In this document: positions 1 to 64,000 of the stretch, one piece after another
How the letters are laid out: every line of letters starts with the position of its first letter
How positions within the stretch are numbered: the first letter of the stretch is position 1
From: a virus
Reading direction: 5' to 3' (one strand)
DNA length: 64,000 nucleotides
Virus record (IMG/VR): IMGVR_UViG_3300023110_001773
Coordinates: 1-64,000 of that record
Notes under the pieces: model-generated
Told to the model about the DNA's origin: nothing
The model's input: the letters and a program-made list of their open reading frames with translations, nothing else
Database searches by the model: none
Made by a program: the position numbers and the translations under genes

Positions 1-45
1 AGTCAACCAAGGGTCTGCGTCAATTTCAACAAAGTTTTTACTCAT
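1..45 (-). CDS. Hypothetical protein, N-terminal fragment cut by the window edge
   Basis: Fifteen codons of a gene that continues beyond position 1; the peptide begins MSKNFVEIDADPWLT. The ATG at 45 follows the previous stop by three bases and is preceded by GGGTGAAAC, a usable ribosome-binding site. Too little is visible to assign a family. Confidence 0.6.
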   Translation of the reverse strand, partial: MSKNFVEIDADPWLT

Positions 46-48
46 GTT

Positions 49-312
49 TCACCCATCGTCTAGACCAGCTTCCCATCGTTCTGATTCCCACTGCTGAATG
101 AAGTTTGAGAATCCTACTTGAAGTACACTGTACTCGCTCAGATTCTCTTCACGCCACTCTTCAATCTCTTTCACTTGGTCTGGAGTGATTTCAGTAATCT
201 CTCCAACACCAAAATGCTCAGTGATCTGTTCCCATACTTGGTCACAGATTTGGCTTTCATAATACTCTTCGGACTTGTGAGGGCGATGCCACACATACTT
301 TTCTTCACTCAT
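49..312 (-). CDS. Hypothetical acidic protein (87 aa)
   Basis: Small acidic protein rich in Glu and Trp, beginning MSEEKYVWHRPHKSEEYYES. I recognise no family. The ATG at 312 is preferred over an upstream TTG at 318 because GAGG lies 8 nt before it. It starts just after the stop of the 315-773 gene, and the two are probably co-transcribed from the promoter at 807-835. Confidence 0.7.
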   Translation of the reverse strand: MSEEKYVWHRPHKSEEYYESQICDQVWEQITEHFGVGEITEITPDQVKEIEEWREENLSEYSVLQVGFSNFIQQWESERWEAGLDDG

Positions 313-314
313 GA

Positions 315-773
315 TCAAAACCTCGTTTGATATCGGTTGTCGGGGTCAACCTCATCGGCAGTCAAGGGCAAACCCATAAACACCTCTGTATATTCGTGAT
401 CCCAATTGTTGTCAAAGAACCAACTGGTTCCATTTTCGCACAGTTCTTCATCTAACCATTCATCAGACAGAGGAGAATTCTCGGTCAGTATGGGATAGTA
501 GAAACAGGCACACTCATCGAAATAGTCTACCATTTCAAACTCGGAGAATTCGCACTCTGGTTCACATTGACCACTAGCACTCTCATCAAGATAAGACTCG
601 AGCAGTTCTTTCTCTTCTTCGTTGGTGATCTTTACGATATATGCACCAGATCGAAAGTTAGACTCAACTCGGCAACGGTCACCGCTCTCGTTATCTTTCC
701 ATACTTCCCACTGGTCAAAACTCTTTTTGTACATCGGGTGAATGGTGTACTCTTTTCCTACTTCAATTTTCAT
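315..773 (-). CDS. Hypothetical acidic protein (152 aa)
   Basis: First gene behind the sigma70-type promoter at 807-835, with AAGGAATTTATC before its ATG. The protein is strongly acidic and has several Cys residues (CEPECEF, ECACFYYP), but not in a regular zinc-ribbon spacing. No signal peptide or membrane segment is visible. Function unknown; the strong promoter suggests early host-takeover expression, which is inference. Confidence 0.75.
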   Translation of the reverse strand: MKIEVGKEYTIHPMYKKSFDQWEVWKDNESGDRCRVESNFRSGAYIVKITNEEEKELLESYLDESASGQCEPECEFSEFEMVDYFDECACFYYPILTENSPLSDEWLDEELCENGTSWFFDNNWDHEYTEVFMGLPLTADEVDPDNRYQTRF

Positions 774-806
774 GATAAATTCCTTACTTGAACAATCTAA
801 GATTAA

Positions 807-835
807 ATCTTATCATCTTTTGTATCGGAAGTCAA
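807..835 (-). promoter_or_regulatory. Sigma70-type promoter
   Basis: TTGACT (-35, 830-835) and TAAGAT (-10, 807-812) separated by 17 bp, in the only gap between the genes at 843 and 773. It should start RNA about 27 nt upstream of the ATG at 773. Confidence 0.8.
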
Positions 836-842
836 TACAAAA

Positions 843-1130
843 TTAATCTAACCACTGTATGATTTCTACTGTACCACCACATCCAGCAGCACGAATAGTG
901 TTGGCTGTTTCCTCTGCTTCTTCTCTTGTTTCGAACAATTCTACCACCAAATCAGCACAGGAACCCGTGTCTTCAGTGATATAATAAAAAGAGTCATTGG
1001 TCGATACTTTGATGGCGTACTTCATTCTGCCTACCATACCAGATTTCTTACTAAAAATCCGATCCCAATTACTAGCAAACGTTTCATTGTCTACCGAATA
1101 GGGTCTCGGTCTACTTCCCTTGCCACTCAT
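843..1130 (-). CDS. Small conserved protein, possible two-part fusion (95 aa)
   Basis: The first 30 residues (MSGKGSRPRPYSV...NWDRIFSKK) look like the short basic SGKGS/NWD.IF proteins common in T4-like phages. From about residue 36 (MKYAIKVSTND) there is a different domain ending in EIIQWLD, which resembles a separate small protein fused in frame. The ATG at 1130 has a near-ideal GAGGAAAA site; an upstream in-frame ATG at 1154 lacks one. It overlaps the end of the preceding gene by 20 bp. Function unknown. Confidence 0.75.
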   Translation of the reverse strand: MSGKGSRPRPYSVDNETFASNWDRIFSKKSGMVGRMKYAIKVSTNDSFYYITEDTGSCADLVVELFETREEAEETANTIRAAGCGGTVEIIQWLD

Positions 1131-2103
1131 ATACTTTTCCTCTAGGCCAATCAATCATTCCTCTAGCATCACGCTTTTGTAATTCAAAAAAATCCTTGGT
1201 TTCAAATATTGGTAACTCTGGAACCTCAGCATTCTGAATTAATGTTAAACATCTCTTTCGATTATGCATTCTCTCCGTATCTGTTATCTCTACCAAATCG
1301 GACAGTTTAATATTTAGCAATTTTTTAAACTGTTCATAAAATCCTTCAAGTCTTTCTTCATTATCTTCTATACTGTCAAAAGAATAGTCAATAACGTTAT
1401 CGTGCATCTTGAACCCCAACCACTTCAAATTGCGATAATAGTTCTGTGCCGAAAATCCGAATGCAATCTTTTCATGTAGCAGAGGTTTCCATGTTTTTTC
1501 GGTAAACCTCAACGTATTTACCTCTGGTTCAACATAAACATCTATCAATACTCTATCATAAAATTCAGCAGGATTGAAAGCAATTTTCGTTACCATGTCT
1601 GGTTGTTTCAAACTATCGGCAATATTGAATTCTATATCAGCGAACACCCCGTTCCGTAAAAAAGAACAATACTGATTGATCAGTCCATCTTTCTCCACCT
1701 TGTCCCATAATTTCTGTCTAAAGGGTCTAGATTTGCCGTTAAGAAAACAAAACGGAATAGTGATCTCTTGATTTACATGTGTCTTGCCATGAGATATTGT
1801 TAGATACAAAAAATAGTAAGGGTTTTTGCCGTGATACATATTTCTAGGCAGAGTATGATTCATATCACGAAAAGAATTGTCTTCGATGCAAAAAGATATA
1901 TCAGAATTCTCTTCCACGAAAGAAATGTCAACAAATCGCACTATCTCTTCCCACAAATTGAACAAAGTATATTTTTTGTCCTTGCCGTGTTCGGATACTA
2001 TCTCTTTGAGAGCATCATTATCTACAGTTCGGTGGCCATCAGCATCCCTTGCTAATAGGCATGATATGTAAACATTTTTATCATCAGAAGAAACTACGTT
2101 CAC
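1111..2103 (-). CDS. TEKTWKP-family protein, putative glycosyltransferase
   Basis: A 330-aa protein with the block RFTEKTWKPLLHEKIAFGFS near residues 201-220, followed by GFKMHDNVIDYSFD. The same arrangement (FYTEKTWKPFLGMRLPMIFG, then NIVDYSYD) occurs in the gene at 22279-23211, so the two are paralogues. A TEK motif followed by a glycine-rich stretch also occurs in fucosyltransferase-like (GT10) donor-binding regions; assigning glycosyl transfer on that basis is inference. It starts with GTG in a GTGA overlap with the upstream stop, implying translational coupling. No signal peptide. Confidence 0.7.
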   Translation of the reverse strand: MNVVSSDDKNVYISCLLARDADGHRTVDNDALKEIVSEHGKDKKYTLFNLWEEIVRFVDISFVEENSDISFCIEDNSFRDMNHTLPRNMYHGKNPYYFLYLTISHGKTHVNQEITIPFCFLNGKSRPFRQKLWDKVEKDGLINQYCSFLRNGVFADIEFNIADSLKQPDMVTKIAFNPAEFYDRVLIDVYVEPEVNTLRFTEKTWKPLLHEKIAFGFSAQNYYRNLKWLGFKMHDNVIDYSFDSIEDNEERLEGFYEQFKKLLNIKLSDLVEITDTERMHNRKRCLTLIQNAEVPELPIFETKDFFELQKRDARGMIDWPRGKVYEWQGK

Positions 2104-2288
2104 CTAATTTGTTCTCTCTTTTTGTCACCAAACTTACGGCGATACACGGTTTCGCCCTTATCTGGACTTTCGTATATCCACGGTCTTTTTGCGTACCACT
2201 CTTCATAAGTGATCAGAGGTTTATTAGCACCTTCCATCACGGCAAGATCAGCATGGTACATGGCACGCAAAACTTTGTCAGTATCCAT
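2100..2288 (-). CDS. Hypothetical protein (62 aa)
   Basis: Small protein beginning MDTDKVLRAMYHADLAVMEG and ending in a basic tail (RRKFGDKKREQIR). It lies between the TonB-dependent receptor gene, whose end it overlaps by 11 bp, and the TEKTWKP gene, with a GTGA overlap. The ATG at 2288 is chosen over in-frame ATGs at 2303 and above to keep the overlap short. Not recognised. Confidence 0.6.
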   Translation of the reverse strand: MDTDKVLRAMYHADLAVMEGANKPLITYEEWYAKRPWIYESPDKGETVYRRKFGDKKREQIR

Positions 2289-3777
2289 GCTGATACCCAA
2301 CATGAAACTCGACACCCCCAACGGGATACCCGTACTGGATTTCATAGACTTCATCAGTGAGATTGCTCACCGTAGCAAAAAATCCACTGTTCTCATAGGT
2401 AAAGTCAATTGTGGTTGCCCACTGATTGCTATTGATCTGAGTCGTGAAGTCTTTCCACTCAGCGGTCACAGAACCTTTCCACTCCGATACAAATGGCTGA
2501 TCACTGTCAGTGTACCCAGCGAATACCGAAAAGTTCACATCACCAAAAGTGTAATTGTCTTGGAATCGCACACCACTGGTAGAGTAGTCGCCCGTATTCT
2601 GAAACTGATTGTTTTCAAAATTGTAGGTAATACCCTCATCAAAATTATATGCGAATGCCGTTACTGGGCCCAGTGAGATATCAATACCGGCAGATTCTTC
2701 TGGATTTAGATTGTTGTTCGACATAACGTAAGCGTCTCCGTTCTCTTCATATAGTGTTGGTTCCCGATAAGATGATCCTATGGCGACATTAATACCAGTG
2801 AGCAGGGGAACCGAAAACCCAACTCTGGCAACTACATTGTCACCGTCAGTTCTAACAGAAAAACCACCGTACTCAGCATACGCCTCGACCCGTTCTCTGG
2901 TTTGTCCTGCGAATCTTTCTGCGTTGATTGTCGCACCGATCAACACATCATAAAACATCTGTCTAGCATCAGTGTAGAATCGTTGCGACTTACTTTCATA
3001 ACCACTGCCCTCATTGGGGAAGTCAGCATTGTTCCAACTGTAGCCAACTGTTATATTCTCATCATTGTACGATACTGTGCCACGGTTGCCTTCCTGTTTA
3101 CACTCATCAGAAAATAGTGTCATGACAAAATTCTCATCAAAGGTAGGCTGGTAGCACCTATCGTAGTCATAGGAATAGTCAGTATAAACTAAATTGAAAT
3201 TGCCGTACTCTCCACGCACCGTATAATTTTTGTACATGTCGTCTTCGTCATTGTCAGACCTGACCGAATCATTGTTAGCACCAAATGCCGTGAAAGAAAA
3301 ACCCAAGTCACTTGATATGTGCGTCATGGCACTCTTTGATCCGGCACGAATCATAAAACGATTATCAAACGTATCGTTGATAAAAACAGTTCCAGCGAGT
3401 GAACCAGAACCATAGATTGTAGAGTTAGAACCCTGCACCAGCGTGATTCTCTCGCCGCCTGTGGGGATATCGTGAGCAAAGTCATACCAACCCGTACCAG
3501 AATCGTTGACTGGGATTCCGTTGCGATATATCTGCGAGTGAATAGTCTGTTGCCCTCGTTCACGATATCCAGCGAAACCACCATACCCACCTTGAGTGAA
3601 TGATTGACTAGGATCAAGAATCTCAGCGACAGTGAAATCTAAGTTTGGTTTGGGTTCAAATGTCTGGCGAGGTGCCGCCTCCACGACAATCTCATAAAGT
3701 TCTTCGGCATACGCTGCACCAGCAAACCATGCCATGAACAGAAATACCACAAAAACATACCATCTAATTTTAATCAC
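2278..3777 (-). CDS. TonB-dependent outer-membrane receptor-like protein
   Basis: A 499-aa protein starting with GTG in a GTGA overlap with the 38-aa gene upstream. It opens with a clear Sec signal peptide (basic IKIRW, hydrophobic core, cleavage after GAAYA). The mature start ELYEIVVEAA resembles a TonB box. Residues about 45-135 match a plug domain: a variant GYRERG box, IYRNGIPVNDSG, then ERITLVQGSNSTIYGSGSLAG. The rest is alternating aromatic beta-strand sequence ending in SNLTDEVYEIQYGYP and a terminal aromatic (HGY), typical of TonB-receptor barrels. At about 470 mature residues it is shorter than most bacterial family members. The substrate cannot be deduced. Such a gene is very unusual in a phage; plausible roles are nutrient or iron uptake during infection, or altering the host surface. 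Confidence 0.88.
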   Translation of the reverse strand: MIKIRWYVFVVFLFMAWFAGAAYAEELYEIVVEAAPRQTFEPKPNLDFTVAEILDPSQSFTQGGYGGFAGYRERGQQTIHSQIYRNGIPVNDSGTGWYDFAHDIPTGGERITLVQGSNSTIYGSGSLAGTVFINDTFDNRFMIRAGSKSAMTHISSDLGFSFTAFGANNDSVRSDNDEDDMYKNYTVRGEYGNFNLVYTDYSYDYDRCYQPTFDENFVMTLFSDECKQEGNRGTVSYNDENITVGYSWNNADFPNEGSGYESKSQRFYTDARQMFYDVLIGATINAERFAGQTRERVEAYAEYGGFSVRTDGDNVVARVGFSVPLLTGINVAIGSSYREPTLYEENGDAYVMSNNNLNPEESAGIDISLGPVTAFAYNFDEGITYNFENNQFQNTGDYSTSGVRFQDNYTFGDVNFSVFAGYTDSDQPFVSEWKGSVTAEWKDFTTQINSNQWATTIDFTYENSGFFATVSNLTDEVYEIQYGYPVGGVEFHVGYQHGY

Positions 3778-3890
3778 ATGAACATCCCATATGCTAGACA
3801 CCACAATTCTAACCCAAGTTTATAAAATACCCAAGCACCCATAACGCACAATGCGCCCATACACATTTGACCAGTGACAGTCTTATTCAT
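3774..3890 (-). CDS. Small membrane protein upstream of the TonB receptor (38 aa)
   Basis: Short reading frame MNKTVTGQMCMGALCVMG... with one hydrophobic segment over residues 9-22 and a second near the end. GGAGATAATA precedes the ATG at 3890. It overlaps the upstream SGNH gene by 8 bp and its TGA overlaps the receptor's GTG start (GTGA), so it probably couples translation of the receptor. Function unknown; a membrane anchor or assembly partner is possible. Confidence 0.7.
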   Translation of the reverse strand: MNKTVTGQMCMGALCVMGAWVFYKLGLELWCLAYGMFM

Positions 3891-4881
3891 TATTATCTCC
3901 TATCATGCCACGTTTAATCAGTTCCTTTTTAACCAATTTCATCCATGCATTTTGGACATCAGTAGGCGGGTGATACATCAGATTTTCTGCAAAATCACCA
4001 CACTCCCAATATCTAAATTCTTGTAGTCCACCTTGAACAACGCTGTCGTTCTCATAAAAAAACCAAGTGTCCCAATCAATCATATCCATCCAATGTTTAC
4101 AGTCTGGATACATCTTTTCAATTCTTTTGTTTTTGAATTCTGCCTTCATATTTTCTGGCAACGGCGTTGTAGTTTTTTCTGTGTTGTCCCACAGTCTTCT
4201 AGCCAACCAACCCATAGTTGCTTGTCCAGAGATTAAGTTTCTATCGCCGTTGCCATGAATTTCATCTGTTGGTCTAACGTGTACATCGTGAAATATATTC
4301 TGCCAACACATGTTCATCAAAGGTACGCCATAGGATTTGCACAAAGACTGTAGAGTAATTATGGCACGACATGTGTCAACATAACATTGTGCTTTGCTAA
4401 AATTGTTATCGAAATAAGACCTAATGCGTCTATCTAATGACGGTATACCAAAATCCCATATACCATAACCACCCCCAATGATCAACCAATTCGACATCGG
4501 GTGTTTTATTTTCTCATTATTTTCGGTGAGGAAATAATTGGTAAAAGTAGTCTGCTGTTCTTTCCTTAACCCATTGTAGATATCTCTCCAGTCTGGGTCT
4601 TCGTGAGTGAACAAGAATTCTTTTCTAAATGGCGATGACCACATCACTACCACACCAGCAGCATTTTTTCTTCTCTCTGGTTTTGATAGTTCATAACATA
4701 AACGATCACAGATGATCTGATTTCCAGAACCCATCTGTGCAGCATGGATAACAGAATCTCTTCCTAATTCAGATTCTAGTTGTCTGGCCCATGATAAAGT
4801 TTTTTTGTCTGTGTGTGCCGTAAAAGAACATCCACCAGTAATAATATAATTATCTTTTTCCGCCGAAGTATCTGACTGCAT
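3883..4881 (-). CDS. SGNH/GDSL-fold protein 1
   Basis: One of five proteins in the window with an SGNH-hydrolase layout. Block I is GGCSFT (residues 16-21 from the chosen start), with Cys where GDSL enzymes have Asp. GSGNQII near residue 51 fits block III, and HPPTDVQNAW near the C-terminus fits the catalytic His block. Members of the fold are esterases or acyltransferases on sugars and lipids; the substrate here is unknown. The ATG at 4881 has GGAAAAGGGAC upstream; an alternative ATG lies at 4905. It overlaps the nuclease gene. Confidence 0.75.
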   Translation of the reverse strand: MQSDTSAEKDNYIITGGCSFTAHTDKKTLSWARQLESELGRDSVIHAAQMGSGNQIICDRLCYELSKPERRKNAAGVVVMWSSPFRKEFLFTHEDPDWRDIYNGLRKEQQTTFTNYFLTENNEKIKHPMSNWLIIGGGYGIWDFGIPSLDRRIRSYFDNNFSKAQCYVDTCRAIITLQSLCKSYGVPLMNMCWQNIFHDVHVRPTDEIHGNGDRNLISGQATMGWLARRLWDNTEKTTTPLPENMKAEFKNKRIEKMYPDCKHWMDMIDWDTWFFYENDSVVQGGLQEFRYWECGDFAENLMYHPPTDVQNAWMKLVKKELIKRGMIGDNNE

Positions 4882-5215
4882 GTCCCTTTTCCACCAAGTA
4901 TTCATTCAATGACTGATCAGCGTATTCTTTGTCTGACCAAATCTCACCAAGGATACGACCATACTTGCCCTTGGCATCATATGTTTTTGTTTTAAGAACG
5001 GCAGTCTCGCCTTCTGGGCAAAAGTTCACACAGTAATCTTTTGCAGCAAGACCCAATTTCTTTTCTTCCAAATCTCTGGTACGACTTTCTGGCGTGTTAA
5101 TACCATAAAGTCTGACTCTTTGATCATTGAGCCAGACTCCAAAACCTAGATCGATATGCACATCAACGGTATCACCATCAACCCATCTGTCAATGATTAC
5201 TTTGTACTCATACAT
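4850..5215 (-). CDS. Staphylococcal-nuclease (thermonuclease) family protein
   Basis: A 121-aa SNase domain: VDGDTVDVHIDLGF near the start, RVRLYGINTPESR holding the first catalytic Arg and the Glu region, and KYGRILGEIW holding the second Arg. The family cleaves DNA and RNA in a Ca2+-dependent way. There is no signal peptide, so it probably acts in the host cytoplasm, for example in host DNA breakdown (inference). GGGGAAG precedes the ATG. Confidence 0.9.
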   Translation of the reverse strand: MYEYKVIIDRWVDGDTVDVHIDLGFGVWLNDQRVRLYGINTPESRTRDLEEKKLGLAAKDYCVNFCPEGETAVLKTKTYDAKGKYGRILGEIWSDKEYADQSLNEYLVEKGHAVRYFGGKR

Positions 5216-5288
5216 CTTCTTCCCCTTTTATGTGCCACCAAAGGACAAAAACAATCCCACCAGCAACATATAATAAAAACTCAATCAT
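5208..5288 (-). CDS. Tiny membrane protein (26 aa)
   Basis: MIEFLLYVAGGIVFVLWWHI followed by a charged KGEEDV tail. It is a single hydrophobic helix overlapping its neighbours on both sides by 8 bp, which is the usual packing of genuine small phage genes. The ribosome-binding site (GGAAG) is close to the ATG, so initiation may depend on coupling. Function unknown. Confidence 0.5.
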   Translation of the reverse strand: MIEFLLYVAGGIVFVLWWHIKGEEDV

Positions 5289-5514
5289 CTTCCGACAATT
5301 CTCTTTCCAAAAACCTTGTAAAGATTTTATTATCCTTTCCAAATGTAGTTGCAAACCATTCCTTGCCCATTTTACGAGAAAGAAATTCTTCCACTACAGC
5401 CATATAGACCGCACCATGAATCATACCGCCCTGTTTAAATCCAGCCTTGTAGCTAGTATAGGAGCAACCTCCCATACAAACTAGTATGATAATAACCTGT
5501 TCAAGTGTGATCAT
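5281..5514 (-). CDS. Hypothetical membrane-anchored protein (77 aa)
   Basis: N-terminal hydrophobic helix (ITLEQVIIILVCMGGCSYTSY) followed by a short soluble, charged tail. The layout is common among small T4-like phage proteins. GGATAAC precedes the ATG. No family recognised. Confidence 0.7.
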   Translation of the reverse strand: MITLEQVIIILVCMGGCSYTSYKAGFKQGGMIHGAVYMAVVEEFLSRKMGKEWFATTFGKDNKIFTRFLERELSEDD

Positions 5515-5517
5515 TTG

Positions 5518-6102
5518 TTATCCTTTCAGAATGTCATATAGTTGCTCCCAACTTTTGACAATCGTTGCCGGCCCCTGATAATCCATATTATGGCCGTGTT
5601 CCATTAGGAATGAATTGAATCCAAACTCAGCACCAACATCTGCGTTTACTGGTTTGTCTTCAATCCACGGTGCTCCATAATATTTATGCGACAATCGTTC
5701 AAGGATTTCATCTTTATCAGCACCACAGTCTAGATAATGAAACCCAACAAAGGCATCACCAAATAATTTTCGTAGGTTTTGAGTTCGCAATTCCTGTGCA
5801 TACGGATCACTATGAAGACTAGTCACGGCAACAAATAGGTATCCATGTTGTTCAAACAATTTGCGAATGAACCATTGGGCATCACGCAAAGGTGGCAGAA
5901 AACCAATAGCGGCACTGCTGTTGAATTGGTTGGTAAGTCTCTTCCCCTCTTCTGGGGTAATGTTAAACCTTTCGTTGATTTTGTACATCAACTGGTATCC
6001 CTCCACGGGAACCATTCCATTGTGCCTACACCATCCCATGAATGCGGTCTCCCAATCAAGGCAAACCCCATCACAGTCGGTTAAAATAAATTTGTTTTTC
6101 AA
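5518..6102 (-). CDS. HAD-family phosphatase, 5'(3')-deoxyribonucleotidase-like
   Basis: HAD motif I is DCDGV (residues 9-13), motif II is AVTS near 94 and the motif III/IV region is WIEDKPVNADVG near 147. Length (194 aa) and layout fit the deoxyribonucleotidase-like HAD proteins of T4-like phages. It would dephosphorylate a small phosphorylated metabolite, perhaps a nucleotide; the substrate is inferred. It overlaps the gene upstream (6099-6527) by 4 bp. Confidence 0.8.
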   Translation of the reverse strand: MKNKFILTDCDGVCLDWETAFMGWCRHNGMVPVEGYQLMYKINERFNITPEEGKRLTNQFNSSAAIGFLPPLRDAQWFIRKLFEQHGYLFVAVTSLHSDPYAQELRTQNLRKLFGDAFVGFHYLDCGADKDEILERLSHKYYGAPWIEDKPVNADVGAEFGFNSFLMEHGHNMDYQGPATIVKSWEQLYDILKG

Positions 6103-6527
6103 GCGGCCTCCTCAAATTTTTCTAGGGCCACATCATATCGGCCGTTTTCATCCTGCGACCATGTGCGCTCACCAACGATATTGCGAGCCATAGTATAGTC
6201 CTTTACATCCTCACGGCAAGACAACTTGCCATCAACGAGTTCAGCGTAGATAGCGGTATCCCACTCTTCTACAACTGTAGCGGGGTCAAAGTCGATATCA
6301 TCGACTAGGTTTTCGCCAACAATATACTCTTCAGCATAATCATTGCGATACTCGATGCACTTAGCCACATCAGTGAAAAACTGGCCAGACATGGCCTGCT
6401 CCAACGAAGCCTCTACAACAAAGCAAGAGCCGCCCTTAGACTTCCAGTACTGCGGGCACTCACCCTTACCGTCCCAATCGTGGGCGCCATAGTTTTCCAT
6501 AAACTGAGTGTAGATAACAACTTTCAT
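6099..6527 (-). CDS. Conserved marine T4-like phage protein of unknown function (142 aa)
   Basis: It begins MKVVIYTQFMENYGAHDWDG and continues with PQYWKSKGG, a pattern I associate with short conserved proteins of marine T4-like phages. No catalytic motif is evident. It lies in the early-type operon behind the promoter at 6800-6828. Confidence 0.75.
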   Translation of the reverse strand: MKVVIYTQFMENYGAHDWDGKGECPQYWKSKGGSCFVVEASLEQAMSGQFFTDVAKCIEYRNDYAEEYIVGENLVDDIDFDPATVVEEWDTAIYAELVDGKLSCREDVKDYTMARNIVGERTWSQDENGRYDVALEKFEEAA

Positions 6528-6530
6528 AAA

Positions 6531-6767
6531 TTAAACCCCTGACAATTTGATTGCGTTGCGGAACATGATCATGGCATCATCATCATTTTCAAAACCCTCT
6601 TCACTGGCAAAGTCCATTGAAGACGATCCTGATACCTGAGAAGCGAGACCATTTTTTGCGATAATCTCTGCACATTCTTCGACAGTAGAACCATAACCAA
6701 TAGGATCAGCAGCATCGCCAAAGAAGACCAGACCACCATCCTGAGCACCAACAAAATCAATAACCAT
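6531..6767 (-). CDS. Hypothetical acidic protein (78 aa)
   Basis: First gene after the near-consensus promoter at 6800-6828. The start MVIDFVGAQ at 6767 is chosen because GAGAGAG lies upstream; an in-frame ATG at 6788 has no ribosome-binding site and almost no leader. The protein is acidic (FENDDDAMIMF). Not recognised. Confidence 0.7.
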   Translation of the reverse strand: MVIDFVGAQDGGLVFFGDAADPIGYGSTVEECAEIIAKNGLASQVSGSSSMDFASEEGFENDDDAMIMFRNAIKLSGV

Positions 6768-6799
6768 ATTCACTCTCTCTTTCATCATCTTATGTGGCC

Positions 6800-6828
6800 A
6801 TTATAAGCCATCTGGAAGCAGAAGTCAA
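6800..6828 (-). promoter_or_regulatory. Near-consensus sigma70 promoter with upstream element
   Basis: TTGACT (6823-6828), 17-bp spacer, TATAAT (6800-6805). The spacer sequence resembles those at 40240 and 57140. A conserved 14-mer lies 15 bp upstream of the -35. Confidence 0.9.
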
Positions 6829-6843
6829 GAAAAAGCTGCCTCT

Positions 6844-6914
6844 GTAAGCCATTGATTCAAAAGGATAAAGCAAAAAAGTTGAAATTATTTTCTTCAATAA
6901 AATCAAGGGCTTAC
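6844..6914. repeat. Inverted pair of the GTAAGCCATTGATT element
   Basis: On the plus strand GTAAGCCATTGATT (6844-6857) is mirrored by AATCAAGGGCTTAC (6901-6914), with a 43-bp AT-rich centre. The same element recurs upstream of three other strong promoters. The second copy overlaps the stop of the NUMOD3 gene. It may be a regulator-binding site or a long stem-loop in readthrough RNA. Confidence 0.7.
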
Positions 6915-7432
6915 GATACTGGGCGGTATTTGTCGTAAAATCGGCCCCATTGCCAGTCTTCTGGGATGTCGGAATCCGCCCTGACAAGATGCATTTTTCC
7001 CGTGGGTTCGACACACCAGCGCATCTTGGGTCTCTCATACGCCTTCTGGCGAATCTTGGCGAGTGTTTCTAGTGAGTGTTTACGCCCATACATGGGATTA
7101 AACTCTCCCTGCCGTGTGCCCTTCATTGTCTCGGATATTTTCTTTTTGTGGTCTTCACTCAAACCATTTTTGTGGGGGTGTTTGTCACCTAGTTTTGCTT
7201 GGCGAATCCGTTCTCTGCCCTCTGGTGTGTGCCATGCAGTTCTGTCTCTGCATTTATCAACTATGGGCCAATCCTTTTTGTTGTAAGTAATAACATACTC
7301 TCGCACACCCTCCACCGTTGATTGTTTAATAATCAATTCTCTGGGTTTGGGTACAAGTTGCAGAGAGTTTTCGTCTACAATCCAAAATTCATTTCTGGTT
7401 TGAAACAAAAAGAATCTTGATGCTCTAGACAT
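6911..7432 (-). CDS. NUMOD3-type DNA-binding protein, homing-endonuclease relative without nuclease domain
   Basis: Residues about 91-132 contain GLSEDHKKKISETMKG and MYGRKHSLETLAKIRQ, typical of NUMOD3 DNA-binding repeats in GIY-YIG and HNH homing endonucleases. No GIY-YIG or HNH catalytic motif is visible in the N-terminal part. It could be a degenerate homing endonuclease or a domesticated DNA-binding protein. The start overlaps the upstream stop as TAATG. Confidence 0.7.
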   Translation of the reverse strand: MSRASRFFLFQTRNEFWIVDENSLQLVPKPRELIIKQSTVEGVREYVITYNKKDWPIVDKCRDRTAWHTPEGRERIRQAKLGDKHPHKNGLSEDHKKKISETMKGTRQGEFNPMYGRKHSLETLAKIRQKAYERPKMRWCVEPTGKMHLVRADSDIPEDWQWGRFYDKYRPVS

Positions 7433-7626
7433 TAGAGTTTTTCTAACATTTCTAGTTTGTCTTGATACTCTGCTGCCCTACCAAGTTCTTCTTCAATGGT
7501 CTGCATGACATCTGGGTGTTCAGCAACACCAACAGATTTTTCTGTCAGAATTCTAGCATTAGTCATATGACGATCACGCATAGCAACAAAGAAAGAGCTC
7601 AATGTTGTTTTAATCTGTTCTTTCAT
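7432..7626 (-). CDS. Hypothetical protein (64 aa)
   Basis: Small, probably helical soluble protein (IEEELGRAAEYQDKLEMLEKL at the end). It resembles short conserved T4-like phage proteins but has no diagnostic motif. Packed between PsiE and the NUMOD3 gene. Confidence 0.65.
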   Translation of the reverse strand: MKEQIKTTLSSFFVAMRDRHMTNARILTEKSVGVAEHPDVMQTIEEELGRAAEYQDKLEMLEKL

Positions 7627-7628
7627 TT

Positions 7629-8042
7629 TTAGGATTTCCTCAAATTTACTTTTTCTAGTGATAGTTTGTCTTTATAACTGAGTATGAATGCAGATATTGC
7701 CAACACAAAAATGCCGAGACTTTCGTAAATTATGTTCACTGGTTCGGTTCCCTTCGTGGTCAATACAATCATACGAGTCAATGCGGTAATTGCGATAATG
7801 ATAGGAAGCGTGACTGGTATTCTGTGGTCATTATAGAATGCACCCACCATGCCAAGTATCTCAGCATAAATGAACAACAAGAAAAGATCAGCGAGAGCCA
7901 TTTTGCCTTGTTGACCAAACATGCCAACAATATCATACCCAGCAGCCCACACCGTACCAGCAACAATGAATAGTAGTAAAGCCTTCTCAATGTGGAGAAT
8001 GCCCCTCGACACTCTCTTCTTTACATAATTAGAATCTATCAT
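7629..8042 (-). CDS. psiE: PsiE-family (phosphate-starvation-inducible) membrane protein
   Basis: 137 aa with four hydrophobic segments. The signature LFLLFIYAEILGM...YNDHRIPVTLP followed by IIAITALTRMIVL matches the PsiE family core. In bacteria psiE is induced by phosphate starvation; its molecular role is unknown. Presence in a phage suggests adaptation to phosphate-poor hosts (inference). The start has a 4-bp overlap with the gene upstream. Confidence 0.8.
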   Translation of the reverse strand: MIDSNYVKKRVSRGILHIEKALLLFIVAGTVWAAGYDIVGMFGQQGKMALADLFLLFIYAEILGMVGAFYNDHRIPVTLPIIIAITALTRMIVLTTKGTEPVNIIYESLGIFVLAISAFILSYKDKLSLEKVNLRKS

Positions 8043-8533
8043 GACTTTTTCTTGCGGGGAGCTCTCTTCTTCTTGGCCGGTGTTGGTTTGTTATATTCTG
8101 TAATACCAAGCGGTTCCATTAATTTTTCTAGATCGGGATACAACTCTAGCAGTTTTCCATCTTTTACTGCTGTAAGTATCTTTGCTTCTTTGTGGTGTAC
8201 ACCCTCAAGAATCTGCAACCACTGGGTCTCACGTTTCCAATCTCTCAGTTTATTCATGTTACTGCCTTCAGTGAAAAACTGCGACACTCTGCGCCACTCC
8301 AACTGAATGGTTGTTTCACCCATACCATCTGGAATATCTTCTTTGATTTTAAGTGTCTCTGGTTGTCCTTCTGGTAGATTCCACTCTACTTTCTGAGCAC
8401 CAACCCCAATGCGTACAAGTGGCACAAGGGTTTGATTGGTTTTAGCCCAAGACTTCAGTCTGGCAACTTGATCCTCGACAGATTCGCCCTTGAATACCCA
8501 CTCAAAACCTTCGTTTGTTTGTCTAAACTTCAT
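8039..8533 (-). CDS. Conserved T4-like phage protein of unknown function (164 aa)
   Basis: The central region has WNLPEGQP and LQILEGVHHKEAKILTAVKD, which resembles a conserved cyanophage family of unknown function (possibly DUF6433; recalled, not searched). The C-terminus is very basic (KKKRAPRKKKS), suggesting nucleic-acid contact. It lies next to RNase H. Confidence 0.7.
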   Translation of the reverse strand: MKFRQTNEGFEWVFKGESVEDQVARLKSWAKTNQTLVPLVRIGVGAQKVEWNLPEGQPETLKIKEDIPDGMGETTIQLEWRRVSQFFTEGSNMNKLRDWKRETQWLQILEGVHHKEAKILTAVKDGKLLELYPDLEKLMEPLGITEYNKPTPAKKKRAPRKKKS

Positions 8534-8534
8534 T

Positions 8535-9413
8535 TTAAAAATCCTTTACGTTTTCAATTAAACGATGCAAATTAAATTTACTAAAATACTTATACACATC
8601 ATCACGCCCCTTGTTCTTTTGGAGTTCATATTGTGAGATGATGTCATCTTTTATTTCTTGTGGCGTCTGTGACAGATCAACCATCGTCTTGTTACGAATG
8701 TATCCTTCTACCATGTCACCAGTAACCCACTCTTCTGGTTTCATTGTCTTCCATTCAGCAATAAGAGTTTTGCGGATCGGTCTTTGTCGTTTGTTATTGG
8801 TAAAAACATCGTCATCACTGAGAATGTTTGGCACACCATCACCCTTGTCGCCAGTGATAATGTGTTCCATGAGTATTTCACTGGCAGGTTTATCAATCTT
8901 CACAAACTTCTTGCGGATAGGACTCCACTGTGATACGTTCTCCCACTTTTGTAATTGTTGGAAGTCGTGGTCAGCAGACACAATCAAGAATGGTTCAGCA
9001 GACTCAAACAAACCAGACTTGTCAGATGTCTGACTATACTCAGCGAGTGTGCCGATCACATCGTCTGCCTCTGCACCATTGACATCAATGACTGGATAGG
9101 GCATATACTCTGCCAGTTCTTGTTTGACTTGGCCGAGACACTCAAAGATAGTAGACCAATCATATCCACTATCTTCTCTCACTTTTTTGCGGCTTGCTTT
9201 GTAGTTTGGAAATACTTTTCTGCGCCAGTATCGGCGGTTATCACATGCGATAACAACTTCACCATACTCTTTGCCCCAACGTGTTCTATAACTGCGAATC
9301 GTATTGAGGATCATGTGACGCACCAAATCAAAATCAATCTCTTCGGTTTGTCGTTTGTTCAACTCAGCCATCAGATTACTGATACTGATTTGATTATAAT
9401 CAACTAATATCAT
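8535..9413 (-). CDS. rnh: RNase H, T4 Rnh type (FEN1-family 5'-nuclease)
   Basis: 292 aa with acidic metal-binding positions of the flap-nuclease family: ILVDYN at the N-terminus, ACDN, GAEADDVIG, SADHDFQQL and GDKGDGVPNI (helix-hairpin-helix-like). In T4 this enzyme removes RNA primers and nearby DNA from lagging-strand fragments. It overlaps the upstream gene by 14 bp; GGAAG precedes the ATG. Confidence 0.9.
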   Translation of the reverse strand: MILVDYNQISISNLMAELNKRQTEEIDFDLVRHMILNTIRSYRTRWGKEYGEVVIACDNRRYWRRKVFPNYKASRKKVREDSGYDWSTIFECLGQVKQELAEYMPYPVIDVNGAEADDVIGTLAEYSQTSDKSGLFESAEPFLIVSADHDFQQLQKWENVSQWSPIRKKFVKIDKPASEILMEHIITGDKGDGVPNILSDDDVFTNNKRQRPIRKTLIAEWKTMKPEEWVTGDMVEGYIRNKTMVDLSQTPQEIKDDIISQYELQKNKGRDDVYKYFSKFNLHRLIENVKDF

Positions 9414-9888
9414 CTTCCATTCCCCACACTATTCCAAGATCGGGATAGTAAGTTCCTCTGTCCCGTTTTGGATTACCATCTTTGTCGTATGCCATTGCTA
9501 CACAAGTGCGAACCATTCTTTTTTCCATGTTCTCACCATAGTAGTCAGCGATCCAATCACCGTTCTTTAGGTATGCCTCCATGTATGCAATGTAAGACTT
9601 AATCACGCATTCCTCAGATATGGAACCCTTGACACCTTGTCTTACCTGTTGTCGTAGGGCAGGCAACTTCTCTTTGTTAGCCTTTATCCACGACTTCACT
9701 TTGGCAAATGATAACGGATCGTCATCTGGTTTGGCCAGTACGTCTGGGTGTACATTTTTGTACGTTGGTGGGTTGGTTTTGGCACGTTTCTCTCGTGCCA
9801 TTTTGAGACGTTCCGCAGCAGCGGCACGTTGTTCTTCTGACATAGGTTTGCGCCTACGTCTGGTTTTTGGTTTAGTTTGGGTGGCCAT
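9400..9888 (-). CDS. Basic conserved phage protein (162 aa)
   Basis: N-terminal Lys/Arg-rich tail (RRRRKPMSEEQRAAAAERLK) followed by NPPTYKNVHPDV and a helical domain. A family with this layout is common in T4-like cyanophages and has no known role. The ATG at 9888 has AAAGGAG upstream and lies about 20 nt from the expected transcription start. Confidence 0.75.
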   Translation of the reverse strand: MATQTKPKTRRRRKPMSEEQRAAAAERLKMAREKRAKTNPPTYKNVHPDVLAKPDDDPLSFAKVKSWIKANKEKLPALRQQVRQGVKGSISEECVIKSYIAYMEAYLKNGDWIADYYGENMEKRMVRTCVAMAYDKDGNPKRDRGTYYPDLGIVWGMEDDIS

Positions 9889-9914
9889 AATGGACTCCTT
9901 TGTATTACTATTAT

Positions 9915-9944
9915 ATAGTACCACAGAGGAGCCGCATATGTCAA
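9915..9944 (-). promoter_or_regulatory. Sigma70-type promoter
   Basis: TTGACA (9939-9944), 18-bp spacer, TACTAT (9915-9920), upstream of the basic protein and RNase H genes. Confidence 0.75.
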
Positions 9945-9950
9945 TAGGTT

Positions 9951-10178
9951 TTACTTAACAAAATGAATAATATTGTCAATGATTAGTGATCGCCACTGGG
10001 ACTTTTCCACATCGAATACGGTAACGTGGGTATCTTTTTGAGTGCTAGTGCCACTAGTAGCAGGAACAACCGACTCCTGTAGAGTGGCCTTCACAACACG
10101 TTCCGTACCATCCTTCTTTTTGTAGAGAATATTAGCAGTACCGTTGACCAGCACATCAATCACCTCTTGTTTATTCAT
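9951..10178 (-). CDS. WYL_2/DUF2693-like small SH3-barrel protein
   Basis: 75 aa: NGTANILYKKKDGTERVVKATLQ, then VFDVEKSQWRSLIIDNI. The KKDGT..R and D.EK..WR features fit the Sm-like/SH3-barrel family DUF2693 (WYL_2) of T4-like phages. Function unknown, perhaps ligand or nucleic-acid binding. The ATG at 10178 (GGAG upstream) abuts the preceding stop. Confidence 0.7.
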   Translation of the reverse strand: MNKQEVIDVLVNGTANILYKKKDGTERVVKATLQESVVPATSGTSTQKDTHVTVFDVEKSQWRSLIIDNIIHFVK

Positions 10179-11257
10179 CGCAAACTCCATAGTTTTTTCT
10201 CCATGATTTCATCATATAGTTTAGTAGCTATTGCCTCGTGGCACTTTTCATCTGGGTGGCCACCAGGCATTTTTCCAACAAACGATGGATGAGTTTTGTT
10301 GAGGAACATATCACCAAAGTCTGTTTGAGACATCTCCGGCATAGACTTGACCGAATTAATCTTATTGTATATTTTATCATATAATTTAGTTTCACGCAAG
10401 AACAAATAGTATTTTTCTTGGATTTTTTTATCCATGCCCCAAAACTCTTCTCCATCACAAAATAGATCGATGATCTGCATATACCTGTTGCCTTCTCTTA
10501 TATACCTAGAGAGTGCCCCACATGTTTCTGATTCTTCTACTACTTTCAATCCATCCAAAACCACGTTCATTAGACGCAAGTTACCTAAAGCATCCCACAT
10601 GTAACAAGGAATTCTTTTAGCACGGAAAAAATAAACGAGCGATTCAACATATCTCAAAGTATCTAAAACTTGATGTATTGGAGAATTGAATTTGTGATTG
10701 CCAATCACTTCTGTTTTCATATTCACAAAATGTCTTTGTTCTATGTTTTCTGAAAACAAACTTTGTATGCTATGTTGATTCCAGTGTGAATACTCCTCTA
10801 TGACTGGATCAAGGTCATCATCGTCTGGACTGTAGACACCACCCTTTGCCCACTCATTGAAATCCCCATCGGTGTGGTGACCCCTGACCCCATCACATTC
10901 TTCACATGGGTATGTTGGTTCCCACAAATTTAAAAATCTTTCATTGATAGGAATTTGAAATCTCTCTGGGCCAGTCAATTGAATAACTGCTATCCCATCG
11001 TATTCAATGTTTTGTGGTTTGTTGAAAAAATCAAGAGTCGTTCTCCAAGTTCTTGGATTTGATCCTGCTCCCCTTGAAATATTTACTACACCAGTGTTTA
11101 ATTTTTGAGACAAAAGAGTTGACCATCTCTTCTCTCTTCTATACTTCGTGTCTACCCACTGATACGGTTCCTTTTTTTCCGTGTCATAATATCGTGTCTC
11201 TTCTCCCAACTCTGCTCCCAGACTAATGGAACATCCATTGACAAATAATTTACTCAT
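10175..11257 (-). CDS. SGNH/GDSL-fold protein 2
   Basis: 360 aa. Block I is VNGCSIS at the very N-terminus (Cys in the Asp position); SRGAGSNPRTW fits the GxN block and GGHPDEKCHEAIA near the C-terminus fits the catalytic-His block. An insert contains CEECDGVRGHHTDGD, a possible metal-binding loop. Probably an esterase or acyltransferase fold; substrate unknown. Confidence 0.72.
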   Translation of the reverse strand: MSKLFVNGCSISLGAELGEETRYYDTEKKEPYQWVDTKYRREKRWSTLLSQKLNTGVVNISRGAGSNPRTWRTTLDFFNKPQNIEYDGIAVIQLTGPERFQIPINERFLNLWEPTYPCEECDGVRGHHTDGDFNEWAKGGVYSPDDDDLDPVIEEYSHWNQHSIQSLFSENIEQRHFVNMKTEVIGNHKFNSPIHQVLDTLRYVESLVYFFRAKRIPCYMWDALGNLRLMNVVLDGLKVVEESETCGALSRYIREGNRYMQIIDLFCDGEEFWGMDKKIQEKYYLFLRETKLYDKIYNKINSVKSMPEMSQTDFGDMFLNKTHPSFVGKMPGGHPDEKCHEAIATKLYDEIMEKKLWSLR

Positions 11258-12185
11258 CAGTTTTAGCCTTATCGATTAACCAACCGAGTTTTTTCCTTAG
11301 TCCTTTATCTAGTCTTCTAAATTGATCTACTTCGGAGTTGGTCAGTTCTACTTCCTCTTTATCAGACATTTCCATGCCGTAGTCTGGTATATCTTTGATC
11401 AAATCTTCCTCTTTCATAAAAGTTATACTCTCACCCCTCCTTTGCATGAATGTCATGTTTGCTGAAACAACCAGAAGAATAGCGAGAGGATCGAATACCA
11501 AAACAATAAGGATAATAATCCAGCGGACAGCTGCATCAAAATGATCTTGTGCTTCGTCTCCATAAATTAACTCCGCAATGTATTTTAGAGGCCCAACTTC
11601 CGCCTCAAGTGATAACTGTTCTTTCTGAAGTGGTAAGAGGGCAGTTTGTGATTCTTCAATAGCAGAGTACGCAGCAGTGATCTGCTGGTTGAGACTGTCC
11701 CTTTCCTCTTTTTGCGAATTCCGTGTCGCAATCGCACCCGTATCACCTCTAATTCTGTCATATTCAATGAGCGTTGCAACTGTGGAGTCAAGTTGTTCCA
11801 GTACTGTTTCTGCGTCTTTGATAATCGTTTGCTGATACGCAATGCGGCGTTCCAAGGTCTCGATCTGTAATTCATTATTTCCTCCCGCATTCACGGTCTG
11901 TTCAATATGAGCCTTTGATAAGAATCCAAAGATTCCTATACTAGTTACAATGGATAGTACTACCACCGCAACAGTAAAGTAACTTTTGAGTAAAACTCCG
12001 GCGGTACTCCAGTTTCTATACAACCAAGATGCAGTGACCAGTTTTGCTACCTCTAGTACTGCACCCATAGTCACAATCTCCGCAAAAACTGCGGGGAATA
12101 TAGCCGTTAATCCAATTATTGAGAAGTAACCAGCAACTGCGGAAACGGATAACGCAGAAAAAACTAATAGTAGTAGAAATGCCAT
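11250..12185 (-). CDS. Coiled-coil membrane protein (311 aa)
   Basis: Three hydrophobic segments in the first 90 residues, then a coiled coil over about 105-205 (ELQIETLERRIAYQQTIIKD), one more membrane helix near 225 (WIIILIVLVFDPLAILLVV) and an acidic cytoplasmic tail. The topology suggests an inner-membrane protein with a periplasmic coiled coil. Similar proteins occur in marine T4-like phages; role unknown. Confidence 0.75.
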   Translation of the reverse strand: MAFLLLLVFSALSVSAVAGYFSIIGLTAIFPAVFAEIVTMGAVLEVAKLVTASWLYRNWSTAGVLLKSYFTVAVVVLSIVTSIGIFGFLSKAHIEQTVNAGGNNELQIETLERRIAYQQTIIKDAETVLEQLDSTVATLIEYDRIRGDTGAIATRNSQKEERDSLNQQITAAYSAIEESQTALLPLQKEQLSLEAEVGPLKYIAELIYGDEAQDHFDAAVRWIIILIVLVFDPLAILLVVSANMTFMQRRGESITFMKEEDLIKDIPDYGMEMSDKEEVELTNSEVDQFRRLDKGLRKKLGWLIDKAKTDE

Positions 12186-12916
12186 TAAAAGAATTTCGCC
12201 TCTAATTCTAAAAGATTATCAAACTTACTCAAGTCATGTATGTAGTCATTCACTTCAGATGATAGTTTTGGTTTTGGCGTTGGTATCAAAGGACTGTCAT
12301 TGGGCATTGATACGACATCAGAGTAATCCAAAACTGTAAATTCGGATAAGTCTTTATGCAACCCATAAAAATTATAAACGGTTGTCATTCTATTGAGAAA
12401 AAGTTCTCTCACACTTTCTTTGTTTGTGTCTGCCATAGAGATTTCCGAGTCTGGCATCTTGTCACCTTCTTCCCATTGCCACTTCTTTGTGATATGACAA
12501 ATAGCATAGGACTTCCATTGATCAACAAGGGGTCTCTTTATATAAACTTTTTCGTGATCATAGATGTCAGAAAGTCCATATGTATGTTCATACCCTTTAC
12601 ATATTGCTTTCCTGCCGTGTCTTTCGATGATATCAATATTGTGCATAAAGTTTTCTGGAGACTGCAAAAAACAATTTTCAAAGAATACTCCAGGCAAAGT
12701 CACTTCTTCAAACTGGAGTAGAGGAAATATATCATCTTTTTGTTGTCTAAAACTGGTTCCACTGTAAACCGTGTCACCAAATTTTCTTGTATTACTTCCC
12801 GACCAATCTAAGTTCTCCGTTCCACCATATAGCAATGGATCAGATTTGCACCTAGAATAATGATAGTGCCAAGAACCGTTTCTTGGGCCACCGAATATAA
12901 AAACATGATTTGTCAC
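12185..12916 (-). CDS. Sulfotransferase-like P-loop protein
   Basis: It starts with GTG in a GTGA overlap and opens MTNHVFIFGGPRNGSWHYHY, where GGPRNGS resembles the PAPS 5'-phosphosulfate loop (PRSGT). KVYIKRPLVDQWKSYA near the middle resembles the 3'-phosphate-binding motif. Both suggest sulfuryl transfer, but the match is loose. It sits in a block of modifying enzymes (methyltransferases, 2OG oxygenase). Confidence 0.55.
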   Translation of the reverse strand: MTNHVFIFGGPRNGSWHYHYSRCKSDPLLYGGTENLDWSGSNTRKFGDTVYSGTSFRQQKDDIFPLLQFEEVTLPGVFFENCFLQSPENFMHNIDIIERHGRKAICKGYEHTYGLSDIYDHEKVYIKRPLVDQWKSYAICHITKKWQWEEGDKMPDSEISMADTNKESVRELFLNRMTTVYNFYGLHKDLSEFTVLDYSDVVSMPNDSPLIPTPKPKLSSEVNDYIHDLSKFDNLLELEAKFF

Positions 12917-13260
12917 TTTGGTTTCCACTCCACTGGTGTAAATGATGTTAAGTGACTTCGCCTCAATCTAATGTTCAACATGTCGTTTAGACATTTATCG
13001 TCTTCACGTTGTTGCCACTGTAACAGGAATTCCTGCATCTTTGCGTGGGACTTCTGATCAAACTCGGCGATAGTCTCTTTCGTCAACTCACCTTCATACT
13101 CTTTTACTATTGTAGAACTGCCATAATATTTTTCATACAAGTTTTGTGGTTTGCATGAGTACCCGATATAATATCTGCCATCGGGAAAGTATGTGCAGTA
13201 AACTCTATGTGTCTTCTTTAAGGAAGGCTTTCTCTTTCTCTTCTTCGTAGTCATAACCAT
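12913..13260 (-). CDS. GIY-YIG-like small nuclease
   Basis: 115 aa. After a basic N-terminus (TKKRKRKPSLKK) comes HRVYCTYFPDGRYYIGYSCKP, which fits the GIY-YIG core with VYC in place of GIY, followed by YEKYYGSS. It is likely a mobile or DNA-repair-type endonuclease; catalytic residues beyond the core are not certain. An alternative ATG is at 13254. Confidence 0.65.
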   Translation of the reverse strand: MVMTTKKRKRKPSLKKTHRVYCTYFPDGRYYIGYSCKPQNLYEKYYGSSTIVKEYEGELTKETIAEFDQKSHAKMQEFLLQWQQREDDKCLNDMLNIRLRRSHLTSFTPVEWKPK

Positions 13261-13387
13261 CTGGTAACTCTTGCACTGTTGAGTTACTATTTATGGTCTT
13301 GCCATCACCCCATAATCTTTCAAAGGCCTCTTCTCTTGGCACTTCTTTGATCTTAGGTTTCTTTGTATAGTTTTTTAGTTTTGACAT
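13205..13387 (-). CDS. Hypothetical basic/acidic small protein (60 aa)
   Basis: MSKLKNYTKKPKIKEVPREE followed by FERLWGDGK and an acidic tail. It overlaps both neighbours (13 bp with the methyltransferase, 56 bp with the GIY-YIG gene). GGATAGTAAA precedes the ATG. Not recognised. Confidence 0.6.
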   Translation of the reverse strand: MSKLKNYTKKPKIKEVPREEAFERLWGDGKTINSNSTVQELPDGYDYEEEKEKAFLKEDT

Positions 13388-14040
13388 TTTACTATCCACA
13401 AATACCAAAGATGTCGGCTACCCTTTTTGGAAAGTGGTTCATACTGTTTTGCCAACTCTAGATTGTCGTTAAGTTCTGGAGAGAATGGTACTAACTTCTC
13501 GTATACCACTTCCCAAGAATTAGGATACATCGCATCACAAACTCTTTCTATTGTATCTTGGTCACTGAAAGTACAGTATGTGAAATAAAATTCTCCGCCA
13601 GGTTTCAAAAAATACTTAGATCGTCTTATTGCTTCAACAATATACTGACTGGAATGACTGGGAACACCATCTGGAAACCAATTGGTTACGTCAACAATTG
13701 GTTGGTCTATGCCACTAACATCACTAGCAATAACATCGTATGAAGAGTCCAACGGCACCTCTTCAAACATATCACTCTTGATTACTGTCATATTCTCGAC
13801 ATCATTCCTTGCAATGTTTTCTTCTGACAACCTAATATGTTCTTCGCTGATGTCAATGCCCACAACAGAGTTAGCACCACGTTTGGAAAACTCGATACCG
13901 ATAGCACCAATCCCACATCCAACATCCAAGACATCCTTTCCTTCAACTGGAACAAACTTAGCAAACTCTTTGCTAGTAGTTGTTGGACGAAATGCATTTT
14001 CATTCCACTCCAATTCATTATCAAAAAAATCTATAATCAT
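13375..14040 (-). CDS. Class I SAM-dependent methyltransferase
   Basis: 221 aa. SAM-binding motif I is VLDVGCGIGAIGIEFSKRG (residues about 37-55), with GIDIS as the acidic loop and VIASDVSGID in the motif IV position. The last differs from the NPPY of nucleic-acid N-methyltransferases, so a protein or small-molecule substrate is more likely. Related in layout to PrmA/HemK-type enzymes. Confidence 0.8.
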   Translation of the reverse strand: MIIDFFDNELEWNENAFRPTTTSKEFAKFVPVEGKDVLDVGCGIGAIGIEFSKRGANSVVGIDISEEHIRLSEENIARNDVENMTVIKSDMFEEVPLDSSYDVIASDVSGIDQPIVDVTNWFPDGVPSHSSQYIVEAIRRSKYFLKPGGEFYFTYCTFSDQDTIERVCDAMYPNSWEVVYEKLVPFSPELNDNLELAKQYEPLSKKGSRHLWYLWIVKCQN

Positions 14041-14050
14041 TGTCTTTCCC

Positions 14051-14650
14051 TTAAAGTGTTATAGAAACTATTTTTGAATCTTGGTAAGATGTTATTTCGT
14101 AATTATTTTGTTCACAAAACTCATCAACCGCCCTTTTTAAATCATGCCACTGACCACAGTTGTAATCATCGATAGCAATTACACCACCAGATCGCATACA
14201 CTTAGACCAATAATCAAGAACATCTTTTGTTTCTTCATACGAATGAGAACCATCATAGAAAACTATGTTGGGTGATCTATCCGGCGGGGTGTCCCATTTA
14301 CTCCACCTATGTACCATAAATGTAATATCCCTATTCAGAATATTCTTGTGTATTTCTTCAAACTGTTCTTGTGGAGTGCTTCTGTTTCTAATAACCTCTT
14401 CTTTAAAATTATCATCTAGACCCAGTTCTTCAATCATCTCTTCCGTTGGGCCTTGCCAACCTTCACACACATCTACTGTTACGATGTGATGTTCCACTCC
14501 CTTCAGTGCATCATCAAAGGTTACTGCACTCTTTCCGTACAATGTCCCAATCTCGTAGACAAAAACATATTCACTGTCTTTAAATTTAGAACATATATTA
14601 TATATAGCGGCAGAATCAGCCGGTAACATAAAACCACGGATATCATTCAT
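14051..14650 (-). CDS. SAM-dependent methyltransferase (Methyltransf_24-like)
   Basis: 199 aa. YEIGTLYGKSAVTF is a motif I variant, and IVFYDGSHSYEETKDVLDYW followed by GGVIAIDDYN is characteristic of the Methyltransf_24 group often found in glycan and secondary-metabolite clusters. It directly follows the 2OG oxygenase gene with a 4-bp overlap, suggesting a shared pathway. Confidence 0.8.
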   Translation of the reverse strand: MNDIRGFMLPADSAAIYNICSKFKDSEYVFVYEIGTLYGKSAVTFDDALKGVEHHIVTVDVCEGWQGPTEEMIEELGLDDNFKEEVIRNRSTPQEQFEEIHKNILNRDITFMVHRWSKWDTPPDRSPNIVFYDGSHSYEETKDVLDYWSKCMRSGGVIAIDDYNCGQWHDLKRAVDEFCEQNNYEITSYQDSKIVSITL

Positions 14651-15159
14651 AGGATCAATTGTCTCTTGTTTAAATGATGTATCGTGTCAGACCATGACAT
14701 CGTTGTAGATATTTGTAAAACGTAAGAATCTTTATCCCCATGATATGATGCCTTGTGCGGCACAGAAGCATTTATTAAACAAGGATAATGGTATGTTATG
14801 TGTTCATATGTTTCTTCATCTACCTGATGCCAAATATCTCTGGCATCCAAAAAAAGAGGAAAAGTAAAGTTCACATGTCTTAACTTATTATCGACATGCA
14901 AATCTGTTTTACTGTTTGGGGGAGACTTTATCATGGCAACATGAGACGGTTTGAATCCATACCTAGAAGCAATCTGTACAGAAGTTCTATGGTGTCTAGG
15001 TAAAACCAAGAGATTATAATTTTTTCCTTCTTTTCCACCTTTGCGTACAACACCGTTTTCGTCTATCTCGTGATCGTACCACTCAGAGGATAATGCTATA
15101 TTTCGATAAGTTTCTAATTCTTCTTCGGTTACTAAGTTTTTGATTCTATACAAGAACAT
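14647..15159 (-). CDS. 2OG-Fe(II) oxygenase-like protein
   Basis: 170 aa. LHVDNKLRHVNFTFPLFLD supplies the HxD metal pair, and SVPHKASYHGDKDSYVLQIS supplies the distal His with a following basic residue. The layout fits small phage 2OG-Fe(II) dioxygenases. Substrate unknown. A second protein with the same HVDN motif is at 40369-40869. Confidence 0.65.
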   Translation of the reverse strand: MFLYRIKNLVTEEELETYRNIALSSEWYDHEIDENGVVRKGGKEGKNYNLLVLPRHHRTSVQIASRYGFKPSHVAMIKSPPNSKTDLHVDNKLRHVNFTFPLFLDARDIWHQVDEETYEHITYHYPCLINASVPHKASYHGDKDSYVLQISTTMSWSDTIHHLNKRQLIL

Positions 15160-15545
15160 TCTATATTACACTTTCTCAAAAAATCTAGACCAGCAGAACC
15201 TTTCGGATAAGGATGTCTCCAAAATACATTTGATACACCAGACTGATAGATCAACTTGGCGCAGTCAATGCATGGTTCGTGCGTAGTATATAAAGAAGCA
15301 CCAACACAACTTTCATTTGATCTAGCAACCTTTGCGATTGCATTTGTTTCTGCATGAAGTACTTCTGGTTTGGTTACGTTATCAATTTCACATATGTTGT
15401 CCCACCCGCTGGGCATACCATTGTATCCGATACTAATAATGCGATTGTCTTTTACAATGATACACCCAACTTGCAGTCTTTCAGCGGAAGACAGTTTAGC
15501 GTATACTTCTGCTGCTTCCATGTGTGCATAATCAAATTTATTCAT
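15132..15545 (-). CDS. cd: dCMP deaminase
   Basis: 137 aa. Zinc motif HAETNAIAKVA and PCIDCAKLI are the HAE and PCxxC signatures of cytidine/deoxycytidylate deaminases; GYNGMPSGWDN is the substrate-loop signature of dCMP deaminases. It converts dCMP to dUMP, feeding ThyX. The ATG at 15545 overlaps the upstream TGA (TGATG). Confidence 0.92.
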   Translation of the reverse strand: MNKFDYAHMEAAEVYAKLSSAERLQVGCIIVKDNRIISIGYNGMPSGWDNICEIDNVTKPEVLHAETNAIAKVARSNESCVGASLYTTHEPCIDCAKLIYQSGVSNVFWRHPYPKGSAGLDFLRKCNIECSCIESKT

Positions 15546-15727
15546 CACCAGTCTATATAATCCTCTTCATCTTCAAATTCAAGTTCACGTTGATTGGGAT
15601 CATAATAGTCGTCCAATCCATCGCCACAAAAAGTACAATAAGTTACTTGGTAGTGATCTTCTGACATATCATGTTTTACATGGTATGTTGCTTCGCATCT
15701 GTCGCACTCAATGTATATCGGTCTCAT
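15545..15727 (-). CDS. Zinc-ribbon protein (60 aa)
   Basis: IECDRCEATYHVKHD and TYCTFCGDGLDD give a CxxC...CxxC zinc knuckle, followed by an acidic tail. The ATG at 15727 sits in an ATGA overlap with the nrdB stop. Such proteins are common in T4-like phages; function unknown. Confidence 0.75.
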   Translation of the reverse strand: MRPIYIECDRCEATYHVKHDMSEDHYQVTYCTFCGDGLDDYYDPNQRELEFEDEEDYIDW

Positions 15728-16704
15728 GCTGCTGACCCCCATACATCTCCCCAGTCACCAGACAATGCACCACGGGCATAGTCTGTTGCTCTGTTCTCAA
15801 AGAAGTTTGTGTGAGTAGGAGCATTAATCATTTCCTCGACCCAAAGCAGAGGATTCTTCTTCACCTTGAAGATACCCTTCATACCAAGAGAGATCAATCT
15901 GCGGTCTGCAATGTAACGAATATATTTTTTAACATCTTCGTTTGATAGTCCCTCCATTGGGCCCATGGCAAATGCGAGATCAATAAACTTGTCTTCCAGT
16001 GCAACCATCTTTTCTGCAATGGTGTAAATAGATGACTTCAATTTGTCGTTCCACAGTTCAAGATTCTCTTCTACATATGTGCGGAACAGTTTGATCATAG
16101 ACTCGGCGTGCATTGTTTCGTCTACAATAGACCAAGTAACAATCTGGCCCATGCCCTTCATCTTACCGTGTCGTGGAAAGTTCAACAACATAATGAAAGA
16201 GGAGAACAACTGCATACCCTCAGTAAACGCAGAGAATGCGGCAATGTTTGTTGCTACTGATTCCTTGGTGCCATTCTGATTTGATAGGTCTGTAAAGTAA
16301 TCATGCTTATCACGCATTGCTTCATACTCAAGGAATTCATTGTATGTTGACTCTGGCATTCCGAGTGTTTCAATGAGGTGAGAATAAGCCGCAACATGTA
16401 ATGCCTCTCTTGCAGCAAATCCTGCGAGCATCATGCGTACTTCTGGTTGTGGAAAATATGGCAGATAGTTTGTTACATAACCACCGGCAACATCAATGTC
16501 ACCCTGCGTAAAGAAACGAAAGATGTTAGTAAGAAACGCCTGTTCTTCTTTTGATAATTTGTTTTTCCAGTCTTTTACATCTTCTGCCATGGGAACTTCA
16601 GTGTGCAACCAATGAGACTGTTCATGTTTCAACCACGCCTCGTATGCCCAAGGATAGTTGAATGGTTTGAAGTAAGTTCTTTCTTGTGTTAAATCGGTTT
16701 TCAC
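15724..16704 (-). CDS. nrdB: Class I ribonucleotide reductase, small subunit
   Basis: 326 aa. AREALHVAAYSHLIETLG carries the Glu, His and radical Tyr of helix C; FTQGDIDVAGGY supplies the first acidic ligand region, and DETMHAESM the second-half Glu and His. It holds the tyrosyl radical that drives NDP reduction by NrdA. Genes for NrdA, a glutaredoxin and dCMP deaminase lie alongside. Confidence 0.95.
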   Translation of the reverse strand: MKTDLTQERTYFKPFNYPWAYEAWLKHEQSHWLHTEVPMAEDVKDWKNKLSKEEQAFLTNIFRFFTQGDIDVAGGYVTNYLPYFPQPEVRMMLAGFAAREALHVAAYSHLIETLGMPESTYNEFLEYEAMRDKHDYFTDLSNQNGTKESVATNIAAFSAFTEGMQLFSSFIMLLNFPRHGKMKGMGQIVTWSIVDETMHAESMIKLFRTYVEENLELWNDKLKSSIYTIAEKMVALEDKFIDLAFAMGPMEGLSNEDVKKYIRYIADRRLISLGMKGIFKVKKNPLLWVEEMINAPTHTNFFENRATDYARGALSGDWGDVWGSAA

Positions 16705-16713
16705 ACTCTCTCC

Positions 16714-16920
16714 TTAGAAGTATCTGTCCCACTCTGGGGACATAGAAAATTTAATTAATTCTTCGTAACCACCAACATGATAGTCATCGATATATATTTG
16801 CGGCACACGGCCCTCGGGTTGATGCTCTTCGACAAAATCCACTTCCATCCCCATTAAAAATCCTTTAGCATCAGAACAAAATTTACAGTCGTCTCTTGAT
16901 AAAATTCTTACTTTACTCAT
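16714..16920 (-). CDS. Glutaredoxin
   Basis: 68 aa. DDCKFCSDAKGFL is the CxxC active site; RVPQIYIDDYHVGGYEEL is the cis-Pro and GG glutathione-binding region. It is likely the electron donor for the adjacent ribonucleotide reductase. Confidence 0.9.
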   Translation of the reverse strand: MSKVRILSRDDCKFCSDAKGFLMGMEVDFVEEHQPEGRVPQIYIDDYHVGGYEELIKFSMSPEWDRYF

Positions 16921-17554
16921 TGCCGGTATCTACCTCTCCTATTTCTTTAAAACCCCATTCCCTCTCTTTACACCACCAACAACTATTACATCTACCTCTG
17001 TCACGTTCCGTACAACTATGTGTTATGGGCATTATAATATCAGCAATTCCTAAATCAAATCCCAACTTAATAGTTCTATCCTTTGTCCACGTTGCAAAAG
17101 GATGTGCTACATATTTTTTCTCTTCTTCTGTTGGTTCAAATCTATCGTTTGGTAATGGGTATCCGTCTGGCAACATATCTCTTTGATTCGGAGGATATGC
17201 GTTTTTAGCGTTTAAAATAAAATCGGCGTGGCCGCCCTCTATTATTTCATAAGCTCCACTTGTCACATAATCAGAAGGGTTTTCACTATCGATACTACCA
17301 ACTATGGTAGTTTCCATAACAGGAGTATTTAGGAATTTACAAGTTGCATCAAGTACCTTGTTGGCATAATAAACTGCGCCATCTAACTTTGGTACGGTAA
17401 AAGGAATGCACTCCTGTCCCCGTGTATTACATGTAGCTTTTGCGATAGTCCATAGACAAGCACTATCCCACCCCCCAGAAATAAGTACAGCAATTCTTTT
17501 GTCTCTTGGGATAAGATTACTTATACCAAACACGCCTTTCAGTGATGACATCAT
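16913..17554 (-). CDS. PP-loop ATPase, QueC-like (7-cyano-7-deazaguanine synthase-like)
   Basis: 213 aa. VLISGGWDSACLW is the PP-loop SGGxDS motif. Near the C-terminus THSCTERDRGRCNSCWWC gives four Cys in a QueC-like zinc pattern, followed by KEREWGF. QueC makes preQ0, used for tRNA or DNA 7-deazaguanine; no other queuosine gene is in this window. It sits between nrdA and the glutaredoxin gene; the ATG overlaps the nrdA stop as TGATG. Another PP-loop function cannot be excluded. Confidence 0.72.
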   Translation of the reverse strand: MMSSLKGVFGISNLIPRDKRIAVLISGGWDSACLWTIAKATCNTRGQECIPFTVPKLDGAVYYANKVLDATCKFLNTPVMETTIVGSIDSENPSDYVTSGAYEIIEGGHADFILNAKNAYPPNQRDMLPDGYPLPNDRFEPTEEEKKYVAHPFATWTKDRTIKLGFDLGIADIIMPITHSCTERDRGRCNSCWWCKEREWGFKEIGEVDTGNE

Positions 17555-19353
17555 CAACCCTCACATGCTAAACATGAGTTTTCATCAATCAGAGATTGCA
17601 TATCAATCTCCTTGATTACTTCTCGTTCAATCCTCTTTGATACTCTGTCTGCCTTACCTAGTTTTTCTGATCGGCAGTAGTAAAGTGTTTTCAAACCGTG
17701 TTTCCATGCCAAGAAATGTACAGCATGTAGATACTTGATGTTTACATCTGGACGGAAAAATAAATTAAGTGACTGTGCTTGGTCAATAAATGACTGTCTA
17801 TCTGCCGCATGTTCGATTACCCATCTCTGGTCAATCTCCATCGATGTTTTGTAAACATCTTTCTCCCAATCACTTAGAAAGTTTAGATGTTGTACAGACC
17901 CATCGTTTGCAATTATTGACGACCAAGTTTCGTCATAATCGATTTTTGGATTTTCTTCAATTTTATTTTTAATGAGATTGTCCAAATGCTTATTTTTGTT
18001 GAGATACGCACCGCTAAGTGTGTCCTGACGGTAGGCGTTAGCCCTATAAGGTTCAATAGACGGTGAAGTGTTACCCATGATAATACTACTACTAGCATTG
18101 GGAGCGATAGCCATAACGTGGCTAAATCTTCGTCCTGTGCCTGTTGCATCAGGCGCTTCACCTCGGTCTTTACCGAGTTCCAAATTTGCGTCATCTAACT
18201 TACTCCTAATCAGTCTGAATATTCTTAGGTTTGTCCCCTTTGCAGTGGGACTTTCCCAAGGGATATTCTTTTTCTGCAAATATGCATGGAATCCCAACGC
18301 CCCAACACCAATACTTCTTTCACGCATTGCAGAAAATTTTGCTCTACCAACTTCTTTGGGTGCATTATCAATAAAGTATTGTAACACATTGTCCAACATC
18401 TCTGCAATATCTTTTAGAAAATTGTTATCCTTAGACCATGCATCATAGTACTCCAGATTGACTGAAGATAGACAACAAACCGCAGTTCTTTCTTTATTGG
18501 TGGGAAGAATAATTTCTGAACAGAGATTAGACTGGTGAATCTTTAGACCCAATGCCTTTTGAAACTCTGGCAAATTCCTATTACTGGTATCAACAAAGTG
18601 TAGATATGGTTCACCTGTCTCCATGCGTAGTTCAAGAATCTTTTGCCACAGTGCCTTCGCTGAAACCGTGTCACGCACTTCACCCGAGTGCGGGTCAATC
18701 AAGTTCCACCCGTCATCCGCCTCTGGGTCTGTCATGCAACGTTCAATCAGTTCCATAAATCGGTCACTGATATTAATACCGTGATGCAGATTTAGGCACC
18801 GCCAGTTCTGATCACCAGTGGGTTTACGCATCTCCAAAAATACAACTACATCGGGATGAGAGATGTCGAGATATGTAGCATAAGAACCACGGCGGGTACG
18901 ACCTTGCCTGTAAGCCAAACAAGAGGCGTCATAGGTTTTAAGATGAGGCATGACACCAACAGACTTGTCATCACTAGCACGGATACCGAATCCAATACCA
19001 ACCCCACCACCGAGCATAGACAACCAATTAGTCTCACTTAAATTCTCCACCAGTCCTTCTGCTGTATCATTAATATAATTGAGAAAACAAGAGATAGGCA
19101 TACCCTTCTTCGATCTACCGAAAGACAGAATGGGGGTAGAGTATGACAGCCAGTGTTTACTAGAATACTCATACAGTCTTTGTGCATGTTCTAGATTAGA
19201 ACCAAACGTCTTACTGACAAAAGCAAATCTCTCTTGGGGAGATACTTCGTCATCTCGCATGTAACTTTCTTTGAGTCTTTGTATTCCAAGTTTGTCAAAA
19301 AGTTCATCCCGAGATAAATCTATCTGAATACCCATGCAGTCTTGTTTTGCCAT
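17554..19353 (-). CDS. nrdA: Class I ribonucleotide reductase, large subunit
   Basis: 599 aa, shorter than the usual ~750 and without an N-terminal ATP-cone, so dATP feedback inhibition is probably absent. NLCSEI carries the catalytic Cys and Glu, APNASSSIIMGNTSPSIEP is the conserved binding loop, and the C-terminal SCLACEG is the redox-active Cys pair reduced by glutaredoxin. AAGGGAAA precedes the ATG. Confidence 0.95.
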   Translation of the reverse strand: MAKQDCMGIQIDLSRDELFDKLGIQRLKESYMRDDEVSPQERFAFVSKTFGSNLEHAQRLYEYSSKHWLSYSTPILSFGRSKKGMPISCFLNYINDTAEGLVENLSETNWLSMLGGGVGIGFGIRASDDKSVGVMPHLKTYDASCLAYRQGRTRRGSYATYLDISHPDVVVFLEMRKPTGDQNWRCLNLHHGINISDRFMELIERCMTDPEADDGWNLIDPHSGEVRDTVSAKALWQKILELRMETGEPYLHFVDTSNRNLPEFQKALGLKIHQSNLCSEIILPTNKERTAVCCLSSVNLEYYDAWSKDNNFLKDIAEMLDNVLQYFIDNAPKEVGRAKFSAMRERSIGVGALGFHAYLQKKNIPWESPTAKGTNLRIFRLIRSKLDDANLELGKDRGEAPDATGTGRRFSHVMAIAPNASSSIIMGNTSPSIEPYRANAYRQDTLSGAYLNKNKHLDNLIKNKIEENPKIDYDETWSSIIANDGSVQHLNFLSDWEKDVYKTSMEIDQRWVIEHAADRQSFIDQAQSLNLFFRPDVNIKYLHAVHFLAWKHGLKTLYYCRSEKLGKADRVSKRIEREVIKEIDMQSLIDENSCLACEG

Positions 19354-20172
19354 TTAAATTTCCCTTAACCATCTCGTTGTTAGGTCTTGCTGAAAGTGCA
19401 AGCCTGGATGCATCAAATCTCTTGATGCCGCAAATTTTTCATTCTCGTTGTTTTTCCAAGCATTCATACCAATATGATGCCTTTCAACAGCAGATATGGT
19501 TCTCAATTCTATGTTGTGTTGGTGACACAGTTCACTGATTGCCATTAGGTTCTTCTGTCTTGATATATATCTCTCTACTTTATCGGCAGCTAAATCTTGT
19601 TTCCAAGATTCTGGTGACCAAAATCCAATGGGTTCAGCATTTTCATTGGTGAACACTTCCCTTCCTAATTGGCTGTTCTCCAAAAGTAAAACCATTTTGG
19701 GTTTTATAATCGGGAGCCAAGAATATAGAGCTCTAAAAGTGACATCCATTGGTGCAGTTGGCAGTCCCAAATTCCACACTTTTGTTTTAGTTTCCCACTC
19801 CAACATGGAAGGCCATATTTGAGTTTCGTGTAAACCAGTGCCAAACGTAAAACACTCTCCAGTTGCTACAATACTGTTTGGAGATTCATAAAACTCTTCA
19901 TCACGAAATCCGTAACTATTCAGATCATAATTAATGGTTGTTCCCAACCACCCATATTTTTCTAGTTCGTTTTTTCGTTTTTCAAAGTTTTTATTGTACT
20001 CTTCCTCACTGTCAGTAGAAACCCAGTTCAATGTAATCGGACTTTTTCGATTATATGATTGGGGGTTGTGATATTTTATTTTATCTTCTACTCGACTAAT
20101 GGTATCCTGATTATCCTCAGTAGATTTAAAAATTCTTTCAAAAGCTTTGTACCGAAAAAATTTTCTACTCAT
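19354..20172 (-). CDS. SGNH/GDSL-fold protein 3, altered nucleophile
   Basis: 272 aa. The NYDLNSYGFRDEEF segment precedes block I, as in many acyltransferase-type SGNH proteins. Block I reads ATGECFTFGTGL: Glu replaces Asp and Cys replaces the nucleophilic Ser. SRDLMHPGLHF near the end is a good catalytic Asp/His block. It may be a Cys-nucleophile variant or catalytically changed. It overlaps thyX by 8 bp. Confidence 0.72.
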   Translation of the reverse strand: MSRKFFRYKAFERIFKSTEDNQDTISRVEDKIKYHNPQSYNRKSPITLNWVSTDSEEEYNKNFEKRKNELEKYGWLGTTINYDLNSYGFRDEEFYESPNSIVATGECFTFGTGLHETQIWPSMLEWETKTKVWNLGLPTAPMDVTFRALYSWLPIIKPKMVLLLENSQLGREVFTNENAEPIGFWSPESWKQDLAADKVERYISRQKNLMAISELCHQHNIELRTISAVERHHIGMNAWKNNENEKFAASRDLMHPGLHFQQDLTTRWLREI

Positions 20173-20851
20173 TTAGTGCCTCAACCACTTCTGGAAAATG
20201 AAGACCAATAATATCCCAACACTTATCAGCAACATCCATGTGTTCTTTCTGTGTTCCGTTTGCACGGCGGAGTTCACAGTAATGAATCCAAGATCGCAGT
20301 GAACCCGCCATATAGAGTGTTGTTTCAGTAAGACCCTCGGGCAAAACTGCCCTAGCCTGTTCCTTTGCAATACCCTGATTCAGAGCCCACTGATAAACTT
20401 CTTTGATCTTGTTCACCAATTCATGTTGTTTCATATTCCAAGCTTCTGCCATTCGTTGTTCTGGGGTTGATTCCCCGTGTTTGGTCAGAGTCTTTTCAAT
20501 CGGAATACTATTCTGCCTGTTCTTGGGGTCTTGCAATCTTGCTGGACGAGTTATAAAACTCTCGCTCACGGCATACCTTTGACTAAATTCTTGAAAACTA
20601 AAACTTCTATGTCTCAAGATTTGTCGTGCAATATCACGGGTAGTTTTGATTTCCATAGTAATGTGTACCATTTCAAATGGAGACCAGTGATTGTTTTTTG
20701 CAAGGTATCTCAACAATCTAGGAGCAGTTTCCTGATTGTTTTGATTTTCTGGATTACTTACTCGTGCAACATAGGAAACCAATTGTCCTGCTGTTTCACA
20801 TCCAGTAATTGCAGAAGGTTTAGAGAGACTGACTAGACTCACATGCGACAT
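20165..20851 (-). CDS. thyX: Flavin-dependent thymidylate synthase ThyX
   Basis: 228 aa. The ThyX signature RHRSFSFQEFSQRY is present, preceded by HWSPFEMVHITMEI. It makes dTMP from dUMP using FAD, NADPH and methylene-tetrahydrofolate. Together with dCMP deaminase and RNR it completes a dTTP supply route. AAGGATAG precedes the ATG. Confidence 0.96.
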   Translation of the reverse strand: MSHVSLVSLSKPSAITGCETAGQLVSYVARVSNPENQNNQETAPRLLRYLAKNNHWSPFEMVHITMEIKTTRDIARQILRHRSFSFQEFSQRYAVSESFITRPARLQDPKNRQNSIPIEKTLTKHGESTPEQRMAEAWNMKQHELVNKIKEVYQWALNQGIAKEQARAVLPEGLTETTLYMAGSLRSWIHYCELRRANGTQKEHMDVADKCWDIIGLHFPEVVEALNE

Positions 20852-20868
20852 AATATACTATCCTTGAC

Positions 20869-21201
20869 TTAGTTTTTAGACTTGGGTGCAGCCTTCTTTT
20901 TGGGTGCGGTCTTTTTCTTGGCGCCTGGTTTGCGACCACGGCGAGGTTTACCTTTAGCAGCGTCAACCACATCACCCGCCTGATCTACAACAGCAGCTGC
21001 GGCATCTTTAACGTCTGCGAGTTCTTCCTTGACTCGATCAACACGATTTGCAACTTCTGCTTTTACTTCAGCAACAGTTTCCTTGGCTTCTGCAACGACA
21101 TCATCAACCTTGTTTTTGACATCCGTTCCATCAACCTTCCCATCTTGGTTGTAGTCGAAACCCATCCACCAAGCTTTTACTTTATTCCAAAACTCTTTCA
21201 T
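20869..21201 (-). CDS. EF-hand-like protein with histone-H1-like basic tail (110 aa)
   Basis: FDYNQDGKVDGTDVKN matches a Ca2+-binding loop (DxNxDGxVxxxD). It is followed by an Ala/Val/Glu-rich helical segment and a Lys/Pro/Ala-rich tail (KKKTAPKKKAAPKSK) like histone H1. AGGAGATAAC before the ATG at 21201 fixes the start. Role unknown; nucleic-acid or virion DNA binding is possible. Confidence 0.75.
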   Translation of the reverse strand: MKEFWNKVKAWWMGFDYNQDGKVDGTDVKNKVDDVVAEAKETVAEVKAEVANRVDRVKEELADVKDAAAAVVDQAGDVVDAAKGKPRRGRKPGAKKKTAPKKKAAPKSKN

Positions 21202-21209
21202 GTTATCTC

Positions 21210-22247
21210 CTAACACTTTTTCCATTGATTGAATTTAAATTTGGCAGACAGTCCACGGTGAGTATTGTTGTTCACTATTTCCTGTACGTCCAAACCATCT
21301 CTTGCCATATCATTTATATCTTTTTGAGATATACTTTCTGGCCAAATTACAATATTGTAATTTTGATCTACATATTTTTCGATCAATTTACAAACTTCCT
21401 TGTTTTTCGGTTGGTTATCAAACACAATCCGAATCTTTTCGGGATCAAATCCAAAATCCCCAATCTTGCCAAATGAAGTACCAGCACAAGCAATACAGTT
21501 ATCTAAAAATAGAGAATCCAACGGGCCTTCAACAACCGTGATCATTTTATCCTCACAAACTTGTTCTAAACCGAATACAGTTGGAGCTTCTTCTCTTACT
21601 TTGACTAGGATATATCTTAACGTTTCGCCACGCATGGCACGCAAAGACACAGCAGTGAGTCTGCCGTGTCTGTCAAAGAACGGTATTGCTAATCTTGGTT
21701 CCTCCGTGACGATACTCGCCGCATATTTGTCATTAAGTTGTACGATATTTTTTATGTTGTCAATGAAGTAAAGTCTGTCCCATGCAGTTTTTGGAATTGA
21801 CCTACTTTCAACATACTCGACAACCTCATGATCATATGGAAGAGTACTCACCCTGTCCATTATATTATCTATAAGATTTACAACCTTTGGCTCTGGTGGT
21901 TCGGCAGCAGTATCAAAGAGTTTGTGTCCGTTTGGTGTCCAGTTTGATCCAGATGGTTGCCACTGTTTTTTCTCGCCTTCCGTATATTTTTCAAGACAGT
22001 ATTCTTTGTAGGACACTGGATCAAGTTGTTTCAACACGTTACCAAAGGATGCGCCATATCCACACTTGTGGCACTTATAGATCATGTTGTTTTCTTTACG
22101 AAAGAAGTATCCACGCATCTTATTTAGTTTGCGCTTGGAATCCCCACAAAAAGGACACCTCACATTAAAGAGATAATCATTCTTGCGCTTGAATTTCTCA
22201 AAACGATGAGAGATATAGTTTAAGTATTTGACATCAACGTATAACAT
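21210..22247 (-). CDS. 61: DNA primase, T4 gp61 type
   Basis: 345 aa. N-terminal zinc finger CPFCGDSK...CHKCGYG, then a TOPRIM region with ITVVEGPLDSLFLDN and IVFDNQP. It makes RNA primers with the gp41 helicase. The ATG lies 6 nt from a TAGTAT -10 box and has no Shine-Dalgarno sequence, suggesting a leaderless mRNA. Confidence 0.9.
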   Translation of the reverse strand: MLYVDVKYLNYISHRFEKFKRKNDYLFNVRCPFCGDSKRKLNKMRGYFFRKENNMIYKCHKCGYGASFGNVLKQLDPVSYKEYCLEKYTEGEKKQWQPSGSNWTPNGHKLFDTAAEPPEPKVVNLIDNIMDRVSTLPYDHEVVEYVESRSIPKTAWDRLYFIDNIKNIVQLNDKYAASIVTEEPRLAIPFFDRHGRLTAVSLRAMRGETLRYILVKVREEAPTVFGLEQVCEDKMITVVEGPLDSLFLDNCIACAGTSFGKIGDFGFDPEKIRIVFDNQPKNKEVCKLIEKYVDQNYNIVIWPESISQKDINDMARDGLDVQEIVNNNTHRGLSAKFKFNQWKKC

Positions 22248-22253
22248 AGGAGT

Positions 22254-22282
22254 ATACTACTACAGATAGAGTCAAATGTCAA
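22254..22282 (-). promoter_or_regulatory. Sigma70-type promoter abutting the primase ATG
   Basis: TTGACA (22277-22282), 17-bp spacer, TAGTAT (22254-22259). Only 6 nt separate the -10 from the ATG at 22247, so the predicted transcription start is at the start codon. Confidence 0.75.
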
Positions 22283-23211
22283 TAGGATAAGAAACGTTTT
22301 CCTAATTTTTTAGATATTTCTAAATGCTCTAGATATGCTGGAAATTCTGGCACTTCAGAAGGAAGTTCGATGGTGTCTAATAATTTAAAACAAAGTCTTT
22401 GATTTTGTTTTCTAATAGTAAGGGTTTCTTTGTGTATTTTCTCCATACCAACTTCTTCCCTGAGTCTTTTTAGTTCCATCACCAAAGCACGAGCTCTTAG
22501 ATATGGATTTGGTTCGTTGTCATAGGAATAATCAACGATATTGAGTGGAAAACGAAATCCCCATTCCATAAGGGGTTTCATCATAAAGCAATTTCCAAAG
22601 ATCATTGGGAGGCGCATTCCAAGAAAAGGTTTCCAAGTCTTCTCCGTGTAGAATGTGTGGTCTTCGTGCGTCTCTACCACCAAGTCAATTAGACAAAGAT
22701 CATACCAAGGCGGAAACCTGTGAGTTTTTTGTTGATTTGAACCAGACCAAACAACTCTTCCTACGTCTTGCCGAATAGGTTCAACGACATCTCTGTAAAT
22801 ACCCTTTCCAGCAAAGGTCAAGTATTGACTTACACATTTGTTCCACAACAAAAGATCGAAAATCATTTCTCGGTGGGGTCTTAGTTGACCCAACATGCAT
22901 GTGTAGAATTGAGCGGGGGGTCTTGTGGTTTGCCAGTATCTTTTGGGGTCGGTTGCGTCATTGTCCCACACCATGCGAATAGTATCGACTAGCCAAAACC
23001 AAGGATAAATTATTTTTTGGTGATTTGGTTTTAAATTTTGCGGTGGATCAAGACATCCAGTAACTTCTATATAGGATTTTGCTTGTAATTTAGAATAGTC
23101 GTAGTCTGGTCTTATTTCTGCTTCATTTGCGTTATAATAAAGAATATCTTCTTCTGCGTAATTTCCGTCCAGAAGCTTTTGTATTTTTTCGTTACTATCA
23201 AGTAGAATCAT
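22279..23211 (-). CDS. TEKTWKP-family protein, putative glycosyltransferase
   Basis: 310 aa, paralogue of the gene at 1111-2103: HTFYTEKTWKPFLGMRLPMIF followed by GFRFPLNIVDYSYD. The N-terminal half is unlike the paralogue's. A GT10-like donor-binding function is inferred from the TEK block only. It has its own promoter with the -10 directly before the ATG and no Shine-Dalgarno sequence. Confidence 0.72.
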   Translation of the reverse strand: MILLDSNEKIQKLLDGNYAEEDILYYNANEAEIRPDYDYSKLQAKSYIEVTGCLDPPQNLKPNHQKIIYPWFWLVDTIRMVWDNDATDPKRYWQTTRPPAQFYTCMLGQLRPHREMIFDLLLWNKCVSQYLTFAGKGIYRDVVEPIRQDVGRVVWSGSNQQKTHRFPPWYDLCLIDLVVETHEDHTFYTEKTWKPFLGMRLPMIFGNCFMMKPLMEWGFRFPLNIVDYSYDNEPNPYLRARALVMELKRLREEVGMEKIHKETLTIRKQNQRLCFKLLDTIELPSEVPEFPAYLEHLEISKKLGKRFLSY

Positions 23212-23217
23212 TACAAA

Positions 23218-23247
23218 ATAATATCACTAGGGGAGGGGATTTGTCAA
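23218..23247 (-). promoter_or_regulatory. Sigma70-type promoter abutting an ATG
   Basis: TTGACA (23242-23247), 18-bp spacer, TATTAT (23218-23223), ending 6 nt before the ATG at 23211. Predicted leaderless transcript. Confidence 0.75.
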
Positions 23248-23705
23248 GATAAAAATCCAGATAAAAATTGGGAATTCCCAATTATAAATCCAAGAGTGGC
23301 AGCTGCGCCCATAATTAACCATTGGCGTCTCTCAATGTGCCTAATGCGATCCTCTTCTTTCGCCTGATGTCTGTTCATATCAGAACGCAAATCATTGATT
23401 GCGGTCATAATACTTTTCGTCTCATCCTTCATTTCATCCGCTAGTTCTCTCTGAACAGTAGAAATGCGAGAATGCAGTTGTTCATATCTTTGATCAAACA
23501 TGGAAAACTGTTGCTCCAATTCTACTTCTGTGGCGTTTAGTCTTGTTTCATGGGAGGACAAAACTTCACGGATGGACACGTTTAGTTCGGTGATTTTCTC
23601 AATAGATAAATCTAGTCTACTAAAGAATCCGTCCAGTTTGTGCATTTCGGATTCCAGTACAGCTATTCTTGAATCATTTGTTTTTGCTGGTTGTCTAGTT
23701 GACAT
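23244..23705 (-). CDS. Coiled-coil protein with C-terminal membrane anchor (153 aa)
   Basis: Long heptad-rich region over residues about 12-125 (RIAVLESEMHKLDGFFSRLD, later RHIERRQ), then a hydrophobic segment WLIMGAAATLGFIIG near the C-terminus. It is probably anchored in the inner membrane with its coil on one side. Function unknown. Confidence 0.7.
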   Translation of the reverse strand: MSTRQPAKTNDSRIAVLESEMHKLDGFFSRLDLSIEKITELNVSIREVLSSHETRLNATEVELEQQFSMFDQRYEQLHSRISTVQRELADEMKDETKSIMTAINDLRSDMNRHQAKEEDRIRHIERRQWLIMGAAATLGFIIGNSQFLSGFLS

Positions 23706-24240
23706 TGAGATGCCTCTTCTTCTTTTTTCTACGTTGAAGAGGCATTAGAGATGGATTGCGGCCTGGTTCGCCCTGAGCGTCTGTTCCTAATCCGGCGATG
23801 TTTCCACCTACCATAGGCCCAGCAGCGTTGGCTATTTCCTCTCCCATTGCAAAATATCTAAATGGGAGTTTTCCCGATTCTAATATTTTTGCCTCGCTGA
23901 TAATGTTTTCATCTTGAGAATACATATCAATTAAAATATCAAAGTCTTCTTCTGACATTTCATCTACATCACTCTGTTCTCTCAAAATAGCGATGGCAGC
24001 AGCAAATGTCAACAGTCTCTTTGCATTTCTATCTGGAGATTTCATCAATGATCTTTTAATTTTGAAGGCTAATCTATCGAGCATTGTATAAGAATCTAGT
24101 TCGGATGAAGTACTAGGTTCTTTGATCTTGTTACCGTCTTTATCAACAATACCTTGAATATATGCTGGGTGCTGAGTAATAGGTTGAGAAAACATTCTCA
24201 ATATTCTGTAAGCAATTAGCGTGTCTACTACTCTTGACAT
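23695..24240 (-). CDS. Conserved T4-like phage protein of unknown function (181 aa)
   Basis: It begins MSRVVDTLIAYRILRMFSQP and ends in a Gly-rich stretch and a basic tail (QRRKKKKRHLNVN). The VDT.IAYRILR start and FKIKRS region are shared, as I recall, with hypothetical proteins of T4-like cyanophages near structural genes. No catalytic motif. Confidence 0.7.
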   Translation of the reverse strand: MSRVVDTLIAYRILRMFSQPITQHPAYIQGIVDKDGNKIKEPSTSSELDSYTMLDRLAFKIKRSLMKSPDRNAKRLLTFAAAIAILREQSDVDEMSEEDFDILIDMYSQDENIISEAKILESGKLPFRYFAMGEEIANAAGPMVGGNIAGLGTDAQGEPGRNPSLMPLQRRKKKKRHLNVN

Positions 24241-24617
24241 TAAATATTCCTAAGTATGTTTATAACATGAAAGTCGAGTGGTATCTCATCACCCCTTACT
24301 CCACCACTAACTATTGATTCTATAGGCATTCTATTAATGAATACTAAAAAAGTTTTTAAAATTGGCCAATGTTTTTTATCAATCTTAAAAAACAATAGTG
24401 GTGTCGCAGCACCGTCAAGGACATTATACAACACAATTAAGTGATTCAAAATTAATCTATCGTTCAGTACTCCAGTTCTTTCATACCTTCTGAACAATCT
24501 CTTCAAATATTTAAATCTTTTTATGTCTTCTTCAAAATCTTCCATGCCAGAACATTCTGGACTATTGTAGTGTTTTAAAGCATAAACAAGATAATTATCT
24601 TCACTCAATTCTACCAT
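24240..24617 (-). CDS. Conserved marine phage protein of unknown function (125 aa)
   Basis: The core RFKYLKRLFRRYERTGVLNDR then LILNHLIVLYNVLDG and LLFFKIDKKHWPILKTFLVF is a pattern common in marine T4-like phages without known function. It overlaps the next gene by one base (TAATG-type). Confidence 0.75.
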   Translation of the reverse strand: MVELSEDNYLVYALKHYNSPECSGMEDFEEDIKRFKYLKRLFRRYERTGVLNDRLILNHLIVLYNVLDGAATPLLFFKIDKKHWPILKTFLVFINRMPIESIVSGGVRGDEIPLDFHVINILRNI

Positions 24618-24632
24618 ATTATTATTCTTATC

Positions 24633-25076
24633 TTATGTTACTACAGCCGTTCCCCCAATCATCCACCATTTTGACCCTGCAAAAATTAGAGTAGCAGTAT
24701 CACCAACATTAGAGAAGGTGATGGTGTCATGACCAAGATCACTGTCATCCAATATCATATTAATCTGACTAGAATTGGATGTCATTATAATTATTTTCAT
24801 TTGTCCTTCTACACCAGCGGACATTGTGAGTGTTCCGCTTGCGCCTGGACTATTGATAAGATGTACGTTGACAAGGTTAGACAACGCACCTGCACCAGTA
24901 ATTGTTTCATGATCGCCAATAGAAACTTTATCGGCAAAAACAGTAGGTGTCGGAACCTGACCAAAAACATTGGCAACAGTTACCTTTTTGCTATCCGAAC
25001 TCTGAACCACATAAAGTGTGTCATCAGCGGCTACAGAAGTAGCCGCATTTAGTTCTGAAAGTTTTGCATCAGCCAT
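24633..25076 (-). CDS. Virion-like beta-rich protein (147 aa)
   Basis: It begins MADAKLSELNAATSVAADDTLYVVQSS, a typical start of tail-fibre-type or decoration proteins (L.ELN.A..V..DD.LYVV). The rest is Ser/Thr/Gly-rich and beta-like. An AATAAATA late-type element lies at 25098-25105. Confidence 0.75.
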   Translation of the reverse strand: MADAKLSELNAATSVAADDTLYVVQSSDSKKVTVANVFGQVPTPTVFADKVSIGDHETITGAGALSNLVNVHLINSPGASGTLTMSAGVEGQMKIIIMTSNSSQINMILDDSDLGHDTITFSNVGDTATLIFAGSKWWMIGGTAVVT

Positions 25077-25097
25077 GAAATACTCCTAATCTAAAAG

Positions 25098-25105
25098 TAT
25101 TTATT
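25098..25105 (-). promoter_or_regulatory. Possible late promoter (AATAAATA)
   Basis: AATAAATA on the minus strand, 22 nt upstream of the ATG at 25076; one base differs from T4 late TATAAATA. Confidence 0.45.
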
Positions 25106-25505
25106 AGGAGTCTGGGAACTCGTCATCGTCATCATCGGCAGTTGCAACAGCAGTACCAGTTCCTACGCCAGCACCAGTAGCGGTGAAGACTGTGCCTGGG
25201 TTAGAGTCTGTGGCGCCAACCAATGTGAAGTCGGTGTCACCTGTAGTAAGAATTTTGTACTCTGTACCATTAACAAGTGCTGTAGCAACAACACCAACTG
25301 CGGCTTCGTATTCAGCATCAGTAGCGGCATCTGCCATTGCAACAAGAGTTTCATAGACAACTCTAGAACCCTGTACTTTACGGCGAACCCAACCAGGCTG
25401 TGCGATGCCTGGGGTTGCGGCAACTTCTGCTTCGTCAACCATGAAGATTTCTGAAGCAGGAATACCCGTAACTACGGGTTTTGTGGACTTAGACCAAGCG
25501 GACAT
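25104..25505 (-). CDS. Virion structural-type protein (133 aa)
   Basis: MSAWSKSTKPVVTGIPASEI then FMVDEAEVAATPGIAQPGWV resembles small structural proteins of T4-like cyanophages. The C-terminal half has TGDTDFTLVGATDSNPGTVF, a motif seen in fibre-associated proteins, and an acidic end (DDDDDEF). A late promoter precedes it. Confidence 0.75.
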   Translation of the reverse strand: MSAWSKSTKPVVTGIPASEIFMVDEAEVAATPGIAQPGWVRRKVQGSRVVYETLVAMADAATDAEYEAAVGVVATALVNGTEYKILTTGDTDFTLVGATDSNPGTVFTATGAGVGTGTAVATADDDDDEFPDS

Positions 25506-25536
25506 TGTTATTCTCCTTTAGAGGTTTTTGTTTTGA

Positions 25537-25544
25537 TATTTATA
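25537..25544 (-). promoter_or_regulatory. T4-type late promoter TATAAATA
   Basis: Exact TATAAATA, 31 nt upstream of the ATG at 25505. Confidence 0.8.
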
Positions 25545-27660
25545 CATGCTTCATAAAGTGATCGTGACTCTTATGGGCAGACGTTTGCATCTTATGTTTG
25601 TCAGCAGGTTTACTGTTCATATACTTGTTCAAAAATTTGGCAGCATGGCCCTTGCTGATCTTGTGCGTCTTCCCATCTTGAAACTGAACCTCTTTACCAA
25701 CAGTAATTGCTTTTCGCATCTGAGGTACAATGTGTTCGATTTCTTTTGCATTAGATGCGTCACTGACTTTTGCGGGTTTAGAGTCTTTCTTGGTAGGAGC
25801 AAGACCTTTCTTGTCATCCGCATCGTAATCTCTTTTTGCCTGAGCAAAAGCCCTGTTAGCAGCGCTCTCTTCAATCTCTTCGTTGGCAATGGCACCTTTG
25901 ATCTCTTTGCTAGTTGCACCAGCCTTCCAAGCAGAGTTTGCAAGTTTAGTGTCTTTTGGATTTTTTCTAAGTTTGTCGAGAAGTTCTTTGCGAGTACCAC
26001 CCTGTGAAGGTGCGTTGATACCAGCGATTGCAACTTCACTGATACCCTTCTTCGCCTTGAGTCTATCCTTTGCAGCAGCGGCATCTTTGTTAGAAATACG
26101 GAAACCACCCGTGTCATGTGATTCCTTATCCTTTGACATCTTGCCAGACTTAGCGTAAGAGTTCTTCATGGTGTAGTTTTCGTTCTTCGCCTTGTGTGCG
26201 TCATCTACACTGTTGAAAAACTTCTTCTTCTCTTCGTCAGACATTGATGCAAGAGACTTGCCAGTTTTCTTCAACATGGCCTGAAACTTTTCTTTGTAGG
26301 ACATTTCTGCGATTTCATCAACAGAATCTTCTTGAGACTCTTCGTTCTGTTTCTGCAATTCTTTCCTAACACGAGGATGATCAGAGAGACCTTTCTTGAC
26401 CTTTTCCATCGCCTTAGATGCACCTGTCATGTTTCCACCAGCATATCTCTTATCACGAGCAATACCCACGCCCATCTTAATATCTTTTGCAGTCATACCC
26501 TCTTCAATTTCGACTTCTTCCTTGATGCCTGGGTCTGTTTCCTTCTCGGTCTTTGCAACTTTACGAGAAAGTCTCTCAGCAGCCTTCTTGGCACGTTGGC
26601 GAGAATCTTCTGCATCGGCGGCAGGGTTCTTAGTTCTATACTCGTCTAATTTTGCCTTCTTAGCTGCAGCAAAGGGGTTGTTCGTGTTCACAGTAGTTTC
26701 CTCTTCGGTCTCTTCTTTGGAGAGTTTAGCGGCAATTGCCATCTCTCTTCTTTTTTCTTTTGACTTACCTTTAAACTGAGGGGCATCAGACTTTTGGAAG
26801 TCTTTGATAACTTCACCCATGTCCATGTCTTCGATCTTTTCGTCAAGTTCTGTTTCTTCGTTTGTGGGTTTTACTCTTTTGAATTTGCGTTCCCACACAC
26901 TATGGTCTTTTCCAGTTTGTTCACCCGCCTGTTTAAGAGTCCACCCTATGCCTGGGGGTCTTTTGCCAACTGGATGTTTAATGCGTTCTGTTTCTAACTT
27001 TTCGTCAAGTTCGACTTCTTCTTTCTTTAGTTTTTTCATCCTTTCACGATGCTTGTCGAAAACAGCTTGTTTTTCCTTTTCACTGGACTGCGGTTTCTTT
27101 CTTGCATCATACTGTCCAGTGTCAACTTCTTCACTGACAGTCTTCCAACTACCACCGGCCTTTTTATACATCTTGGCGGCCCAACCATTGGCGTAAGCAG
27201 AAGGGTAGACATCAAACTTTGATTTTGCCTGCGACTTATACTTAGACCACAATTTTGGGTTTGTTGGGACATTCTTCTCTTCAAGAGTTTCAATGTCCAA
27301 CAAAAATGTTTCCCATTCATTCAGTTCTACATCATCACTTTCATCGGCCGAGTTGATCTCACTCTCTTCGGTCTGATAGCGATTCTTTTGGGTGTGTTGT
27401 CTTGCCCGTTGAAATACCGTATCGTCACCAAGAACGATATACATCATAGAATTCAACAGAGTGTTTACTGCATCTCTTTCCTGTGGCGTTCCAACTTTTC
27501 CCATTTGTAGTTTTTCTAAACCACGTTTTAGGATGGGAAGTTTGCCTGTTGACATCAAACCCTGTCTGACCAACATATCAAGTCTTCTTGACATATCTGC
27601 TTCCAATAGGTCTGTCTGTCCAGAAGCAAGAATATCCCTGATATTTCTTTCAACTGGCAT
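25540..27660 (-). CDS. Large Lys/Glu-rich virion-associated-type protein (706 aa)
   Basis: Highly charged protein with low-complexity KE-rich stretches. It contains KYKSQAKSKFDVYPSAYANG followed by WAAKMYKKAGGSW (residues about 140-170), a short motif found in many marine phage proteins. HPVGKRPPGIGWTLKQAGEQ and YAKSGKMSKDKESHDTGGF are further recognisable blocks. Domain order suggests several basic modules joined by acidic linkers. A late promoter lies upstream; a scaffold or internal virion role is inferred. Confidence 0.75.
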   Translation of the reverse strand: MPVERNIRDILASGQTDLLEADMSRRLDMLVRQGLMSTGKLPILKRGLEKLQMGKVGTPQERDAVNTLLNSMMYIVLGDDTVFQRARQHTQKNRYQTEESEINSADESDDVELNEWETFLLDIETLEEKNVPTNPKLWSKYKSQAKSKFDVYPSAYANGWAAKMYKKAGGSWKTVSEEVDTGQYDARKKPQSSEKEKQAVFDKHRERMKKLKKEEVELDEKLETERIKHPVGKRPPGIGWTLKQAGEQTGKDHSVWERKFKRVKPTNEETELDEKIEDMDMGEVIKDFQKSDAPQFKGKSKEKRREMAIAAKLSKEETEEETTVNTNNPFAAAKKAKLDEYRTKNPAADAEDSRQRAKKAAERLSRKVAKTEKETDPGIKEEVEIEEGMTAKDIKMGVGIARDKRYAGGNMTGASKAMEKVKKGLSDHPRVRKELQKQNEESQEDSVDEIAEMSYKEKFQAMLKKTGKSLASMSDEEKKKFFNSVDDAHKAKNENYTMKNSYAKSGKMSKDKESHDTGGFRISNKDAAAAKDRLKAKKGISEVAIAGINAPSQGGTRKELLDKLRKNPKDTKLANSAWKAGATSKEIKGAIANEEIEESAANRAFAQAKRDYDADDKKGLAPTKKDSKPAKVSDASNAKEIEHIVPQMRKAITVGKEVQFQDGKTHKISKGHAAKFLNKYMNSKPADKHKMQTSAHKSHDHFMKHV

Positions 27661-27695
27661 GTAAATTCTCCAAAATAATATTTAATGTTTCAATA

Positions 27696-27703
27696 TATTT
27701 ATA
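27696..27703 (-). promoter_or_regulatory. T4-type late promoter TATAAATA
   Basis: Exact TATAAATA overlapping the stop of the radical SAM gene, 35 nt upstream of the ATG at 27660, which has a GGAGA site. Confidence 0.8.
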
Positions 27704-29309
27704 AAGATAACTTCTTCTGTTTGTACTCTTCTATAGAATCTTTGACCATTTCTCTGGGTGGATTCATCATACTAGGCAGTTCTCTAAATGTTTTGGTCAA
27801 CATATCATTCTTTGTAAATCCAACTCCCTGCCAATTTGACTGATTAAAGATAGGTACACCACGATCCCAGTATCTTTCGTGTCCAAATATTTCTTCCTGC
27901 ACGCCAATGAATGCTTCAATATAGTCAAAGTGTTCGTTTTTCCAGAGGTAACTACCCATTTGAAACTGTGGTGAGTTTACATCTGGAACCATTTTCTTAA
28001 TTCTCCACTTAAAATAGTCAGCAATATTTGGGTTGTTGTAAATATGATCCAGTCTATCCCCAACTGGTTTAATTTCTATTGGTTGCAAGGTTGTATATCC
28101 ATATTTATCCATATTGTTGGACATATCATTGGGTCTCGAAAACCCGCTATCCCTAATGATGTGTAGAGGAAACATTGATACTGCCTCACCATACCAATTT
28201 TCGTCAATCCATTTGAATGTTTTGTCCAGTGTTTCTCTGGTTTCGTGAGGTAGTCCCCAAATAAAACTCATTTCGCCACGATAAAAATCATTGTGTTTGA
28301 GGAAATATTTCTTTGCTTCTAATATACCAGGCAGGATTTTTTCTGGGTCTCCCCCTTTACCAATTGCTTTAGCAGATGCATGATTCGTAGATTCGATGCC
28401 ATACAAGTGACTGTTAAATCTCATCCTTGCCAGTTCTTCCAGATCACCTTCCCTCATGGTCATTAGATCAGCACGAACATATCCAGTGAAATTTGGTTTG
28501 AAGTCCAATGATTGAACAACATCACCGTACTTTCTTATTTTTTCAACATAATCATTGAATGTGTCATCTGTAATAATGTATTCTGTAAGACCCCACTTGT
28601 CGTAATTTTCTTTGATGTTTGTTTCAAAGTCTTCTTTGCTACGAGTGTAGTCTTCTTTAACCCCTAGAATCGGGAAGTTGCAATAAGAACACTTGAAACG
28701 GCAACCACGAGATGTCTCCATAGAAACAACTTCATAAGGTTTGATAAAATCTCTTTCCTCGTATTTGATGGAGAGTATTGGCCATGGCCATGCGTTGTAT
28801 TCTTTTGTTCTCCAACAATCAACATGTTTCACAACTGGCATATGTGGAAACATCTGAAGATCGACACACTTGGGGTTTCCTTCTAATACTGCTTTGATAC
28901 CAAGTTCTCCGTATCCAGAGACGTAGTAATCTATGTTTGGTATCTGTACAATAGACCACACATCTTGACTACCAGCGCATGTGGTGACATGTGGATAAGT
29001 TTCTTTGATGTGTTTGAACAATTCAAGAACTACTGGGGCGCTAAGAAAAAAGATTCCGCCAATACCAACAAGTCTGGTATCTGGCCCAATCCTACTTTTA
29101 CAAAGTTCTTTTAGTTCTTCAATTGTCCAAGAAAAGATAAAATCTACCACCTCAACATCAAGATCAAACTCATCTCTTATGTAGGTAGCAATTCTATATG
29201 TTCCAGAAGTTCTACTTCTGGTTTCATACACTGGTTCATCACCAAACTCTTTTACTGTATTTGCATATCCCGCCATTCCAGTAAAAAGTAACACATCAAC
29301 TTTTGACAT
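27699..29309 (-). CDS. Radical SAM enzyme with B12-binding-like N-terminal domain
   Basis: 536 aa. METSRGCRFKCSYCNFP gives the CxxxCxxC 4Fe-4S site at about residues 198-214. The N-terminal ~170 residues have the fold pattern of cobalamin-binding radical SAM proteins (LVGIGGIFFLSAPVVLELFK, then YYVSGYGELGI) but no DxHxxG motif. YVRADLMTM and FIWGLPHETRETL are typical of the barrel. It sits among virion-type and SGNH genes; the substrate is unknown. GGATAA precedes the ATG. Confidence 0.88.
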   Translation of the reverse strand: MSKVDVLLFTGMAGYANTVKEFGDEPVYETRSRTSGTYRIATYIRDEFDLDVEVVDFIFSWTIEELKELCKSRIGPDTRLVGIGGIFFLSAPVVLELFKHIKETYPHVTTCAGSQDVWSIVQIPNIDYYVSGYGELGIKAVLEGNPKCVDLQMFPHMPVVKHVDCWRTKEYNAWPWPILSIKYEERDFIKPYEVVSMETSRGCRFKCSYCNFPILGVKEDYTRSKEDFETNIKENYDKWGLTEYIITDDTFNDYVEKIRKYGDVVQSLDFKPNFTGYVRADLMTMREGDLEELARMRFNSHLYGIESTNHASAKAIGKGGDPEKILPGILEAKKYFLKHNDFYRGEMSFIWGLPHETRETLDKTFKWIDENWYGEAVSMFPLHIIRDSGFSRPNDMSNNMDKYGYTTLQPIEIKPVGDRLDHIYNNPNIADYFKWRIKKMVPDVNSPQFQMGSYLWKNEHFDYIEAFIGVQEEIFGHERYWDRGVPIFNQSNWQGVGFTKNDMLTKTFRELPSMMNPPREMVKDSIEEYKQKKLSL

Positions 29310-29331
29310 TTTTTATCCATTCATAAAGATA

Positions 29332-29580
29332 TTAATAAATTTTTTTCAAATCGTACCCAACATCACCCACCATTTTTATTTCGTGTCTCTTTCCTTCCAT
29401 ATCAACAAAAATAATATGTTTGGTAGTAAGTTTTACTATTTTTTTACAATGATATGTCTTTGGGGCCCCAGACTCAATTCGTGAACCATCCGGCATAACT
29501 TGCGCTGGGCCTGGGAAGAATACAGTAAGTTCATATTCTTCTGTGAACCATAGTTTGATTTTTTCTATTAACCATTTCAT
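29332..29580 (-). CDS. Hypothetical conserved protein (82 aa)
   Basis: MKWLIEKIKLWFTEEYELTV, then VFFPGPAQVMPDGSRIESGA. Small beta-rich protein with a basic N-terminal helix, similar in style to short T4-like cyanophage proteins. GAGGAAAT precedes the ATG. Function unknown. Confidence 0.68.
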   Translation of the reverse strand: MKWLIEKIKLWFTEEYELTVFFPGPAQVMPDGSRIESGAPKTYHCKKIVKLTTKHIIFVDMEGKRHEIKMVGDVGYDLKKIY

Positions 29581-29589
29581 TTGATTTCC

Positions 29590-30546
29590 TCAAGCAAAGT
29601 TAAGGGTATTCATAGACGGGCCTATCAAACCAATAATATCATCCGCCCAGATTTTATGAGTTTCAGCGCCTGGGTGTATCAAATCTCTTGCCATACTTAT
29701 ACCATCAAAAGAATCATTTCCTCTAGCCAGCTGCCATTCATAGTGGCCCCATGCTCTATACTCTTTACGAAATTCATGTGCAGAATCAACAATAAAAACT
29801 GGAATTTTCATTTCTTTTGCTATTGTTTGAAGCATAACAATGTTTTTTGATGTTTGGACAAGGTTGTTCATATCGTTTAAGATAGAACAATATTCCATAC
29901 TGTACATTTCTTCTTTCGTTGGGTTTTTCTTTATTGTATTTGCAGAACAAGACCTTATATTAAAACCAGAAAAAAAATTCCATCGTCTAGGAGGGGGATT
30001 CAACACAACAATTGCTTTTGGATTTTTTACATCGGTTCTTAACATAAACATAGCATGTAAAACTGCTAAATCCAATCCAGTGCCAGGAACACCAAAGTTG
30101 AAATCCGCACAATCAAAGTATTTAGATACTATGTGTGAGAAAGTTTTTTCTTTTGGCAATCCGACACCAAAAGTGTGACTGCATCCATAAAACACAATCC
30201 CCTCTTTATCATAACTATCATCAATTCTAAACCCATCCGAGTTTAAATTATAATTGATTGCTACTGGAACACCTTTCTCGGTTATCCACCCAAAGTGTTC
30301 CAAACACTTTAACCTTACTTTATCTTTTTTGTTTTTTTTAAATGCGTCTAAATTATCAGTTGACATCCAGTGAACAAGATGATCTCTGTTTTCTTGATAT
30401 TCTGTTTCAGCAAACTGTAAATTGACACCACCAATAGACCTTCTTAGGTTCACCAGTTCTTCTTGCGGTAGACATATACTATGTTCCCACCCGAGGCCTC
30501 GTCCCAAATAAGTTCTTACATATTCTAAAACTTTATCAACTTTCAT
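29590..30546 (-). CDS. SGNH/GDSL-fold protein 4
   Basis: 318 aa. NYNLNSDGFRIDDSY precedes block I, FYGCSHTFGVGL (Ser retained, Cys in place of Asp). FGVPGTGLDL fits the GxN region and ARDLIHPGAETHKIWADD is a clear catalytic Asp/His block. It is the closest relative of protein 3 at 19354-20172. Likely an acyl-esterase or acyltransferase fold; substrate unknown. Confidence 0.78.
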   Translation of the reverse strand: MKVDKVLEYVRTYLGRGLGWEHSICLPQEELVNLRRSIGGVNLQFAETEYQENRDHLVHWMSTDNLDAFKKNKKDKVRLKCLEHFGWITEKGVPVAINYNLNSDGFRIDDSYDKEGIVFYGCSHTFGVGLPKEKTFSHIVSKYFDCADFNFGVPGTGLDLAVLHAMFMLRTDVKNPKAIVVLNPPPRRWNFFSGFNIRSCSANTIKKNPTKEEMYSMEYCSILNDMNNLVQTSKNIVMLQTIAKEMKIPVFIVDSAHEFRKEYRAWGHYEWQLARGNDSFDGISMARDLIHPGAETHKIWADDIIGLIGPSMNTLNFA

Positions 30547-30562
30547 AATAAATTAAATAACC

Positions 30563-31081
30563 TTATGTCAACCTAACACGAACAGTTCCACCGTTATCGT
30601 AGTATGCTTGGCCGATTGCAATGCCAGCAGAAGCAGCAGATGATTCATTTGTATATGGGCCAGGCAGATTCCAACCAGAACCATCTTGCAGTTCTGTAAT
30701 TGTGGTAGCGGTGGCCAACTCTGTATCCAAGTTTGCGGTCTGTAAAAATGCAGATAAGTCAACTGTATTACCATTACTTATAGTTAAATCAGTACCAGCA
30801 ATACTAAGTGTCTGCGAATCAGTATTCTGTCCTGACAAAGAACTTAGATCAGCACTATTGCCACCAGAAATGGATAGAGTATTTGTCCCAGAATCCCAAG
30901 AAATTGTTTGTGAGGAACCACCCCCACCAGTGTTTATAATAACACCGCCTGGAGTAGAACCATCAGAAATTCTGAGAGTAGTGGTGGTGGGATCATAGAA
31001 AATTTCTCCAGCAGAACCCACAAAGGTGGTTGCGTCAGACCCACCCAATTGTTCTACGAAATTTCTAAATACAGTAGTCAC
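30563..31081 (-). CDS. Tail-fibre-like or virion beta-rich protein (172 aa)
   Basis: It starts at a GTG overlapping the previous TAG (TAGTG), with GGTGG upstream. VGSAGEIFYDPTTTTLRISD and GTPGGVIINTGGGGSS are typical of phage fibre or decoration modules; the middle repeats SQTLSIAGTDLTISNGNTVD-like beta strands. Probably virion surface. Confidence 0.75.
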   Translation of the reverse strand: MTTVFRNFVEQLGGSDATTFVGSAGEIFYDPTTTTLRISDGSTPGGVIINTGGGGSSQTISWDSGTNTLSISGGNSADLSSLSGQNTDSQTLSIAGTDLTISNGNTVDLSAFLQTANLDTELATATTITELQDGSGWNLPGPYTNESSAASAGIAIGQAYYDNGGTVRVRLT

Positions 31082-31365
31082 TAGCAGTTCCACCTTCTTC
31101 TTGCGGCCTTACCTCTTTCGCCTGTCCAACTACGAGATCGAGCGCAGAATGATTTGCGTCTCTTTGCGTCTTTGCTACCAGGCTTTAGTTTACTGGGCGG
31201 AGTAGTAACTGCGGTTTGCAATTTAGAGCCTGGGTTTTGGCGGCGATACTTTTCGACACCTTTTTTGGTTAAGCCAGCACCTTTGCTAACAGGAAGTTTA
31301 TGACCACCCTTGACGGTCATACCCTTCATACCTTCTTCGCCCAAAAATTCTAGGAAAGTTTTCAT
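31081..31365 (-). CDS. DUF6321-like conserved protein (94 aa)
   Basis: GAGLTKKGVEKYRRQNPGSK, LQTAVTTPPSKLKPGSKDAK and RRKSFCARSRSW match the conserved block I know as DUF6321 in marine phages. Strongly basic. A related block is embedded in the large protein upstream (31362-33674). Function unknown. Confidence 0.8.
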   Translation of the reverse strand: MKTFLEFLGEEGMKGMTVKGGHKLPVSKGAGLTKKGVEKYRRQNPGSKLQTAVTTPPSKLKPGSKDAKRRKSFCARSRSWTGERGKAARRRWNC

Positions 31366-33674
31366 TTCTTTTTCACCTTAAATTTCTTAGCCTTTTGTGC
31401 CGAAGCAGAAGACTTTGCGGATGAAGCTTTATACTTCTTCGCCTTCTGTGGTTTTTTGTTGGTAGATGTAAGTCGTTTCAATTCATTCTTTCTAATGATT
31501 GGAACCATTCTCTGTGCAAGTCTAGAGATCAGTCCTGTAAATCGTTTTGACATAGCCTCAATTCTAGCCTTTTCGGCAGGAGGCATGGAAGACATGTCTC
31601 TCCCTCTAGCAAGTCTGGACTTAATCATGTTTCTTGCACCACGAGTTGCCCTTCTCTTAACCCTAGCAGGATCGGCGGCTCTCCTAGATGCTCTCATTCT
31701 AGCAACTTTGAGTTTCTGTCTGTTTCTTCTAGCGTTAAAACGCCTCTTCATTCTACCTTGAATAGACAGGGCTTCAAGAATGTCCACGTTGTCGTGAATA
31801 TCTGATTCTTCATCGTCATCTTCTTCTGCTGAATCAAAGTCTTCTAATTCTTCTGAATCGTACATACCCAAACCTATCATCTCATCAAAATCCATATTGT
31901 CAATTTGAACTTCCATGTCGGCAATATCTTCCGATGTGAAGATAGAATCAACATCCATTTCCAAAACTTCCATCTCTTCTTCACATCCACAGTGTTCTTT
32001 TATTTTTAGTTTATCAAGAACCATCTGTCTAGCTTTTTGGCCAAGGTCTTTGAAGTGATATAGGTTTTCACTATCCTTTGTGTGTTTCTTACCAGTCATA
32101 ACTTGTCCATCGTGGGCGTGTTGATCACCCTTCCATTCAGTACCATCTTTCTTATAGTGACCATCGGTTTTCCACGAATGATTCTCACCTTCTTCGATCT
32201 TTGTTTTGTAGTGATATTTGTTGGTGGTTTGATTTTTCTTGGTAGTAGAGCCTGGTTCGCCTGGAGTCAAGGCCTTGAAGTATTGTGTACCTTCTGGTCT
32301 TCCCCACTCGTATCGACTAATCTGTTTGTCTTCCTTCTGATACATTTTTGCCAGAGTTCTAGCATCAACCTTGTCGGAAATCGTTCTTGCTACTTGTGCA
32401 GCATAGTATTCAATACCGTGTTTGAGTTTGCCGCCACCTTCTCTCTTCTTTCTATCGATAATAGGTTTCAGAGTTTTGAGTGCGGTGTTATAGTGAACTC
32501 TATGAACAGTTTTGGCAAGTGGGTCTTTCATCCACTGAAATGTTTCTTTTTGAGTTTTTGAGGAATCAACTGCTTTTGCAGAAGTATCCTTCATTTTCTT
32601 GATCATATCCGTATAAAACTTTTGACGGGCTTCCAAATCTATACCGTGGTGAGTTTTGAGTCGTCTATTGAGACGTTCTGCTGCAGAAAGTTTTGCTGCC
32701 TCTTTGACATCCGTCTTGACCATGATGGGTTTACCACCCTTGCCCTTTCTATCGGCAACGGGGTCTTTTCTTCTCTTGCGTCTGGCAGAAGTCGCCCTAT
32801 CGTCCTTGTCCATACTGTGTGCCTTTTGTCTCGGCATACACTTGGGTTTACCTTCGCCAGGCTCTCTTGCACATTGACCTTTGATTTCTCCATCCGTACC
32901 TACACGAACCCAATCACCTTTGGGATGATCTTTACTAAACCAATTACGGAGGTCTTCTCTTATGCCCCTCTGTTGTTTTTGGTCACGAATCCATCGTTGA
33001 GCGATATAATTATGGGAAGTTTTTACCCACCGACCAACCTTGCGATAGGCGTGCATAATTCCACTTTGATAGTCTGAACCCTCTGAGTTATCAATAATAA
33101 CAAAATCGTTTCCAAACAAGTTCTGAAACTTACCAATATTCTTTTGTGTTTCTTTCCACATGAAACCCAGTGAAACATTGTCAATAGTTCTGGCTCGATT
33201 TGCATTTCTTTTTCTAGCAGTCTCTCTGTCAGCATTGACAAAAATCATCATTGTCTGGTAACCTAGAGTCTCAAGTGCGTTTTTCTGTTTTTCTATCTTA
33301 GCGTAATCTTTACCAGTACCGTCAATGACAAGACCAAGACGCCCTTCAATATATTGGTCTTGCCTTTTATTAGTTATGTATTTTGCTCGGTCACGCATCG
33401 CCTGACCTTTTGGGCTAGAGATGAAGTCAGTAATTGCTTTTTTCGCCGGGTCTCTTCTAGAAGAGTATGATTGCATAACTCCAGCTTTCTTTAATGCATT
33501 CTCAAACGCATCATCAGAGTTGATAGTCTTTAACCCAAAAGTAGACAGTGCAGTCTGTCCAACGACAAATGACTTACCGCTACCAGGCCCGCCGGCTAAG
33601 AAAACCGCTTTGAAGATGGCAGGGTCATTGACACCTTCTTCTAGAGGTAGAAAATCTTTGAAAGTCTTATCCAT
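31362..33674 (-). CDS. P-loop kinase fused to basic phage modules (770 aa)
   Basis: N-terminal P-loop domain with AVFLAGGPGSGKSFVVGQ (residues 24-40) and VIDGTGKDYAKI, in the style of zeta-toxin or AAA-type kinases. Then comes a DUF5872/DUF6321-like block (FSKDHPKGDWVRVGTDGEIK, CAREPGEGKPKCMPRQKAHS), a helical middle, an acidic stretch (about 590-650) and a very Arg/Lys-rich C-terminus. A TATAAATA element ends 6 nt before the ATG and no Shine-Dalgarno is visible. Probably a late gene; the kinase substrate is unknown. Confidence 0.8.
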   Translation of the reverse strand: MDKTFKDFLPLEEGVNDPAIFKAVFLAGGPGSGKSFVVGQTALSTFGLKTINSDDAFENALKKAGVMQSYSSRRDPAKKAITDFISSPKGQAMRDRAKYITNKRQDQYIEGRLGLVIDGTGKDYAKIEKQKNALETLGYQTMMIFVNADRETARKRNANRARTIDNVSLGFMWKETQKNIGKFQNLFGNDFVIIDNSEGSDYQSGIMHAYRKVGRWVKTSHNYIAQRWIRDQKQQRGIREDLRNWFSKDHPKGDWVRVGTDGEIKGQCAREPGEGKPKCMPRQKAHSMDKDDRATSARRKRRKDPVADRKGKGGKPIMVKTDVKEAAKLSAAERLNRRLKTHHGIDLEARQKFYTDMIKKMKDTSAKAVDSSKTQKETFQWMKDPLAKTVHRVHYNTALKTLKPIIDRKKREGGGKLKHGIEYYAAQVARTISDKVDARTLAKMYQKEDKQISRYEWGRPEGTQYFKALTPGEPGSTTKKNQTTNKYHYKTKIEEGENHSWKTDGHYKKDGTEWKGDQHAHDGQVMTGKKHTKDSENLYHFKDLGQKARQMVLDKLKIKEHCGCEEEMEVLEMDVDSIFTSEDIADMEVQIDNMDFDEMIGLGMYDSEELEDFDSAEEDDDEESDIHDNVDILEALSIQGRMKRRFNARRNRQKLKVARMRASRRAADPARVKRRATRGARNMIKSRLARGRDMSSMPPAEKARIEAMSKRFTGLISRLAQRMVPIIRKNELKRLTSTNKKPQKAKKYKASSAKSSASAQKAKKFKVKKK

Positions 33675-33680
33675 AAGGAC

Positions 33681-33688
33681 TATTTATA
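33681..33688 (-). promoter_or_regulatory. Late promoter TATAAATA abutting an ATG
   Basis: Exact TATAAATA with 6 nt (GTCCTT) before the ATG at 33674; the predicted start of transcription is at or beside the start codon. Confidence 0.75.
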
Positions 33689-33899
33689 ATACCTTAACTA
33701 ACTTAGAGATAGCATCAACAACCTTAGCAGCAAGAATTTTCATACTCTCATCTTTAATATCTTCTCTGATTGATTCGATATCAGTAAAGTCTTGAACAAG
33801 TTCTTCGTATTCATCTTGGGAAATCATACCACCGTCTAAGAGTTCATTGAGTTCTCTGACTTTTTGTTCGTACTTCTTAATTAATGCGTCTTCGCTCAT
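33684..33899 (-). CDS. Hypothetical helical protein (71 aa)
   Basis: Heptad-like acidic protein (ALIKKYEQKVRELNELLDGG). It overlaps the lipoprotein gene by 4 bp. No membrane segment. Function unknown; co-located with lysis-type genes. Confidence 0.7.
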   Translation of the reverse strand: MSEDALIKKYEQKVRELNELLDGGMISQDEYEELVQDFTDIESIREDIKDESMKILAAKVVDAISKLVKVL

Positions 33900-34267
33900 T
33901 TCATTCTACTCCCAGCTACGGCAAGTGCCTCTTCTACTATAGAGGAAATATTTCCCCACTTGATTCTACAATAACCCTCAGACGGGTCTTGTCTGTTTCT
34001 CAACTCAGTGGTTAGATCATGAATCTGTGTATAGATTTTTTGATTTGTTTCGTTCATGGTATGTTCTGAATACTTTTCCAAGAAAGCAGAATAAGACCAT
34101 GCCAGTTGAATCTGGTCTGAGGAACAATCCTTTGTGTTTTCTGAAATTACACCCAAGTGTACCAAATTACCATATTCCACATTATCAAACTTATCTGGTA
34201 TTAAATTGCTAAGGCTAGAACACCCAACCAATACCGTTGTTAAAACACCAACTAAAAAACCTTTCAT
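33896..34267 (-). CDS. Small lipoprotein next to the lysozyme gene (123 aa)
   Basis: Signal peptide ending in the lipobox LVGC (MKGFLVGVLTTVLVGCSSLS), so the mature Cys would be lipidated. The mature part is soluble and helical with two further Cys. It overlaps the lysozyme gene by 4 bp. A role in lysis or in the periplasm is possible, but a better spanin pair lies at 41174-41909. Confidence 0.75.
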   Translation of the reverse strand: MKGFLVGVLTTVLVGCSSLSNLIPDKFDNVEYGNLVHLGVISENTKDCSSDQIQLAWSYSAFLEKYSEHTMNETNQKIYTQIHDLTTELRNRQDPSEGYCRIKWGNISSIVEEALAVAGSRMK

Positions 34268-34710
34268 ACTGACTCCAAACGACTCATCAACCTCTCTGCT
34301 CTGTTGGTGACCTGTTTATACCACAAAGAATCTCTTCCCTCTACTGCGGCATTTTTCCAATCACCCTCTAAGAGAGCTTCATTCATTTTTTTAAACTTGG
34401 ATAATCGGGTACGTCCCATATTAAACATCATGTTGACCAATATCTGCTGGACTTCATCGGGAAAATCTCGAAAACACCCCTCCCCGTATAAAGCATCACA
34501 TTCTCGGATTGCTGTCTCCAAATCTCTATCAAATACCTCTCTGACTCTTTCTTCGTCCACTGGAGTTCCAATTGGTTTTCCGATCTCCTCGTCACCCTCA
34601 ACGATGAGGTGTCCGACTCCGAAAGTAGGATATCCAAGGTGATCATTGTAGATTTCATACACTACACCCTCGTCTATCTTTAATTGTTCGTATACTGCCT
34701 CTCTGTTCAT
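34264..34710 (-). CDS. e: T4-type lysozyme (GH24 endolysin)
   Basis: 148 aa. KIDEGVVYEIYNDHLGYPTF then GVGHL aligns with the T4 lysozyme active site: Glu in DEG, Asp in YND and Thr in PTFGVGHL. NMMFNMGRTRLSKFKKM and NRAERLMSRL match the C-terminal lobe. No signal peptide, so it would need a holin for export. It cleaves peptidoglycan at lysis. Confidence 0.93.
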   Translation of the reverse strand: MNREAVYEQLKIDEGVVYEIYNDHLGYPTFGVGHLIVEGDEEIGKPIGTPVDEERVREVFDRDLETAIRECDALYGEGCFRDFPDEVQQILVNMMFNMGRTRLSKFKKMNEALLEGDWKNAAVEGRDSLWYKQVTNRAERLMSRLESV

Positions 34711-35351
34711 TTATTTGACTCCTTCAGAAACATTGAAAAGGACATTCTCACTTGGTCTTCATGAAGACCCATACCTTTTCTGGTAGCATGGAACAATTTT
34801 TTTGCCTCTTCATGAGAGGTGTTCTTATGCAAACCAGACTTAAAAGATTTATAATCATTGTTAGATGCGTGAGATCGCATCTTTGTTCCACTTATTCCAG
34901 CAACACCCGAAGCATCAGGATCACGAGCACCAGCAGATACAACTTTGAGGTGCTTAAACTTATAATATCCGTGAGAACCCTTTTTGCCATTATACTTGTC
35001 TGCAAGTTTCTGGAATTCATGAACACGATCTGATCCTGCCACCATTGTGACATGGGTGTGACCCTCTTGGTGCATTTTACTGAGGTGTGCAAAAAAGTGA
35101 GGATGGGATTGCGAAGATGCTTCAAACTTTCCGTGGGGATGAACATGTTTGAGATACCTCAATTTTTGTTTTGCTGAGAGCGGGTTTTTGTGTTTGTCCT
35201 GAGAGTGACTAACTATAACTCTATGATCAGCATTCCTCGATTTTGCTTCTGCATGAACCTTGTCTACCAATTTACTGTGACCAGCAGTAGGCGGATTCAT
35301 TCTTCCAAATGCAAACACGATATGTTTTTCTTTTTCTTCTTTTATTCTCAT
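34707..35351 (-). CDS. Nucleotidyltransferase-fold protein, NMNAT/cytidylyltransferase-like
   Basis: 214 aa. FGRMNPPTAGHSKLVDKV supplies the HxGH-type motif (TAGH) and GISGTKMRSH the C-terminal ISSTxxR-like motif. Such enzymes adenylate NMN or cytidylate small phosphates. The start at 35351 is an ATGA overlap with the ligase-like gene upstream, suggesting a paired function. Confidence 0.8.
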   Translation of the reverse strand: MRIKEEKEKHIVFAFGRMNPPTAGHSKLVDKVHAEAKSRNADHRVIVSHSQDKHKNPLSAKQKLRYLKHVHPHGKFEASSQSHPHFFAHLSKMHQEGHTHVTMVAGSDRVHEFQKLADKYNGKKGSHGYYKFKHLKVVSAGARDPDASGVAGISGTKMRSHASNNDYKSFKSGLHKNTSHEEAKKLFHATRKGMGLHEDQVRMSFSMFLKESNK

Positions 35352-36607
35352 CTGTCCCACGCCTTGATTGCAGTGAAATTATTGTAACTGAATTCCATGC
35401 GGTCAACAAGTTTAACTGCATTACCACCAACTCTATCGATAGCAACATAACCTTCTGGATTGACAACCTTGAATCCCTGTTTGGTGCGAACAAAAGTATC
35501 CATCAACTGTTTGATAGAATTTAGTTTCCTCACAATAATCATCTTCGCATCTACCAGAGCATTTTGAAAAGCAACAATATTTCCAAGTAAAACCCTATGT
35601 TTTTTTATTTCTCTGAGAGTTTCTACTTTCTTTTTCTCCACTCTCTTCTTTGCATCGGGGGTCTTTAGTTTATTAGCAGCAAGGTCAAACTTTTCCGACA
35701 CCCAAGTTTCATAACCAGAAACATGGGTGGAAACATTGGCAATTTTCTCTCCAACCCTAACTTTGGAGTTATTGTATGTTTTGAGTGTAGCGCCAGTAGT
35801 TTTACTATCAGCTTCCAAAGCAGACTGCAATCTCATAAAATTCTTTAACTGTACAGCATCGATTTTGCGAAATAACTTTCCTGCCTCGGAAAGTTTTGCA
35901 GTTACCGATGCAGTTTCAGATTTTGTAAAGGTAGCAGTGCCACTTTCATCACGATAACTAGCATCATCCATCCACACACTTTTTATTTTTTTGAGACCAC
36001 TGATATTTGCACCAAAAGACGCTTGCATATTTTGCAAACTGTTGCCAGTATATGTGGTATGCCATACAACACCAATTCTCGCAGCCCTTATCTGATTGTC
36101 AAGATCAGAACCACGGGGAACTGCATAAACGATTGTATTTGGTTGAAATGTTGTATACCTAACATTATCAATGGTCTCGGTTTCAAGGGAACCAGAGGTA
36201 AACATCAAATCACCCTGTAGAACTCCCCTGATACCGAGTTTGCTAAATTCTTCTAATGCGATACTAAAAGGAATTTTCAATGCTTGTGGTAGTTTAGCAT
36301 CGTCTTGTATTTCTTTTTTTGTCTTATATAGTAGCGGTGTTTTGTTGAACACAGACTTCTTTGCGACAAAAAACTTCCCATCCGAGGGGTCTACACCAGC
36401 AAAGATAGCAGGGGCCCCATCCCACTTCACTGTCATGTGAACAGAGGAACGAGAACTACCAGAAAGCATATCACGCAAAGACTGTAAAAAATTAATTGCG
36501 CCCCTAGCCCCACCAATTCCGAAATTAATAATTTCGTCTTCTAGGTGTTCTAGGTGAAGATTCTTCCCTTGGGCATCTTCATTTAAATAGGATGAAAAAC
36601 TATACAT
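35348..36607 (-). CDS. Ligase-fold nucleotidyltransferase-like protein (DUF6267-like)
   Basis: 419 aa. VKWDGAPAIFAG (Lys at residue 61) looks like the KxDG active-site motif of ATP-dependent RNA/DNA ligases; GVLQGDLMFTSGS and NPEGYVAID...VKLVDR could be motifs IV and V. FVAKKSVFNKTPLLY fits between. This would be a divergent polynucleotide ligase, or an RNA-end modifier, paired with an NMNAT-like gene. It has a TATAAATA element 5 nt before the ATG and no Shine-Dalgarno sequence. Confidence 0.7.
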   Translation of the reverse strand: MYSFSSYLNEDAQGKNLHLEHLEDEIINFGIGGARGAINFLQSLRDMLSGSSRSSVHMTVKWDGAPAIFAGVDPSDGKFFVAKKSVFNKTPLLYKTKKEIQDDAKLPQALKIPFSIALEEFSKLGIRGVLQGDLMFTSGSLETETIDNVRYTTFQPNTIVYAVPRGSDLDNQIRAARIGVVWHTTYTGNSLQNMQASFGANISGLKKIKSVWMDDASYRDESGTATFTKSETASVTAKLSEAGKLFRKIDAVQLKNFMRLQSALEADSKTTGATLKTYNNSKVRVGEKIANVSTHVSGYETWVSEKFDLAANKLKTPDAKKRVEKKKVETLREIKKHRVLLGNIVAFQNALVDAKMIIVRKLNSIKQLMDTFVRTKQGFKVVNPEGYVAIDRVGGNAVKLVDRMEFSYNNFTAIKAWDR

Positions 36608-36612
36608 ACCAC

Positions 36613-36620
36613 TATTTATA
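36613..36620 (-). promoter_or_regulatory. Late promoter TATAAATA abutting an ATG
   Basis: Exact TATAAATA followed by GTGGT and the ATG at 36607; predicted leaderless late transcript. Confidence 0.75.
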
Positions 36621-36629
36621 AAAAACCTC

Positions 36630-37055
36630 TCAAGCGTTTTTGGCCACGGACTTTTTTTCGGGGGCCGAACGCTTTGAAACCTCTTTAGGTTTTTTGAGCG
36701 ACCTTAGTTCTGCCTTCAATACCTTCATCTCTTCCTTGAGTTTCTCTTTCTCATTGATCTCAAATGCAACAGCGATTTTCTTATCTTCTAATGCTTTTAG
36801 AGTCACTTCAAGGTTCGCATTCACATGGACTAATTTTTGCGTCAGACTTTTGCGAAGATTTTCAGATTTTTCCAAATTGCTTTCTGCAAGTTTCATCCTC
36901 GCATAAACCTTCCACTTTTCCACATAGTCTATAGCAAGAGCCTCAGATAAAGAATCTACTTCAGCCTGTTCTAGGTTATTATCTAAGAGTTCTTGACTTT
37001 TTAAAAATTCTTTTTCTACTTTCTCTTCAAGTATTTTGATATCTTCTTCTTTCAT
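36630..37055 (-). CDS. Coiled-coil protein with basic tail (141 aa)
   Basis: Almost wholly heptad-like (ILEEKVEKEFLKSQELLDNN) with a Lys/Pro-rich C-terminus (PKEVSKRSAPEKKSVAKNA). GGAGA 8 nt before the ATG at 37055 favours it over the ATG at 37061. Function unknown. Confidence 0.7.
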   Translation of the reverse strand: MKEEDIKILEEKVEKEFLKSQELLDNNLEQAEVDSLSEALAIDYVEKWKVYARMKLAESNLEKSENLRKSLTQKLVHVNANLEVTLKALEDKKIAVAFEINEKEKLKEEMKVLKAELRSLKKPKEVSKRSAPEKKSVAKNA

Positions 37056-37068
37056 TATCATTCTCCAT

Positions 37069-37090
37069 AAAAAAAGGGGGTGTTACCCCC
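37069..37090 (-). terminator. Rho-independent terminator after the repetitive lipoprotein gene
   Basis: On the minus strand a GGGGGT/ACCCCC stem (37076-37090, loop of three) is followed by seven T. It lies between the lipoprotein stop (37116) and the next ATG. Confidence 0.85.
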
Positions 37091-37092
37091 CT

Positions 37093-37100
37093 TATTTATC
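37093..37100 (-). promoter_or_regulatory. Possible late promoter GATAAATA inside the terminator region
   Basis: GATAAATA lies just upstream of the hairpin. Transcription from it would start within the 5' arm of the terminator, so the new RNA could escape termination. Confidence 0.4.
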
Positions 37101-37115
37101 ACACTTTTGATGTAA

Positions 37116-38057
37116 TTAGTTACAAACAATAGTACCTGTTCCATCATCAGCACATGTGATCGGTGTTGCAAGATCAGTACCTAACTGTTGAATCGTGGAA
37201 TTGAAGTCTGCAAGAATTGATTGAATGTTAGCATCTCTTGTTGTAGAGTAGTCCAACCAAGCATCATTCTGAGTCACGAGACTAGTCATTCCCGTAGTAC
37301 CAAGACTAATACCAGTGTTCTCAGTAGCGGCAATTCCAGTAGTACCCAAAGTCACAAGACTAGTCATACCAGCAAGACCGACTGCACCCGTTGCATTGAT
37401 ACCGTCTTCAGCAGTAGCACCAATCTGAGTGAAACCGGCGGTAGCAACATCACCAAGGGTAGTCATGCCAGTGGTTGCGATACTATCCGCAGTATTCAAA
37501 CCAGCGACTGCGACATCAACAGTTTGACCACCAGCAGTATTCAGTGCATTGAATCCTGCGATTGCAATCTCAGCAGTAGCGGCACCACCAGCAGCTGCGG
37601 TAGTAGACCAACCAGTACTCAGATCACCGACCAAACCACCAACCATTTCCTGTTGACCAAGTTGAATGGCTTCGTTACTAGCCATACTTGCCATCTGGAC
37701 TTTAGCAGCGTTATTAGATGCATTTTTCGATACACCGGCCTGGATCAAACCAAGACCCAAAGTACCAACAGTAGGCGTAAGAACTTGCGCCCATTTCAGA
37801 GCGGAAGACTCAACGTACTGCGGGGTAACGGTTTTGTCTTGAGACAGTGCGATAGCCATAACAGCTGCGGATGCAGCCTGACCATCACCACTTGCAGCGA
37901 CTTGTGCGAGCGCACGATACTTCGCTTCGGATGCAAGAGCCTGGGCTTCTGCGGTCTTGCGAATTGCTTCGTAATATTCACTTCCTGAGGCTGAAGCACA
38001 CCCCACATTTGTTGCCATGACTATAAAAGCCAATGCAACCGTCAATAACCGTGTCAT
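37116..38057 (-). CDS. Repetitive lipoprotein (313 aa)
   Basis: Signal peptide with lipobox TNVGC (MTRLLTVALAFIVMATNVGC). The mature protein is Ala/Gly/Thr-rich; residues about 160-275 contain imperfect short repeats such as GMTSLVTLGTTGI, GLNTADSIATTGMTTLG and GTTGMTSLVTQ. It lacks Lys and Arg over long stretches and could form a beta-helix or fibrous shape. It has its own terminator and a possible late promoter, so it may be highly expressed. Likely located on the host membrane; role unknown. Confidence 0.8.
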   Translation of the reverse strand: MTRLLTVALAFIVMATNVGCASASGSEYYEAIRKTAEAQALASEAKYRALAQVAASGDGQAASAAVMAIALSQDKTVTPQYVESSALKWAQVLTPTVGTLGLGLIQAGVSKNASNNAAKVQMASMASNEAIQLGQQEMVGGLVGDLSTGWSTTAAAGGAATAEIAIAGFNALNTAGGQTVDVAVAGLNTADSIATTGMTTLGDVATAGFTQIGATAEDGINATGAVGLAGMTSLVTLGTTGIAATENTGISLGTTGMTSLVTQNDAWLDYSTTRDANIQSILADFNSTIQQLGTDLATPITCADDGTGTIVCN

Positions 38058-38094
38058 AAAAAATCCCTCTTGTTGCTTACTAAACGGTTCTAAA

Positions 38095-38102
38095 TATATA
38101 TA
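38095..38102 (-). promoter_or_regulatory. Possible late-type promoter TATATATA
   Basis: TATATATA, one base from TATAAATA, 37 nt upstream of the lipoprotein ATG; TGC before it could also form an extended -10. Confidence 0.4.
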
Positions 38103-38120
38103 GCAGAAAGAAACACAAAA

Positions 38121-38423
38121 TTAATCAGATGAGCGATATTTTTGTGATAGATTTCTCACTGCAACCGACTTGGCGTCCTTTTTGCCGTAATCATTTGCAA
38201 GAGCTGATGTTGGATTAGCTTCTGCAATTCTAGACAGGACTTCCTTGAACCCGCCGTCTGGTTTTGTTCTATCTCCATGGCCGCCAACCAAACCAGGCGC
38301 CTTACCGTTGAAAACTTTTTCAACGTGTGGATTCTCTTTAAGAAACTCTTCGGAAGCAGAAATTCCCATGAACTCTTCCCACTCTTCACCAGTTTCTTTG
38401 TTTCTAAAATTATAAGTTGGCAT
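38121..38423 (-). CDS. FmdB-like small protein (100 aa)
   Basis: MPTYNFRNKETGEEWEEFMG resembles FmdB-type regulatory proteins but lacks their zinc-ribbon cysteines. HVEKVFNGKAPGLVGGHGDR and KPDGGFKEVLSRIAEANP are conserved in T4-like phages. AGGAAA precedes the ATG. Function unknown. Confidence 0.72.
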   Translation of the reverse strand: MPTYNFRNKETGEEWEEFMGISASEEFLKENPHVEKVFNGKAPGLVGGHGDRTKPDGGFKEVLSRIAEANPTSALANDYGKKDAKSVAVRNLSQKYRSSD

Positions 38424-38437
38424 TTACTTTCCTAAAT

Positions 38438-38514
<77 letters not shown>

Positions 38515-38519
38515 AAAAA

Positions 38520-38798
38520 TTATAACTTATCTACAATGGTTTTAATTTCTGGAGTATTTTCATCCAAACCAAGAGATTTTGCATAGTTTAACTGATTTGT
38601 CTCAACTTTTTTCAAACCCAAAACATGTCTAGCTTCATCACGAACTTCAGCAGAACAAGAAAAACCAAATTTATCTGGGTCTAAAAGAGACCAGATAAAT
38701 GTATATGCTTCAAGAATATTCTGTGCAACTTCTGGGTTTGACATCTCTTTGATGCCATCCGCAATTTTGTTTAAATGTTCTTTTGAACTAGAACTCAT
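38520..38798 (-). CDS. Hypothetical protein (92 aa)
   Basis: Helical protein (NPEVAQNILEAYTFIWSLLD). Its stop lies 5 bp from the tRNA, so the two are probably co-transcribed from the promoter at 38833-38861. No motif recognised. Confidence 0.7.
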   Translation of the reverse strand: MSSSSKEHLNKIADGIKEMSNPEVAQNILEAYTFIWSLLDPDKFGFSCSAEVRDEARHVLGLKKVETNQLNYAKSLGLDENTPEIKTIVDKL

Positions 38799-38832
38799 TA
38801 TGAAATACCTTTTTTATCAATTTCAATTTACT

Positions 38833-38861
38833 ATACTAACAAAAGTATCAACTAAAGTCAA
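38833..38861 (-). promoter_or_regulatory. Sigma70-type promoter
   Basis: TTGACT (38856-38861), 17-bp spacer, TAGTAT (38833-38838), 35 nt before the ATG at 38798. Confidence 0.8.
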
Positions 38862-39049
38862 GGAAATATTTCAACAAATTTTCGATAACTTTTTGAAAAC
38901 TGGCGGGAAGGTTTTGAAAAAATGATTTCTTCTTTAGTGCCAGTCTTGATGTATCCCACACACTTTGAGTCTTCAAATATATATGTGTGATTGGGGACAG
39001 TGTGTTCAACTTTGTCCCACTTGGTTATTTCTTTGAAGTATCTTTTCAA
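38858..39049 (-). CDS. Hypothetical protein (63 aa)
   Basis: KRYFKEITKWDKVEHTVPNH then YIKTGTKEEIIFSKPSRQFS; resembles small conserved T4-like phage proteins. It has an ATGA overlap with the gene upstream. Function unknown. Confidence 0.65.
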   Translation of the reverse strand: MKRYFKEITKWDKVEHTVPNHTYIFEDSKCVGYIKTGTKEEIIFSKPSRQFSKSYRKFVEIFP

Positions 39050-39273
39050 AATGCCCTCGCATCTTTATCAACTAGTCGGGGTTCACAATACGCACGAATG
39101 TTTACTCCATTCGACTTCCAACTTTTTACAGCACCGTCTGGGCCAGAACCAGCGAAACCCGTCTCGGTCTCAAAGGCCTTGCGATTACAGTCAGCGGCAT
39201 TTTGGAAATACATACCATCAGTATTGTTGGGCAAATTATTGATCAAAACAACCAAAGCAAATACCAGTTTCAT
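39046..39273 (-). CDS. Hypothetical small protein, possibly exported (75 aa)
   Basis: MKLVFALVVLINNLPNNTDG has a short hydrophobic start that could be a weak signal sequence; two Cys (AADCNRK, RAYCEPR) could form a disulfide. It overlaps the next gene by 4 bp. Not recognised. Confidence 0.6.
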   Translation of the reverse strand: MKLVFALVVLINNLPNNTDGMYFQNAADCNRKAFETETGFAGSGPDGAVKSWKSNGVNIRAYCEPRLVDKDARAF

Positions 39274-39467
39274 CTTTCACCTCTTCTTACAGCGTTCAAC
39301 AAAGCTCTCAACTCGGTCTCCATCTGCTCGACTCCAAAGACTAACACTTGTGTGCCGTCTTTACGAATCGTTACATGGCGATCCACAAACCAGTATGGAT
39401 CATCTAAAATACGATTACGCTCTTCATCGAACACCCGCACAGGCCACTCGGTCTTCCAATCTATCAT
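39270..39467 (-). CDS. Hypothetical protein (65 aa)
   Basis: MIDWKTEWPVRVFDEERNRI, then a basic C-terminal helix (LRALLNAVRRGER). It has ATGA overlaps with both neighbours in a tight early operon. Function unknown. Confidence 0.65.
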   Translation of the reverse strand: MIDWKTEWPVRVFDEERNRILDDPYWFVDRHVTIRKDGTQVLVFGVEQMETELRALLNAVRRGER

Positions 39468-39610
39468 GATGTCAAAACCTTGTGTGCCTCGATGACACGG
39501 TTGGGGAACATCATGGGATTAGTGGCGACAGCATTCATCACCCAATCCCATGTCTTGCCAAGGAACTCGGCCTCAGCGTTGATAATACGTCCTGCTTTAC
39601 TTAGAGTCAT
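39464..39610 (-). CDS. Hypothetical protein (48 aa)
   Basis: MTLSKAGRIINAEAEFLGKT...WDWVMNAVATNPMM. A perfect GGAGG lies 8 nt before the ATG. It joins the genes on either side by TAATG and ATGA overlaps, filling a gap that otherwise looks empty. Function unknown. Confidence 0.8.
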   Translation of the reverse strand: MTLSKAGRIINAEAEFLGKTWDWVMNAVATNPMMFPNRVIEAHKVLTS

Positions 39611-39819
39611 TAAAAAGCCTCCATCTGACCAGTCTTTTCGTTGGTCATCTCAAGAATAACATAGGGAACCCGAACAGACATGGTAACTTCACCAGCCCAC
39701 GCACATGCATCAGCCCAAGACATGAAACCCATGCGTTCTTTGGTTTTTATACCTTCCAAAGTACCTTTCAAATGATACTTGGTCATAGCAACAGTAACGG
39801 GATAATTATCAGTATGCAT
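39610..39819 (-). CDS. Hypothetical protein (69 aa)
   Basis: Small protein with YPVTVAMTKYHLKGTLEGIK and an Ala/Trp-rich helix (SWADACAWAGEVT). Part of the early operon driven from 40240-40268. No family recognised. Confidence 0.68.
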   Translation of the reverse strand: MHTDNYPVTVAMTKYHLKGTLEGIKTKERMGFMSWADACAWAGEVTMSVRVPYVILEMTNEKTGQMEAF

Positions 39820-40205
39820 TAGGCAGCCTCCGCACCAACAAAAGAACTCATCAACTGAGTGAAACCCATTGGATCAACCATTAGGACTTCACCATATTCT
39901 CCAACGAGAATGTCACCAACTGACATCGAATGTTGTTGAGCATGGCGAGTGATCAACTTTTCGTAATCCTCATTGCCATGCGGATTATTGTGAACCAAAA
40001 ATGCCTGTTCACAATCGTTTACATCGATGTCAGCGACATGTTGGAAGTATTGATCATACTCGGTCACATAGGCCTCGGAACCACGCATGGTCAGTGCCAT
40101 GTGAGCCTCAACTCGGGGAAACTTTTCCATCGCCTCCGTCCAACCCATCTCATTGACGGCATCAAACTCGGAACGGGGAACATCTAACTGAAACAATCTA
40201 AACAT
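39819..40205 (-). CDS. YodL-like conserved protein (128 aa)
   Basis: First gene behind the promoter at 40240-40268. The C-terminal HAQQHSMSVGDILVGEYGEV resembles the HSLSVGDI motif of YodL-type domains. AGAGG lies 8 nt before the ATG at 40205; an in-frame start at 40223 would leave a very short leader. Function unknown. Confidence 0.72.
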   Translation of the reverse strand: MFRLFQLDVPRSEFDAVNEMGWTEAMEKFPRVEAHMALTMRGSEAYVTEYDQYFQHVADIDVNDCEQAFLVHNNPHGNEDYEKLITRHAQQHSMSVGDILVGEYGEVLMVDPMGFTQLMSSFVGAEAA

Positions 40206-40239
40206 CAAAAAAACCTCTCTCAACTCAATTTACACATAT

Positions 40240-40268
40240 ATTATGACAGCTATTGGGGCAGATGTCAA
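40240..40268 (-). promoter_or_regulatory. Near-consensus sigma70 promoter with upstream element
   Basis: TTGACA (40263-40268), 17-bp spacer containing ATAGCTGT, CATAAT (40240-40245). The conserved 14-mer begins 15 bp upstream of the -35. Confidence 0.9.
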
Positions 40269-40282
40269 GTTTTTAAACATCT

Positions 40283-40342
40283 GTAAGCCATTGATTTAAA
40301 AGGAAAAGCAAAAAAAATTAAAAAAAATGTAAGTCATTGATT
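40283..40342. repeat. Two direct copies of the GTAAGCCATTGATT element
   Basis: GTAAGCCATTGATT at 40283-40296 and GTAAGTCATTGATT at 40329-40342, each followed by an A-rich AAAGGAAAA tract. The first copy and its 3' extension nearly match 6844-6876. A degraded inverted copy may lie at 40367-40380. Confidence 0.75.
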
Positions 40343-40368
40343 TTAAAGGAAAAAAATATCCTTACAAA

Positions 40369-40869
40369 TCAAACACTTAGAAATTTTTTGCTTTTGTAGA
40401 GGGAAAAAACCTCTTCTAGAGGCAGATCAAACCAGATTTGGGCCTGATATCGGTCATAATCGGTATTATTATTGACACCATGCAATTTTGTAGTATCAAA
40501 GGCATAACAGTCTCTCCATGATATATTGATTGTACGGTGATCATCGGGGTCATACATGGTGCAAGGAGCATAGTTGTCTGACTTGGGCATCAAAGGAAAG
40601 ACAACGCTGGTTGGTCTTTTGTGGGATGGATTGTCCACATGAGGGACAACTTCATCACCAGACTTGATTCTCATTAGAGAAATCATTGTTGGTTTGACTT
40701 GATACTTGGCAGAAATCTCTTGCACAAAATCGTAATCCCAAATCACAGCAATATCTAAGTGAGTATCGTCACCACCAGTAGTGTGGTCGAAAAAGGAGTG
40801 TCTGCCAAGTTCAAGGAAAAGGTGTTTTTGTCTTTGTGTCAAAGAGTCTTCAATATCAAAATATAACAA
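40369..40869 (-). CDS. 2OG-Fe(II) oxygenase-like protein
   Basis: 166 aa. VVPHVDNPSHKRPTSVVFPL gives HxD, and FDTTKLHGVNNNTDYDRYQA gives the distal His and the 2-oxoglutarate-binding Arg. It shares the HVDN motif with the protein at 14647-15159. Probably a phage hydroxylase; substrate unknown. Confidence 0.75.
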   Translation of the reverse strand: MLYFDIEDSLTQRQKHLFLELGRHSFFDHTTGGDDTHLDIAVIWDYDFVQEISAKYQVKPTMISLMRIKSGDEVVPHVDNPSHKRPTSVVFPLMPKSDNYAPCTMYDPDDHRTINISWRDCYAFDTTKLHGVNNNTDYDRYQAQIWFDLPLEEVFSLYKSKKFLSV

Positions 40870-41196
40870 TTATTTACCTTTACTAAAAGCCTGTGCGCCA
40901 AAGAAAGCGGCAACAATACCAGCAACAGCAACAAAATAAGTAGGTGCCATGTCGCCAAGAGTACCTTGTGCTTGATCAAGACCGGCGAGAGAAGCAATAA
41001 CCACTGCAAACGGGTAAAGCAACATTCCAAAGAGGGCAAACCAAGCCATCTTTCGTTGACTGTCTCGCATGGCATCCTGATCTTCAAGTTCTTTCCTCTT
41101 GAATTCCATGTACATCGCATGTTCTTCTGCGCTTACTTTACCATCACCGTTGGTGTCGGCTGGATGAAATTCTTTACTCGTTGTTTCTTCCGTCAT
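40870..41196 (-). CDS. EF-hand membrane protein (108 aa)
   Basis: ADTNGDGKVSAEEHAMYM is a canonical EF-hand loop, followed by two hydrophobic helices (WFALFGMLLYPFAVVIASLA and YFVAVAGIVAAFFGAQAF). GAGGAAG before the ATG at 41196 sets the start inside the end of the o-spanin-like gene. Possibly a holin-like or Ca2+-responsive membrane protein; given the neighbouring spanin pair, a lysis role is conceivable. Confidence 0.72.
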   Translation of the reverse strand: MTEETTSKEFHPADTNGDGKVSAEEHAMYMEFKRKELEDQDAMRDSQRKMAWFALFGMLLYPFAVVIASLAGLDQAQGTLGDMAPTYFVAVAGIVAAFFGAQAFSKGK

Positions 41197-41593
41197 CTGT
41201 AACTTCCTCTTTAGGTTCTTCATCATTTGAAGTCACAGTACGATAATATATAATCACTTCTCTAGTTTCTTTTACAAACCTCTTGATTTCTTGGAGGTTG
41301 TAAGCCATTAGTTCGTAATCGCCTGGGGTCATTGCAAAGAATACACCGCCAGTTTCTTTTTGAATTCGCTGCATGAACTCTTCGATATTCTTTTCAGACA
41401 CCACATACCAATTGGGGTCTTTCATGTCGATGGGTCTCGGCATGACGGGATGCTGAATTGGAATCTTCATCTCGACAGTTCTAATTTCAACTTCTCTGGG
41501 CGCCTGTTTCATCAGCGCACATCCACTAAGGATCAGGATCGAAGTCGTAATTACTGTCGCTTTCCAAACTGTCGAAAACTTCTTTGGTAGCAT
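41174..41593 (-). CDS. Outer-membrane spanin-like lipoprotein
   Basis: 139 aa with lipobox ILSGC (residues about 20-24) and a Pro-rich mature start (QHPVMPRPIDMKDPNW). It begins inside the preceding membrane protein gene in another frame (68-bp overlap), the arrangement of Rz/Rz1 spanins. It would join the outer membrane to the inner-membrane partner at lysis. Confidence 0.75.
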   Translation of the reverse strand: MLPKKFSTVWKATVITTSILILSGCALMKQAPREVEIRTVEMKIPIQHPVMPRPIDMKDPNWYVVSEKNIEEFMQRIQKETGGVFFAMTPGDYELMAYNLQEIKRFVKETREVIIYYRTVTSNDEEPKEEVTDDGRNNE

Positions 41594-41909
41594 TATTAAC
41601 TCTCGGTTCTATTAAGCCTGGTTTTGCAGCGGCCAGTTTAGACAAATCATGTCTACGAAAAATATCCAAATACCGATCTCTTTCAGCAATAATCTCTGCA
41701 TTTTTGGATGTCAAATCCATGAGAGCCTGTGCTTGCAATTGGTACTGACTATTCATTTTATCTATGGTTTCATCTTGGGTTTGAGTCTTGAGTTCCAACG
41801 CCATGTTGTATTCTCTCAACTCAATGAGCTCAGCTTGGGTCTGGGTGTAGTAGAGATACCCTACCGCACCGCCCGCAAGAATGACACCAAATAGTATTTT
41901 ACTAAACAT
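41526..41909 (-). CDS. Inner-membrane spanin-like protein
   Basis: 127 aa. One N-terminal membrane helix (ILFGVILAGGAVGYLYY) followed by a periplasmic coiled coil (LIELREYNMALELKTQTQDE...). Together with the overlapping lipoprotein it fits an Rz/Rz1 pair. A TATAAATA element ends 5 nt before its ATG and no Shine-Dalgarno is present. Confidence 0.75.
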   Translation of the reverse strand: MFSKILFGVILAGGAVGYLYYTQTQAELIELREYNMALELKTQTQDETIDKMNSQYQLQAQALMDLTSKNAEIIAERDRYLDIFRRHDLSKLAAAKPGLIEPRVNNATKEVFDSLESDSNYDFDPDP

Positions 41910-41914
41910 AATTA

Positions 41915-41922
41915 TATTTATA
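41915..41922 (-). promoter_or_regulatory. Late promoter TATAAATA abutting an ATG
   Basis: Exact TATAAATA then TAATT and the ATG at 41909. It overlaps the helicase stop codon. Fits late expression of the spanin pair. Confidence 0.8.
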
Positions 41923-43303
41923 ATTTAATTGAACCTAAGTTAGCACGAGAACCGAAATCGGTTTTATCAAAGATTGGTTCGTCTGGAATGGATTGTCCAG
42001 AGTCGTGGATACCATCTTGTGCCGCTTCATCGAGATCATACAATCTCATTTTAGCACGATCAACACCAATCATGAATCGTTTGTTGCGAGTAGGATCACT
42101 GTAACGATTCTTCAACTGTTTCACCATGATATGACCCTGTTGTTCCAACTCTTCGGTGGAAATTAGGGCAAACATCAAGTCTGCGGTTGCGGGGAGACCA
42201 AAAGATTCTGAAGTATCTGTCAGATCAACATCACTGTTGTTGTATCCACCACGGGTTGTCTGTGTTGCAGTGACAATCGGCACATCAAACTCAACAGCAA
42301 GTCCACGCATTTCTTCTGCAATGCTCTTGACAATGGTGTAGGAATTCGCACCAACATTTCCACGGAGTCTTTGACTCACACAGATATTTAGGTAGTCAAC
42401 ATAGATGATGTCTGGGATGAAGTTCTGTTTGACTTTCAGTTCTTCAAGTAGTGTACGGAAGTGTCCAACGTGAGCAGAGGCAGTCGGATACTCTTTGATA
42501 ATCAAACGTCCATCGATCTTGTTCTTGATCTTTTCGACCCGATCATCAAACATTTTCTTAGACAGATCACGCAAGTCTGTGATTGGCACATTCATCATGT
42601 TGGCATCGATACGTTCTGCGATGCGTTCCTCTGCCATTTCCAGTGTGATATACAAAACATTCTTACTCTGTTCGATACAGGCTGCGGCACAGTGACACAT
42701 GAACAGAGACTTACCAACACCAGTACCAGCAAGTGCCACATTGAGAGTCTTGTTACTCAGTCCACCCTCGGTGATCCTGTTGAAGTAGTCAAGATCAAAT
42801 GGCAATTTCTCTTCTTCTCGGTGGTAAAAATCATATCGCATGTCAGCATCAGCAACATAATCATGACCAACGTGGTTATCAAATCCTACGCTGAGTGCAT
42901 CTGACAATATACTAGGCAAAGAATCTACGGTGTGTAGTTTGTCTTGACCATCGATGATTTGAATAGACTGCATGATGGCATTGTAAACTGCCTTATCCTT
43001 GCAAAACTTTTCTGACTGATCAACTAACCAATTCAAATCAGAAGAGACATTAGACAATCCATTGATAAGTTCTTCCGACTTGGCATACAAGTCTTCAGTA
43101 ATTTTTCTATTGTTTTGTAAAGAGATTAGTAGAGCATTTTTTGATGGACATGCATTGTACTTTTGAAAATGTTCGGCAATTGATGCAAACACTGTTCTAT
43201 GTTCTACATCAAGAAAGTAATCCTCTCTTAGAAATGCAATAACCTTTCGTGCATATTCCTCATCAAATATCAGATTCGATAATATTTCTGTCTCTAATCT
43301 CAT
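41918..43303 (-). CDS. 41: Replicative DNA helicase, T4 gp41 type
   Basis: 461 aa DnaB-family protein. Walker A is AGTGVGKSLFMC (near residue 193), Walker B DIIYVDYLNI; QTTRGGYNNSDVDLTDTSES and RYSDPTRNKRF are later RecA-fold motifs. It unwinds the fork and activates the gp61 primase. The ATG at 43303 has GAGAGAA upstream. Confidence 0.94.
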   Translation of the reverse strand: MRLETEILSNLIFDEEYARKVIAFLREDYFLDVEHRTVFASIAEHFQKYNACPSKNALLISLQNNRKITEDLYAKSEELINGLSNVSSDLNWLVDQSEKFCKDKAVYNAIMQSIQIIDGQDKLHTVDSLPSILSDALSVGFDNHVGHDYVADADMRYDFYHREEEKLPFDLDYFNRITEGGLSNKTLNVALAGTGVGKSLFMCHCAAACIEQSKNVLYITLEMAEERIAERIDANMMNVPITDLRDLSKKMFDDRVEKIKNKIDGRLIIKEYPTASAHVGHFRTLLEELKVKQNFIPDIIYVDYLNICVSQRLRGNVGANSYTIVKSIAEEMRGLAVEFDVPIVTATQTTRGGYNNSDVDLTDTSESFGLPATADLMFALISTEELEQQGHIMVKQLKNRYSDPTRNKRFMIGVDRAKMRLYDLDEAAQDGIHDSGQSIPDEPIFDKTDFGSRANLGSIKL

Positions 43304-43439
43304 CAATAAATTCTCTCTTTACATCTTCCACACATGGTTCACATAAGTAAACCTTATCATCTGCACTATTAAAACATATTGCAGGATCATTGTCAAGGTC
43401 TATCGCAGTTTCACAACGATCACAATTCACTGTAGGCAT
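43263..43439 (-). CDS. Zinc-ribbon protein (58 aa)
   Basis: VNCDRCETAIDLD and YLCEPCVEDVK form two CxxC pairs. The ATG at 43439, with AGGAGG upstream, lies inside the end of uvsX; its own end overlaps the helicase start by 41 bp. Function unknown. Confidence 0.72.
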   Translation of the reverse strand: MPTVNCDRCETAIDLDNDPAICFNSADDKVYLCEPCVEDVKREFIDEIRDRNIIESDI

Positions 43440-44481
43440 CTTCAATATCCTCCTCGGTTACCTCTGCTTGCATGATAGAATCAGAAGAGATTAGGTATCT
43501 CTGAGAAATCCATTCGACAAACGTATCGTCTTTCAAAATTGGTAACCAGAATTCTTTCTGATATGTTTCTTTGGTGCGATACTTCTTACTGTCATCGCCA
43601 TTTGCCGCAACTTGATACCATCCGTTACTGGGTTTCACAACATGACCAGATTCAAGTGCCATGTCCAGTAGACCAGACCACTTGCTGATACCACCTTCAA
43701 AAGAAACTTCGATTGGAATCTTAGACTTCTCTCTGACATAACGAGACTTCTCAACATTAATAATAAAGTTGTATCCCGTCAAATCTGTGCCCGTCTTTTC
43801 TTGTTGACGGCCAATAATATAGATGTTGTCGGCAGAGTAGTAGATACCTGTACCACCAGAGACGATATCTTTTGGGAACATACCAATCTCTTTGTAAGTA
43901 TGATTGACAACTACAGCAGGGATATCTTTCAGTGTCAAGTGAGGAGTGATCATACGGAACAGAGACTTCATCTGTTTAGCACGAGTCATATCAGCCACTG
44001 ACTTGCCATCAAGTGCATCTTCCACTTCCTTTTTAGATGCCAAGTTACCAACAGAGTCAACGATAATCATCACACGGTCACCCCGTTCGATGTTATTCAA
44101 CTGAGACATGGAGTCATGTTTCAACTGTTCGATGTCTGTGATTGGAGTATGTACAACTCGGTCAGTATCAATACCAAAAGATTGGAAGTAACCCTGAGGC
44201 GCACCAAACTCTGAATCATAGAACAGAATCACCGCATCATCATACTTGTCTAGATAAGACTTGGCAAGAAGCATAGCAAAGGCAGTCTTGAAGTGTTTGG
44301 AAGGCCCAGCGAACACCGTCAATCCTGGCGTAAGTCCACCATCAAGTTTACCAGAGAGTGCCACATTCAAAGCAGGCACAGATGTCTGGATCAAATCTTT
44401 CGTGTTGAAAAACTTGGAGTCAGTCAATACAGATGACTCTTTAATTGTGGAATTCTTTTTTAACTTATCAATCAAACTCAT
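43420..44481 (-). CDS. uvsX: RecA-like recombinase UvsX
   Basis: 353 aa. Walker A variant AGPSKHFKTAFAM (as in T4 UvsX), Walker B MIIVDSVGNL, and NHTYKEIGMF...GGTGIYYSADNI typical of UvsX. It performs strand invasion in recombination-dependent replication. AAGGATT precedes the ATG; 4-bp overlap with the polymerase gene. Confidence 0.95.
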   Translation of the reverse strand: MSLIDKLKKNSTIKESSVLTDSKFFNTKDLIQTSVPALNVALSGKLDGGLTPGLTVFAGPSKHFKTAFAMLLAKSYLDKYDDAVILFYDSEFGAPQGYFQSFGIDTDRVVHTPITDIEQLKHDSMSQLNNIERGDRVMIIVDSVGNLASKKEVEDALDGKSVADMTRAKQMKSLFRMITPHLTLKDIPAVVVNHTYKEIGMFPKDIVSGGTGIYYSADNIYIIGRQQEKTGTDLTGYNFIINVEKSRYVREKSKIPIEVSFEGGISKWSGLLDMALESGHVVKPSNGWYQVAANGDDSKKYRTKETYQKEFWLPILKDDTFVEWISQRYLISSDSIMQAEVTEEDIEDAYSEL

Positions 44482-46985
44482 AAAAATAATCCTTCTAATG
44501 TAGCAACTGGTTTTGTATTCCAGTTCAAACTTTCAACAATTGTATTTAGTGGGTCAAGAAATGCTTTCTGAAACTGGGTATCATAATCGATGTATCGATG
44601 GAGATCGAACTCCTTCGGCATCAGACCATTGAAACCGACACAATTTTCTCGGACATGATTTGGTTCCTTGAGATACAGATACTTAATCTTGTCACCATCT
44701 TGAATCAACTGATACTTCTTTTCAATCTTCTGGGTGCGAACAAGGTGATTATACACCAAAGCACCACGAACATGCATCGGAGTTCCTTTAGTGTAAACTG
44801 TTTCACGGGAAACATACTTATCAATGTTATTGCATCCACGAGGAAAGGCAATGTCTTCGGGAGGCATACTCTTAAACTTCTGCCATGTCTCTTCAACGTA
44901 GTCCTGCAACTCTTTTTCATCAGCACTGAGACACAGACTGACTGCCTCCTTCAACCAACTACGGACTGGTGCGGGAGTAGATGATCGAACAATCTCCAAC
45001 CCCATCACTTTTAGTTTGGGTTCCTTGTATCGGACACCTTCGTTGTCCCACACATTCATTGCATATCTTTTCTTCGCAACCCAAATGCCAGTGTCAGCAA
45101 TACCTTCACGTTTGAACACAATCTTCTTGTCAAATACATTCATGTAATCACCAAGTTCCTGCATCCGGCCATTGATAACTGGTTCAAGTTTCTGGTCAAC
45201 AAACTTGTCGAGGATGTCAATAATCTCATCGAATGGTTTGTCCTTCAGATGTTTCTCCACCATCGTATCCAGTGTCAAATAACAAGAGTCGGTGTCGGTG
45301 TAGAAAGAGTACACTTCATTATCTGTGCCAAGAAACTTGTTCATGAATTCATCAATTACCTTGGCAGTGTCACGGATAATCAACTGACCCGTCAAAGTAA
45401 TTGACTCTGCGATTCGCTCATCAAAGTATCGGAACCACTTGTTACCAATCGCACCAAAGAGAGAGTTCAACTGAATTTTTCTTGCCATCTGAAAGTTGTG
45501 ATACTTGGCAATGTCATTCTTGAGTTTAGGATTCTTTGTATCCTCATACTCTTGTTCTGCCTGTTTCATCAGTTTCTTATACCGTTGTCGGTCATCAAAA
45601 AACTTCTGAGTAATCTCTGCCATGAAACCCTGTTTGTCTTTTCGATAGAGATATCCATTAGCAGCCATGGACAACCCGCTATCTGCCAGTTTCAACTGAT
45701 GTTTCCGTTCCAAGATACTGTCCACGGTACAGTCAATTGGTTTGTGGTTTTCTGCAAGCATCTCGGGAGATAGATTGTGTTGCATGATGATAGAAGGATA
45801 CAGACTTGTAGCATCAACAGACACAACCCACTTGTATTTTCCTGTCTTGGGTTCTTGCACATAACCGCCTGGAAATCCCTTGGAGAAGTGTTCTTTCTTC
45901 TGGGGGATCATGATATTTTTTTCTAGCAGATGGTTATACAACAGGCAATCCCATGTACGCACTGAAGAAAAGATGTCGTTGTAATTACACTTACAGTCAT
46001 ATGCCATCGTGATAATCAACTCAAGGAACTTCATCTTATCATCAAGTTCGTCAACGAGTTTGGTATCGATGATGTTGTAGTCGATGAACCTGTTCCAATC
46101 ATTCTCATAAAACTCACGGAAAGTTTCAAACCCCGTGTCAAGTTTGTTCTTCCCAAGTTCTACTTCGGCAATGTAGTCGAGTCGGTAGGACTCTTGGAAA
46201 GTGTAAGTAAACTTTTTGTACAAATCCATGTAGTCCAGTTGGATCACACCCTTGATATCAATCTTCATGATCTCTCGGTTGTGTCCTCGCACCATACGTT
46301 TACGAGTCATGTTGTACGGACTGAGATTGTTCTTGGCATCATTGCCAAACACTCGGTCAATCCTGTTGACTAAGTATGGCATATCAAACTGTTCCATGTT
46401 CCATCCAGTAACAATGTCTGGATAATCACTTGCCCACCACTGCATGAATTGTTCTAGCAAATCATATTCATCACTGCAATAGTGATAGGTCACGGGCAGT
46501 CCTTCGACTTCTTCTGACACACACTTCCATTCACCAGAACCCCATGTATGGATTTCTTTGGTGGCATTGTCAATGACAGAGATAAGAAGAACCTCTTCGA
46601 TGGGGTTCTCTACATCTGGGAATCCGTGTTCGGCGGTTGTCTCAATATCGATGGACAAGATTTTCATTTGACTCATGTCAAATTCAATCGCACTTGGATA
46701 CATTGAAGAAAGGTATTGATAGGTCAGATCGGTCTGACCGTAGATAGGATAGTTTTCGATCTTAGAATAATTATCTAAGAATTCTTTACAGTCAGCATTG
46801 TCTCCGAAAGTAATTTCTTTCAGACTTTGACCGTCAATAGATTTAAATTGAGATGGTTCGGCAGACTTTACATAAAGTGTAGGGGCGAAGGGATGACGTT
46901 CCGTAAAACGCTTACCATTCCTCACGCCCCTAACTAAAATGGAGTTACCGTATTGCCATGCATAAGTGTAGAAGTTTTGAGACAT
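44478..46985 (-). CDS. 43: DNA polymerase, T4 gp43 type (family B)
   Basis: 835 aa. Exonuclease motif SIDIETTAEHG, polymerase motif A VDATSLYPSIIMQHN, motif B KIQLNSLFGAIGN and motif C YTDTDSCYL are all present, so both proofreading and synthesis sites look intact. Slightly shorter than T4 gp43 (898 aa). The ATG at 46985 is used; the frame upstream is only a TTG. A strong promoter is at 47018-47046. Confidence 0.97.
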   Translation of the reverse strand: MSQNFYTYAWQYGNSILVRGVRNGKRFTERHPFAPTLYVKSAEPSQFKSIDGQSLKEITFGDNADCKEFLDNYSKIENYPIYGQTDLTYQYLSSMYPSAIEFDMSQMKILSIDIETTAEHGFPDVENPIEEVLLISVIDNATKEIHTWGSGEWKCVSEEVEGLPVTYHYCSDEYDLLEQFMQWWASDYPDIVTGWNMEQFDMPYLVNRIDRVFGNDAKNNLSPYNMTRKRMVRGHNREIMKIDIKGVIQLDYMDLYKKFTYTFQESYRLDYIAEVELGKNKLDTGFETFREFYENDWNRFIDYNIIDTKLVDELDDKMKFLELIITMAYDCKCNYNDIFSSVRTWDCLLYNHLLEKNIMIPQKKEHFSKGFPGGYVQEPKTGKYKWVVSVDATSLYPSIIMQHNLSPEMLAENHKPIDCTVDSILERKHQLKLADSGLSMAANGYLYRKDKQGFMAEITQKFFDDRQRYKKLMKQAEQEYEDTKNPKLKNDIAKYHNFQMARKIQLNSLFGAIGNKWFRYFDERIAESITLTGQLIIRDTAKVIDEFMNKFLGTDNEVYSFYTDTDSCYLTLDTMVEKHLKDKPFDEIIDILDKFVDQKLEPVINGRMQELGDYMNVFDKKIVFKREGIADTGIWVAKKRYAMNVWDNEGVRYKEPKLKVMGLEIVRSSTPAPVRSWLKEAVSLCLSADEKELQDYVEETWQKFKSMPPEDIAFPRGCNNIDKYVSRETVYTKGTPMHVRGALVYNHLVRTQKIEKKYQLIQDGDKIKYLYLKEPNHVRENCVGFNGLMPKEFDLHRYIDYDTQFQKAFLDPLNTIVESLNWNTKPVATLEGLFL

Positions 46986-47017
46986 CAATCATAACCAAAA
47001 TAATAAATCAAAGTAAC

Positions 47018-47046
47018 ATAGTATCACAACAGATGGTTAATGTCAA
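47018..47046 (-). promoter_or_regulatory. Sigma70-type promoter of the DNA polymerase gene
   Basis: TTGACA (47041-47046), 17-bp spacer, TACTAT (47018-47023); leader of about 26 nt. Confidence 0.82.
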
Positions 47047-47049
47047 TCC

Positions 47050-47436
47050 CTATCCTTCAAATTTTGGTGTCCTAGAACTAGTAGAAGTAGCAGTGTGTTG
47101 GAACTTTGCTTCGTATTCCAACTTAATATCTGCCTTTGGTTCAAAGACATAATTTATTTGACCGTAGGGGACAAACAAAACCCCTTCACTAGCAGGAGAA
47201 CAAGGAACAAAGACTATTCTAAATACTCCCTCCCTATTCTTCTCGTCAGATTTATAGTGAATTTCAGCTGGGTTCTGAACCATCCATCGGTTACCCTCTT
47301 TATCATCGGAAAGATATCCAATGATATCTTGCGTACAACCCTGAAGTTTAATACCAATACTAACTGGTTTACTAGGAGGTTGTGGGGTTTCCACCACTTC
47401 TTCATTCAAATTTGCATCTACAATTTCTTCACTCAT
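47050..47436 (-). CDS. Conserved marine phage protein of unknown function (128 aa)
   Basis: PPSKPVSIGIKLQGCTQDIIGY, with VFVPCSPASEGVLFVPYGQI then YVFEPKADIKLEYEAKFQ. The PCSP...VLFVP and LEYE.KF blocks look familiar from T4-like marine phages. Acidic N-terminus. GGAG precedes the ATG. Confidence 0.72.
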   Translation of the reverse strand: MSEEIVDANLNEEVVETPQPPSKPVSIGIKLQGCTQDIIGYLSDDKEGNRWMVQNPAEIHYKSDEKNREGVFRIVFVPCSPASEGVLFVPYGQINYVFEPKADIKLEYEAKFQHTATSTSSRTPKFEG

Positions 47437-47452
47437 AACAATATAGTCTCCA

Positions 47453-47584
47453 TTAAGCTACAGTTTGTAGACCAACAACTGAATAAATCATTACTGCTAG
47501 AGTTCCCAAAACAAATACTGTTTCGGTTACCTGTTCACAGAATCGTCCATCACAATCCTTGGCCATTTGGATTAAAGTTTTCAT
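47453..47584 (-). CDS. Small membrane protein (43 aa)
   Basis: MKTLIQMAKDCDGRFCEQVT followed by a hydrophobic helix (VFVLGTLAVMIYSVVGL). GAGG precedes the ATG, which overlaps the hsp20 stop as ATGA. Function unknown. Confidence 0.75.
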   Translation of the reverse strand: MKTLIQMAKDCDGRFCEQVTETVFVLGTLAVMIYSVVGLQTVA

Positions 47585-48060
47585 TTTTCCTCTTTGAGAA
47601 ATTTTGGGTTAGACTTTTTGTTTACTAGGATTTCACGAGCCTTTTTCTCTTCGGGAATAATTTTTTGTAGAGTGATATTCAACATACCATCTACAAAGTC
47701 AGCACCAAGTACTTCTACATCTTCCGCTAGTGCGAAAGTGCGAGTGAAGTTTCTTGCGCCAATTCCTTTGTGGAGATATTCTCTCTTGTCTTCTCCACGA
47801 TCTTGAACACCTTGAACAATGAGTTTGTTGCCGGTGGGGACAACGTGGATATTGAATTCATCTTCAGTAAAACCAGCGCCGGCAATTTCTATGATGAAAT
47901 TTTCATCATCTACCCGAACGATATTGTAGGGGGGATAATTGTTGGCAACTTCACTACAGGTTACAAGGTTATCAAATACCGAGTCAAAACCAATAGTGAA
48001 TGGGCGATACTGATCCATAATTTTGTCGATGTCGGCGACACCAAATTTGCGTGTGACCAT
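47581..48060 (-). CDS. hsp20: Small heat-shock protein Hsp20
   Basis: 159 aa with an alpha-crystallin domain: PPYNIVRVDDENFIIEIAGAG, NKLIVQGVQD and the C-terminal strand DGMLNITLQKIIPEEKK. A core gene of marine T4-like phages; holds unfolded proteins, perhaps during capsid assembly. AAGGAG precedes the ATG, with a small hairpin upstream in the leader. Confidence 0.93.
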   Translation of the reverse strand: MVTRKFGVADIDKIMDQYRPFTIGFDSVFDNLVTCSEVANNYPPYNIVRVDDENFIIEIAGAGFTEDEFNIHVVPTGNKLIVQGVQDRGEDKREYLHKGIGARNFTRTFALAEDVEVLGADFVDGMLNITLQKIIPEEKKAREILVNKKSNPKFLKEEK

Positions 48061-48115
48061 AATAGTCTCCTTTTCAGCGAGTTTAAATTGCGTATCCCTT
48101 ACGGCGATACGATAA

Positions 48116-48123
48116 TATATATA
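48116..48123 (-). promoter_or_regulatory. Possible late-type promoter TATATATA of hsp20
   Basis: TATATATA about 55 nt upstream of the hsp20 ATG. The leader then carries a GTATC...GATAC hairpin (about 48091-48112). The same TATATATA variant precedes the repetitive lipoprotein gene. Confidence 0.4.
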
Positions 48124-48143
48124 AGACTTCTTGCCTTATATAA

Positions 48144-48560
48144 TTATTTTTTCCTACCAATATTGTATTTAGTGACCAGAGTCCAATCGTTTTTCTCCTT
48201 GTAAGGCAGAATCTTGATCTGACTCATTGGTGCTAATTTTTCCTCTGCAATAGGACTGCAAAGTTCAATCAGACCCCAATCACTCAACAGTTTGGCAATC
48301 GAGTTTCTTCTCATCAAATCATTGTCACTGAGTTCAGCAGACTTACCATCAAGAGCAAAGAGCTCTTTGAAATGGGTGATAAAATACCTACCCTGCTTGT
48401 GCAAGATATGACAAGATTGATATAAGACTTTTTCTTTTTTGGATGCAACACCTATTCTAGATAGGGTTTCTCTCACTTTCAAAAAGTCATCATCATTTTT
48501 TAATTTTATTTCCACTGGAGTATAATCTGGAAAATTAATAGCAAAAAAATCTTCACTCAT
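48144..48560 (-). CDS. regA: Translational repressor RegA
   Basis: 138 aa aligning with T4 RegA: VLYQSCHILHKQGRYFITHF, KELFALDGK, RRNSIAKLLSDWGLIEL and the end WTLVTKYNIG. It binds start regions of early mRNAs to block translation. It lies between gp62 and hsp20, near its T4 position. Confidence 0.94.
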   Translation of the reverse strand: MSEDFFAINFPDYTPVEIKLKNDDDFLKVRETLSRIGVASKKEKVLYQSCHILHKQGRYFITHFKELFALDGKSAELSDNDLMRRNSIAKLLSDWGLIELCSPIAEEKLAPMSQIKILPYKEKNDWTLVTKYNIGRKK

Positions 48561-48602
48561 TTTAAAGTTACCTTCATAATTATTATTATTGTTTATGAAG
48601 AT

Positions 48603-48610
48603 TATTTATA
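48603..48610 (-). promoter_or_regulatory. Late-type promoter TATAAATA upstream of regA
   Basis: Exact TATAAATA, 42 nt before the regA ATG. The leader between is an AT-rich ATTATTATTATTG tract that RegA itself might bind (inference). Confidence 0.6.
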
Positions 48611-48615
48611 AAATG

Positions 48616-49062
48616 CTAATTTTTCCCACCCTTATTTAATAGTTTAATAATAGACTGGAGGTCATCATCGGATAATATTCTCAGAGCCTCAATCGCCTTG
48701 GTATCAGTGTACCCAAAATATTCTTTCACGATCTCAACATTACTTTCCCGCTCGGGTTTGATCCACTTGTTAAATCGTTTTTTCTTACGAACTATACCGA
48801 TCAGGAAATCGTACTGCATCTTCTTATCTATGTGTGGTCTAGAATTCATTTCATTTGCCACATGTACAGTATCATTACCATGAGACAGAGACTTGTTTAC
48901 CAAAAATGGATTATACTGTTTCTCTGACCAATCATCTACAATCAGATTCTCTTTGGTATAAGTAATGCTGTTTGTAAAATCAAATGGACTAATAGACTTC
49001 TTCTTTGTCTGATAGTCCTCTGGATTGTAAGTTGGTTTGGGTGTTCCTAAATCTTCAAGCAT
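48616..49062 (-). CDS. 62: Clamp-loader small subunit, gp62
   Basis: 148 aa. PFDFTNSITYTKENL, YNPFLVNKSLSHGNDTV and YDFLIGIVRKKKRFNKWIKP match the gp62 proteins of marine T4-like phages, which are shorter than T4's. Forms the clamp loader with gp44. It overlaps the 49-aa gene by 8 bp. Confidence 0.88.
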   Translation of the reverse strand: MLEDLGTPKPTYNPEDYQTKKKSISPFDFTNSITYTKENLIVDDWSEKQYNPFLVNKSLSHGNDTVHVANEMNSRPHIDKKMQYDFLIGIVRKKKRFNKWIKPERESNVEIVKEYFGYTDTKAIEALRILSDDDLQSIIKLLNKGGKN

Positions 49063-49204
49063 TTTTATCTACAACACTCACTTTGTATTTGACTGATAGT
49101 TTCTTTGCAGTGTCTATCCAGTAAGCACGCCACTGTGGATCAATGGTACGTTTACTAGCTTCCAGACAATTTTTTATTCTTTGTATCGCCAACTTTTTAC
49201 TCAT
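49055..49204 (-). CDS. Hypothetical basic protein (49 aa)
   Basis: MSKKLAIQRIKNCLEASKRT...WRAYWIDTAKKLSVKY. It links gp62 (8-bp overlap) and the TauD-like gene (ATGA), filling a gap that otherwise looks empty. GGTGAAGTT precedes the ATG. Basic and helical; function unknown. Confidence 0.75.
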   Translation of the reverse strand: MSKKLAIQRIKNCLEASKRTIDPQWRAYWIDTAKKLSVKYKVSVVDKNA

Positions 49205-49998
49205 AACTTCACCTTGGAATAATCAAATGCGATGCGATGCAACACTCTATTCTCCATGTTGTCGCACTCCCACCTCTTGTGAATAGTCAACCACTGTTCA
49301 CTAATAACAACATCACCATCTTGCCAGTGATGATCGTACCTATACTTATCTTGCAATACATGTTCCTTCAACCAATCCATAGTTTCTTCAAACTGAGGTT
49401 GTTCATATTCTACTATACCAAATATCTGTAGGAAAGGAAAGTAAAGTCCAGTTTTTCCTGCTTCATTGGTATAGACTAATGGGAATGGTTTATCTGTAGC
49501 ATGATGTTCAATAAAAAAATCACTTTCAGAATACGAACCAGTTTTATATCCCAAGGTAATATGAAGTTTGTTGATTCTTTTTTTATCTTTGTCGGAAAGG
49601 TCTTCATATGCCTGTCGCATGTCAATCCAACTGGTACAACTACCAACAGTATCCTTGACACCATGCAACCAAATAAGTGGAGCACGATCATAACTGCTTG
49701 CCTGATTGGCATGCCAGTCAAGAGCAGAGGTGTGACCAAACAACCCAGGCTCGCCGTGTTGATTCTTCTCACCAGTGACCCGAATGATATGATCATTGAC
49801 TGCAATATGCTCACCACGTTCGCCTGGCTTGTTCTGCAACTGCTGACACTCACCAATCATTTGGCAAAACCTAACCTCATCATCTGGGGTTAGATTCTGA
49901 TTACGAAAGACAATCACACCGTGATCAAGAACTTCTTCTGCAATTGCATGTGCTACTGATTCGGTTGCTTTTGTTAAATCGTATTTTGCAAATCTCAT
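49201..49998 (-). CDS. TauD/TfdA-family 2OG dioxygenase-like protein
   Basis: 265 aa. N-terminal DHGVIVFRNQNLTPDDEVRF, then LDWHANQASSYDRAPLIWLH and, near the end, TIHKRWECDNMENRVLHRIA fit TauD-type dioxygenases. The metal motif reads HxN (WHAN) instead of HxD, so iron binding may be altered. Encoded between the clamp-loader genes; substrate unknown. Confidence 0.75.
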   Translation of the reverse strand: MRFAKYDLTKATESVAHAIAEEVLDHGVIVFRNQNLTPDDEVRFCQMIGECQQLQNKPGERGEHIAVNDHIIRVTGEKNQHGEPGLFGHTSALDWHANQASSYDRAPLIWLHGVKDTVGSCTSWIDMRQAYEDLSDKDKKRINKLHITLGYKTGSYSESDFFIEHHATDKPFPLVYTNEAGKTGLYFPFLQIFGIVEYEQPQFEETMDWLKEHVLQDKYRYDHHWQDGDVVISEQWLTIHKRWECDNMENRVLHRIAFDYSKVKL

Positions 49999-50924
49999 TT
50001 CATATCCACGTTGGCCATAATATCAACAAGACATGCTGTAAGATTAATTTCTTGGTCAGCAACAAATGCCGACTTGTACTGGTAGTCAGCAATCAACAAC
50101 ACCAAGTGAGGAACCTGTACCACTTTGTCCATCAGAGTATCATAGATTTTACGATACAACCCTTGTGGGTCGGTGTCTACATTGTTAGCAACCCACTGGC
50201 GCATCTTCTTGAAGTCTTTGTCCTTGAGACTATCACACAATCCCTTCATGTTGACTTCAGCAATGTTACTCAGAATACCTTCATCAATTGCACCAGACTT
50301 TGAGTACCGTTGTAGTTCGTTTAGCGTCCTACGATAGTCTGGGAAATATTTCATCAGAAGTTCAGCAAGAACTTTTTCTGAATACTGAATACTTTCTTGA
50401 TCAAGGATGTCAGAGATACGATTCATGAAGGCAGATGCCATCTGAGGTTTCTCTTCTTTCTTGAGTTTGAATTCTACCACCGTTGTCCGACTATGAAGCG
50501 GTTCGATGATTCGATTCTTGAAGTTACATGTAAAAATAAATCGACAGTTCTTGGAGAACTCTTCGATAAAGGCACGCAACGCTGGTTGCGTAGAGTTGGG
50601 GTTTAGATAGTCCGCCTCGTCAAGGATAACTACCTTGGTCTTACCGCCGAAACTGACCGTACTTGCAAAGTCCCTAATCTTTGTTCTGAGAACATCAATG
50701 CCGGACTCATCCGATCCATTGATAATGATGTAGTCACATTCTAATTCATTACAAAGAGCACGTGCCACTGTGGTCTTGCCTGTACCGGCAGTACCACAGA
50801 GCAACATGTTAGGAATTTCTTTCTGGTCAACAAAAGATTGAAATACATCCTTCAGTCTATTTGGGAGAACACACTCCGAAATAGTTTGGGGTCTGTACTT
50901 CTCCACCCAGAGAAATTCATTCAT
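49995..50924 (-). CDS. 44: Clamp-loader large subunit, gp44 (AAA+)
   Basis: 309 aa. WVEKYRPQTISECVLP is the typical start; Walker A CGTAGTGKTTVAR, Walker B VVILDEADYL and the SRT arginine-finger region (LHSRTTVVEF) are intact. Loads gp45 onto primed DNA. The ATG at 50924 overlaps the previous TGA. Confidence 0.96.
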   Translation of the reverse strand: MNEFLWVEKYRPQTISECVLPNRLKDVFQSFVDQKEIPNMLLCGTAGTGKTTVARALCNELECDYIIINGSDESGIDVLRTKIRDFASTVSFGGKTKVVILDEADYLNPNSTQPALRAFIEEFSKNCRFIFTCNFKNRIIEPLHSRTTVVEFKLKKEEKPQMASAFMNRISDILDQESIQYSEKVLAELLMKYFPDYRRTLNELQRYSKSGAIDEGILSNIAEVNMKGLCDSLKDKDFKKMRQWVANNVDTDPQGLYRKIYDTLMDKVVQVPHLVLLIADYQYKSAFVADQEINLTACLVDIMANVDMK

Positions 50925-51085
50925 CACCGTATCCTTTTTTCAAGAACCTCAATCTGTTGTTGTCGTTTCTCTTCCCACTTCTCTTCGGTGCGATCACCTT
51001 TGGGGAAAAACTTGGCACTCTTGAGGTTTTCAAGTGCCACCATACGCCGACCACGAGCGTTCTTACTTCTCCATGCAGAAGCCAT
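50924..51085 (-). CDS. Small basic protein before gp44 (53 aa)
   Basis: MASAWRSKNARGRRMVALEN...KWEEKRQQQIEVLEK. AAGGAG lies directly before the ATG at 51085 and the stop overlaps the gp44 ATG as TGATG. Its position is like that of T4 rpbA or 45.1-type small genes, but I see no homology. Function unknown. Confidence 0.82.
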   Translation of the reverse strand: MASAWRSKNARGRRMVALENLKSAKFFPKGDRTEEKWEEKRQQQIEVLEKRIR

Positions 51086-51093
51086 AATACTCC

Positions 51094-51699
51094 TTATCCA
51101 ATTTTATCCTTTGTACCAAGAGACTCTTCCAGATTGAGTTCTAATTGACTGCCGCCAACTGGACTCTCGTTCATAATGTATTCAAACATCGTAGCTGGAT
51201 CAGAAACTTCATACGGATCATTTTCAACGTTGTCTCCAAAACCATCTTCAACAAAGGCTTTTTCAACAACACCATCATTCAAAAGTACCGAGTATCTCCA
51301 TGATCTTTGGCCAAATCCAAGATTATCTTTGTCAACCAACATCCCTATCTCAGAAGTAAACATACCAGAACCATCTGGAATAGGTTTAACTCCATTGATC
51401 TGTTGATATCGGAACCACATGTTCATAACAAACGAATCATTTACAGATAAACAATAGATTTCGTCAATACCTTTTGACCTAAACACTTCATAGTTTTCTT
51501 CATATCCAGGCAACTGGAAAGCAGAACAAGTTGGAGTAAATGCCCCAGGCAATGCAAAGATAATTACCCTCTTGTCCCTAAACAAATCACCAGAAACTAC
51601 ATCTTGCCATCGATATGGATTAGTACCACCAACGGATTCATCACGAACCCGTGTTTTAAAAACGACATCCATTGGAAATCGCTGTCCTACTTCAATCAT
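51094..51699 (-). CDS. Peroxiredoxin (Prx5/AhpC-TSA type)
   Basis: 201 aa. IIFALPGAFTPTCSAFQLPG holds the peroxidatic Cys in the PxxxTPxCS motif of type-5 peroxiredoxins; CLSVNDSFVMNMWF and GMFTSEIGMLVDKDNLGFGQ complete the fold. Reduces peroxides using glutaredoxin or thioredoxin. Located inside the replisome operon. Confidence 0.93.
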   Translation of the reverse strand: MIEVGQRFPMDVVFKTRVRDESVGGTNPYRWQDVVSGDLFRDKRVIIFALPGAFTPTCSAFQLPGYEENYEVFRSKGIDEIYCLSVNDSFVMNMWFRYQQINGVKPIPDGSGMFTSEIGMLVDKDNLGFGQRSWRYSVLLNDGVVEKAFVEDGFGDNVENDPYEVSDPATMFEYIMNESPVGGSQLELNLEESLGTKDKIG

Positions 51700-51710
51700 T
51701 TTAATTCACC

Positions 51711-52367
51711 TTACTGAGTTTTTGAACTTGGGTCAAGTGCCAACCAATAGGTTCTTTCACTATTGGAAAACATCATTACTGGTTTTGTGCCAATGGTCAC
51801 ATCGTATGTGTCTGGAATGATCTTCAATGATTCAATTGACAACCTAGCATCAAATTCCAAATCACTATCACCAAGAACTGTCGTAAAAGAATTACTCTTG
51901 GGGGTATTTGGATCACCAACAGACATTAATACCTGTTGTCCATTGCCAACTACTCGCAAGAATGGAGCAGAGATGGCAGATGCAGCACGATAAATTGTCT
52001 GAATATTTTCTTTGGCGATATGAAATGTGTAGAGTGGTTCTACTTCAATCGAGCGATCTGGTGCAGCTTTAATCACAGACGGTTCAGCATAGTAGAATTC
52101 AAACTTGCCAGCATTAGTTTGTACCGTGACAGATTCATCTCCAAACTGGAGATCAGCATTCTCATCCATAGTCAACAAAGACAAGAACTGATTCAAATCA
52201 TAGATGGCAAATTCTTTGGGGAAACTTTCTGTTACCGTGGCACGGCACAAAATGTTCATTGAGTTTGACACAGTAGCAAGAGTTTGTCCCTCACGAACCA
52301 AAAGATTCGTATTGATAGAGGCAAAGTTCTTAAATGTGTCGAGGGTTGGTTTGGAAACTTTCATCAT
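51711..52367 (-). CDS. 45: Sliding clamp, gp45
   Basis: 218 aa, length of T4 gp45 (228). VSKPTLDTFKNFASINTNLL, FPKEFAIYDLNQFLSLLTMD and YWLALDPSS match the clamp family. It tethers gp43 and, in T4, activates late transcription, in line with the many TATAAATA promoters here. GGAG precedes the first ATG. Confidence 0.94.
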   Translation of the reverse strand: MMKVSKPTLDTFKNFASINTNLLVREGQTLATVSNSMNILCRATVTESFPKEFAIYDLNQFLSLLTMDENADLQFGDESVTVQTNAGKFEFYYAEPSVIKAAPDRSIEVEPLYTFHIAKENIQTIYRAASAISAPFLRVVGNGQQVLMSVGDPNTPKSNSFTTVLGDSDLEFDARLSIESLKIIPDTYDVTIGTKPVMMFSNSERTYWLALDPSSKTQ

Positions 52368-52392
52368 AATATACTCCGATCAAACAAATTAC

Positions 52393-52421
52393 ATAATAAC
52401 AAATAAAAAAGGAAAAGTCAA
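52393..52421 (-). promoter_or_regulatory. Sigma70-type promoter of gene 45
   Basis: TTGACT (52416-52421), 17-bp spacer, TATTAT (52393-52398); leader about 20 nt. Confidence 0.85.
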
Positions 52422-52423
52422 GA

Positions 52424-52792
52424 TCAAATTTCAAAAGGTTTTTCCAAAATTTCATTTTCTGGCAAACTACACTCAATCCCATGCTTCTTGTGATATTCTA
52501 GAAGACATGGGAAAGAGGTAATTGGAATTCCGTTAAACGGTTCATCACTGATCAATTCTTTAAACTGCCTTTCATAATCATTGTAGTGTTCTTCATCATC
52601 AAAAACCATTGTCCACTTATAAGTCAATCCATCAGATGAAAACGTACTATGGGCCTCAACTCTTTCTTGTTGTCTTAACCAATCATGAAATATCTGTGAT
52701 GCTTTTTTGTGTTCAACAGTTCTTTCTTCTGATTGTTGATACCATTTTGTACTAAGTGTAGGTCTTTTTAAAACATACTCAAGTTTATACAT
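52424..52792 (-). CDS. Hypothetical protein, tandem paralogue 2 (122 aa)
   Basis: MYKLEYVLKRPTLSTKWYQQ, with FHDWLRQQE, MVFDDEEHYNDYERQFKE and a C-terminal LLEYHKKHGIECS. It shares layout with the gene just upstream (52785-53120): a short basic strand, F.DWL, then an acidic ..YDDY block and ..DYC/EYH end. The ATG at 52792 overlaps the previous stop by 8 bp. Confidence 0.68.
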   Translation of the reverse strand: MYKLEYVLKRPTLSTKWYQQSEERTVEHKKASQIFHDWLRQQERVEAHSTFSSDGLTYKWTMVFDDEEHYNDYERQFKELISDEPFNGIPITSFPCLLEYHKKHGIECSLPENEILEKPFEI

Positions 52793-53120
52793 TTTCCGTA
52801 GTATGAGCAATGGTGACGTTATTTGTCGTACAATAATCTAGGAAAGCCTGATCTTGGAATTGGTCTTCAAGACCAGCTGATGTCCAAGCAGAAGTATAAT
52901 CATCGTATGCATCTTCATTAGCAAACATGATATCACAATAAACGGTATTGCCGTCTGGTTCTGCATCAAACACCACATCAGCTTCGTCTCTACCAGTCAA
53001 CCAATCTTGAAATGCAGACGCCTTGGTTTCATAGGTTGATCCTAAGAGGTCAGCTGCCCAAAAAGGCCACTCTACACTCTCAGATTGACGGGTAAATGTA
53101 ATTCTAATTCGATAAGCCAT
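52785..53120 (-). CDS. Hypothetical protein, tandem paralogue 1 (111 aa)
   Basis: MAYRIRITFTRQSESVEWPF, FQDWLTGRDE, MFANEDAYDDYTSAWTSAG. It starts at 53120, where GAGAG precedes the ATG; an in-frame ATG at 53132 lacks one. A late promoter is 37 nt upstream. Function unknown. Confidence 0.68.
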   Translation of the reverse strand: MAYRIRITFTRQSESVEWPFWAADLLGSTYETKASAFQDWLTGRDEADVVFDAEPDGNTVYCDIMFANEDAYDDYTSAWTSAGLEDQFQDQAFLDYCTTNNVTIAHTTENV

Positions 53121-53156
53121 TATTCTCTCCAAAAGTTAAATGGTAATTTACTCTCT

Positions 53157-53164
53157 TATTTATA
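53157..53164 (-). promoter_or_regulatory. T4-type late promoter TATAAATA
   Basis: Exact TATAAATA lying 2 bp after the T-run of the strong terminator and 36 nt before the ATG at 53120. Confidence 0.82.
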
Positions 53165-53166
53165 AC

Positions 53167-53223
53167 AAAAAAATCGGGGACTGGCGAATTGAGAGAGAGT
53201 GAGAGAGGCCGCCAGTCCCCGAT
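53167..53223 (-). terminator. Strong Rho-independent terminator
   Basis: 14-bp perfect stem ATCGGGGACTGGCG/CGCCAGTCCCCGAT (53173-53186 and 53210-53223) with a CT-rich loop, followed on the minus strand by a run of T. A small CCGCC-CTAA-GGCGG hairpin sits just before it (53224-53237). It ends the CobS/CobT-type operon. Confidence 0.95.
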
Positions 53224-53245
53224 CCGCCCTAAGGCGGAACCTTTA

Positions 53246-53521
53246 CTACTGTTCTAAGTCATGAACATGTAGTGCAATTAACGCATAGTGCAGTACTTTT
53301 AGCAAGTCTTTACGGTTCTTGCCCTCTTTTTTACCATACCTTTGCGTATATTTGATAATATTACCAAGGCAAAATCCTTCGCCATGTCCAGTATCTATAA
53401 CAAACTCGGTGGTTTGTACTTTGTTCTGAGCATAGTGTTCATCATATGTACTATCAACATATGCTTGAAGGTCAGCGATCAGCTGACCCTCATTGTATTT
53501 GTAATCTTTCTTAGAAGTCAT
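53246..53521 (-). CDS. DUF3310-like protein (91 aa)
   Basis: EGFCLGNIIKYTQRYGKKEG followed by RKDLLKVLHYALIAL matches the GN.IKY..RYGKK.G..DL.K..HY pattern of DUF3310 proteins, which are found near nucleotide-metabolism genes of many phages. The ATG at 53521 lies inside the CobS-like gene end; a longer in-frame frame upstream is spurious. Confidence 0.8.
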   Translation of the reverse strand: MTSKKDYKYNEGQLIADLQAYVDSTYDEHYAQNKVQTTEFVIDTGHGEGFCLGNIIKYTQRYGKKEGKNRKDLLKVLHYALIALHVHDLEQ

Positions 53522-54695
53522 AGTTATCTGCCTCTGGGTTGTCATCATTCTGGTCTTCAGCAGGGGCATCAAGATCAACACCAGCATCAACCTTGGTGTA
53601 AAGATCGATGAAGGCAGACTTGGTGTCAGTGTCGAAACGGTTGACACACAACTGAATTGCCTTGAGGCGATCTTTGAACATGGCGTATGCCTTGACAATG
53701 TGTTCTAGACGGCGGGTTGAAACCAACTCATCAATGCCACCCTCATAGAAAGTCTTTCGGATCACATCAGCCCACAGTACCAACTTGTCGGCGAATTCAT
53801 CATCAACGCAGTCAGCGACTTCCATCTTGTTGAGAACAATTTTTTTCTCTTGAGCGGAAGACGGGTATTCCTGTTCAACCGTGATTGCGAATCGTTCGAG
53901 GAATGCCTCATCAAGAACCTGAGCACCCATGAACTTACCGTCATCAGAACCACGGCCCTTGGTGTTCGCAGTAGCGATCACATTGAAACCAGAGGCGGGA
54001 GTAACAACTTCGCCAGTCTTTTTGTTGAAGTAGGGTTTGCCTTCAAGGATTGCCTGTAGACACATCAACTTGTTTGATCCACGATCAATCTCATCAAGGA
54101 TCAAGACAGCGCCACGTTTCATGGCAGTCAGCACAGGGCCTTCACGGTAAACTACGTTACCATCAACCAACGTATTGCCACCGATCAGATCATCTTCATC
54201 GGTCTCAATCGAAATGTTGACACGGATTGCCTCACGTTTGAGTTTGGCACAAACCTGTTCAACCATCATGGTTTTACCGTTACCCGACAAACCACAAATG
54301 AATGTAGGATAGAACATACCAGACTTGACAATGTTCACTAGGTCACGATAGAAACCAAAAGGAACATATGTTTTGTCAGCGGCAGGAACTAGGTTTTCAA
54401 TTTCCACAGCAAGTTTCGCCTGAGTTAGAACCCTAGAAGCAGCAGCGGCCACTGGTTCGGGTTGGGTTTGAATAACCGCCACTGGTTTGGTTGGTTTGGG
54501 CATTGACACAACTTGGCCAACCATCTCGGGGTTAAACTGATTGCGGCCAACCTTGGCCTCTTTGAAAAACCACATCGGGTTTTTGAGACCAGCCTCACGG
54601 GCGATATCCATAACTTCAGATTTTGAGAAAATACCCGTCTGGTTGTTAGACTCAGCAAGGGCGGCCATCAGTTGATCTTTCTGTTTAATACTCAT
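53511..54695 (-). CDS. cobS: CobS/MoxR-type AAA+ ATPase
   Basis: 394 aa. Walker A ICGLSGNGKTMMVEQ, IETDEDDLIGGNTLVDG, Walker B VLILDEIDRGSNKLM and sensor I VIATANTKGRGSDDGKF are intact. CobS is the ATPase of cobaltochelatase, but similar phage proteins probably act as MoxR-like chaperones with a VWA partner. That partner is the next upstream gene (54815-57112). Confidence 0.85.
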   Translation of the reverse strand: MSIKQKDQLMAALAESNNQTGIFSKSEVMDIAREAGLKNPMWFFKEAKVGRNQFNPEMVGQVVSMPKPTKPVAVIQTQPEPVAAAASRVLTQAKLAVEIENLVPAADKTYVPFGFYRDLVNIVKSGMFYPTFICGLSGNGKTMMVEQVCAKLKREAIRVNISIETDEDDLIGGNTLVDGNVVYREGPVLTAMKRGAVLILDEIDRGSNKLMCLQAILEGKPYFNKKTGEVVTPASGFNVIATANTKGRGSDDGKFMGAQVLDEAFLERFAITVEQEYPSSAQEKKIVLNKMEVADCVDDEFADKLVLWADVIRKTFYEGGIDELVSTRRLEHIVKAYAMFKDRLKAIQLCVNRFDTDTKSAFIDLYTKVDAGVDLDAPAEDQNDDNPEADNYDF

Positions 54696-54736
54696 AATTT
54701 ACTCTCTCTATTAACTCAATCACTCAACATACTACT

Positions 54737-54765
54737 AGCTTACTACATCCCGAAGCAGAAGTCAA
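54737..54765 (-). promoter_or_regulatory. Sigma70-type promoter of the CobS-like operon
   Basis: TTGACT (54760-54765), 17-bp spacer, TAAGCT (54737-54742). The -10 is weak. The 14-mer-like AATCAACAACTTAC lies at 54805-54818. Confidence 0.75.
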
Positions 54766-54804
54766 GGGGCTTGGCGAAAATAATTGAATTTTCTTTCCCT
54801 TTGA

Positions 54805-54818
54805 AATCAACAACTTAC
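54805..54818. repeat. Variant copy of the GTAAGCCATTGATT element
   Basis: AATCAACAACTTAC on the plus strand, overlapping the stop of the VWA gene. Confidence 0.45.
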
Positions 54819-57112
54819 GCAACCATATCAATAAATCGATTGATAAAGTGGCGGGAATTGGTCTTTTTGGACTGAAATTGGCGGAATCCACGCAGAATAT
54901 CTGACTTCTTTTCGGACTTTACTTCCAATTCAGCATCATCAATTTTGAGATCAGAACCACCTTTGATAAGGAAAGCCTGATCATATCCCCATGCACTATC
55001 AAGTGGCAGGTAATCTTTTTTCAACCAAGTACTTTTGTATACGGCATCAAACTCAGCGGTATCCCATTGATACGGATTGAGGGTTACCCAATTGTAAGCA
55101 TTTTTGACATCGCCACGTTTTTTACTGGTGATCCAGAAGTTTACCATGCGGGAACCCGTAACTTTTTTGAACATGGCAATACCAGCGAGAAGAGACATCT
55201 CTTTGCCAATACGGTAACGTGACTGATAAACTGCGGCGGGTTGTTTAACCACAACAGAAGTAGTGCCACGTTTTAGAATGAGTTTAGTGGCGAAAACTGA
55301 TTTGCGATTTCTCCAGCCATCATCTCTGATATTGTCACCCCAAATTTCATACTCATCAGTGTTACCGCCATCGGAAAGAACAATGGTGTTAAGCACTTCG
55401 ACACGATTGCGGTCTTTGAATTCTTTGGCAAGATCAGTAGCAATGATCATAGCACCGGCAAGGGGGGTAGAACCCAACGACAAGTGTCGAGGAAGATCGG
55501 CATAATTGGCAAGACATCCATTGTGTCGGTTAGAACGCCAACGACTACCATAATTAGCCCAAGTATCAGCGTAAATCAAAAGACTTTCAAATTGTTTTTT
55601 GTAGTCACTGGGTGAAGATTCTGAAGTGATTAATTGAATCATACCAGTGCCAGGATTGATGCAAATTTCATTTTCAGAATTTGACTGGCGAACACCTTCT
55701 CTCATATCCATACCACAAACAAAACCATATACATCAAATGGGATGCCAACTTTTTTGCAGAAGGAAACTTGTATCAATAACTGTTCAATTGTGCCAGCCA
55801 TATGTTGAGCCATAGAACCAGACATATCAAGAATCATGAACATGCCGTGGTTTTTGCCAGAAGGCGTGACAGTGTTTGACAAGAACAAGTCTTCGGTCAA
55901 CTTGTAGGCCCACAACTTATCTTCATTGAGTTTGCCAGTATTGTGAACCTGTGCCTTGCGTAACTCAGACGCCTTGCGCTTCATCTCAAACTGCATGACC
56001 AACTGATTGATGGAAGACTTGTTTTTAGATCGAAACGCATCAGACAAACTTTTACGATAGGCTTTTGCCTCATCGGCAGAAACTTCATCATAATAATTTT
56101 TTGTTAGTTTGAACTCAAAGTCCCAAGTTTTTGAGACGGGGATTACATGGTGTTTGCGACTGATAAACTTGGGGAAGTAAGCGGTGAAAACTGATTCACT
56201 GTCAGACTCCAAGAGGCGACTTTCATTTTGACGGAAACTTCTGTCGGTTTGCGACATGGGTTCGCCATCTTCAACAGGCGATTCACTTGATTGACTTGAT
56301 TGTGATTCAATCGGTTGATCAGATTCAGACTGTTCGGTGTCAGATTGAGAATCAGATTCGGAATCAGTAGACTCGGCAGATTCGGAACTGTCATCGGACT
56401 CTTCGCCAGTGGTCTCACCAGATTGGCCATCGCCCTCGGTGGGATCATCAGTATCTTCGGCGTCATCGGACATTTCCATTGAGGAACCTTGACCCTCGAC
56501 TTCTTCACTGTCATCTTCGCCAGCGGCAGGAGCAGGCTGTTCCTGTTGCTGATCTTCCATATCTTCCATTGCGCCATTATAAAGATCATTGGCAATGTCA
56601 ACTACATCAGACCATTCCTCAGCAGAATCAATGCGAGCGAGAAATTCTTTCTCGGAATCGGAAAACTGAACATTGAGGAATGAACCAATCTTGTAATGAA
56701 GATTGATACGATCAATCAGAGGCAGGGTGTTGACATCTTTATCAGCAACACCGAAAAAATCTTTGTCGAATAGGAAACGATAACCCTTGTAGAATGATTT
56801 AACAAGGCCGGGGTATCGTTGCTTGACTAGTCGTTCGTTGCGAGCGTCTTCAATAACATTTAGGAATGACTTGAAACCAGCACCTTGATCACAAACAGCA
56901 TCATGCCATCCTTCAGCGGGGGTGACCAAACCGTGGCCAACTTCATGTCCGATCAGAAGATCGTAAACATAGCCGGGCATATCTTTCCAATTGGGAAGAA
57001 TAATTTTGCGGTTTTTAAGATCGAACGCTGCGGTAGGAACATTAGCATGTTCTATCGCAAGGTCTTCGGTGGCCAACAACTTGGCGAGATAGGACTTGGA
57101 TTCAATATTCAT
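54815..57112 (-). CDS. cobT: CobT-like HEXXH/VWA protein (765 aa)
   Basis: N-terminal zinc-peptidase-like motif GHEVGHGLVTP (HEXXH at residues 56-60) with NVIEDARNERL as the third-ligand region. Residues about 195-300 are a Ser/Asp/Glu-rich linker. After it, ILDMSGSMAQHM is the MIDAS motif of a von Willebrand A domain. This combines a metallopeptidase-like and a VWA domain and pairs with the AAA+ gene downstream. CobT is the formal cobaltochelatase name, but the HEXXH motif suggests a protease or chaperone system. Confidence 0.82.
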   Translation of the reverse strand: MNIESKSYLAKLLATEDLAIEHANVPTAAFDLKNRKIILPNWKDMPGYVYDLLIGHEVGHGLVTPAEGWHDAVCDQGAGFKSFLNVIEDARNERLVKQRYPGLVKSFYKGYRFLFDKDFFGVADKDVNTLPLIDRINLHYKIGSFLNVQFSDSEKEFLARIDSAEEWSDVVDIANDLYNGAMEDMEDQQQEQPAPAAGEDDSEEVEGQGSSMEMSDDAEDTDDPTEGDGQSGETTGEESDDSSESAESTDSESDSQSDTEQSESDQPIESQSSQSSESPVEDGEPMSQTDRSFRQNESRLLESDSESVFTAYFPKFISRKHHVIPVSKTWDFEFKLTKNYYDEVSADEAKAYRKSLSDAFRSKNKSSINQLVMQFEMKRKASELRKAQVHNTGKLNEDKLWAYKLTEDLFLSNTVTPSGKNHGMFMILDMSGSMAQHMAGTIEQLLIQVSFCKKVGIPFDVYGFVCGMDMREGVRQSNSENEICINPGTGMIQLITSESSPSDYKKQFESLLIYADTWANYGSRWRSNRHNGCLANYADLPRHLSLGSTPLAGAMIIATDLAKEFKDRNRVEVLNTIVLSDGGNTDEYEIWGDNIRDDGWRNRKSVFATKLILKRGTTSVVVKQPAAVYQSRYRIGKEMSLLAGIAMFKKVTGSRMVNFWITSKKRGDVKNAYNWVTLNPYQWDTAEFDAVYKSTWLKKDYLPLDSAWGYDQAFLIKGGSDLKIDDAELEVKSEKKSDILRGFRQFQSKKTNSRHFINRFIDMVA

Positions 57113-57139
57113 ATAACTCTCACTCTCAAATACATGTAT

Positions 57140-57168
57140 AGTATGACAGCTATCGAGGCAAAAGTCAA
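57140..57168 (-). promoter_or_regulatory. Near-consensus sigma70 promoter
   Basis: TTGACT (57163-57168), 17-bp spacer containing ATAGCTGT, CATACT (57140-57145). Same spacer motif as at 40240-40268. Confidence 0.88.
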
Positions 57169-57197
57169 GGGGCCCAGCGAAAAAAGATTTCCTTATA

Positions 57198-57211
57198 AAT
57201 CAAGGGCTTAC
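57198..57211. repeat. Copy of the GTAAGCC(C/A)TTGATT element
   Basis: AATCAAGGGCTTAC, identical to 6901-6914, about 30 bp upstream of the -35 at 57163-57168. Confidence 0.7.
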
Positions 57212-57234
57212 AAATTTTTTTCAATTTTTTTCGA

Positions 57235-57603
57235 TCAAATCCGCTCAAAATAGCGAGTTACGGCGAGAATTTTCTCGATTTGTTTGTCAATTATGGCGGT
57301 TCTATTGGGCCAGTGAATGTAGTCCTTTTCGGGGTTCTTTTTGAGATTCTGCAACAGGGGCAGGATCAGCAGTTCTACATCCTTCAATTTGCCACTAACA
57401 TCGGCCTCCAACAGGGCTCGGTGTTCGTTTATCATGCCAGTATTATCGGCAGACAGGATTCTGGATTCCAATTGTTCTAGTTTATCCATGATCGAATCCA
57501 AAGACCCCTCGGGCAATGTAGCCTGTACAGGTTCGGATGGGACGGTTGTACTGGTAGGTACGTCATCTACCGCAGTAAAACCAAAATCGAAATCATCTGA
57601 CAT
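57235..57603 (-). CDS. Conserved T4-like phage protein (122 aa)
   Basis: MSDDFDFGFTAVDDVPTS then MDKLEQLESRI and KKNPEKDYIHWPNRTAIIDK. The S.DFDFGFTAV start is familiar from cyanophages. AGGAGA precedes the ATG. Helical, function unknown. Confidence 0.78.
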   Translation of the reverse strand: MSDDFDFGFTAVDDVPTSTTVPSEPVQATLPEGSLDSIMDKLEQLESRILSADNTGMINEHRALLEADVSGKLKDVELLILPLLQNLKKNPEKDYIHWPNRTAIIDKQIEKILAVTRYFERI

Positions 57604-57612
57604 CTATTTCTC

Positions 57613-57939
57613 CTAGACGGCGAAACTCTCTCCACAACCACAGTGTGCGGTTGCCTTTGGGTTGGAAATTTCTATGCCGCTGTTGATACCCTCTCTCTTA
57701 AAATCTATCAAAGACCCAGAGAGGTACAACAAACTTTTTGGATCAATGAAAACTGTTACGCCGTGTTCTTCGACTACAACATCTTCTATAGATTGGTGAT
57801 CGGCATACTCAATAACGTACTTGAATCCAGTACACCCACTCGGAGTGACACCCACTCTCACACCCAACCCTCTTCCACGTTCTTGTAATTGTTTTCCAAT
57901 CCAATCAGCGGCTTGTTTGGTGATCTGTATCGTTTCCAT
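57613..57939 (-). CDS. iscA: A-type Fe-S carrier (IscA/ErpA family)
   Basis: 108 aa. PSGCTGFKYVIEY and the C-terminal CGCGESF supply the three conserved Cys of IscA/ErpA. It would carry Fe-S clusters to targets; candidates in this genome include the radical SAM enzyme (inference). It overlaps iscU by 35 bp. Confidence 0.93.
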   Translation of the reverse strand: METIQITKQAADWIGKQLQERGRGLGVRVGVTPSGCTGFKYVIEYADHQSIEDVVVEEHGVTVFIDPKSLLYLSGSLIDFKREGINSGIEISNPKATAHCGCGESFAV

Positions 57940-58312
57940 GCTTCTCTTGATAGTTTTTTATTGCCGCCTTGATTGCATCTTCGGCAAGTACACTACAATG
58001 AATCTTTACAGGCGGGAGTGATAGTTCTTGAGCAATTTCTGTATTGCGGATTTTTCCTGCTTCGTCAAGGGACTTTCCTCTAACCCATTCTGTGAGTAGT
58101 GATGAAGAAGCAATAGCACTGCCGCATCCGTAAGTTTTGAATTTAGCGTCTTCAATAATTCCGTCATCCGATACTCGGATTTGCAACCGCATAACGTCTC
58201 CACACGCTGGAGCTCCGACCATGCCAGTTCCGACAGTTTCATCATTTTCGTCAAGTTTGCCAACATTCCTTGGGTTCTCGTAGTGATCTAGTACTTTATC
58301 TGAATAAGCCAT
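57905..58312 (-). CDS. iscU: Fe-S cluster scaffold protein (IscU family)
   Basis: 135 aa. GAPACGDVM, TYGCGSAIASSSLLTEW and VKIHCSVLAEDAI hold the three cluster Cys; the Asp after the first Cys is present. The LPPVK loop that binds HscA is also seen (SLPPVKIHCS). No cysteine desulfurase is in this window. A CATAAATA element ends 5 nt before the ATG and there is no Shine-Dalgarno sequence. Confidence 0.94.
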   Translation of the reverse strand: MAYSDKVLDHYENPRNVGKLDENDETVGTGMVGAPACGDVMRLQIRVSDDGIIEDAKFKTYGCGSAIASSSLLTEWVRGKSLDEAGKIRNTEIAQELSLPPVKIHCSVLAEDAIKAAIKNYQEKHGNDTDHQTSR

Positions 58313-58317
58313 GTCTA

Positions 58318-58325
58318 TATTTATG
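58318..58325 (-). promoter_or_regulatory. Late-type promoter CATAAATA abutting the iscU ATG
   Basis: CATAAATA then TAGAC and the ATG at 58312; predicted leaderless transcript. Confidence 0.6.
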
Positions 58326-58836
58326 CAGCACTAGACTTCAACATCTTAATTTTTTTGTTTTGTTTTTTCACCTTTTTCAAAGCCCTATCTAGTTGCAGTT
58401 TACCAACTCTTTGCAACATGTTTTGTCCTAACATATGATCATATTCATGCAAAACAACTCTAGCCCAAAGACCATCAAACTCTTCCATAACAATTTCTTG
58501 ATTTTCATTTTGATATGAGAGTGTACACTTTTCTGGTCTTTTGACTCTCAACATCAATCCAGGCGCACTCAAGCAACCCTCTTCCATCATTACAACAGTG
58601 TCACTATGAGAAACTAGTTCTGGATTAAAGAATATCCATTTTTTTGCACCAGCACCCATAGTAAATACCCTAGCATTCAACCCAACCTGATTTGCAGACA
58701 ATCCGATCCCGCCCAAAGACTGCTGTCTTTTCCAAATCTTATCTCCAAATTCTTCTGCATTTTCCCAATCCACAAACTCATTAGGCGGAACCTTTAGCAT
58801 GGGGTGGTTAAGGGGAAGTAATTCTAAATCGCTCAT
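58321..58836 (-). CDS. def: Peptide deformylase
   Basis: 171 aa. Motif I GIGLSANQVG, motif II EEGCLSAPG, motif III HEYDH: all zinc ligands are present. Removes the N-formyl group from new proteins. The C-terminus is basic (KKVKKQNKKIKM). 4-bp overlap with gene 46. Confidence 0.95.
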   Translation of the reverse strand: MSDLELLPLNHPMLKVPPNEFVDWENAEEFGDKIWKRQQSLGGIGLSANQVGLNARVFTMGAGAKKWIFFNPELVSHSDTVVMMEEGCLSAPGLMLRVKRPEKCTLSYQNENQEIVMEEFDGLWARVVLHEYDHMLGQNMLQRVGKLQLDRALKKVKKQNKKIKMLKSSAA

Positions 58837-60503
58837 GACATCACCGAATAGTTTTGTTTCTTTTCAAATTTAATCTGACTTCTAAATTTATCAAACAGTT
58901 GATCACCCTTGTGGCTGATAACAAATACATTTGCTTGATCACCGATAGTATTTAGTAGTTGCATAACATAGTCTGTACCATTATTATCCAAAGAACTGTC
59001 AAACACTTCATCCAGTATCAACAAGTTTGTACTAGCACTGTTCTTCATCTTGGCAATTGTTCTCCATGTGAACAAAAGAGCCAAGTCAATACGTTGTTTC
59101 TCACCCTCGCTGAAGGATGCGTAACTAAATTTATCTCGGTGTCTAGATTTGATTGTCTCATTAAACTTCTCATCAAGTTCAAAGTGTACAAAGAAATCCA
59201 TCGACTGCAAATACTTATTAACCAGTTTATTGATAGCCGGTAAGTACTGTTTGATAATTCTAGTTTTAATACCAGTGTCTTTCAATAGATGTGAAACAGC
59301 CAAATTATAATGTTGTTCTTCATTCTTGGCAGAACGCAACTCATTCTTGGATATAACTTCCTTAGCCATCACTCTTAGTTTCTTTTTTTCGTCACTAATA
59401 TCAGTAGAATTTGTTTCCGCATCAGATAACATATCTTTTAATTTTTGTTTGTATCTTTCTTGTCCGATGATGTCAGATTGTACAGAAGATATTTTATCGG
59501 ATATATTTTGCCACTTCAATAATGTACTAGCAACATCATCATATTCCTTCTCCAATCCCTTTAAAGATTTTTCCAGAGAAGATATTTCTTCTGATTTAGT
59601 ATTTGACATATCATGTTTGAAGTCTTCGCAAATCTCCTGTTTACATGTAGGACAATCACTGTTCTCTTCGTAAAACTTTAACTCTTTTTCTGCTCTTTTA
59701 ATATTGGTTGAGAATTTTTCTCTGAAGGAATCGAGTTCTCTTTTTCGTTTCTCAGGTTCACCCAAGTCTGACTTCTCAGCCTCATATTTCTGAAGTTGTT
59801 GTTCATTATTCTCAATTGATGTTGTCGTCTCATTTATAGACTCCTTAATATTGTCAATCTTGGTTGCTTTATCTTTCTCCAAAGTATCAATATAATTTTT
59901 CTGAACTTTGGTTTTGTGTTTAGCAAGTTCTACTTCAGATTCTATTGTGCGAATATCTTCTTTTAGAATGTTCATCTTTTCTTTTAACAAAACATTCATA
60001 GTAGTAAAAATTTGTATGTCGAGAATGTCTTCAATGATCTCTCGTCTAGATGCAAGAGGCAGCTGCATGAAGGGGGTGAAAGAGGCACTACCCAAAATAA
60101 CAATCTGAGTAAATGACTTGTAGTTTAACTTGAGAATACTTTCTTCAAGATACTTTTGGGTGTCTCTGAGTGCCGCATCTTGGTCTAGAAACTTATCGTT
60201 GCAGTATATCTCAAAGACATTTGGTTTCATTCCACGAATTACTTTATACTGTTTTTTTCCAACAGAGAATTCAATTTCAACCAACATCTTTTTACTGTTA
60301 ATTGAGTTTACAAGTTGTGGCTTGTTAATACTTCTAAATGGTTTGTTGAATAATACAAAACACAAAGCATCAAGACAGGTAGACTTACCACTGCCGTTCT
60401 CACCCACAATAAGTGTCGTGGGGTTGCGGGTAAAATCTATCTCAGTAAAATTATTGCCAGTGGAAAGAAAGTTTTTCCACCGCAATTTTTGAAATATAAT
60501 CAT
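58833..60503 (-). CDS. 46: Recombination nuclease subunit gp46 (Rad50/SbcC-like)
   Basis: 556 aa. Walker A VGENGSGKSTCLDAL, zinc hook DCPTCKQE in the coiled coil, signature SFSEGEKQRIDLAL and Walker B LLILDEVFDSSLD. Works with gp47 to resect DNA ends. Confidence 0.95.
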   Translation of the reverse strand: MIIFQKLRWKNFLSTGNNFTEIDFTRNPTTLIVGENGSGKSTCLDALCFVLFNKPFRSINKPQLVNSINSKKMLVEIEFSVGKKQYKVIRGMKPNVFEIYCNDKFLDQDAALRDTQKYLEESILKLNYKSFTQIVILGSASFTPFMQLPLASRREIIEDILDIQIFTTMNVLLKEKMNILKEDIRTIESEVELAKHKTKVQKNYIDTLEKDKATKIDNIKESINETTTSIENNEQQLQKYEAEKSDLGEPEKRKRELDSFREKFSTNIKRAEKELKFYEENSDCPTCKQEICEDFKHDMSNTKSEEISSLEKSLKGLEKEYDDVASTLLKWQNISDKISSVQSDIIGQERYKQKLKDMLSDAETNSTDISDEKKKLRVMAKEVISKNELRSAKNEEQHYNLAVSHLLKDTGIKTRIIKQYLPAINKLVNKYLQSMDFFVHFELDEKFNETIKSRHRDKFSYASFSEGEKQRIDLALLFTWRTIAKMKNSASTNLLILDEVFDSSLDNNGTDYVMQLLNTIGDQANVFVISHKGDQLFDKFRSQIKFEKKQNYSVMS

Positions 60504-61348
60504 AAAATAGTCTTTAGTCGGGGAACAATTACTTGTTCAGCATATATGTCATGTTGTTCTGGGGTGGGGTGTGAGGGAGAATTTCTATCTCTTTCTCTAC
60601 CAAAGGCAAGTTGTTCCTTAAAAGGTAAATCGGTGTTATCAAAACACCATTCAAACTCACCACTCGGTATGAAAGAATCCCAATCAATAAGTTTTACTAA
60701 CCAATTTACTTCTGGATGTTCCCAAGAACTTTTAACAAAGGCATCATCAATGTATTTTGCAAAAAAGTACTTGATGTTATTTCTCTTTAAGAATTCTTGG
60801 AGGGTCAAAATACTTTTCATGGTATTAACAACACGAGAAACATCGGTAAGAAAAAACTCCTCCAACATAATACGGCCAAGATCGACATACCTTCTTGTAT
60901 ATTCTGGGTATAAATTTGAATTTGGATCATCTAGGTTTTGTGATATCCACCCAACATTTGTGGGAGAAAAGGGAACCCAGTGTCCGTCTGATCCCTCTAC
61001 AAATTTTACTACAGAAGGAACTGCTTTTCCTTGTGGCAAAATATCATCTCTATGATCTTCTCTGTAATATTCTGCTCTGTCTGCATGAGACCACATGACT
61101 CCTACAACAATTTCATCCGCACCAATGCCAGACTCTATCATACGTTGAAGAACATGGAGAACATTCATCAATATTAGATTGTTGCCTATCGCCGGTATCC
61201 CAGTGTTCATTCCTACCATGTTCATCTTTGAACACACGGACTCTGGCCATGAAACGTTTAACATGTTTGAAGTAAATGAACATCCACCAGCAACAAAGTA
61301 TTTTTGTTCTGGGGATTTGTTTGGAATTTTTACATACTGAATTTTCAT
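60500..61348 (-). CDS. SGNH/GDSL-fold protein 5
   Basis: 282 aa. Block I is VAGGCSFTSNML, GIPAIGNNLIL fits the GxN block and HPTPEQHDIYAEQV the catalytic-His block. It is inserted between genes 46 and 47, which are usually close partners. GGAAT precedes the ATG. Most like protein 1 (GGCSFT). Substrate unknown. Confidence 0.76.
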   Translation of the reverse strand: MKIQYVKIPNKSPEQKYFVAGGCSFTSNMLNVSWPESVCSKMNMVGMNTGIPAIGNNLILMNVLHVLQRMIESGIGADEIVVGVMWSHADRAEYYREDHRDDILPQGKAVPSVVKFVEGSDGHWVPFSPTNVGWISQNLDDPNSNLYPEYTRRYVDLGRIMLEEFFLTDVSRVVNTMKSILTLQEFLKRNNIKYFFAKYIDDAFVKSSWEHPEVNWLVKLIDWDSFIPSGEFEWCFDNTDLPFKEQLAFGRERDRNSPSHPTPEQHDIYAEQVIVPRLKTIL

Positions 61349-61351
61349 TGT

Positions 61352-62404
61352 CTATTCCATATGTTGTGCTTCAACATAGAGTGTTTGCACAACCGATGTA
61401 AGTTTTTCTCTGTCCAAGTCGGTAACAGTATTGCTAATGTAGTCCCTAAGTAATGTCATTGTATCATCTATAGCAAGTTCTACATCATCGCCAACCGCAT
61501 CATCTTCAAACTCAGAGAAGTCTTCTACGATTTTTAATTCTACACAGTTGCAAGTATACAAAGAATCAACTAGTTTGTCAAACTTTAGGAAGTTCTCTTT
61601 CTTTACCACAATAAGCTTAACGCAAGAGCCGACAAGACCAGAAAGATCAAAAGAGCTGTCTCCGTCCATATCGTTATAGAAGAGTTTGTGAAACATTCTG
61701 TAGGGATTTTTGATAAAATCCAGTTCGTTCGATTCCGTATCGTAGATGTGAAATCCTCTGTCATCATCGAAATCAGACCATGTAATCTCATAAGGATTGC
61801 CAAGATAAGTAATGTTATCCCTAGAAGAACGATGATGGAAATGCCCGCTGCAAACCAAATCAAAATGATCAAAGGCATCAGTATCCATTCCGTGAGGGTT
61901 TGGTACACCTTTGTACATTTGGAACCCAGTAAACTCAAAATGCCCAAAACATACTTTGGCATCCGTTGACTTAACAGCATCCATTGTAGTTGTATAATTG
62001 TCACTACATATCCAAGGGACGAATAAAATTTTTCTTTCATCTAACGTTATCTCCGTAACTTCTGGGTAGACATGGATATTGTCATACTCCTTCAACAACA
62101 ATTCCAAAGAGTTTACGTCATTGGTATTTTTATAATATGTGTCATGATTGCCTGGAATCATGTGCAAAGTCATACCAAGGCGTTGTGCCTGCCCAAAAAA
62201 ATACTCCTTGCATGATTTGAGTGTGTTGAAGTTTACAAACTTCCTTCTATCAAACGCATCACCCAAATGTACAATAGTATCTATATTGTTTTCTTGTAAA
62301 TATGGAAAAAAATACTCATCATAGAATTTCTTAAAATACGCATCAAACGCAAGACTGTCTGATCTAGCACCAAAGTGCGTATCAGTAATTAGTGCAACCT
62401 TCAT
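61352..62404 (-). CDS. 47: Recombination nuclease subunit gp47 (Mre11/SbcD-like)
   Basis: 350 aa. Metallophosphoesterase motifs DTHFGARSD, HLGDAFDRRK, IPGNHDTYY and CSGHFHHR are all present. Partner of gp46. 4-bp overlap with the glycosyltransferase-like gene. Confidence 0.95.
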   Translation of the reverse strand: MKVALITDTHFGARSDSLAFDAYFKKFYDEYFFPYLQENNIDTIVHLGDAFDRRKFVNFNTLKSCKEYFFGQAQRLGMTLHMIPGNHDTYYKNTNDVNSLELLLKEYDNIHVYPEVTEITLDERKILFVPWICSDNYTTTMDAVKSTDAKVCFGHFEFTGFQMYKGVPNPHGMDTDAFDHFDLVCSGHFHHRSSRDNITYLGNPYEITWSDFDDDRGFHIYDTESNELDFIKNPYRMFHKLFYNDMDGDSSFDLSGLVGSCVKLIVVKKENFLKFDKLVDSLYTCNCVELKIVEDFSEFEDDAVGDDVELAIDDTMTLLRDYISNTVTDLDREKLTSVVQTLYVEAQHME

Positions 62405-63387
62405 GCAATAGCCTTATTCATCATGTGTGCAAACATGTCATAGTATCCACCCTTTGATAGTAGCACACTCTCATAGTTTCTTCTGTATTCAGAAAGTTTA
62501 TCTGCCATAACAGACGGGTTCTTTAGTTCGATAACCTTTTCTCTAAAATCTTCAAAGTCCTGCACCCTTTGCCAGTCATCAATATTATATGTATTATTCT
62601 CATCATAGTTCTGGTAAACAAAAGGAATCATACCAATCGCCAGGGCCTCAACATACCTTGAAGTAGTGGCGGTAGGGTCTTTCCAGTTGAAACAAAGTGT
62701 TGATCGGCATGGTTCTAGTTTTGGGTACAACTGATTCCAATTTTTAATCCACGCAGACTGTCTTTTCATTCCAGAGGGAAACCCACCTATCAAAACAGTA
62801 GAGATGTCTGGGTCTCTGTAAATCTTTCGCAATACTTTGCCACGATCACACCCGTCTTTCATTCGACCCCAATAACCAAAGTCGTGGTTATGTGTTCGTC
62901 CAAACATTTCAGATATTGCATTTTCAAATCTATCACGAATAAAATGATACTTCATTCCGTGGATGTTGCCTGGAAAATCAATTTCATCTATGACAACAAA
63001 TTTTTTGACGTTTGGCAGAAAACTCCTATAAAGTTCTTCGGTGTCACCTCTGTCACTTCTCCAAATGATCACTGTTTTACCATCAAAGAAAGGTGCAATC
63101 TTTTCAATATGGGACTGAGACTTTGCCAAGTCTTTGGGGTTCATTTGTAACTCACCATGATATCTAAACTCACTATCACTAGGAATTACAATTACATCTG
63201 CCCACTCAATAGACTCTGGTGTACGGACTGGTCGAGTATGGTCAAAAGAAATATTGTATGTGCCATACTCATGTTGTGGATTATTTCTCATCCACTGTAC
63301 ATAGTTCTCCAAGAAACTATCCAACACAGTTTCCAGTGGGCCATTGTACTTTACATTAGATCGCAATCTGGCACAAGCAATTTTCAT
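62401..63387 (-). CDS. Putative glycosyltransferase (328 aa)
   Basis: Two-domain appearance: N-terminal EWADVIVIPSDSEFRYHGEL and WRSDRGDTEELY, and a C-terminal TTSRYVEALAIGMIPFVYQN that resembles the E..A.G..P segment of GT-B enzymes. No sure family match. Lies between gp47 and a cytidylyltransferase, hinting at sugar or polyol-phosphate transfer. Confidence 0.6.
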   Translation of the reverse strand: MKIACARLRSNVKYNGPLETVLDSFLENYVQWMRNNPQHEYGTYNISFDHTRPVRTPESIEWADVIVIPSDSEFRYHGELQMNPKDLAKSQSHIEKIAPFFDGKTVIIWRSDRGDTEELYRSFLPNVKKFVVIDEIDFPGNIHGMKYHFIRDRFENAISEMFGRTHNHDFGYWGRMKDGCDRGKVLRKIYRDPDISTVLIGGFPSGMKRQSAWIKNWNQLYPKLEPCRSTLCFNWKDPTATTSRYVEALAIGMIPFVYQNYDENNTYNIDDWQRVQDFEDFREKVIELKNPSVMADKLSEYRRNYESVLLSKGGYYDMFAHMMNKAIA

Positions 63388-63779
63388 GATAACTTCACTC
63401 GGTCTCGCAAACTAGTGGAAGAAAAAGAGTGTTTCCTATTGGTGAATACAACAGGTATGTTTAATTCGTCACCAGTAAATCTTTTGTCCCTATAATCTTC
63501 ACCGACAAACCGTACATCAATTTTTTTAGTGACAAGAATATCCATCAGGCATGTCTCACTTGAGTACGGAATAATTTCATCCACATACTTCAACCCGTCC
63601 AGTTGTATAAATCGTTCGTATACAGACTGCACCGGCGAGTTCTTACCTTTTCTGTCTAAGCTGGGGTCAATCTGCAAACCAACAATCAAGTAATCACATT
63701 TGCTTGATGCCTCTTCCAGCATCACAACATGTCCAGCGTGCAACAAATCAAATGCACCACAAGTAAATCCAACTATCAT
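63384..63779 (-). CDS. Cytidylyltransferase (TagD/HldE-C-like)
   Basis: 131 aa. TCGAFDLLHAGHVVMLEEAS carries HxGH, and VGEDYRDKRFTGDE plus SFSSTSLRDRV the substrate and ISSTxxR motifs. Length fits glycerol-3-phosphate or similar cytidylyltransferases, which activate small polyols or sugars with CTP. Confidence 0.9.
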   Translation of the reverse strand: MIVGFTCGAFDLLHAGHVVMLEEASSKCDYLIVGLQIDPSLDRKGKNSPVQSVYERFIQLDGLKYVDEIIPYSSETCLMDILVTKKIDVRFVGEDYRDKRFTGDELNIPVVFTNRKHSFSSTSLRDRVKLS

Positions 63780-64000
63780 CGTATAATATCTATCTTATCA
63801 ATCGTGTCACGGTTCCATACCTCCAACTCTTTTCTTATTCTACCATCAGAATGGAGGTTGTTGTATCTCTTGGTGGCCAGTTTCTTCCACCACTTAATAA
63901 TTTCTGGCAGTTCAAATCTATCAAAGTTTTCTGCCTTTGTCAATGTGTCTGTTTTTCCAAGTAACACATCTTTCACGTTGGAGTATCCATACTCTGACAT
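63776..64000 (-). CDS. Hypothetical protein, possibly 5'-truncated by the window edge
   Basis: The visible 74 codons begin with an ATG at the last base of the window (MSEYGYSNVKDVLLGKTDT), so the true start may lie beyond. Basic, helical; WWKKLATKRYNNLHSDGRI. 4-bp overlap with the cytidylyltransferase gene. Not recognised. Confidence 0.6.
   Translation of the reverse strand: MSEYGYSNVKDVLLGKTDTLTKAENFDRFELPEIIKWWKKLATKRYNNLHSDGRIRKELEVWNRDTIDKIDIIR

Follow-up and report, generated by a model that had tools for sequence, protein, structure and literature searches.

DUF6267 of a T4-like phage: a predicted ligase-fold protein with an overlapping nucleotidyltransferase gene and a putative capsid-targeting N-terminus

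The gene pair and the DUF6267 family

The window analysed here, a stretch of 64,000 nucleotides, belongs to a virus record of 165,637 bases. A T4-type DNA polymerase, UvsX and a DnaB-like helicase are all encoded in the window upstream of the gene pair under study, and the phage is therefore T4-like. The genes and their junction are as follows.

35348..36607 (-): DUF6267 ORF, 419 aa, a predicted divergent ligase-fold (covalent nucleotidyltransferase) protein (PF19782, models, fold comparison)
34707..35351 (-): CTP_transf_like (NMNAT-like) nucleotidyltransferase (NTase), 214 aa from its ATG (PF01467, phrog_3041, alignment A4)
35348..35351 (-): ATGA stop/start overlap of the DUF6267 TGA with the NTase ATG (sequence)
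31362..33674 (-): P-loop kinase (Zeta_toxin/AAA_33) ORF, 770 aa, starting MDKTFKDFLPLEE (profile search)

The first-pass annotation had described a ligase-like ORF whose TGA overlaps the start of an NMNAT-like gene. The overlap is real, and the motifs named in that description are all present in the DUF6267 ORF, namely KWDG (aa 61-64), GDL (aa 132-134), EGYV (aa 385-388) and KLV (aa 399-401). In the mechanical ORF list the NTase starts from a GTG at 35360, 9 bases upstream of the ATG.

The window ORF matches PF19782 (DUF6267) with 332.6 bits and an E-value of 5e-99, passing the curated cut-off of 27 bits, and also phrog_455, a family of unknown function. A tblastn search at E 0.1 detected relatives in 468 of the 50,697 phage records; 453 of the 468 bear the name Synechococcus, Cyanophage or Prochlorococcus. 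Further relatives were obtained from IMG/VR scans (up to 80 loci per scan). The family comprises a long form of ~400 aa and a short form of ~295-320 aa, in which the segment separating motif IIIa from motif IV is smaller. A full-text literature search, mostly of papers open without subscription, found no paper on DUF6267.

Residue conservation was read from two alignments. The first (A1) holds 42 sequences of both length forms at 25-70% identity, one per 70% cluster, taken from 4/80, 7/80, 27/80 and 3/6 loci of four IMG/VR scans and from the window. The second (A3) holds 69 distant, mostly short relatives, from 66 of the 80 loci of one IMG/VR scan and 3 of another; three short sequences, with different starts, are common to both sets. 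The sites listed below bear the motif names (I, Ia, III, IIIa, IV, V) in use for ligases.

36536..36556 (-): family signature HLEHLED, aa 18-24 (H-x-E-H-x-E-D), upstream of motif I (alignments)
36416..36427 (-): motif I KWDG, aa 61-64, with K61 as putative lysyl-AMP site (K, D and G in 42/42 and 69/69)
36356..36358 (-): K84, invariant, presumably at the motif Ia position (alignments)
36206..36217 (-): QGDL, aa 131-134, motif III position with Asp instead of the usual Glu (D133 in 42/42, D105 in 69/69)
35519..35923 (-): helical insertion, aa 229-363, between motifs IIIa and IV, shorter in short forms (alignment, models)
35444..35455 (-): motif IV EGYV, aa 385-388 (E and G in 42/42 and 69/69)
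35399..35413 (-): motif V KLVDR, aa 399-403, with R403 invariant and another residue in place of the second Lys of KxK (alignments)

There is no variation in 42/42 sequences at K61, D63, G64, K84, G132, D133, E385, G386, V388, K399 and R403, nor at H183, T184, N280, K355, F406, N410 and F411. The equivalents of K61, D63, G64, K84, D133, E385, G386, K399 and R403 are likewise unvarying in 69/69 distant relatives, as are those of H183, T184, N280, K355, F406, N410 and F411. DUF6267 thus carries two hallmarks of the superfamily, motif I KxDG with an invariant Lys and motif IV EG followed by a hydrophobic residue. At the presumed motif III position the Glu of the superfamily is Asp in every aligned sequence, and motif V KxK is represented by KLV with no second Lys, the first Lys and the later Arg being invariant. 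The chain stops ~20 residues past motif V, too soon for an OB or C-terminal domain to follow.

Predicted fold and the nearest known ligases

The model of the window DUF6267 has a pLDDT of 83.6, with low confidence at residues 1-18. Comparison of this model to the PDB by VIA-align placed RNA ligases in the best eight rows (Z 6.9 to 6.2), with unrelated helical proteins close behind (Z 6.2 to 6.0). A short relative (L272, 295 aa) was modelled with a pLDDT of 93.0 and a pTM of 0.87, and RNA or DNA ligases occupy 50/50 of the best rows listed for this model (Z 8.9 to 5.6); best Z values of 7 to 8 are common in VIA-align for models with no clear match, and it is the consistency of the ligase rows that weighs more than the Z value. 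The top row is the Naegleria RNA ligase (Z 8.9, 177 aligned, 3.6 Å, 15% identity), and the rows also include T4 Rnl1 (Z 8.2), Rnl2 (Z 7.1) and human LIG1 (Z 6.3). Plain Foldseek with the short model returned ligases or a capping enzyme in its first 46 rows, with a best E of 0.053, and with the full window model it ranked CorA and carbonic anhydrases first; neither model gave a Foldseek match with E below 0.001. Among the 12 matches found in BFVD below 0.001, the identifiable ones are relatives or fusions.

At the sequence level, phmmer and profile searches of DUF6267 against solved structures gave nothing credible, and hhalign against Rnl2 relatives gave a probability of 1.1% or less (alignment A5 was taken from 21 of the 52 loci of the scan that also gave the Rnl2 contrast set described below). 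Neither PF09414 (T4 Rnl2-type RNA ligase) nor PF01068 (ATP-dependent DNA ligase) has a match in the window's record. The ligase fold suggested in the first-pass annotation is backed by the invariance of the motifs together with the two models; ligase rows came on top in the fold comparison, and the outcome named there as contrary, absence of a ligase fold, did not occur. This is the firmest step of the interpretation: judged from the models, DUF6267 very probably has a ligase fold, and it is likely to have ligase activity. The observations that count against a ligase are the absent profile link, the sub-threshold Foldseek values, the motif III Asp and a motif V with no second Lys.

The same departures at motifs III and V, and the lack of a sequence-level link to active ligases, would suit a ligase fold that has no ligase activity and serves as an internal head protein or in DNA binding, as would the occurrence of the N-terminal tag described below in part of the family. 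The nucleotide-binding residues are, however, invariant in 42 + 69 sequences, tagged or not, and such an inactive protein is decidedly improbable.

Among known enzymes, the RNA ligase of Naegleria gruberi (NgrRnl; PDB 5cot, 6vt0 to 6vtg) has the predicted nucleotidyltransferase-domain fold in common with DUF6267. Both possess Lys-x-Asp-Gly and Glu-Gly, and the distance from the motif IV Glu to the motif V Lys is 14 residues in both (E385-K399 in DUF6267; E312/K326 in NgrRnl, from structure titles). As compared to NgrRnl, DUF6267 has no counterpart of the N-terminal domain, carries Asp rather than Glu in motif III and a single motif V Lys, and adds the H-x-E-H-x-E-D signature and the helical insertion before motif IV. 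T4 Rnl1 and Rnl2, from a phage of the same T4-like kind, also share the predicted fold, whereas DUF6267 displays no sequence-profile similarity to Rnl2 and lacks a C-terminal domain. DNA ligases such as T4 gp30 differ in that DUF6267 has no visible OB domain and gives a weaker fold match with them (human LIG1); a role in common with gp30 is possible, DUF6267 occurring where gp30 is missing.

Distribution against known ligases and coupling to the NTase

T4 encodes its own DNA and RNA ligases. When 15 records were searched, DUF6267 was found in 14, T4 being the exception, while RNA_ligase PF09414 was found in one (T4 only) and was absent from 14/14 DUF6267 records. The DNA ligase PF01068 was present in T4 and DLP_6 among these 15, and in 4/14 IMG/VR DUF6267 records, some of which are fragments. 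Overall, PF01068 occurs in 5/28 DUF6267 records (23/28 are without it), or 4/21 among those of at least 130 kb, and the NAD-dependent DNA ligase PF01653 occurs in 0/29 records. In a contrast set of 28 T4-like records with Rnl2 (28 of 52 loci, picked for carrying Rnl2), PF01068 was found in 28/28 and DUF6267 in 0/28, with a DUF6267 profile that did score in 14 records elsewhere. The distribution of DUF6267 is complementary to that of the T4 ligases, and this is largely a contrast between clades rather than a set of independent events.

DUF6267 is nearly as common in cyanophage records as UvsX (368 vs 375 records for 'Synechococcus' and 61 vs 61 for 'Cyanophage'). In the same phage collection, three ligase queries returned no cyanophages among their ten commonest names (fewer than ~38, 49 and 14 records per name), as compared to 375 and 61 records per cyanophage name for UvsX. 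According to a 2010 review (PMC2984593), g30 homologues were not found in cyanomyoviruses, and either distant ones are yet to be identified or the gene is absent; true absence is held there to be more probable, a host ligase being able to substitute. Marine T4-like cyanobacterial phages had seemed ligase-free, with a distant hidden ligase left open in that text, and DUF6267 with its predicted ligase fold is now a candidate for the missing enzyme. Two observations count against such a stand-in, the presence of PF01068 in some DUF6267 records and the host ligase, which could serve as that review holds. The first-pass annotation had tentatively placed the pair in a repair or capping system that counters host tRNA cleavage or NAD depletion. 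Such roles may apply, but the genomic surroundings are more in line with a replacement of missing ligases and, in the window's phage, with packaging in the virion, a possibility that the annotation had not raised.

A more specific role would be that of an RNA-repair ligase, which with a nearby P-loop kinase and HAD phosphatase would mend tRNA or rRNA after cleavage by the host's anti-phage nucleases, in the manner of T4 Pnkp and Rnl1. RNA ligases are the nearest folds of DUF6267, no OB domain follows motif V, and possible partners are at hand in the kinase at 31362-33674 of the window, the P-loop kinase adjoining the DUF6267/NTase pair in HTVC008M and the tagged HAD-type phosphatase upstream in two loci (L204, L211). 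Against this, neither the kinase nor the phosphatase is a regular neighbour, and the complementarity is as strong with DNA ligase as with RNA ligase. A dedication to RNA repair is therefore somewhat unlikely.

The NTase passes the curated cut-off of PF01467 CTP_transf_like (6.9e-5). It also matches phrog_3041 'cytidyltransferase' at 2.8e-64, as compared to only 6.9e-4 for the phage NMNAT family phrog_3462. In phmmer and profile comparisons with solved structures it gave weak rows, a UPF0348 protein (0.04), S-layer proteins and a NadR-family protein (E 0.41). Its features are listed below.

35277..35297 (-): NPPTAGH, T/HxGH (HIGH-type) motif; N, PP and GH invariant in A4
34875..34895 (-): ISGTKMR, ISSTxxR-type motif; S154 and R159 invariant in A4
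34719..34739 (-): C-terminal tag-like FSMFLKE, uncertain (tag comparison)

A same-strand NTase accompanies 206 of the 258 DUF6267 ORF hits in the fetched DNA (256 loci and the window, which locus L081 repeats); 205 are downstream and 124 overlapping. No NTase was found at 25 of the 258 hits despite 1.5 kb or more of following sequence; a fused ORF accounts for one of the 25. Homologous pairs were called at an overlap of -4 in 43 cases and of -13, with a longer start, in 71. Natural fusions of DUF6267 with the NTase exist in S-PM2 (591 aa) and metaG-MbCM1 (728 aa), and phrog_455 covers both domains; DUF6267 and the NTase showed no similarity when their profiles were compared. Short-form DUF6267 stands mostly alone, with an NTase in the flank of 2/80 loci listed and nothing informative among its other neighbours, and in S-CREM2 and S-SCSM1 the two genes lie far apart. 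The coupling proposed in the first-pass annotation consequently stands for the window phage, as evident from the ATGA overlap, the syntenic pairs and the two fusions, but it fails as a general rule.

The NTase might instead be a separate virion-carried enzyme of NAD salvage, linked to DUF6267 merely by gene order. It is named NMNAT-like in the virion papers considered below, has no adjacent DUF6267 in S-CREM2 and S-SCSM1, and occurs in 533 phage records (E 0.001), jumbo phages included, as compared to 468 (E 0.1) for DUF6267. The two natural fusions, the family spanning both domains and the almost constant downstream position of the NTase speak for more than gene order, and we regard independent salvage as the less probable, though still plausible, explanation of the arrangement.

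N-terminal sequence, late promoter and packaging

Upstream of and within the first codons of DUF6267, and at two neighbouring genes, the following elements were located.

36578..36607 (-): aa 1-10 of DUF6267, MYSFSSYLNE, putative cleavable capsid-targeting sequence (matches T4 ipII/ipIII)
36613..36620 (-): TATAAATA, late promoter element of the T4 type, 5 nt ahead of the DUF6267 ATG (same element in relatives)
33681-33688 (-): TATAAATA before the P-loop kinase ORF
31081..31365 (-): DUF6321 ORF with tag-like start MKTFLEFLGEE (profile search, tag scan)

MYSFSSYLNE fits M-x-x-F/L-x-x-F/Y-L/I-x-E, and T4 ipII and ipIII start with MKTYQEFIAE. The reviews PMC9958956 and PMC5694885 describe a capsid-targeting sequence of this kind as being cut off by the gp21 protease. 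The window's record has its own prohead protease of the gp21 type, which matches PF03420 at E 2.5e-41. By its sequence DUF6267 would qualify as a capsid-targeted protein, having a short N-terminal sequence that ends in E in a phage with such a protease. The T4 internal proteins IPII and IPIII likewise combine an N-terminal M-x-x-F/Y-x-x-F/Y-L/I-x-E with a gp21-type protease; unlike IPI, IPII and IPIII, the DUF6267 cargo has an enzyme-like fold, and its packaging is putative.

A tag-like start was found in 137 of the 246 family members scored and in 0/77 short forms of one IMG/VR scan. Long forms of cyanophages start directly after the tag position (MSKNTHLEHLED) and their NTase bears the tag instead. 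Other ORFs near DUF6267 carry the tag in 114/1244 cases as compared to 2.15 in shuffles, many of them being related NTases; counted by neighbour family, 16/109 have at least one tagged member, the HAD-type phosphatase and the P-loop kinase among them. The kinase of the window is a possible co-packaged partner of DUF6267.

The T4 late promoter element, TATAAATA, has 7 copies in the window, all on the coding strand, as compared to 2.56 expected on both strands. Across DUF6267 loci there are 371 copies on the forward strand vs 19 on the reverse, and the element lies no more than 60 nt from the start in 48/136 tagged, 7/100 untagged long and 0/9 short members. A promoter 5 nt before the ATG would leave the DUF6267 mRNA little or no leader.

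Tagged NTases have been detected in the virions of three cyanophages, S-SZBM1, S-CREM2 and S-SCSM1, with the N-termini MRFRQFIIE, MKNFSSFLTE and MKSFLQFLKE, respectively; the authors of two of the virion papers state that carry-over cannot be excluded. These NMNAT-like/cytidylyltransferases are of the same family as the window's NTase, which differs from them in having no N-terminal tag and just the uncertain C-terminal one. The untagged DUF6267 of the same phages is absent from two virion tables and has no virion mark in the record of the third phage. This pattern, the tagged NTase being in the virion and the untagged DUF6267 not, fits the tag reading, and an untagged DUF6267 is not evidently carried along with its tagged partner.

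The N-terminal peptide could also be an ordinary helix with no targeting function, since a start-codon scan of the whole record gave 7 tags vs 4.25, which is not above chance, and residues 1-18 are modelled with low confidence. Such a helix would hardly account for the strict spacing, the agreement with T4 ipII/ipIII, or the recurrence of the tag in unrelated neighbour families and on the three virion-detected NTases, and this explanation is unlikely. Packaging of DUF6267 in the window's phage is, on these sequences, rather probable. The chance-level record-wide scan and the absence of DUF6267, untagged there, from three virions count against it. A literature search on capsid-targeting sequences in cyanophages or a virion-packaged ligase, mostly of papers free of subscription, gave none on point.

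The reading preferred here, at a probability of roughly 0.6, is that DUF6267 is an OB-less polynucleotide ligase which replaces gp30/Rnl in marine T4-like phages and is packaged in the window's phage. K61 would take AMP from its donor and pass it to a 5'-phosphate end of RNA, DNA or both, which would then be sealed to a 3'-OH. In the window phage the enzyme would be made late from its own T4-type promoter, and its first ten residues would direct it into the prohead, after which the gp21-type protease would cut behind E10. The packaged enzyme would be injected with the DNA and seal breaks at entry, and the overlapping NMNAT-like NTase may act in the same pathway. If the tagged DUF6267 is packaged, a nucleic-acid-sealing enzyme would be delivered with the genome.

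A far more elaborate version, in which a virion-delivered ligase is fed by NAD+ and the NTase recycles its product as part of a packaged end-repair kit, is very improbable. The H-x-E-H-x-E-D signature, which lies where one would look for the donor's leaving-group end, would bind the NMN half of NAD+; NMN would be released as K61 takes AMP, and the NTase would turn NMN and ATP into NAD+. The neighbouring kinase and phosphatase would complete the kit, active before any phage gene expression.

As regards the division of the tag between the two genes, a first count over 138 adjacent pairs found it on the NTase only in 86, on DUF6267 only in 49, on both in 0 and on neither in 3. A rule of one tag per pair was nevertheless rejected, as NTases of the window clade also carry the C-terminal tag-like end: F-x-x-F/Y-L/I is present in 41/41 of them, followed by x-E in 27/41, and 26 of the 27 occurrences of this end among 2170 ORFs fall in these NTases. 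The stretch aligns near a conserved segment of longer NTases, and FSMFLKE may be structural rather than a tag.

Other genes in the window

The gene of the NMNAT-like nucleotidyltransferase, which overlaps that of the predicted ligase-fold protein (DUF6267), also shares a 4-base overlap with a phage lysozyme gene (34264-34710), which places the pair within a series of overlapping late-type genes. An ORF at 30563-31093 weakly matches the major tropism determinant's N-terminal domain, under Pfam's cut-off. Rz-like spanin matches were recorded in two overlapping ORFs (41174-41909), and TATAAATA is located directly upstream of them at 41915-41922 on the minus strand. The window further contains one tRNA gene:
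38438-38514, tRNA-Arg (tct)

Tagged proteins in related loci

HAD-type phosphatases with the N-terminal capsid-targeting-like tag are encoded upstream of DUF6267 in two loci of relatives, L204 (2457-3065) and L211 (2845-3450). In metaG-MbCM1 (L264, 3995-6181), DUF6267 and the nucleotidyltransferase are fused into a protein of 728 aa, which carries the tag MKKFSAFLSEAER mid-protein and is annotated as 'NrdB ribonucleotide reductase A subunit'.

Other virion proteins of cyanophages

The hypothetical protein gp156 of S-CREM2 (L267, 5013-5726), which is among the virion-detected proteins (PMC10665884, table 3), matches NTP_transf_2 with an E value of 3.4e-4; as judged from this match, the virion is predicted to contain a nucleotidyltransferase of a second type. 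The virion protein S-SCSM1_93 (L269, 36627-36836; 69 aa) of the cyanophage S-SCSM1 displays a tag-like C-terminus, FKEFLEYIE.
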